A stretch of DNA of 20,920 bases from positions 1 to 20,920 of the IMG/VR virus record IMGVR_UViG_3300042449_002291; one strand, written 5' to 3'. Source of the stretch: a virus. Numbering within the stretch: position 1 is the stretch's first letter; the number at the start of each line of letters is the position of its first letter. The notes under the pieces are model-generated. The model saw only the letters and a list, made by a program, of their open reading frames with translations. It made no database searches and had not been told where the DNA came from. The translations under genes and the position numbers were made by a program. Below are positions 1 through 20,920 of this stretch, piece by piece.

Positions 1-27
1 GCGATCGCCTACGCAGTGGTGTTATGA
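1..27 (+). CDS. 3' end of an upstream phage gene (partial)
   Basis: Frame 1 is open from the window edge and ends with TGA at 25-27, reading AIAYAVVL. The stop overlaps the ATG of the next gene (ATGA), which is the coupling pattern seen throughout this window, so this is probably the tail of a virion gene in the same operon. Too little is present to say more. Confidence 0.45.
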   Translation, partial: AIAYAVVL

Positions 28-599
28 AAATATTAATTACGAACTACACTTTTAACGCAGCCTCAAAAACAGTTACGTTTTTGGGCTATTCGCGTATTTT
101 GCTCGATTCAATTCTGATAATCACAAACGTCGCGTCCAACACAATTATTTATAATTTTGCGGGTACTGGCAAAGGCGGGACAGTATCAGGTAATGTTTTG
201 ACGCTTGATTTTGACACTAGCGCAATGTCAAACAGCGACCCATTACAGATTTACTACGATGATGCGGCGATAGTTCCTGCGACGGTGCAAGAGCAGCAAA
301 ACACTGAAGATTTACTTTATTTGCTATCCGTTCAAGGTAATGCATTAGGCAAATTGGCTGAAATGGTTGATGGTGCAAATATTCGGGCGGCGCTACAGGC
401 AAGCGCCGCTGTGATTGGCGGTGTAACCCAAAGCGGATCGTGGACATTAACCACAGTTACCACTGTTTCTACCGTGACAACCTGTTCAACCCTTACAAAC
501 CAAACACAGAACGGTGGACAACCTACTAACGATATTGTCCCAAATGCCACAAATACGCTTGCCTGTTTGCTAAATATCAATAACGTTACTTACACATAA
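24..599 (+). CDS. Phage virion/tail-associated protein, 191 aa
   Basis: The N-terminal half is beta-rich and of a kind seen in tail or baseplate-region proteins of many phages: residues 1-85 include phrases such as TIIYNF, GGTVSGNVLTLDFDTSAMS and DPLQIYYDD. A middle stretch (about 90-125) looks helical and may oligomerise. The C-terminal third is a Thr/Val-rich run (LTTVTTVSTVTTCSTLTNQT) followed by an Asn-rich end, also typical of phage structural proteins. Its start overlaps the previous stop as ATGA, and the next virion gene begins 4 bases after its stop. No enzymatic motif is visible. The virion role is inferred from composition and position; the exact part of the particle is unknown. Confidence 0.6.
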   Translation: MKILITNYTFNAASKTVTFLGYSRILLDSILIITNVASNTIIYNFAGTGKGGTVSGNVLTLDFDTSAMSNSDPLQIYYDDAAIVPATVQEQQNTEDLLYLLSVQGNALGKLAEMVDGANIRAALQASAAVIGGVTQSGSWTLTTVTTVSTVTTCSTLTNQTQNGGQPTNDIVPNATNTLACLLNINNVTYT

Positions 600-603
600 A
601 CCT

Positions 604-2328
604 ATGCCAGTACTACAAAAAAATCTACCTTTATTGCATACGCCTACGTTTCAGCAAATGACCCCTGCTCCTGCTGCGACGGTTGCAAACGCATTTGTTG
701 CTAACGATCCTACAGGGCGATCGCCATTTGTGCTGTACGTTGTATCTGCTACGGTGCAATATTTATATACAGATAATGGGTGGATTCAAATTCCTTCAGG
801 GGCATTAGCGACTTTTGGGGCTGGAGCTTGTGCGGTATATCACCCATGGAGTAATACCTACACGGCAAACGGTGGAAGCACAACAACAGCAACAGTAGCG
901 GCGGGTACGCATAATATTACTGGCTTAGCGCTTGGCGAGACAATTGAGTTTGTTGTTAGTGGCACTAACAGCGGATTGCGTCGCACAATCACAGGCGTAA
1001 TCAATAACGCGGGTACAGGCACAATTACGATCCAATGGTCGGGCGCTGTTGCAACGGCTGTATTAAACACTCACACGTTTAGGATTAGCACAGGCAGATT
1101 TTTTGTCTATGGTGGTGGTACAACCACGGCGGGATCGTTTAAATCCTTTGATGTTGGTACTATGTCTTGGTCTGGGAACTTGACGGTAACAGGCGTTCCA
1201 ACTTTTACCAATGATGGGCGTATGGCTTTGATGTATCAGCGACCTAAAAGCTTTCAATCAGGGCTTGCAACGGCTGTTACAAACACGACTAACGCGACTA
1301 TCTCGGACAATACAAAAAGCTGGAAAGTAAATCAATGGATTGGCTATTGGGTAAGGATTACCTCAGGGGCGGGTTCGCCTAATGGCAGTACAGGGGCGAT
1401 CAATCCGTTACTTCAGATCACTAGTAATACAGCTACAACGCTTACTCTATCAGGTGTTTTTGCAACAACTCCTCCCGATACAACTTCTTCATATTCAATA
1501 GAAGACATACTTGCTTCTGGAGTTGCGACTTCTGGCAGTACGACAACGTTGGTTAACTCAACTAAATCAGGCGGATCGGCTTGGACTGCTAACCAGTGGA
1601 CTAACTCACGAGTAAGAATCACAGGGGGGACAGGGCTGGGGCAAACATCAATTATTGCTAGTAATACAGGTGATACCCTAACTATCGGTACTGTCGGCAC
1701 TGCGATCGCATCAGGTTCTATTTATGAAATTGAAGGTGATGAAAACTTTATTTATTTGGCTGGTAATGCGGCTGTTACCATGTACAAATACTCAATTTCG
1801 GCGGGTACTTGGGCAACAGTAGCGCCAACAACCGCAAGAACGACAGCGACGGGGGCTTCTCCAAGCTTGAATGCCGCTTACCATACAGGCTGCCCAAACT
1901 GGGGTAGCGAACCAGCGATTTTAAACGGTCGTTACCTTTATTCTTTTAGAGGTGGCGGATCTGGAGTTGCCGATCGCTTTGATATAGCTGGAGGCACGGC
2001 TGGGGCTGGGGCGTGGGCTGTAGTTACTACAGTGAACGCCGAAACATTCACCACGGGCGCAAGCTTTGGTATCTGGAAGGGTAAAATATACATCAGGAAA
2101 GAGTCGGCATCAGGTGTGGCGCAAAGGTTTTTTTACTACGACGTTGTTAAAAACGCACTGCTACCTTTTACCACACTAAATTACCCAGATGGCGCGGCGT
2201 TAGCTGGGACTAAAATCTGGGTAAAAACTTTTGACCAGAACCAAACCGATGCCGATACCGATGCCGTAAATTGGCTTTACACGCTACAATCGACAGGCAA
2301 TGCTTTACACAGAATTATGCTTTTTTAG
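604..2328 (+). CDS. Large repetitive virion protein with Kelch-like C-terminus, 574 aa
   Basis: A Gly/Thr/Ser/Ala-rich, beta-dominated protein with few charged residues, as expected for a tail fibre, receptor-binding or decoration protein. Three related modules of about 75-80 residues can be seen at roughly 90-168, 220-300 and 306-378. The last two share a core of the form K-S-W-x(2)-NQW, V-R-I-T-x-G, ITSNT or IASNT, TLTL or TLTI, then Y-x-IE. The region from about 380 to 574 has repeated aromatic/Gly turns (YLAG, YKYSISAGTW, YLYSFRGGG, FGIWKGKIYIRK, WLYTL) that suggest Kelch-like propeller blades. It follows the previous gene by 4 bases and precedes the next by 9 bases, with AGGAG before that ATG. 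The virion location is inferred. Confidence 0.6.
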   Translation: MPVLQKNLPLLHTPTFQQMTPAPAATVANAFVANDPTGRSPFVLYVVSATVQYLYTDNGWIQIPSGALATFGAGACAVYHPWSNTYTANGGSTTTATVAAGTHNITGLALGETIEFVVSGTNSGLRRTITGVINNAGTGTITIQWSGAVATAVLNTHTFRISTGRFFVYGGGTTTAGSFKSFDVGTMSWSGNLTVTGVPTFTNDGRMALMYQRPKSFQSGLATAVTNTTNATISDNTKSWKVNQWIGYWVRITSGAGSPNGSTGAINPLLQITSNTATTLTLSGVFATTPPDTTSSYSIEDILASGVATSGSTTTLVNSTKSGGSAWTANQWTNSRVRITGGTGLGQTSIIASNTGDTLTIGTVGTAIASGSIYEIEGDENFIYLAGNAAVTMYKYSISAGTWATVAPTTARTTATGASPSLNAAYHTGCPNWGSEPAILNGRYLYSFRGGGSGVADRFDIAGGTAGAGAWAVVTTVNAETFTTGASFGIWKGKIYIRKESASGVAQRFFYYDVVKNALLPFTTLNYPDGAALAGTKIWVKTFDQNQTDADTDAVNWLYTLQSTGNALHRIMLF

Positions 2329-2337
2329 GAGAAAACA

Positions 2338-2805
2338 ATGGCTAGCAAAGCAACGAAAATCCAAGGTGTTGATTCAAGTACCTTTAATCTCACGATCAAT
2401 CAATTTGATGAAGCGCTCCAAACAAATGTTCAGCGATTGAGCCAAAACATTCCACAAGTTGATTACTCAGTACACTTTACTGACGGAACAACCGTTAGAG
2501 CGCGGTACGACAGCAATCTATCGCGATGGGACATTTCACTAGTAAGAAGTCTGACAATCACTAGTGAAAATTGTATTTTCTTGACGGATCCCGAAGATCC
2601 CAATAGCGATTCATATTTTGAATACGATTGGGAATATCCAGCGCTGATTACTTCGCCTTATCCCAGTGAATTGCTTGTTGAGTGGATTCGCGACAATGTT
2701 GTGGTTAATGGCGTAACTAATCAAGTTAGCGTCAACTATATTCAAGAAGGCGCTTATAGAGCCTTTACAAATCTTGTCGAACAACTCTACTGGATTCACC
2801 CTTAA
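2338..2805 (+). CDS. Hypothetical phage protein, probably virion-associated, 155 aa
   Basis: I do not recognise a family. The start is well supported, with AGGAG followed by AAAACA before ATG, 9 bases after the preceding virion gene. The protein is acidic and mixed alpha/beta, with an N-terminal segment (1-40) likely helical, a beta-like middle (YSVHFTDGTTVRARYD, about 42-58) and a Tyr/Trp-rich C-terminus (VEQLYWIHP). It is the last rightward gene before the strand switch, so it is probably the terminal gene of the late structural operon. A 10-bp inverted repeat lies inside it (2534-2543 and 2560-2569), of unknown meaning. Confidence 0.55.
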   Translation: MASKATKIQGVDSSTFNLTINQFDEALQTNVQRLSQNIPQVDYSVHFTDGTTVRARYDSNLSRWDISLVRSLTITSENCIFLTDPEDPNSDSYFEYDWEYPALITSPYPSELLVEWIRDNVVVNGVTNQVSVNYIQEGAYRAFTNLVEQLYWIHP

Positions 2806-3035
2806 CCCTTACCCAAAGCCCGTCATGTCTGGCGGTGCTGGTGCAGGACCAAGAATACTGAAATAAGCCCGCCTATTTTAATAAAAATGACAGTACAAAC
2901 TGATTAAAGAGAACTACCCTTGCGATCGCAATTAAATAAAGCTTAGTTGTACTTGTTTGCTTGGCATTTTAGCGATCGCCTGTAAGTCTGCGCGGATGTT
3001 GGCATAGTGTTTTAGATTTAGTTGTAGCCACAAAT
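2806..3035. other. Intergenic region between converging virion and early genes
   Basis: This 230-base gap separates the rightward virion genes from the leftward early genes. It holds two HIP1 octamers (near 2922 and 2972) and AT-rich stretches. I see no convincing GC-rich terminator followed by a T-run for the virion operon. A 13-codon open frame at 2825-2866 (MSGGAGAGPRILK) has no ribosome binding site, so I do not call it a gene. No gene or RNA is recognised. Confidence 0.5.
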
Positions 3036-3040
3036 CTAAA
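3011..3040. repeat. AT-rich inverted repeat at the end of the leftward early region
   Basis: TTTAGATTT at 3011-3019 pairs perfectly with AAATCTAAA at 3032-3040, with a 12-base loop. The right arm overlaps the TAG stop (3036-3038) of the methylase gene. In the leftward direction it could act as a weak terminator, but it has no GC core and no T-run. A role in separating converging transcription is inferred. Confidence 0.4.
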
Positions 3041-3587
3041 CAATTACAGATACATTGCCAAGATGCCCACAGCAAGCCTTAAACTTTTTAGCTGTGAACT
3101 TGCCAAAATAGAATAAAGTCTGGCTTGTGTCATTGCCAGATTTTTTCTTTTTGCCATCGTTCTTAGGGTTTGTGAACTCAAGCCGATGATTAAAAGTGAG
3201 ATAGCACACAGAATAATTTTGAGCATCCAAAAACCAATTGCTAGAGGTATTACTATTCGTAAGCAGGAAGGTATTACCAATGTGAGCATAGGTTAAAACC
3301 ATCTCTACTGCCCTCTCAATATTTCCTTTGCTATAAGGTGGATTTACCCATTTGTTTAAATATGGAGTCCAGTCCCTAGAGAATGCGTCATCAGCTTTAG
3401 TCCAAAATGTTTGAGCTTGGATGACTTGATTTGCTCGTAAGCATGAGAACGGGTCAAGATGGAAGCCTTTAACTAATTCTCGAAATGGTTCTACAACGTA
3501 ATAGCTCGTATAATTCTCATCGTTCGATTCATCCTCATTAGTAAGAACACAATCTAGAGTAAATAGGTTTTCTTGTATTGCGATCAT
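3036..3587 (-). CDS. Phage DNA N6-adenine methyltransferase (Dam-like), 183 aa
   Basis: Probably transfers a methyl group from S-adenosylmethionine to adenine in DNA. The sequence contains the N6-adenine methylase catalytic motif NPPY at residues 82-85 (WVNPPYSKG), preceded by LDPFS (44-48). This is the order seen in the short phage Dam family (PF05869 type), which is about 150-180 residues long. A Lys-rich insertion (about 143-149) lies in the C-terminal half. The start is very well supported: AGGAGGG, 5 bases, then ATG overlapping the nblA stop as TAATG. It is the last gene of the leftward early region. Likely jobs are protecting phage DNA from host restriction or marking it for regulation; the target site is not visible. 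Confidence 0.75.
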   Translation of the reverse strand: MIAIQENLFTLDCVLTNEDESNDENYTSYYVVEPFRELVKGFHLDPFSCLRANQVIQAQTFWTKADDAFSRDWTPYLNKWVNPPYSKGNIERAVEMVLTYAHIGNTFLLTNSNTSSNWFLDAQNYSVCYLTFNHRLEFTNPKNDGKKKKSGNDTSQTLFYFGKFTAKKFKACCGHLGNVSVIV

Positions 3588-3760
3588 TACAACCCTCCTA
3601 AAAACTCATTTTTCGCAATCTTGACCATCAATGCTTGCTGCCCCAAATACAGCAGATGTAGCTCAATGAGTAGCTGCTTAGCTGAGTCAATGTCAATGTT
3701 TTGAATTTGGTTACAAAAGATTGTGTGTGTCAATTGCTTCTCGATCGGTAAATCATTCAT
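3587..3760 (-). CDS. nblA: NblA-like phycobilisome degradation protein, 57 aa
   Basis: NblA is a small helical adaptor that brings phycobilisomes to the host Clp protease; freshwater cyanophages are known to carry it. The protein has the family's size (50-60 aa) and pattern: LPIEKQLTHTIFCNQI resembles the NblA N-terminal helix (L-x-x-E-Q-x-F and so on up to Q-V), and SAKQLLIELHLLYL resembles the EQA-x-ELL-x-EL helix. I chose ATG at 3760 rather than the in-frame ATG at 3778, because 3760 overlaps the upstream stop as ATGA and has GGAGG 11 bases upstream, while 3778 has no ribosome binding site. Its stop overlaps the methylase start. The final GGL tail is atypical. The family call comes from pattern reading, not a search. 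Confidence 0.65.
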   Translation of the reverse strand: MNDLPIEKQLTHTIFCNQIQNIDIDSAKQLLIELHLLYLGQQALMVKIAKNEFLGGL

Positions 3761-4341
3761 CGCTCTATATGCCTCCATGCTTTATTATTGACAATCGCCC
3801 AAATACTCGAAACTACTAATCCGTAACTAGCCGCTATAGATCTGAGCGTTTCGCCATTTGAAGCTCTAGCGACAATAGATTTGATGTCATTGGCTTTTAG
3901 TTTTGCACTTGGATTGACTTCTCCTTTTGAAAGATTTAATCCAGTTCTAAAAGCGTGGCGCGTATTTTCTGAAGGAGTACAGTATTCAAGATTAGAAGCA
4001 GCATTATTTGATTTATTTCCATCCAAATGATTTACCTGCATTTGCTCAGGTCTAAAACCCAAAAACGCCCTAGACACTAATTTATGAACAGTGTGGGTCT
4101 GTGGGACTCCATTGCAGCAAAGAGCAAGAGCTAAATAACCGTGTTTAGTCTTGGTCGGGGTCAGGGTAGTCCCTTTTATTAATTTACTTCTGCCATCCTT
4201 GCACAGGATTTTTCTGTCTATACTTCTAATACGTCCAAAACTAGACGCTTGGTAAAGCCCTTCATAGTCAGGGATGTCCAGCCATACCTCTTGACAAAAC
4301 ATCATGTGAGTAAATTCTTTTTCGGGCGGTAAGTCGCTCAT
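3757..4341 (-). CDS. HNH homing-type endonuclease with an NblA-like N-terminal leader, 194 aa
   Basis: Residues 20-41 (WLDIPDYEGLYQASSFGRIR) form a NUMOD4-type motif. Residues about 85-130 form a HNH nuclease domain with VHKLVSRAF (H86), NHLDGNK (N104-H105) and SNLEYCT. The C-terminal 50 residues (NPSAKL to NNKAWRHI) look like the NUMOD1/HTH DNA-binding tail of free-standing phage homing endonucleases. The first 19 residues, MSDLPPEKEFTHMMFCQEV, do not belong to this family but match the start of the NblA encoded just downstream, 10 of 19 identical. Start and stop both overlap neighbours by ATGA, so it is coupled into the operon. Expected activity is a site-specific double-strand break or nick that spreads the gene. 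Confidence 0.8.
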   Translation of the reverse strand: MSDLPPEKEFTHMMFCQEVWLDIPDYEGLYQASSFGRIRSIDRKILCKDGRSKLIKGTTLTPTKTKHGYLALALCCNGVPQTHTVHKLVSRAFLGFRPEQMQVNHLDGNKSNNAASNLEYCTPSENTRHAFRTGLNLSKGEVNPSAKLKANDIKSIVARASNGETLRSIAASYGLVVSSIWAIVNNKAWRHIER

Positions 4342-5093
4342 GGCAATTCACTCCATACTTTCCCATCCAATTCAGGCAATGAAATCTTTTTACCATTGAC
4401 TGCCCTTTGTTTATAAAAGAAAGCCTTGTTAGCAGCTTTGACTTCATCCCGCAGCGATCGCACCCAATCCTCATCCATCGGTCTAGCGCCCTTACCAGAT
4501 TCAGCGCCAACGATCGCAAGGTCAATGTATTGGGCATAAGCGCCGATATAAACTTCTTCTAGTAGTGGCTCAAAACTGACAAAAGTATTGCCTCCAAGCT
4601 GTTTAATTGCAGTGATCGTATCAAGGCGTTTCAACGCCGTGCCTTGGCTCTCAACCGAAACGCCTAACCATATATTGCTAGGGAGAAAGGGAAAACCAGG
4701 TCTAGCACACCAATCATTTACAACTTGCAAAAGGGTGTCAGCACGTTTGGACAAGAGCATAAACGTCTGATTGTGAGAGAAAGCCATAGCTTGAATCATC
4801 TCTAATTGCCACTCTCTAGGAATCCAATCACCGCACCAATCTGTCATAGAGCAAACAAAATGACGCTTAGGCGATCGCATCCTTGCCCACTTAGCAAGCA
4901 TTTCGTAGTTAAGCTCTAGTTCTGGAGCTTTGCCCGTATAGGTTAATCCACTGGCAAAGTCAAAGCGATTACCTGTATTAATTGCTTCAGCATAGCAGTT
5001 GGCGCATCCTTCCGATATTTTCCTACACCAATGACCACCGCCTTTGACGGTTATTGGGTTATCAGTTACATCAGTCCATTCAATTTTACTCAT
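4338..5093 (-). CDS. DUF5131 (phage Gp37/Gp68) radical-SAM-like protein, 251 aa
   Basis: The N-terminus MSKIEWTDVTDNPITVKGG and the cysteine cluster CRKISEGCANCYAE are diagnostic of the phage Gp37/Gp68 family (DUF5131). This family is common in phages and is thought to have a radical-SAM-like fold, with these cysteines able to bind an Fe-S cluster. Further family-like blocks are VCSMTDWCGDW, LLSKRADTL, WLGVSVES, FVSFEPLLE and IVGAESGKGARPM. I placed the start at 5093, where the ATG overlaps the previous stop by 8 bases; a 23-codon in-frame extension upstream reads as non-family sequence. The substrate is unknown; nucleic acid repair or modification has been suggested for the family. Confidence 0.85.
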   Translation of the reverse strand: MSKIEWTDVTDNPITVKGGGHWCRKISEGCANCYAEAINTGNRFDFASGLTYTGKAPELELNYEMLAKWARMRSPKRHFVCSMTDWCGDWIPREWQLEMIQAMAFSHNQTFMLLSKRADTLLQVVNDWCARPGFPFLPSNIWLGVSVESQGTALKRLDTITAIKQLGGNTFVSFEPLLEEVYIGAYAQYIDLAIVGAESGKGARPMDEDWVRSLRDEVKAANKAFFYKQRAVNGKKISLPELDGKVWSELP

Positions 5094-5295
5094 GATTCCA
5101 CTCTTTCCACTCAGTAACCAACATCCGATACGCCGCCAAGTCCTGATTAATTTGGCGATCAACTACAGTCTTACCTATTCCGTGAACTGCCATGTGATCG
5201 CGTACCGACTCTACAAGCTTATCGATGGCTTGTTCTGTTCTTGCGATCGCATCTTGTCTGATTTGTGCGTTCATAATAATATTTCTGACCGTCAT
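5086..5295 (-). CDS. Hypothetical protein, 69 aa
   Basis: No recognised family. Mostly helical (AQIRQDAIARTEQAIDKLVESVRDHMAV), with a short conserved-looking GIGKTV and a Trp-rich end (TEWKEWNHE). ATG at 5295 overlaps the upstream stop as ATGA, which is preferred over the in-frame GTG at 5307. The next ATG at 5274 (MNAQIRQ) is an alternative start. It is embedded between coupled genes in transcription unit 5, so it is almost certainly translated. Confidence 0.5.
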   Translation of the reverse strand: MTVRNIIMNAQIRQDAIARTEQAIDKLVESVRDHMAVHGIGKTVVDRQINQDLAAYRMLVTEWKEWNHE

Positions 5296-5561
5296 AATTT
5301 CACACACCTAACAAGTGGTTTGCCATACGCTGTCAAAGTTACAGCGCCATACTCTAATAGATTCTGGAAGTCAAACAAGCTTTTACGCATCGCGTCAACT
5401 CCAATCTGTTTATCTTGAGTATCAGATTTAGCTTTAACAATCGTGAATATAGGTAACTGGTTAGAGGTTACGATATATTCTTTTTTACCAGCCGCCACGG
5501 GACGACATAGGCGGGTAGGGGCTTTGCGGAACTCTGAGATTGTGATGTATTCTGGAATCAT
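5292..5561 (-). CDS. Possible Phd/YefM-type antitoxin-like protein, 89 aa
   Basis: The first 45 residues (YITISEFRKAPTRLC, then VAAGKKEYIVTSNQLPIFTIVKA) follow the Phd/YefM pattern: an N-terminal strand and helix beginning I-S-E-F-R, then a beta hairpin ending in a hydrophobic I-F-T-I-V. The C-terminal half is longer than a minimal Phd and might be a partner-binding tail. No toxin gene (Doc, RelE, PIN) is adjacent: the neighbours are unknown small proteins. It may therefore be a phage transcription factor or an anti-toxin decoy rather than half of a toxin-antitoxin pair. ATG at 5561 directly follows the TAA of the upstream gene. Confidence 0.4.
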   Translation of the reverse strand: MIPEYITISEFRKAPTRLCRPVAAGKKEYIVTSNQLPIFTIVKAKSDTQDKQIGVDAMRKSLFDFQNLLEYGAVTLTAYGKPLVRCVKL

Positions 5562-5855
5562 TTACTTTACCCAATGCCCATGAGCAATAAATGGCATAGC
5601 TTCACCACGTAATCTAGGGAAATCAATCTTTCCTTCATTAAGATATTTCCACGCTAGCTCTCTAGCTTCTTCCTGAAAGTCATACCAGTAATTACGCTCA
5701 TAACTCTCAAGGATTGATGCCCATGAATCAGGGCAGAAATTACTAGAATTATCAGTGTTGGGTCGGCAAGAACAGACAATTCTAGTAACTGATTCAGGAT
5801 CAATTTTGTCTCTGATAATGTCGCGAATACATAAGCTTAGCGATAATCCCTCCAT
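5562..5855 (-). CDS. Hypothetical protein, first gene of transcription unit 5, 97 aa
   Basis: No recognised family. ATG is preceded by a strong GGAGAGAG. The protein contains two cysteines close together (IVCSC) and a third at FCPDSW, aromatic-rich middle residues (YERNYWYDFQEEA) and a basic/hydrophobic end (FIAHGHWVK). Being the first gene after a candidate promoter, it is likely the most highly translated of its unit. Confidence 0.5.
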   Translation of the reverse strand: MEGLSLSLCIRDIIRDKIDPESVTRIVCSCRPNTDNSSNFCPDSWASILESYERNYWYDFQEEARELAWKYLNEGKIDFPRLRGEAMPFIAHGHWVK

Positions 5856-5908
5856 TATCTCTCTCCAAATAATTTAATAATGTTTAATTCAGTCATCTAA
5901 CTGTTTAC

Positions 5909-5937
5909 ATAGTAGTACAAACCTTACAAACATACAA
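5909..5937 (-). promoter_or_regulatory. Candidate sigma70-type promoter for transcription unit 5
   Basis: On the minus strand, TTGTAT (5932-5937) and TACTAT (5909-5914) are separated by exactly 17 bases. They lie about 55 bases upstream of the ATG at 5855, in the only non-coding gap in this part of the early region. Match to consensus is moderate. Confidence 0.4.
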
Positions 5938-5968
5938 TACCCTAACCATAACTATCCACCGCAATAAA

Positions 5969-5996
5969 CCCGCAAAGCATAGACTAAAATCTATGG
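5969..5996 (-). repeat. GCATAGA hairpin element, copy 1, at the end of transcription unit 4
   Basis: The plus strand carries CCCGCAAAGCATAGA (5969-5983), a 6-base loop and TCTATG (5990-5995). The same 15-mer followed by a TCTATGC arm recurs at 11672-11699. In the leftward direction it lies at the 3' end of the preceding gene (stop at 5991-5993), so it could terminate or protect that transcript. The T-run is only TTT. Confidence 0.45.
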
Positions 5997-7154
5997 CTGG
6001 ATATCGCGATACCGCAACAGGCTACACTCGTTATCAGGGGCGGCTTTACGAAACTCCAGCCCGTAAGCGCTGTAATTAAATTTATGGGTTTTCCTAAAGG
6101 TATTCCTAGCAAATGGACATCCTCTAGATATTGCAAGCTGATAAGCCATCTCTAGCGTCATCCATTCGTTCTCAAATTCTGTTGCTTGCACCCGTGAGAA
6201 GAAAGAAATCTCATGATGATCGCGATTGTAGCGATGGATTTCCCCTGCTACAGAGCGATTGTAGAGAAGTTTGGATAATTTTCTTAGCTCAATATTCTCA
6301 CCTAGCAGCTCGTTCAGCTTGTAAGCAATTGTTACAGCATCCTGCCATTTATCGGTAAGCACTGAGTTAATCTGCTCAGTCGAGATAATCCGTTTAGCGA
6401 CTCCCTTCTGTTTGTCTGATTCAACTTTCTTGCGGGTGCGGGTGCGTTTTGGATTACTCCAATCAAGTAGCAATTTAGAAACATCAGGGTGCATCCTATA
6501 CCGTTTTTTGAGCGATGGCAGATACACTTTTAGGCTTGCATATTCACCTCCGCTAGCCTTATAAGCAAGCAAAGCTTTTATGCGCTGACCATCGGGGCGA
6601 TCGCGGATCGGTGGTTTTTGTCGTGGGCATAACGGGGCGCTGTAGGCAAAAAAGCTGTATAGATTCAGGATTGATAGCAAACCACTCAAACAAGGCTTTA
6701 AACACGCAAAAACATATAAGTACGTTGGTGATTTGCGATCTGTTAGCCTTTCGCGGTTACGAATCCGCTTACGTTGCTTTTTGGCTTTCGGCTTTGCAAC
6801 ATTCTTGGGAGGCTTTGTCTTTGGGCGATCGCTTTTCGGTTTTGGCGGTGGAGCTGCGATCGTCTCTAACTCTGGTTCTGGTCTAGCTTTTGGCGGTTGT
6901 AATTTTGGCGCGTCACCAATATGCAAAACATTGCGATCTAATAGCGACTGCCATAGGCTAGACCACTGATTTTTATACACCAAATACCGAGCTACGAATA
7001 ACGCATTAGTGGCAATAGCGCGATCGTCTTTGAGCTTGCGCCTTTGCTCATGCGCTGCGATCGCACTTAGGATCGGCGCAACTTGTCGCCATATTGCGGG
7101 GCTGGTGTCAGGGGAGGGAATTGCGGGGATGCAGATGGGTAGGGTAGGTTTCAT
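5991..7154 (-). CDS. Hypothetical basic phage protein with proline/lysine linker and a hydrophobic segment, 387 aa
   Basis: No recognised family. N-terminal about 80 residues: a helical domain (AIWRQVAPILSAIAAHEQRR, YKNQWSSLWQSLL). Residues about 85-140 are a Pro/Lys/Arg-rich linker (PPPKPKSDRPKTKPPKNVA). Then comes an unusual stretch of about 34 residues rich in Leu, Tyr, Phe and Cys (about 144-177), which interrupts the basic linker and could be a membrane segment or an insertion. The C-terminal half is basic, with a possible DNA-binding region (LKKRYRMHPDVSKLLLDW, then KRTRTRKK) and a conserved-looking end. ATG at 7154 is chosen because it begins 10 bases after the previous stop; no ribosome binding site is obvious, and a GTG at 7187 is possible. 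It closes transcription unit 4, which carries replication genes. Confidence 0.5.
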   Translation of the reverse strand: MKPTLPICIPAIPSPDTSPAIWRQVAPILSAIAAHEQRRKLKDDRAIATNALFVARYLVYKNQWSSLWQSLLDRNVLHIGDAPKLQPPKARPEPELETIAAPPPKPKSDRPKTKPPKNVAKPKAKKQRKRIRNRERLTDRKSPTYLYVFACLKPCLSGLLSILNLYSFFAYSAPLCPRQKPPIRDRPDGQRIKALLAYKASGGEYASLKVYLPSLKKRYRMHPDVSKLLLDWSNPKRTRTRKKVESDKQKGVAKRIISTEQINSVLTDKWQDAVTIAYKLNELLGENIELRKLSKLLYNRSVAGEIHRYNRDHHEISFFSRVQATEFENEWMTLEMAYQLAISRGCPFARNTFRKTHKFNYSAYGLEFRKAAPDNECSLLRYRDIQP

Positions 7155-7164
7155 AGTTTTATAA

Positions 7165-7398
7165 TTATTTGGAAGCGTAGCCGCCACAAGTCAAAGGGTT
7201 GGAATCCAACAAATCCCAATCAAGCTCTTCTTCGGCTTTGTATTGTGGAGTGGTTGGGTTATCACAATAAATCTCAAGAGTTTCTTCCATAACCCAACAA
7301 GCTTCAGTATGTTCAACCCAAAAATACTTGCAATTATGACAAGAATGATTGCGATGCAGTCTATTCAATTTGCGTAAATCGCGAGATGCTTTTTTCAT
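7165..7398 (-). CDS. Small cysteine-rich phage protein, 77 aa
   Basis: No recognised family name. Five cysteines are arranged as C20-x2-C23, C34, C45 and C71, with CHNCKYFW and YCDNP flanks. This resembles small zinc-knuckle or Fe-S proteins that are frequent in phage early regions. The N-terminus is very basic (KKASRDLRKLNRLHRNH). The start overlaps the previous stop as ATGA. Metal binding is inferred from the spacing only. Confidence 0.5.
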   Translation of the reverse strand: MKKASRDLRKLNRLHRNHSCHNCKYFWVEHTEACWVMEETLEIYCDNPTTPQYKAEEELDWDLLDSNPLTCGGYASK

Positions 7399-7838
7399 AG
7401 TAAAGATTTCAATGATGTTATTAGTTTTTCAATCGTGGCGATATCTGCAATTTGGGAAACAGATTCAACCTCAGAGCCAGTTCTCAACTTGTATTTAGAG
7501 AGCCAAGCAGCAAGGCGATCTCTTACTGGAATTTCCCCTAGTTTTGCTTCAAGTAAAGTTAGATTTTCTTTGAGTTCTGCATCTAAATCTTTGCGCTGAT
7601 TCACTAATCCTTTACGCTTTTCTACCAGCTTTCCAGCCAATAAAATATAGTCGTAAGGATCTTTAATCATGGCAGTTGTAGTCACTACAGGGGGAGAGAT
7701 TTCGCCTATCTCTTGCAGTGCTGTTGTCAAGATTTTTTGGGCTTCATCTTTGCCAATAAAGGCGGCGATCGCCTCTAGTTCTGTCTGTTTGGCAATGATG
7801 AACTGTGAGAAGTCAGGGGATAGAGTGTTAGTATCCAT
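7395..7838 (-). CDS. Hypothetical coiled-coil protein next to dnaB, 147 aa
   Basis: No recognised family. The middle (about 65-110) is a heptad-like helical stretch (LLAGKLVEKRKGLVNQRKDL, then AELKENLTLLEAKLG) that probably forms a coiled coil. The N-terminus is helical and acidic, and the C-terminus is short and hydrophobic (IEKLITSLKSLL). Its start overlaps the end of the helicase gene by 11 bases, and its stop overlaps the next gene as ATGA. Position suggests a replication accessory role, which is inference only. Confidence 0.5.
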   Translation of the reverse strand: MDTNTLSPDFSQFIIAKQTELEAIAAFIGKDEAQKILTTALQEIGEISPPVVTTTAMIKDPYDYILLAGKLVEKRKGLVNQRKDLDAELKENLTLLEAKLGEIPVRDRLAAWLSKYKLRTGSEVESVSQIADIATIEKLITSLKSLL

Positions 7839-9186
7839 GATTTGCTCTCAGGTTAGAAACTGTAGAGTTAGCACCGTCCCAAATCAGTTTGACCGTACCC
7901 GTTCTGCCATAGCGATTCTTTAAAGTGATTAACTCTAAAATGCCTGTGTCTACTGTGTCTTTGTTGTAGTATTCATCTCTATAGCAGCCAATCATTAGAT
8001 CGCTAGCTTCTTCTACTCCACCTGATTCCTTGGCACTATAAATCGTTGGGCGCTTATCTCCTGATTGCTTAGTATCGCGCCCAATTTGGCATAAAACTAC
8101 GATGCGAGTATCTAACTCTTTTTTGAGTTGATTAAGCTCTTCTAACACATAATCTACACGCTCTCTAGTTAGCATGTTTTGATTAGTGCGAACCAATGTT
8201 AAGTAGTCAATCCCAATCATCCCAATAGATCCATGCTCAGCATAAAACTGTCTTGCAATAGAGACAATATCTTCAATCTTTCGGGCGCGATCGTTAACCT
8301 TCATAGGTAAGCCCGAATAGTTCTCTTGAGCTTCCATTAATACGCCCCATTCTTCAGGCTTAATGCGACCATTTTGCAGCGATCCTGTACTGATTTGAGC
8401 ATGTTTAGAAAACAGTTTTTGAGCTTGTGCTGAGCTACTCATCTCAAGAGAAAAGAACAATGATGGCTGTCTCATCACGTAAGAAGTGTAAGTCAGTAGC
8501 TCAAGTAGTACGGTAGTTTTACCCATGCCAGTGCTACCAAGTATCGTTACAAGTCTTTGCCTTGGTAGTCCACCTGATAGCAAGTAATCAAGATCTTTGA
8601 ATCCAGTCGGCAGGATCGATTCGTGAATATTGCCTGTTTCCCTAGCCTCTGCAATCTTGGTTAAGTTTATAAACTCTTCTCCCATGACATCAAACATTAA
8701 TCGGGTGTGACTTTCATCACCTTGCAAAGCCCGAAATTCTACGAGCTTTTGCTCAAACCACGAGAGTGAGTCCGCAAATTCACGCTCTTGAAAAATGCCT
8801 TGAGCCTCTCGGCAAAAGTCGCGATACTTTCGAGATTTATACTTTTCTCGGATTAGCTCGGCATATTCAACAATGCTAGGGGATGGTAAATGATTCTCGT
8901 ACAGTGCAAAAATAGCGGCGCGATCGCTTAGGTTTGGCGGTAAACCTTTCATTTCGCGCTTGGTTGCCATGTGTTGATACACGGAATCAGGACTGATATA
9001 ACCACCTGAATTAAATAACTCTACGCAGGTATCAAAAATTTGACCGTGAAGGGCTGTGTAAAACATCTCGCTAGTCAGTATAGGGGTGACAGCCTTAATC
9101 ACGTCCTGAGAGCTTAATACTGTGGCAATGACGATATTTTCTGCTACGACTGAGCATAGACTTTCACCAGTTGATAGATCTTTCAT
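7828..9186 (-). CDS. dnaB: Replicative DNA helicase DnaB, 452 aa
   Basis: A RecA-fold hexameric helicase that unwinds DNA ahead of the phage replication fork. The N-terminal domain (about 10-120) matches the DnaB primase-interacting helical domain (AENIVIATVLSSQDVI, FYTALHGQIFDTCVEL). The C-terminal ATPase domain has Walker A GSTGMGKTT at 217-225, the FFSLEMSS block at about 244-252, Walker B IGMIGIDYL at about 321-329, LNQLKKELDTRIVVLCQIGR at about 351-370 and a SDLMIGCYRDEYY arginine-finger region at about 395-407. Length is normal for a phage DnaB, and no intein is present. The start overlaps the DnaD-like loader stop as ATGA, a standard helicase/loader arrangement. Confidence 0.93.
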   Translation of the reverse strand: MKDLSTGESLCSVVAENIVIATVLSSQDVIKAVTPILTSEMFYTALHGQIFDTCVELFNSGGYISPDSVYQHMATKREMKGLPPNLSDRAAIFALYENHLPSPSIVEYAELIREKYKSRKYRDFCREAQGIFQEREFADSLSWFEQKLVEFRALQGDESHTRLMFDVMGEEFINLTKIAEARETGNIHESILPTGFKDLDYLLSGGLPRQRLVTILGSTGMGKTTVLLELLTYTSYVMRQPSLFFSLEMSSSAQAQKLFSKHAQISTGSLQNGRIKPEEWGVLMEAQENYSGLPMKVNDRARKIEDIVSIARQFYAEHGSIGMIGIDYLTLVRTNQNMLTRERVDYVLEELNQLKKELDTRIVVLCQIGRDTKQSGDKRPTIYSAKESGGVEEASDLMIGCYRDEYYNKDTVDTGILELITLKNRYGRTGTVKLIWDGANSTVSNLRANHGY

Positions 9187-10238
9187 GATGCTTTCCTAGC
9201 TAATTTGGCGGCGTATTCTCTTGCCATGCTTGGTATTGGTGCGATGATTTCGGGTTCTTGCACTGCGATCGGGGCGGGTTGCTGTTGCGATCGCTTGGCT
9301 TGGGATTGTTCTATGGCGATCGCCTCGTCAGTACGAATCATGAATGACGCAATATCATCAGCCTTGATGTAGTTGCTTAGCGAGTTCATAGCGGCTGCAT
9401 GGTCACAAGTTAGATTACGTTTTTTTAGAAATGCTTTTTGAGCTTCAATCAGCGAATTTTTAAACCCAAGTTTGCAATCTTTGGTTTTAGCCCAGTCGGT
9501 CAGCAATTCAGACCATTCAGGACGATCGCTTATTTTGCGTTGCCAGATCCAAGATTTATATCCTGACCTCATGCGATCTTCAAAGCTTTGGATTGAATTT
9601 TTGGAGGGGGGTAGGGGGGTGGTCTTTAAATCTTCGGATTCGGATTTGTTTTCGAGAGCGAGAGATTCTATTTTTTTTTCAGATAAAGAATTTTCTGAGT
9701 CTTGTAAATCATCTTGCAAGTTTTCAAAATTATTTTCTTGCGCGAAAGAGATCTCTTTTTCTAGATCTAATTCTGATCTATTCTGATCTGATCTCTCTCT
9801 CTTCTGTGGCGATACATCCGCGTTACATTCAACTTGTAACGCCTTGTATCGCGTTACATCTTCTTGAGATTGGCTTGCAGTCTCACTTTTTCTTTTCGCT
9901 CTTGACCTTGTAACACGCTCTTTAACTCTTGATGGATCATCGCTTGGTTTCTTGGCTTGGCGATCATTCCAGTGAACAATTGTTAACCCGCCCGTAGCAT
10001 TGATTTCAATCATCCCCTTGGTAATTAATTTGTCTCGATAGTAAAGCCAATCTTGAGTAGAGTTAAATTCGCAATAGTCTGCAAGATCCTCGTTGTCTGC
10101 TGTAACTTTCCCGCGATCACTTGACTTGCTAGCAAGACTCAAAAGTACAATCCAAGCCCATTTTTCTTGCGCGGAAAATCTACGGATTTTAATGTCGTCA
10201 ATAATTTCATGATGCAATTTAAACCAAGTCATGCTCAT
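9183..10238 (-). CDS. Phage replisome organiser / DnaD-like initiation protein, 351 aa
   Basis: Probably binds the phage origin and loads the DnaB encoded directly downstream. The N-terminus (MTWFKLHHEIIDDIKIRRFS, then WAWIVLLSLASKS) matches the winged-helix start of phage replisome organiser proteins, with WLYYRDKLITKGMIEI as the recognition/wing region (about 64-80). Residues about 95-215 are a long, low-complexity, charged linker full of Ser, Glu, Asp, Asn and Lys, including an A9 tract (9671-9679 on the plus strand as T9). The C-terminal about 100 residues hold a compact helical domain (MRSGYKSWIWQRKI, then FKNSLIEAQKAFLKKR) that fits the DnaB-interaction end. The preceding ribbon-helix-helix gene ends immediately before the ATG. 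Confidence 0.7.
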   Translation of the reverse strand: MSMTWFKLHHEIIDDIKIRRFSAQEKWAWIVLLSLASKSSDRGKVTADNEDLADYCEFNSTQDWLYYRDKLITKGMIEINATGGLTIVHWNDRQAKKPSDDPSRVKERVTRSRAKRKSETASQSQEDVTRYKALQVECNADVSPQKRERSDQNRSELDLEKEISFAQENNFENLQDDLQDSENSLSEKKIESLALENKSESEDLKTTPLPPSKNSIQSFEDRMRSGYKSWIWQRKISDRPEWSELLTDWAKTKDCKLGFKNSLIEAQKAFLKKRNLTCDHAAAMNSLSNYIKADDIASFMIRTDEAIAIEQSQAKRSQQQPAPIAVQEPEIIAPIPSMAREYAAKLARKAS

Positions 10239-10394
10239 TTATTTAACTCCTGCTTCAGCGATCGCTTTCTCAAGGGCTTCAACCAAAATCTCGGATATTG
10301 GCTTATCAAGAGTTTTTGATGCGATCGCCGCATCAGTTCGGAATTTTCGGGTAACTCGAACATTAATCAATACGTTGTCATCAGGTTGTTTCAT
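10239..10394 (-). CDS. Small ribbon-helix-helix (Arc/CopG-type) regulator, 51 aa
   Basis: Too short for many gene finders but convincing. It reads MKQPDDNVLINVRVTRKF and continues with TLDKPISEILVEALEKAI. This is the classic ribbon-helix-helix layout: a short beta strand with alternating residues (VLINVRV), helix A (KFRTDAAIASKTL), a turn (DKPIS) and helix B (EILVEALEKAI). These proteins bind DNA as dimers on palindromes. A perfect 16-base palindrome lies 18 bases upstream over a TATAAT box, which points to autorepression of the replication operon. Its TAA abuts the ATG of the replisome organiser. Confidence 0.7.
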   Translation of the reverse strand: MKQPDDNVLINVRVTRKFRTDAAIASKTLDKPISEILVEALEKAIAEAGVK

Positions 10395-10412
10395 AATCTT
10401 TTTTGTGTAGAT

Positions 10413-10428
10413 GTCTATAATTATAGAC
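10413..10428 (-). promoter_or_regulatory. Palindromic operator GTCTATAATTATAGAC over the -10 box of transcription unit 4
   Basis: A perfect 16-base palindrome whose minus-strand reading contains the exact -10 consensus TATAAT (10420-10425). The -35 region about 17 bases upstream is weak, which suits a controlled promoter. The first gene downstream is a ribbon-helix-helix regulator, so this is the likely autoregulatory operator. Binding by that protein is inferred. Confidence 0.6.
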
Positions 10429-10459
10429 TATTTTAAGTAAAGTAAATCACAAATTTATC

Positions 10460-10513
10460 AATAAAAAGCCCTGAATGCATAAACAAAACTCTATGCATTC
10501 AGGGCTTTTTATT
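10460..10513. terminator. Strong bidirectional intrinsic terminator
   Basis: Two perfectly complementary 22-base arms (10460-10481 and 10492-10513) surround a 10-base loop. The GC core is GCCCTGAATGCAT, and A5/T5 tracts on the two sides give a U-run in both directions. It lies between unit 3, whose last stop overlaps it at 10512-10514, and the promoter of unit 4. Confidence 0.85.
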
Positions 10514-10718
10514 ATTTCACTTCATCATTAATTTTTTGTTGCCAAATCTGATGTTTGAGTTTTTCATTCACGGTTTGAACGGGATGCGCGATCGCAAGTT
10601 GCCAAGGTTTTTTATGACGCGGATTGCCTTCCATAAAGGCTAGTGACCACGCCCGATCTTCGCCGTGCTTAGCGATTGCGATACGTTTTAAATCGTTAAG
10701 AGATTGTGGTTTACTCAC
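10512..10718 (-). CDS. Hypothetical basic protein, 68 aa
   Basis: No recognised family. Starts with GTG at 10718 in the string GAGGTGGCGGCGTGAGT, where GAGGTG is the ribosome binding site and the GTGA overlaps the upstream stop. Rich in Lys, His and Trp (RHKKPWQLAIAHPV, EKLKHQIWQQKI), so nucleic acid or protein binding is possible. The stop codon sits in the right arm of the unit's terminator, confirming it as the last gene of unit 3. Confidence 0.45.
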   Translation of the reverse strand: MSKPQSLNDLKRIAIAKHGEDRAWSLAFMEGNPRHKKPWQLAIAHPVQTVNEKLKHQIWQQKINDEVK

Positions 10719-10755
10719 GCCGCCACCTCATCAGACTTAGCGATCGCCGCTTTGT
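10713..10755. repeat. Gene-junction duplication, copy 1
   Basis: These 43 bases are nearly identical to 11401-11440, differing by a 3-base insertion (TCA) in this copy. The segment encodes the same C-terminus (KAAIAKS, an extra D, EVAA), the ribosome binding site GAGGTG and the GTG start of the following gene, and contains one HIP1 octamer. Two otherwise unrelated gene pairs therefore share one junction. Confidence 0.7.
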
Positions 10756-10927
10756 AGAACTTTTCGAGATTGCGTTGCATCGCGCCATGATGATCGGCTT
10801 TGCGATGACCTTCGAGAAAATCAATCAAATCAGCGCCAGAAATTTTAACGCTTGGTTTTGACTTTTTGCTCTTATCAAAAATACAAACCCATCCACTGCG
10901 ATCGCCGCCAATAAAACTGTAATTCAT
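10715..10927 (-). CDS. Hypothetical protein, 70 aa
   Basis: No recognised family. A beta-like N-terminus (YSFIGGDRSGWVCIFDKSK) is followed by a likely helix (ADLIDFLEGHRKADHHGAMQ) and a C-terminal KAAIAKSDEVAA tail, which is shared with the unrelated small protein ending at 11403. The start overlaps the preceding stop as ATGA and has AAGGAG upstream. Confidence 0.45.
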   Translation of the reverse strand: MNYSFIGGDRSGWVCIFDKSKKSKPSVKISGADLIDFLEGHRKADHHGAMQRNLEKFYKAAIAKSDEVAA

Positions 10928-11406
10928 CCCACACGCTCCTTAGCTTTTGCCATCTCACCATTACCTAATGCTTTACGCAAATCCTCTATTGATTGCAGTT
11001 TTTCTGCTGGCTGTTCAGTAGCTGCAAAGCTAAGCAAATTATCGCGCCATCCCATACCATCAAGTGATATAGAAATATCTGTAAAGCGCAGCACTGAGTT
11101 AGCCTGAATCAATATGGTTTTGTCAATCCAATCATGAATAAGAGCGTCGGCAATGCTATTAGAGAAAATAGGAAGATCGTAAGGAAACAATCCTTTATAT
11201 TCGAGCCAATCTAGATTGAACTGAGCTTCACCGTAACCATACTCAAGGGTTAAATACTTTACCGTGTCTAACACGTAGCCAATAAAACGCTCAAAATCTT
11301 GCCTATACTCGTCACTGTGGATAGTTCTTAGTGCTAGTTCGCTGATTGAACGATTAGCTTGGAATATAGTGATTTGTTGCTTAGTGGCTTGATCTAATAC
11401 ACTCAC
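10924..11406 (-). CDS. Hypothetical protein, 160 aa
   Basis: No recognised family. Starts with GTG at 11406 behind GAGGTG, overlapping the previous stop as GTGA. Mostly helical and acidic, with aromatic clusters (YGYGEAQFNLDWLEYKGLF) and a C-terminal helical stretch (EDLRKALGNGEMAKAKERV). It is the longest gene of unit 3, which otherwise consists of very small proteins. No membrane segment or signal peptide is seen. Confidence 0.45.
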   Translation of the reverse strand: MSVLDQATKQQITIFQANRSISELALRTIHSDEYRQDFERFIGYVLDTVKYLTLEYGYGEAQFNLDWLEYKGLFPYDLPIFSNSIADALIHDWIDKTILIQANSVLRFTDISISLDGMGWRDNLLSFAATEQPAEKLQSIEDLRKALGNGEMAKAKERVG

Positions 11407-11440
11407 GCCGCCACCTCAGACTTAGCGATCGCCGCTTTTA
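11401..11440. repeat. Gene-junction duplication, copy 2
   Basis: Near-identical partner of 10713-10755. It carries the end of the small ribbon-helix-helix-like gene (KAAIAKSEVAA), the GAGGTG ribosome binding site and the GTG start of the next gene. Confidence 0.7.
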
Positions 11441-11549
11441 AAATACGAGTGACATAGACTTTGAGAGTTCTTTCTTCTTTGCCTGCAAGCTCTTTGAGAG
11501 TCTTTTTTAGATCCTCTTCAACTTCGACAATTAACTGTACTTGTGCCAT
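11403..11549 (-). CDS. Second small ribbon-helix-helix-like protein, 48 aa
   Basis: Reads MAQVQLIVEVEEDLKKTL and continues ELAGKEERTLKVYVTRILKA. The layout fits a ribbon-helix-helix regulator: strand VQLIVEV, helix EEDLKKTLKELAGK, turn EERT, helix LKVYVTRILKAAIA. It heads unit 3 right behind a good promoter, so autoregulation is likely. Its end (KAAIAKSEVAA) and junction are duplicated 700 bases away. ATG at 11549 has no strong ribosome binding site; GTATTTAC precedes it. Confidence 0.6.
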   Translation of the reverse strand: MAQVQLIVEVEEDLKKTLKELAGKEERTLKVYVTRILKAAIAKSEVAA

Positions 11550-11573
11550 GTAAATACCTAACTCATATTAGAA

Positions 11574-11602
11574 AGTATAAGCGATTATAAGTACTATGTA
11601 AA
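11574..11602 (-). promoter_or_regulatory. Promoter of transcription unit 3
   Basis: On the minus strand, TTTACA (11597-11602) and TATACT (11574-11579) are separated by 17 bases, each differing from consensus at one position. The ATG at 11549 begins about 25 bases downstream. The direct repeat TATAAG, CGAT, TATAAG overlaps the -10 box and spacer, and could be a binding site for the regulator encoded just downstream. Confidence 0.65.
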
Positions 11603-11671
11603 GCATTGCTTCCAAATGATTTTGACGATTATCATAAGCAAAACTATATACATCAAATCCATAATCCCAAC

Positions 11672-11699
11672 CCCGCAAAGCATAGATATTTCTCTATGC
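11672..11699 (-). repeat. GCATAGA hairpin element, copy 2
   Basis: CCCGCAAAGCATAGA (11672-11686), a 6-base loop, then TCTATGC (11693-11699): a 7-bp perfect stem. The 15-mer and the loop size are the same as at 5969-5996. It lies just beyond the terminator of unit 2. The loop sequences differ, so stem and flank are what is conserved. Confidence 0.55.
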
Positions 11700-11708
11700 G
11701 TGGCGACA

Positions 11709-11734
11709 CAAAAAAAGCTGCTATCTAAGCAGCT
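11709..11734 (-). terminator. Intrinsic terminator of transcription unit 2
   Basis: Leftward, AGCTGCT (11728-11734) pairs perfectly with AGCAGCT (11716-11722) around a 5-base loop, followed by a run of T residues (A-run 11709-11716 on the plus strand). It lies 8 bases beyond the stop of the preceding gene. Confidence 0.85.
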
Positions 11735-11741
11735 CCCAAAA

Positions 11742-12050
11742 CTATGTTTTTGTTAATTTCCGTTCAACCTTAGCAACGATTTGCCTTACATTCTCAGGAT
11801 CGCGCCCTAGCTTTTCGGCTGTTGCGATGACCTTGCGATCGCACTCAATCCAAGTTGTGTATATCTCCCATTGCAAGGGAGTAATCCCAAAATACTTAAG
11901 CACAATTGCTTGGATTGACTGCGATGCGTTGTCACTAATAGCGGCGATCGCATCTCCTAAGATTGGGCTAAAACAGTAGGAATATGTCTTAGCCTTTATT
12001 TCGGGCGGTTTCTTAGGTCTACCGCCCCCGTGATTGCCTCCTCTAGGCAT
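11742..12050 (-). CDS. Small DNA-binding-like protein with PRGGNHGGGRPKKP N-terminus, 102 aa
   Basis: The N-terminal Gly/Arg/Lys/Pro motif is a recurrent leader in small cyanobacterial and phage DNA-binding proteins. The C-terminal about 45 residues (LQWEIYTTWIECDRKVIATA, then LGRDPENVRQIVAKVERKL) look like a helix-turn-helix of the sigma-region-4 type, with VIATAEKLGRDPENVRQIV as the HTH. A role in transcription control is inferred. The start overlaps the end of the upstream acidic protein gene, and the stop sits just before a strong terminator. Confidence 0.5.
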   Translation of the reverse strand: MPRGGNHGGGRPKKPPEIKAKTYSYCFSPILGDAIAAISDNASQSIQAIVLKYFGITPLQWEIYTTWIECDRKVIATAEKLGRDPENVRQIVAKVERKLTKT

Positions 12051-12720
12051 CTACTTGATTCCAATCGTAATCAAATTCAGCGTAAGCTTCATTAAATCCT
12101 CTAACAGTTGGATAAAATTCATCCCCTGTTAGAGGATTCAAAACGATAGCAGATCCATCAGACATAAAATGAACTGTCAATGGGATATTGCCATCCGATG
12201 GATAGTGATCAGCGATCCACACTTCTTGGATAGTAACCCTTTCCTTTAAAAACTCCCATTCATAAGCTGACAAGGCATCATCCGTGCCTATTTTTAGAAG
12301 CACTTCAATATTAAAGCGCTCCCTGATCAGAGGGGTTTCCTCTATCCCCTCAATGTATGCCTCGTCAACCCAGTCAGACGAGGCGGGATCTAGCTTGTTG
12401 TTTCCGAACTCGTCTTTCCAGCATTTAACAGTTGTGGAGATTGCTTTTTCCAAGAGTTGACCCTGTGTAGCGTCAACTCCCGAAAGAATTGGAGCTACAT
12501 GAAAGGACAATTCCATACAGCTTTCTTGCCAATCTTCAAATTCTTCGACGGGCTCAATCCCGTGATCCTCTAACAAAGCAAGGAGTTGATATACCCCCTC
12601 CTCGTTGATAGTGTAGGGAATGTTGGAGATCTTCAGACTATCCTCATCAACAGATATTTTTGTTGATACAGACCCTTCGTGGTCTTCGCCGCATTTAAGA
12701 TCAAGATTACCTAGTAGCAT
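12043..12720 (-). CDS. Acidic hypothetical protein, 225 aa
   Basis: No recognised family. Strikingly acidic along its length (for example EEFEDWQESCMEL, YIEGIEETPL, EAYAEFDYDWNQVDA), with few basic residues, and Trp/Tyr-rich near the C-terminus. It has its own promoter with a palindromic spacer and a good AGGA ribosome binding site, and forms a two-gene unit with a putative HTH protein. Acidic phage early proteins sometimes mimic DNA or inhibit host defences; that is speculation here. It lies directly downstream of the csf-like operon but is separated from it by a terminator. Confidence 0.5.
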   Translation of the reverse strand: MLLGNLDLKCGEDHEGSVSTKISVDEDSLKISNIPYTINEEGVYQLLALLEDHGIEPVEEFEDWQESCMELSFHVAPILSGVDATQGQLLEKAISTTVKCWKDEFGNNKLDPASSDWVDEAYIEGIEETPLIRERFNIEVLLKIGTDDALSAYEWEFLKERVTIQEVWIADHYPSDGNIPLTVHFMSDGSAIVLNPLTGDEFYPTVRGFNEAYAEFDYDWNQVDA

Positions 12721-12751
12721 TGCTTTGTTCCTTTGTTTAACTCAATAACCT

Positions 12752-12780
12752 ATTATTGATCGACCTATAGGTTTTGTCAA
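12752..12780 (-). promoter_or_regulatory. Promoter of transcription unit 2 with palindromic operator
   Basis: On the minus strand, a perfect -35 TTGACA (12775-12780), 17 bases, then AATAAT (12752-12757). The spacer contains the 10-base palindrome ACCTATAGGT (12763-12772), and AACCTAT / ATAGGTT arms (12747-12753, 12767-12773) extend the dyad over the -10 box. A repressor site is inferred; the HTH protein of the same unit is a candidate. Confidence 0.65.
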
Positions 12781-12808
12781 TAGCAAAACCAAACTATTTT
12801 TATAGACA

Positions 12809-12838
12809 CAAAAAAAAGCCGTCGCGAGTGCAACGACT
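12809..12838 (-). terminator. Intrinsic terminator closing the csf-like operon
   Basis: In the leftward direction AGTCGTTG (12831-12838) can pair with CGACGGCT-side bases (about 12817-12824) through 8 base pairs including two G-U, followed directly by a run of eight T residues. It follows the cas6-like stop by about 60 bases and separates the operon from the next promoter. Confidence 0.75.
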
Positions 12839-12896
12839 GGGAATGTGAAGTAGTCACTCTATTTTAAGCGATCGCTCCGCCGAGTGATTTTGTTAT

Positions 12897-13478
12897 TTAT
12901 TCAAAAAACCCGCATCCTAGGTGTTTGCGACCTCCCAACCCTTTCTCTTGTAATATTAAAGACTCGTTAGGGCGCAAATCTGAAAACATTACAGGGTATA
13001 CAGCACACGGTTGCTTTTTAATAATTAGCTGCTCCTTGCGCCCTATTGTTGGCAGTGTATCAATATCAAACTTTGTTAGTTGCTTGCCTAGCGACACCGC
13101 AAACCTAGTAAGATCGGGTTCACGATTGTTGTCGGTTTTAATTGATACCCAAGCCGCTAGATTCTCTTGAGATTTTAGCTCTGTGCCATTAACCAGCTTG
13201 AGTTTAATCAACTCTTTGCCTAAATGGATTTGACAATCAAAAAGCATCGTTAGCTCTGTAATTAAATCTTTGGAGCAACGTAGCTTTATAGTGCTTTGAG
13301 TTAAACGTAATGTGCGATCGTCAAAAATATTTGTGTTACTGATTCTACCGATCGCCCACTCAGGGTTATCTTTGAGCTTAGGAGCTAATCCCGTTAAAGC
13401 AGAATAGAGGCAGTAATGGTAGTTTCTAGGGATTAAAGAGCCTTCAATACTGAAAAGAAATTCAATAAAGTTACTCAT
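12897..13478 (-). CDS. cas6: Cas6-like CRISPR RNA endonuclease (Cmx6-type), 193 aa
   Basis: Cas6 proteins cut CRISPR transcripts within repeats and often stay bound to the guide. The C-terminal block AVYPVMFSDLRPNESLILQE, then KGLGGRKHLGCGFF (179-192), is a textbook RAMP glycine-rich loop and is closest in pattern to the Cas6/Cmx6 group. The N-terminal part has PRNYHYCLYSAL (17-28) with H21 as a possible catalytic histidine, and DDRTLRLTQSTIKLR (53-67) fits the first ferredoxin-like fold. The protein is near full length for this group. The start overlaps the CysH stop as ATGA, so it is the last gene of the operon. No array to process is present in the window. The subtype call needs a profile search. 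Confidence 0.72.
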   Translation of the reverse strand: MSNFIEFLFSIEGSLIPRNYHYCLYSALTGLAPKLKDNPEWAIGRISNTNIFDDRTLRLTQSTIKLRCSKDLITELTMLFDCQIHLGKELIKLKLVNGTELKSQENLAAWVSIKTDNNREPDLTRFAVSLGKQLTKFDIDTLPTIGRKEQLIIKKQPCAVYPVMFSDLRPNESLILQEKGLGGRKHLGCGFFE

Positions 13479-14131
13479 TTTTTATTCCTTTGGTATTTGT
13501 GCATTTTTTCAATTCCACCTTGTCTAAATCCTGCATTATGAGTTAAATCTTTATTCTCAAGATCGTGAAATACACTGGTTCTAGACCGCCAATCATTCTC
13601 GTAACTTTGGAGATATGGCAGATTATATTTAGCGGTATAAGCCCAAATATCTTGCCAACTAAAACTTGCGATCGGACAGCATCTATAAAGGTTTTGGCGA
13701 TCGCCCGATTGATACTGATGAGTTACCCCATATTTGAGAATACTAATTAGTCGATGGCGATTTTCTTCTTTTCGCAATCCAAGAAAACAAAGGGGATTAG
13801 AATCAGCATATTTTAATCCCCATGTATCGCGCCCGTCCGATAAATCCCTTTGATAATTTGTTGGATTCTTCTTAAGATAATTAATCTCAACATCAGCATA
13901 ACTATCTTGATCGTATTGAGATTCACAACCCCAATGCACAGCCAAAATATCAGGACAAATCGACTGCACTAAATGTAGCATTACGACTGAATCTTTACCC
14001 CATGACACCGCAACATAAGAAGGAGCGATCGCTAAAGCCTCTCGAATAATCTCTTTAGCTTTCTCAACTTTGCGCTTAAATGTTGGCAGTGTCGCATGAG
14101 CCAAGAATGCATCGCGTTCTATTCTCTCCAT
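13475..14131 (-). CDS. cysH: CysH-like PP-loop (PAPS reductase family) protein of the csf operon, 218 aa
   Basis: Contains the PP-loop ATP-pyrophosphatase motif SWGKDS (43-48, usual form SGGKDS), the family block LGLRKEENRHR (117-127), CCPI (151-154) and SWQDIWAY (158-165). It lacks the C-terminal redox motif ECGLH of assimilatory PAPS reductases, so simple sulfate assimilation is unlikely. CysH-like proteins of this kind are the hallmark partner of type IV-B csf operons, where their function is unknown; relatives include DNA- or RNA-sulfurating PP-loop enzymes. The gene overlaps csf3 by 13 bases and cas6 by 4 bases, placing it firmly within the operon. Chemistry is inferred from the motifs. 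Confidence 0.82.
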   Translation of the reverse strand: MERIERDAFLAHATLPTFKRKVEKAKEIIREALAIAPSYVAVSWGKDSVVMLHLVQSICPDILAVHWGCESQYDQDSYADVEINYLKKNPTNYQRDLSDGRDTWGLKYADSNPLCFLGLRKEENRHRLISILKYGVTHQYQSGDRQNLYRCCPIASFSWQDIWAYTAKYNLPYLQSYENDWRSRTSVFHDLENKDLTHNAGFRQGGIEKMHKYQRNKK

Positions 14132-14805
14132 ACATTATCCGTTGGCATATAGCACATAGTTCTATTGGATTGCACAAAATACGGTGTTCGCCACCCCCAG
14201 TTCATCATATTGATAGATAGAGGCTGTGGAATCATATTAATTGGCATTGGTCGGGCTAAGCTTTCACCTCTCCACAAATGCCAATCATGTTCAAAAGGAA
14301 GTACTTCCCATTTGTGTACCTGTCCGCAACCTTGCGATCGCTTCTTGCCAAGGTTCGTAACATTTAGAATTAGTTCGCTAATCTTGTCAGCATTGCCAAT
14401 CGCAAACCAGTGTATAGTCTGCATTTCGCGATCATATCGTGGTAAATCATAGGCTTTAAAATGCCCTTGCGAACTATCAACCTTAGCTTTCTTTTTACCC
14501 CAATCAAGGTGTAGTTCTTGCTTGTCCCATCGCTTACGGTAACGCTGAGTTTGTTGATGATTTTCGATGTAGTGTGGTGAACTCACGGCCCAATACCACT
14601 CACCTTTGAGCGTCTTCCGAGCGATCGGCATTTCATCAAAAATCAATAACAGGTTCTTTTCAGCATCCGCAGCCGTTGGATTAGGCGTGATTAACCCTAA
14701 TTGATCTAACAATTGATACTCAATCAGAGCATCAAAGCTCGGACTCCAATCATCATAGGCAACTAGCGGCGTTGCCATGTGTGCGATTATTTGGAGGTTA
14801 TCCAT
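14119..14805 (-). CDS. csf3: Csf3/Cas5-like RAMP protein, 228 aa
   Basis: Cas5-type subunits cap the 5' end of the guide RNA in class 1 effector complexes. Here the N-terminal strand (LQIIAHMATPLVAYDDWSPS) is typical of Csf3, and the glycine-rich motif LGKKRSQGCGQVHKWEV (152-168) matches the Csf3/RAMP loop. Residues 86-128 carry a basic, aromatic stretch suited to RNA binding (RYRKRWDKQELHLDWGKKKA). The length matches Csf3. It overlaps csf2 by 8 bases and cysH by 13 bases. A Csf3 identity is supported by both motif and neighbours; a different RAMP family is possible. Confidence 0.7.
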   Translation of the reverse strand: MDNLQIIAHMATPLVAYDDWSPSFDALIEYQLLDQLGLITPNPTAADAEKNLLLIFDEMPIARKTLKGEWYWAVSSPHYIENHQQTQRYRKRWDKQELHLDWGKKKAKVDSSQGHFKAYDLPRYDREMQTIHWFAIGNADKISELILNVTNLGKKRSQGCGQVHKWEVLPFEHDWHLWRGESLARPMPINMIPQPLSINMMNWGWRTPYFVQSNRTMCYMPTDNVWRE

Positions 14806-16009
14806 TCAATAAACTCCTAATATCGCTCTTAGAATCCGCGAGAAAGCCTTTGTAATCTTCAATGTATTTTTTATACCTTGCATGAGATTCAGAGGCGCGA
14901 TCGCTTAATTTCTGAGCATGAGGTGTAATCGTCATAAACTCACCGCGATCGCCCTCCGCAGTCTCAAACCAAAACTGCATAGAGCATAGTCCGCAACCCG
15001 TTCCTGATTGACCGCCCAAGTATGGCGATTCTGCAAACTTGAGTAAAGCATCAGCAATAAATCCTTCTTCGATTCTGGTTACGTTTGCGCTCCAATAGGA
15101 ATACAAAGTTGCGCCTGTTTGGAGTAGCCAATTACCCATAATCATCTGTTGGCTTTTCTCTTTTTCGGGCTTTGCTTTTTCGCTTTTACCTTTCTTGGTT
15201 TCAGGCTCCGAAACTATACCAAATAGATCGCCTTGAGAAATCATCTTTTGAGGTTCTGGAGTAGCGCCGATCAAATGATTAGCAAAGTTAGGATCGTGAA
15301 GTGAATCGCGCCTTGTCTTTTGGCTATAGGTAAGCCAATCGGAATAATATCGAAGCCTTTCTCCCAAGAATGGTAGCCACTCATCAAGCAAAGCCTTGAG
15401 ATCGTAATTATTAACATCCGAAGGAGAACCATGATGTAGCCATTGGTTTACGCGTTGGCTGTGCTGCAAATCTTTGCCATCTATAATCTGCTCTAGTGCT
15501 GGTATGACTTCGATTGGCAACGCAGGGGGGAACATCTGATAAAGATACTTAGCGCTTTCTACACAAGCCAAATAAGCATCACCAACAGCGATCCGACCGT
15601 GCACCATTTGAGCATCGGATACACCAAATAATCCTTTAGGTTTGGCGGTTCCTAGTACTGAGAGGCATGGCAAAAACTGACGGATTTTTCTATCCAAATC
15701 CAAATCATTACCCGTGCCACCATCGATCGCACCGCCGCAAAATAGAGCGTGATGCATCGTTGGCGATACTTGCACACCAATCTGAGAGAGGAAAGAATCA
15801 ATACCACAGCGTCTCAAAATACGATTGCGTAGCGAGTTACCAGAAAGTGTGAAAACTTCAGAGGGATTTCCCTCTAAATCTGTCACTTTCATCGTTCGTA
15901 AATTGGTTTGATTGCCTACAGACTCACTGATATGGGACAAAGGCTGTAGCAGTGTAATCTGTAAGTGAAGCTTGATATTGTGGCGATCGTGGGGATTGTA
16001 ATTAAGCAT
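14798..16009 (-). CDS. csf2: Csf2/Cas7-like RAMP backbone protein, 403 aa
   Basis: Cas7-type proteins form the helical backbone that coats guide RNA. Recognisable blocks: N-terminal strand LHLQITLLQPLSHISES (14-30), LSGNSLRNRILRRCG (55-69), which is the Csf2/Cas7 helix, LPCLSVLGTAKPKG (113-126), VHGRIAVGDAYL (136-147), and a C-terminal glycine-rich GGQSGTGCGLC (332-342). A Lys/Glu-rich linker (about 271-287) interrupts the fold and makes the protein longer than a usual Csf2 (roughly 330-350 aa). No catalytic acid typical of RNA-cutting Cas7 proteins can be assigned by eye. It overlaps the genes on both sides by 8 bases. Confidence 0.72.
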   Translation of the reverse strand: MLNYNPHDRHNIKLHLQITLLQPLSHISESVGNQTNLRTMKVTDLEGNPSEVFTLSGNSLRNRILRRCGIDSFLSQIGVQVSPTMHHALFCGGAIDGGTGNDLDLDRKIRQFLPCLSVLGTAKPKGLFGVSDAQMVHGRIAVGDAYLACVESAKYLYQMFPPALPIEVIPALEQIIDGKDLQHSQRVNQWLHHGSPSDVNNYDLKALLDEWLPFLGERLRYYSDWLTYSQKTRRDSLHDPNFANHLIGATPEPQKMISQGDLFGIVSEPETKKGKSEKAKPEKEKSQQMIMGNWLLQTGATLYSYWSANVTRIEEGFIADALLKFAESPYLGGQSGTGCGLCSMQFWFETAEGDRGEFMTITPHAQKLSDRASESHARYKKYIEDYKGFLADSKSDIRSLLNG

Positions 16010-16532
16010 TGTTAGCCTCTACATCTAGAGTGTTTTCTGTTTCTTCTGGAATATTCAAAGCGCGATCGCTTTCAAAGCGAACACGACAGAAAGTAGTAAT
16101 AATGTGCGGTTTTGATTTACACAAACTGAGGATATGGCGATCGCTTATCCCGTGCGTATGTTTCAATTTGGCTAAAATGTCGTTCCATCCCAACCACCAA
16201 AGATCAATATTTTGATCGCTATCAATTTGCTGAATGTCTCCCATACTGCCATCATCATTCACAGTAGCCCGTAAAACCACTTGTTTTGGCGCGATTATGC
16301 GAGTCCATTCTTTTGGGTTGAGGTGTGCAACAATAAGCTTCTTGGCTAAATTCTCAATGTAGTCGTCGATATTGCGAGAGGGAATAGCAGCATTTTGGAT
16401 ACTGCTTTGAAAATATTCCCATGTTCTTAAGCCCATGGCAGGGCTTTTGCCCTTGTCTCTACAGCGAAAAACCCAATAACTAAGCGCACTGGCTAAAGCT
16501 GTAACCCTGTCTTCCGTTTCTATTCCATACAT
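16002..16532 (-). CDS. First gene of the csf-like operon: candidate small or large subunit, 176 aa
   Basis: I do not recognise this protein directly. It appears mostly helical in the first 75 residues (RVTALASALSYWVFRCRDKG, IDDYIENLAKKLIVAHL), with a middle strand PKQVVLRATV and a Trp-rich LWWLGWNDIL. Type IV operons normally start with csf1 (a zinc-finger Cas8-like protein) and, in IV-B, a helical Cas11. This protein has only three scattered cysteines and no zinc-finger pairs, so a Csf1 of the usual kind is unlikely and a Cas11-like small subunit is the better guess. The stop overlaps csf2 by 8 bases. The ribosome binding site is weak (GAGAAA). Its role is inferred from operon position. Confidence 0.45.
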   Translation of the reverse strand: MYGIETEDRVTALASALSYWVFRCRDKGKSPAMGLRTWEYFQSSIQNAAIPSRNIDDYIENLAKKLIVAHLNPKEWTRIIAPKQVVLRATVNDDGSMGDIQQIDSDQNIDLWWLGWNDILAKLKHTHGISDRHILSLCKSKPHIITTFCRVRFESDRALNIPEETENTLDVEANNA

Positions 16533-16560
16533 AAATATTTCTCGTACATCTACGGTGTTT

Positions 16561-16905
16561 TTATTCTAGATCGCAAACAACATTCCAAGCCGCCAACTTA
16601 GCTTTACCGACAGACACACCACGCGCCCTAGCGTGGTCAAAAGCTTTATTACGCAGTCTGCTTAATTCCCGCTGTTTTAGCTCCTTTGGTGTCGCCTTAC
16701 GTAGCTTAGGGATAGCGCGATAATTACCCTCAACGCATTCAATATACAAGCGCCTGTTACCGTATGCGATCGCGCCTTGGTTAAGAAGTAAGCGCAATGC
16801 GCTCGTATTGATTTGCGTACAGATTTCGATATAGCGTAGAGAGTAAGAGCCGCGATGGGCATCAAAAAAGCCGATGAGCTTGGCTCGTTCAAATTCTAGA
16901 GGCAT
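16561..16905 (-). CDS. Hypothetical basic protein upstream of the csf-like operon, 114 aa
   Basis: No recognised family. Very basic C-terminal half (RAIPKLRKATPKELKQRELS, RLRNKAFDHARARGVSVGKA), while the N-terminal half looks like a small folded helical domain (LIGFFDAHRGSYSLRYIEIC). Nucleic-acid binding is plausible. The start overlaps the kinase stop as TAATG, and it is followed by a 28-base gap before the first csf-operon gene, so it probably belongs to the same transcript and may be an accessory part. Confidence 0.45.
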   Translation of the reverse strand: MPLEFERAKLIGFFDAHRGSYSLRYIEICTQINTSALRLLLNQGAIAYGNRRLYIECVEGNYRAIPKLRKATPKELKQRELSRLRNKAFDHARARGVSVGKAKLAAWNVVCDLE

Positions 16906-17651
16906 TATGGTTCCTCTAAATAATCTTCAACAAATTTCACCCGATCACCCAACTTTATGCAGTCTTTTGGCAACTCCTTGTAAGGTAAATCTAGATAATT
17001 GAGTATCCCTAAAAGCTGAGTATGCAACTTGAATATTAACGGTTGATTAATCGCCGCTTTGTACTCACGCTCGACAAAAGGGATTGCAGGAGGAATGAGG
17101 ACAATCTTGTCAAAATACCGAGCCGTAACATTAAAGCAATTTTGCAAATAGTCCATAATCTCAGACTGTGTATGCTTATCTAACTCACCATTGCCAACAT
17201 CAGTAAGCAAGTAAGCAGCCATGTCCAACGGTGTGCGATCGCAGATAAAGCTAGGTTCGTCAACTTCAAACCAGATATCTTCAGCTTTAGCCAAAATCTT
17301 TTGTTGCAAAAACAACCTAGTGCGGATATCCAATTTGTCGGACGGGTGGAAACCATGCTCCAAAAACACACTACTCGCATCAATAGGGATATATGGAATC
17401 CCTAGCTTTTGCGATAAGGCGATCGCCAGTGTGGTTTTGCCCGTGCCATGTGCACCGCAAAGTCCTATACAGGACTTTGCGGTGCGATAATCTGGATAAA
17501 CAACCAATCTATCGTCTGGGATAAGCATTGCATAGCTAACCCTTCCACCAAACATAGCTTTCGCTTCGTCTTCAGTGTCAAATCCGCCATAAGCAATGCA
17601 GTTTAAGCCTCTGTCCTCAAACATCGCGTACCATTTTTTCATTGTCTTCAC
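16905..17651 (-). CDS. P-loop (AAA-type) nucleotide kinase-like protein with N-terminal extension, 248 aa
   Basis: The Walker A motif GAHGTGKTT (66-74) is followed by LAIALSQKLGIPYIPIDAS, a later DRTPLDMAAYL block (about 130-150) and VLIPPAIPFVEREYK. This is the layout of small deoxynucleotide or NadR-like kinases (AAA_28 type), common in phages. The first 58 residues (KKWYAMFEDRGLNCIAYGGF) form a separate short domain not expected in this family. The boundary between the two falls within a perfect 15-bp inverted repeat (17452-17485). GTG at 17651 is chosen because GGAGGT lies just upstream and GTGA overlaps the previous stop. With dcd in the same operon, nucleotide metabolism is a sensible role; the substrate is unknown. 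Confidence 0.6.
   Translation of the reverse strand: MKTMKKWYAMFEDRGLNCIAYGGFDTEDEAKAMFGGRVSYAMLIPDDRLVVYPDYRTAKSCIGLCGAHGTGKTTLAIALSQKLGIPYIPIDASSVFLEHGFHPSDKLDIRTRLFLQQKILAKAEDIWFEVDEPSFICDRTPLDMAAYLLTDVGNGELDKHTQSEIMDYLQNCFNVTARYFDKIVLIPPAIPFVEREYKAAINQPLIFKLHTQLLGILNYLDLPYKELPKDCIKLGDRVKFVEDYLEEP
17452..17485. repeat. Perfect inverted repeat inside the kinase gene, just before the Walker A codons
   Basis: GCACCGCAAAGTCCT (17452-17466) and AGGACTTTGCGGTGC (17471-17485) are exact reverse complements around a 4-base loop, forming a potential 15-bp hairpin. It encodes residues from the end of the extra N-terminal domain up to GLCGA of the P-loop. No termination T-run follows. Confidence 0.8.
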
Positions 17652-17866
17652 TCTTCACCTCCAATATCAATTACTTCCTTGTCCAAGCACTGCATTATCA
17701 GTGCTAACTCGCCTTTTAGATCTTCTAGTGTTGTGCCAACAGGTGTTACTTCTTCGTGGCCCCAACTGGTTAATTTGCCCTTACTATTTGGGTAAAACTC
17801 GCGGATAGCAAACAACTCATCGCCATTTTCAAGGGTTTGCTTTGAGATTCGATACGTCCAACTCAT
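17648..17866 (-). CDS. Hypothetical protein, 72 aa
   Basis: No recognised family by name. It has the look of small phage or cyanobacterial proteins with a four-strand core: MSWTYRISKQTLENGDELFA, then IREFYPNSKGKLTSWG, followed by a helix EDLKGELALIMQCLDKEV. The GGAGGT of its last codons is the ribosome binding site of the next gene. The start overlaps the preceding 27-aa gene as TAATG. Confidence 0.5.
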   Translation of the reverse strand: MSWTYRISKQTLENGDELFAIREFYPNSKGKLTSWGHEEVTPVGTTLEDLKGELALIMQCLDKEVIDIGGEE

Positions 17867-17949
17867 TATTTAACCTCAGTTAAGTTCTGGCTATCCCAAA
17901 GAGCTTTTTGCGCTAGCCATGCTTGGATGTCTTCAATTTTGACGATCAT
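17866..17949 (-). CDS. Very small protein, 27 aa
   Basis: Reads MIVKIEDIQAWLAQKAL and ends WDSQNLTEVK. It fills the gap between two coupled genes exactly: its start overlaps the upstream stop and its TAA overlaps the downstream ATG as TAATG. Amphipathic helix likely in the first 17 residues. The perfect nesting argues for a real translated gene or a coupling leader, although function is unknown. Confidence 0.45.
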   Translation of the reverse strand: MIVKIEDIQAWLAQKALWDSQNLTEVK

Positions 17950-18191
17950 TATCCTTTACGCTCCTTATTCCTTAATCCAGCTTCTCTAAGCGTGCTTAGA
18001 ACTACTGCCGCAGTCCAAACGCATGTAAACACTGCAATAAATAGCAATCCCTTACCTAATGGCTGCCATACGAACCAGAAAAAACCCGCGATCGGTATCA
18101 GAAAAACAAAAGTTAAAGCGAAACAACCGCCAAAAGTTGATGCTGTTGCTTGTAGTTCTTCCTTACTGTCAGACTCAAATAATCTAGCCAT
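17949..18191 (-). CDS. Small membrane protein with two transmembrane segments, 80 aa
   Basis: Two hydrophobic stretches are clear: ALTFVFLIPIAGFFWFVW (about 25-42) and GLLFIAVFTCVWTAAVVLS (about 48-66). They are joined by a short QPLGK turn, with a basic C-terminal tail (REAGLRNKERKG) likely cytoplasmic and an acidic N-terminus. It overlaps dcd upstream as TAATG. Possible roles are superinfection exclusion or membrane modification; nothing in the sequence decides between them, and it is too short and in the wrong place for a classical holin. Confidence 0.6.
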   Translation of the reverse strand: MARLFESDSKEELQATASTFGGCFALTFVFLIPIAGFFWFVWQPLGKGLLFIAVFTCVWTAAVVLSTLREAGLRNKERKG

Positions 18192-18721
18192 TATCCTTTA
18201 CTCTCCTGTGTGTCTAAATCACCGTTGTATCTTCCAGTCTCTGAGTAATCATGCCTTGGGTAAGCCGTCTCAGCAAAAACAATTTGACCGATTCGCATCA
18301 TTGGATAAATAGGTTGCCAAGCCCAAAGACGATGATTTAGTAATTCTAAAGTCAGCTTTGAATTATTAAAACCACCATCAATCCATACTGCCAAAACGTG
18401 CCCCCATCCTGATCGCCCTCTACTTGACTTAAGTCTAAACTCTGCTGAGTAATTACTCGGCATATTGAAAGTCTCGTAGGTACAAGTCAGAATAAAACTT
18501 AGTGGCGATACCAAAAACGGGTTTGATTCTGAGTATTTGGTTAAGTCATGAGTAGTAAACTCTTGACCTGTTAGACATCGTTTAAGCCAGTTATTCTCAG
18601 TTTTCAGTGTGTAGCCTATCCGCACATCGAGTGATTGTGGGTTAAGCATTGCTTTGTCAAATGGCACGATAACGCCTTTTTCTTCGCAAAGCTTTTCGAT
18701 TTCGTGGTCAACTAGCGTCAT
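18191..18721 (-). CDS. dcd: dCTP deaminase, 176 aa
   Basis: Converts dCTP to dUTP, feeding dTTP synthesis during phage replication. The trimeric dUTPase-like fold signature is present: KSSRGRSG (98-105, usual KSS-x-AR-x-G), AVWIDGGFNNSKLTLEL (111-127) with E126 as the catalytic glutamate position, MMRIGQIVFA (141-150) and the C-terminal GRYNG (163-167) nucleotide-closing segment. Length is slightly shorter than bacterial Dcd. The start overlaps the upstream stop as ATGA. A dUTPase or bifunctional enzyme is less likely given the E126 context, but the family is hard to split by eye. Confidence 0.85.
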   Translation of the reverse strand: MTLVDHEIEKLCEEKGVIVPFDKAMLNPQSLDVRIGYTLKTENNWLKRCLTGQEFTTHDLTKYSESNPFLVSPLSFILTCTYETFNMPSNYSAEFRLKSSRGRSGWGHVLAVWIDGGFNNSKLTLELLNHRLWAWQPIYPMMRIGQIVFAETAYPRHDYSETGRYNGDLDTQESKG

Positions 18722-18909
18722 TCGTAACTCTCGCTTTCCAAAATAGTAATCAATCCAGTGTCAATCATTCTCATCATCAAAGGATTTGTTTGCACTAAAT
18801 CCCAGTTATACCAAGTAGGCTTTTGATTAGCCAAAAAAGATTCTAAAAGCTTCCAGTTCTTTCCTGCTAATTTGCGAATCCATCGAAAGTTAGTTAAAAA
18901 TCTATACAT
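18718..18909 (-). CDS. Hypothetical protein, 63 aa
   Basis: No recognised family. Basic N-terminus with aromatics (YRFLTNFRWIRKLAGKNWKL), acidic C-terminus (TGLITILESESYE). ATG preceded by AGGG at suitable distance, and the stop overlaps dcd as ATGA, which supports it as a real gene of the early operon. Confidence 0.45.
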   Translation of the reverse strand: MYRFLTNFRWIRKLAGKNWKLLESFLANQKPTWYNWDLVQTNPLMMRMIDTGLITILESESYE

Positions 18910-18926
18910 TGTTTTACCCTGTAAAT

Positions 18927-19076
18927 TTACTCAAATAACCTCAAAATCCTAGAACTAGCACCCATCTTCTGAGCTTTTGCGCGAGAAGCTTCTACCCTAT
19001 ACCGATCTTCCATCTGCTGTGATGAAATGGCGATCAGGATGCGCTGTTTTTCTGGCTGTTTTTCTGTGTCACTCAT
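18927..19076 (-). CDS. Small protein, 49 aa
   Basis: Reads MSDTEKQPEKQRILIAISSQ and continues QMEDRYRVEASRAKAQKMGA. The start overlaps the preceding gene by 8 bases. Highly charged, with a short strand RILIAIS followed by a helix, which might be a small ribbon-like DNA binder; no family is recognised. Confidence 0.45.
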   Translation of the reverse strand: MSDTEKQPEKQRILIAISSQQMEDRYRVEASRAKAQKMGASSRILRLFE

Positions 19077-19326
19077 GGTTATTTTTACTTATAAATTCTT
19101 GAACAAGTACCGATCGATCTTCATTGTTTAACAATGGGTTAGCGGCGATCGCCATTTCTATGGCTCTTAATCCATCAAAAGAATATTTGGTAGCGCTAAG
19201 CTCACATTCAAAACTTCTCAAAAGCTTTTGCCATTCAGGAATAATGACAATTTTGCTGACTTCTTCATTGGCTTTTTCTAGGTACAACCTATTGTTTATA
19301 CTAACTTCAGTCTGACTTGTAGCCAT
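19069..19326 (-). CDS. Hypothetical protein, 85 aa
   Basis: No recognised family. I start at the second of two adjacent ATGs (19326), 7 bases after GGAG; 19329 is an alternative. A longer in-frame extension upstream to 19431 is hydrophobic sequence lying within the previous gene, so I reject it. The product is helical and acidic (ANEEVSKIVIIPEWQKLLRS), possibly a regulator partner. Confidence 0.5.
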   Translation of the reverse strand: MATSQTEVSINNRLYLEKANEEVSKIVIIPEWQKLLRSFECELSATKYSFDGLRAIEMAIAANPLLNNEDRSVLVQEFISKNNHE

Positions 19327-19672
19327 CATTATTCTCCATACAGTGAATAAATAGATAACACATGGCTTTAGCTGCTGTATCAGAGTACTTTTCGCCTTTA
19401 GGATTAGAAGCAAAATAGCCAATATCACCATTATCTGCTACGCCTTTTTGCAAAATATAAGTCAACCCATAGTCATCAAAAGCTTGTGTGATTGCGTCTA
19501 GAGATGTGTCATATTTTGGCACTGGAATATATTGCTTACTGCCATCAAGAGGGTTTCTAACGGTTGATCTGTCGTTAATTCCACAGAGTCCATCTAAAAC
19601 AAATTCTTGATAATCACCAGTAAACCCGCAAAGCTCAGCGACTTTCTTTCGGATTGAGATCGTGTTAGTCAT
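19307..19672 (-). CDS. Phage ABA-sandwich-domain-like protein, 121 aa
   Basis: The pattern VPKYDTSLDAITQAFDDYGL, then GYFASNPKGEKYSDTAAKAM and CYLFIHCME near the C-terminus, resembles the small phage alpha/beta sandwich domain (Phage_ABA_S type): a short N-terminal helix, an SLDAI-like block and a final A-x-A-M-C/L-x-F helix. The function of that family is unknown. Ribosome binding site AGGAGG before ATG at 19672, three bases after the XRE gene stop. Confidence 0.5.
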   Translation of the reverse strand: MTNTISIRKKVAELCGFTGDYQEFVLDGLCGINDRSTVRNPLDGSKQYIPVPKYDTSLDAITQAFDDYGLTYILQKGVADNGDIGYFASNPKGEKYSDTAAKAMCYLFIHCMENNDGYKSD

Positions 19673-19675
19673 ACT

Positions 19676-19912
19676 CTAAAGCCTCCTAATCTTCTGTAAA
19701 TCATCAGCATTGCAATTAAGCACATTGCAAAGCGCGTCAATTAGGTCAAATTCCAAGAACCTGTAATAACCCTGCTCTAACTTTTGGATTTTGCGTAGAT
19801 TGCATCCCTGTAGCTCTGCAAAATTAGCTTTTAGCCAAGCATCGCACTGCTTAGCTAATTCTTTTTGAGTTAGCGATCGCGCTTTGCGTAAGCGCTTTAG
19901 GTTTAGCTGCAT
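19676..19912 (-). CDS. XRE-family helix-turn-helix regulator, 78 aa
   Basis: MQLNLKRLRKARSLTQKELA, then QGCNLRKIQKLEQGYYRFLE, is a Cro/C1-type HTH with an insertion between helices 2 and 3 (AKQCDAWLKANFAEL). The C-terminus is a short dimerisation helix. I chose the ATG at 19912, as a longer 104-aa frame begins with unrelated Arg-rich sequence. It is the second gene of the leftward unit, close to the divergent operator region at 20137-20311, so it is the best candidate for the phage repressor or Cro-like switch protein. Confidence 0.75.
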   Translation of the reverse strand: MQLNLKRLRKARSLTQKELAKQCDAWLKANFAELQGCNLRKIQKLEQGYYRFLEFDLIDALCNVLNCNADDLQKIRRL

Positions 19913-20136
19913 GATTTTAGTTCTTGGTATTTGCGCTCTAATTCTGGTAGTTCGCATTCGAGATCCCCGTTGACGGTTAACTCGTACCATTTACCAGTAG
20001 ATTTAGAATAATGGTAAGAATATTGATCCAACTCTTTATTCCACCAAATACTAGAGTTATCTTCATTACGGACATACGCCGCACCTTCAAACTCTATCAA
20101 GGTTGTAGTTCTTGTGGTTTCTCTAATTATTTCCAC
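19903..20136 (-). CDS. Hypothetical protein, first leftward early gene, 77 aa
   Basis: No recognised family. Starts with GTG at 20136 behind GAGGT; an ATG one base away is out of frame and closes after three codons. Rich in Tyr, Trp and Glu (WWNKELDQYSYHYSKSTGKW), suggesting a small beta-sheet fold. It is the first gene from the divergent regulatory region and overlaps the XRE gene by 10 bases. Confidence 0.5.
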   Translation of the reverse strand: MEIIRETTRTTTLIEFEGAAYVRNEDNSSIWWNKELDQYSYHYSKSTGKWYELTVNGDLECELPELERKYQELKSCS

Positions 20137-20173
20137 ATTGTTACCTCATTAACTACTAATCACTATACTATCT

Positions 20174-20194
20174 ACTACCCCCCAAAAGGATACT
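20174..20194. promoter_or_regulatory. Operator copy 1 (leftward side)
   Basis: A 21-base imperfect dyad identical to copy 2 at 18 of 21 positions, with core CAAAAGGATA. It lies in the -35 area of the leftward promoter. A six-C run replaces the more symmetric left arm, so it may bind the repressor more weakly than copy 2. Confidence 0.6.
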
Positions 20195-20249
20195 TTTTAC
20201 TTATACGATTAGGTGAAAAGCAGTGATAATACTAATCATTTGTGTATTG

Positions 20250-20270
20250 ACTATCCCTCAAAAGGATAGT
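20250..20270. promoter_or_regulatory. Operator copy 2 (rightward side)
   Basis: Perfect dyad: ACTATCC, a 7-base centre, then GGATAGT. It fills almost exactly the space between the -35 (20247-20252) and -10 (20270-20275) boxes of the rightward promoter, so bound protein would block RNA polymerase. Confidence 0.7.
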
Positions 20271-20311
20271 ATCTTTAATACAGAAATTAACTTAGTAAAC
20301 AGGAAAACGCA

Positions 20312-20695
20312 ATGACCGCTACACAACTCGCACCAATCGCAGATGCAATCGAACTAGAGCTACAAGACTTGCGCGAAAACCACGAATACGAAAAGAATCA
20401 ATGCCAAGCGGCGATCGCTAAAGGTGACTTTGTAAGAGCATCGCGCTCTATGCATGAATGCATGATTTGGGAATATAATCAAAATTTTGCCAATCAATTC
20501 AATCTCGATAAAATCGAATGTGCCGCAAAATTTACTAATGAGATTCAAACCGTTATGGGTTCTTTGATGGCTAACATCCTTTGCACAGTATCGAATCCAC
20601 GCGCCGCCGATCTTGCTTTGCAAGACGCTCAAAAGGAGCAATACAAGTTTTTGGTTAAGGTGCAAAAGATGATCGCTCGTAGAGAGGCTGCTTAA
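20312..20695 (+). CDS. Hypothetical protein, first rightward gene, 127 aa
   Basis: No recognised family. ATG is preceded by AGGAAAACGCA. Mostly helical, with an early acidic helix (IADAIELELQDLRENHEYEK), a Met/Cys-rich middle (ASRSMHECMIWEYNQNF) and a C-terminal helix (KEQYKFLVKVQKMIARR). Position directly behind the operator-controlled promoter suggests an early or lytic-phase gene. Contains a HIP1 octamer within AAIAKGD. Confidence 0.55.
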   Translation: MTATQLAPIADAIELELQDLRENHEYEKNQCQAAIAKGDFVRASRSMHECMIWEYNQNFANQFNLDKIECAAKFTNEIQTVMGSLMANILCTVSNPRAADLALQDAQKEQYKFLVKVQKMIARREAA

Positions 20696-20698
20696 CCC

Positions 20699-20875
20699 AT
20701 GACAGAAACACAACCCGAATACACATTACCAACGCGATCAACCCATCAAGAATCCGCTCTGAGCGAAGAAAATAGCCTCATTACTAAGCTGCTAAGCGCC
20801 AAGGATGAAACAGGCAATCGCAAGGTCAAGAAGTCGAAACTAACTAGATATTACGAGAGTAAATTTAGTAAATAA
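20699..20875 (+). CDS. Small hypothetical protein, 58 aa
   Basis: Reads MTETQPEYTLPTRSTHQESA and ends with a basic KKSKLTRYYESKFSK. Begins one base after the preceding stop region and shares its orientation, so it is probably co-transcribed. No family recognised; low-complexity acidic then basic profile suggests a small adaptor or DNA-associated protein. Confidence 0.45.
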   Translation: MTETQPEYTLPTRSTHQESALSEENSLITKLLSAKDETGNRKVKKSKLTRYYESKFSK

Positions 20876-20881
20876 ACAATC

Positions 20882-20920
20882 ATGATCAGAACAACAGCAG
20901 GACAAATCAGCGCTTCATCC
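20882..20920 (+). CDS. 5' end of a rightward gene (partial)
   Basis: An ATG at 20882 opens a frame reading MIRTTAGQISASS that runs off the window edge. It follows the preceding stop by 6 bases. Too short to identify; no strong ribosome binding site precedes it. Confidence 0.35.
   Translation, partial: MIRTTAGQISASS

What the first reader, a model, noticed from the sequence alone, without database searches (positions are those of the whole stretch)
20154..20275. Duplicated 21-base operators 76 bp apart forming a probable lysis-lysogeny switch
Two copies of a TACTAATCA box, 11 bases, then a 21-base dyad (18 of 21 identical) lie in the divergent gap. The perfect copy fits between -35 TTGACT and -10 TATCTT of the rightward promoter; the imperfect copy covers the -35 area of the leftward promoter. 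76 bp is close to seven helical turns, so bound repressors would face the same side and could cooperate. An XRE-type regulator is encoded about 240 bases away.
Basis: partly seen in the sequence, partly recalled or inferred. Interest (0 to 1): 0.6.

Follow-up and report, generated by a model that had tools for sequence, protein, structure and literature searches.

The report
Paired repressor operators in a cyanophage
Two matching repressor-binding sites, 76 bases apart, sit between two opposite-facing gene sets of a freshwater cyanobacterial virus; a related virus whose repressor reads a different word has changed both sites to match, so the switch is very likely real, but it is of an ordinary kind and nothing shows that it decides between lysis and dormancy.

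Summary
TACTAATCA (20154-20162, 20230-20238), 11 bases, then a 21-base dyad (20174-20194, 20250-20270; 18/21 identical), 76 bp apart, well above chance. Fourteen related IMG/VR contigs keep both copies at exactly 76 bp, and the sites occur essentially nowhere else in contigs up to 80 kb. The right dyad fills the spacer of a conserved promoter, TTGACT-N17-TAnnnT; the left dyad overlaps the promoter region of the leftward genes, which include the 78-aa XRE protein.

Best evidence is a natural operator swap. In L007 the XRE protein is 51% identical with five changes in the predicted recognition helix. Both dyads there have changed to the same new half-site (CTATCCCTT to CTANTCATT), while spacing, right promoter and upstream boxes stay. 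Other relatives change freely elsewhere in the protein without any change of dyad. So the XRE protein very probably binds both dyads and represses both promoters, its own included.

Not supported: 'lysis-lysogeny' (no integrase, resolvase or ParA found; no opposing repressor) and in-phase cooperativity (76 bp is 7.24 turns; the protein is too short for a CI-type cooperativity domain). The box does not follow the repressor. A new member of a known kind.

The parts
20174..20194 (.). Left operator O_L, ACTACCCCCCAAAAGGATACT (imperfect dyad), over the promoter region of the leftward genes
   Evidence: present in all relatives with the gap; altered together with O_R in L007
20250..20270 (.). Right operator O_R, ACTATCCCTCAAAAGGATAGT (perfect 7-bp arms), filling the spacer of the rightward promoter
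20247..20275 (+). Rightward promoter P_R, TTGACT (20247-20252), N17, TATCTT (20270-20275); TAnnnT at -10 in relatives
   Evidence: conserved in the aligned relatives that keep this stretch
20162..20167 (-). Candidate -10 (TATAGT; TATAAT in L007) of the leftward promoter P_L, option a; no clear -35
   Evidence: by eye, inferred
20226..20253 (-). Candidate leftward promoter P_L, option b: TAGTCA-N16-TATTAT; O_R would be centred near -41
   Evidence: TATTAT or TATTGT in relatives; inferred
20154..20162 (.). TACTAATCA box, copy 1
   Evidence: changed in L004, L008 and L024; not tied to the XRE type
20230..20238 (.). TACTAATCA box, copy 2, upstream of P_R
   Evidence: conserved in nearly all relatives, L007 included
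19676..19912 (-). XRE (Cro/C1-type HTH) protein, 78 aa, proposed ligand of both operators and auto-repressor
   Evidence: Pfam HTH_31, HTH_26 and HTH_3 above cut-off; alignment A1; helix-by-helix comparison
19903..20136 (-). 77-aa ORF, first leftward gene (GTG start); no family match
   Evidence: a SpoU-type methylase gene lies between it (or the XRE gene) and the gap in L004, L005, L008, L009, L011
20312..20695 (+). 127-aa ORF, first rightward gene; no family match, variable middle part; absent from L017-L019, L022 and L024

Best explanation
The gap 20137-20311 is a divergent control region with two operators for the 78-aa Cro/C1-type protein encoded at 19676-19912. A dimer on O_R (20250-20270) blocks RNA polymerase at P_R, whose spacer the operator fills. 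A dimer on O_L (20174-20194) blocks the leftward promoter that makes the XRE protein and the genes behind it, so the protein limits its own synthesis and shuts off the rightward genes in the same act. The half-site is CTATCCCTT. Shown here: the sites, their place in the promoter elements, their restriction to this gap, the conserved 76-bp spacing, and their joint change with the recognition helix in L007. Inferred: binding itself, repression rather than activation, and the exact leftward start. That the decision governed is lysis versus lysogeny is not shown; early-gene timing is at least as likely.
For: (1) Repeat far above chance. (2) Fourteen related contigs keep both dyads at 76 bp, and P_R stays TTGACT-N17-TAnnnT with the dyad in its spacer. 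(3) A tolerant scan of 17 records (4.9-80 kb) finds the motif only in this gap, apart from one isolated 2-mismatch hit in G008; none with the pattern read backwards. (4) L007: XRE 51% identical, five of ten residues of helix 3 changed (NLRKIQKLEQ to STQKISRLEQ), and all four half-sites changed to TCA at positions 5-7; changes are concentrated in the dyads (20/42 against 16/75 in flanks, Fisher p = 0.003), and a shared new triplet in all four half-sites is expected in about 1e-4 of neutral simulations. (5) L004, L006, L022 and L024 carry 5-6 changes in helix 2 and 5-6 in the turn but at most one in helix 3, and keep the CTATCCCTT-type dyad. (6) L024 holds a nearly perfect palindrome, TATCCCTTTAAGGGATA, as a dimer site would predict. 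(7) The XRE protein passes the Pfam cut-offs for Cro/C1-type HTH.
Against: No binding data. The operator swap is one event in one genome (L007), and that XRE protein also differs outside helix 3. The recognition helix is assigned from family alignment; the AlphaFold model has pLDDT 51 and only gives matching helix positions. The leftward promoter is not pinned down. Larger relatives encode a second, Cro-like XRE protein, which could also act here.
Confidence: 0.8

Rival explanations
1. A true lysis-lysogeny switch: the XRE protein is the prophage repressor, silencing rightward lytic genes in a dormant phage.
For: Divergent promoters with shared operators and a Cro/C1-type regulator; larger relatives carry Bro-N and KilAC antirepressor-type genes and a RecT gene, common in temperate phages.
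Against: No tyrosine integrase, serine recombinase or ParA in nine records up to 80 kb (fragments, so not final); no convincing relative in the GTDB genome collection (three weak HTH matches in non-cyanobacteria); the XRE gene is co-oriented with, and ahead of, dCTP deaminase, CRISPR-type and DnaB genes, so a repressor holding the rightward genes off would be made together with early genes; P_R's first gene is replaced or P_R itself lost in some relatives (L017-L019, L022, L024).
Confidence: 0.2
2. lambda P_RM-like logic: the leftward promoter is option b (TAGTCA-N16-TATTAT), and protein on O_R, centred near -41, activates it while repressing P_R; O_L, about 35 bp downstream, sets the upper limit.
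For: scores option b; its -10 keeps TAnnnT in relatives; -41 is about where lambda CI sits to activate P_RM (general knowledge).
Against: The TATAGT/TATAAT element of option a is conserved too and lies at a usual distance from the ribosome site; no activation patch can be tested.
Confidence: 0.2
3. The dyads are RNA hairpins (terminator or attenuator) rather than DNA operators.
For: The right copy is scored as terminator-like.
Against: It lies between -35 and -10, upstream of the start; no continuous T run; in L007 both copies take on the same new half-sites, which a hairpin would not require.
Confidence: 0.03
4. The dyads are origin or partition sites bound by a replication or segregation protein.
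For: Divergent gaps can house origins (general knowledge); two direct repeats.
Against: Only two sites, both placed on promoter elements; they follow the recognition helix of the XRE protein; no ParA found.
Confidence: 0.04

Closest known systems
lambdoid CI/Cro immunity regions (lambda, 434, P22)
   Same: Divergent promoters in a short gap, palindromic operators over promoter elements, Cro/C1-type HTH regulator
   Different: Two sites 76 bp apart instead of three close ones; one regulator beside the gap and none opposite; 78-aa protein without a CI-type C-terminal domain; no lysogeny genes found
PY54 Cro and its single operator OR3 (PMC4488713)
   Same: Small Cro-type protein with a high-specificity palindromic site; relatives differ in a few operator base pairs that set specificity
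   Different: PY54 has one 16-bp site and a separate prophage repressor; here two 19-21-bp sites lie on both divergent promoters
Autoregulated XRE repressors in general (RstR/DicA/HipB-type HTH)
   Same: Short HTH protein with weak sequence matches to the HipB-like and RstR models; operators in its own control region
   Different: None of the NCBIfam cut-offs is reached; no toxin partner or filamentous-phage context

Membership tests
Cro/C1-type (XRE) HTH transcription regulators | Pfam HTH domain above curated cut-off | tested here: met
   HTH_31 30.8 (cut-off 27), HTH_26 28.2 (22), HTH_3 25.0 (23) bits
Cro/C1-type (XRE) HTH transcription regulators | Specificity lies in helix 3 and tracks a palindromic operator | tested here: met
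   One natural case: L007 changes helix 3 and both dyads; other relatives keep both. Sequence evidence only
lambda-type CI/Cro bistable switch | Two opposing repressor genes sharing operators | tested here: not met
   The rightward 127-aa and 58-aa ORFs have no HTH match; the second Cro-like gene of larger relatives lies elsewhere, about 7 kb away in G001 and G005, with its own divergent gap
lambda-type CI/Cro bistable switch | CI-type repressor with C-terminal oligomerisation domain | tested here: not met
   78 aa, HTH over most of its length
lambda-type CI/Cro bistable switch | Temperate genome (integrase or partition genes) | tested here: inconclusive
   PF00589, PF00239, PF13614: none in nine records, but all may be fragments
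lambda-type CI/Cro bistable switch | Cooperative binding of operator-bound repressors | not testable with these tools
   Spacing is 7.24 turns, against simple in-phase contact; binding not measurable here
Autoregulated divergent operator region | Operators overlap both divergent promoters and the regulator's own transcript | tested here: inconclusive
   P_R spacer filled by O_R (met); O_L lies next to a conserved leftward -10 candidate and the XRE gene is first to third leftward in relatives, but the leftward start is inferred, not mapped

The most novel reading that the evidence does not exclude
A one-repressor, two-operator switch conserved in a group of freshwater cyanophages sets the timing of a leftward transcript that carries a phage-borne type IV CRISPR-like effector (csf2, csf3, cas11, cysH, with cas6), with repressor specificity changing by wholesale, matched replacement of both operators so that related phages do not cross-regulate.
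Probability: 0.25. Interest if true: 0.5.

Novelty: new member of a known kind. Interest (0 to 1): 0.35.

Why it matters
The literature searches run here found no described operator system of this kind for cyanophages (open-licence papers only). The L007 case gives a ready, testable pair of repressor and operator specificities, and the leftward transcript leads into a type IV CRISPR-like gene set of unknown function.

Tried and rejected
No DNA match in annotated phages and no tblastn match for the XRE or 127-aa protein. Scan of GTDB genomes gave only weak, unrelated HTH matches. Profile scans and a flank pattern left free at the dyad found no contigs beyond those already seen, so only one altered-operator relative is available. 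The PDB sequence search gave only chance-level matches. The AlphaFold model was too poor for a fold search. Terminator and origin readings were considered and set aside. The TACTAATCA box as part of the XRE operator was rejected: it stays in L007 while the dyads change and is altered in L004, L008 and L024.

Full report
Observation. The gap 20137-20311 separates leftward genes (77-aa ORF 19903-20136, XRE 19676-19912 and further) from a rightward 127-aa ORF (20312-20695). In Markov simulations of the gap, an 18/21 repeat appears in 0.1% and the 39-base match in none, whereas a 7-bp palindrome alone appears in 17%; it is the duplication, not the dyad, that is improbable.

Relatives. Protein and pattern scans of IMG/VR gave 16 other contigs with this region. 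Fourteen keep both dyads, always 76 bp apart; L022 has a deletion that removes box 2, the -35 and most of the right dyad, and L025 ends before it. Several contigs are near-identical, so these are not 14 independent cases (11 distinct gap sequences with both copies, counting the window). A tolerant scan of whole records up to 80 kb found the motif only here, save one isolated 2-mismatch hit in G008.

Promoters. P_R is TTGACT-N17-TAnnnT in the aligned relatives that keep it, and the dyad always runs from the end of the -35 to the start of the -10. Leftward there are two candidates: a conserved TATAGT/TATAAT without -35, and TAGTCA-N16-TATTAT. Sequence cannot choose between them. Either way the XRE gene would be transcribed from this gap; in L007 it is the first leftward gene.

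Which protein binds. Alignment A1 and a helix-by-helix count show helix 3 almost fixed (NLRKIQKLEQ, at most one change) in relatives with CTATCCCTT-type dyads, even where helix 2 and the turn carry 5-6 changes each. L007 alone has five changes in helix 3 (STQKISRLEQ), and L007 alone has different dyads: CTAGTCATTTATTGATTAG and CTATTCATTAGATGAGCAG. All four half-sites there read TCA at positions 5-7; the window's read CC followed by C or T. The differences are concentrated in the dyads (20/42 against 16/75; Fisher p = 0.003); a shared new triplet arose in 1.25e-4 of neutral simulations. The spacing, P_R and box 2 are unchanged. This is a natural operator swap, though a single one, and it ties both dyads to one protein, most simply the adjacent XRE.

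What is not supported. No integrase, serine recombinase or ParA-type gene was found, but the records may be incomplete. Larger relatives carry a second Cro-like gene (66-73 aa), in G001 and G005 followed by a Bro-N-type gene, with its own divergent gap and without these dyads; if the phages are temperate, the decision may lie there. The rightward gene is no regulator by family search and is missing from L017-L019, L022 and L024. 76 bp is 7.24 turns at 10.5 bp, so the sites face about 86 degrees apart. The box does not track the repressor; it may be a relic of the duplication or serve another factor.

Context. The window carries 37 GCGATCGC sites against 0.3 expected, a mark of cyanobacterial DNA (general knowledge), and the terminase of relative G001 is nearest to a Leptolyngbya phage and other cyanophages of Microcystis and Anabaena. 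The leftward genes run with gaps of at most about 80 bases (read) from the XRE gene to a cas6 gene at 12897, through dCTP deaminase and a type IV CRISPR-like set, so P_L may feed them; this is inferred.

Verdict. Real, conserved, and best read as the two operators of an autoregulated XRE repressor on divergent promoters; ordinary in kind, with an unusually clear natural specificity swap.

Noticed in passing
window 12897-16532, minus strand: Type IV CRISPR-like gene set: Cas11-like (16002-16532), Csf2/Cas7 (14798-16009), Csf3/Cas5 (14119-14805), CysH-like (13475-14131), Cas6 (12897-13478). CysH and Cas11 point to IV-B, but IV-B is described as lacking a crRNA-processing enzyme (PMC8175902); no csf1 was recognised among the ORFs tested and no array was found in the window. 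Csf2 is 94-98% identical in nine of twelve related contigs.
   Followed up: partly
L005 3387-3818, and the same place in L004, L008, L009, L011: A SpoU-type RNA 2'-O-methylase gene is inserted as first leftward gene, between the operator gap and the 77-aa/XRE genes.
   Followed up: partly
L066 1486-2450 (G001), L067, L068: Second Cro-like regulator (66-73 aa) with its own divergent gap; in G001 and G005 the next gene shares an N-terminal part (Bro-N in G001), while most of the rest differs between the two.
   Followed up: partly
window 20312-20695 and relatives (alignment A2): The 127-aa rightward protein has fixed ends and a middle block (about residues 54-83) that comes in two unrelated-looking versions across relatives, as if exchanged by recombination.
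   Followed up: no
L022 around the gap: Natural deletion removing box 2, the P_R -35 and most of O_R, while O_L and the leftward genes remain.
   Followed up: no
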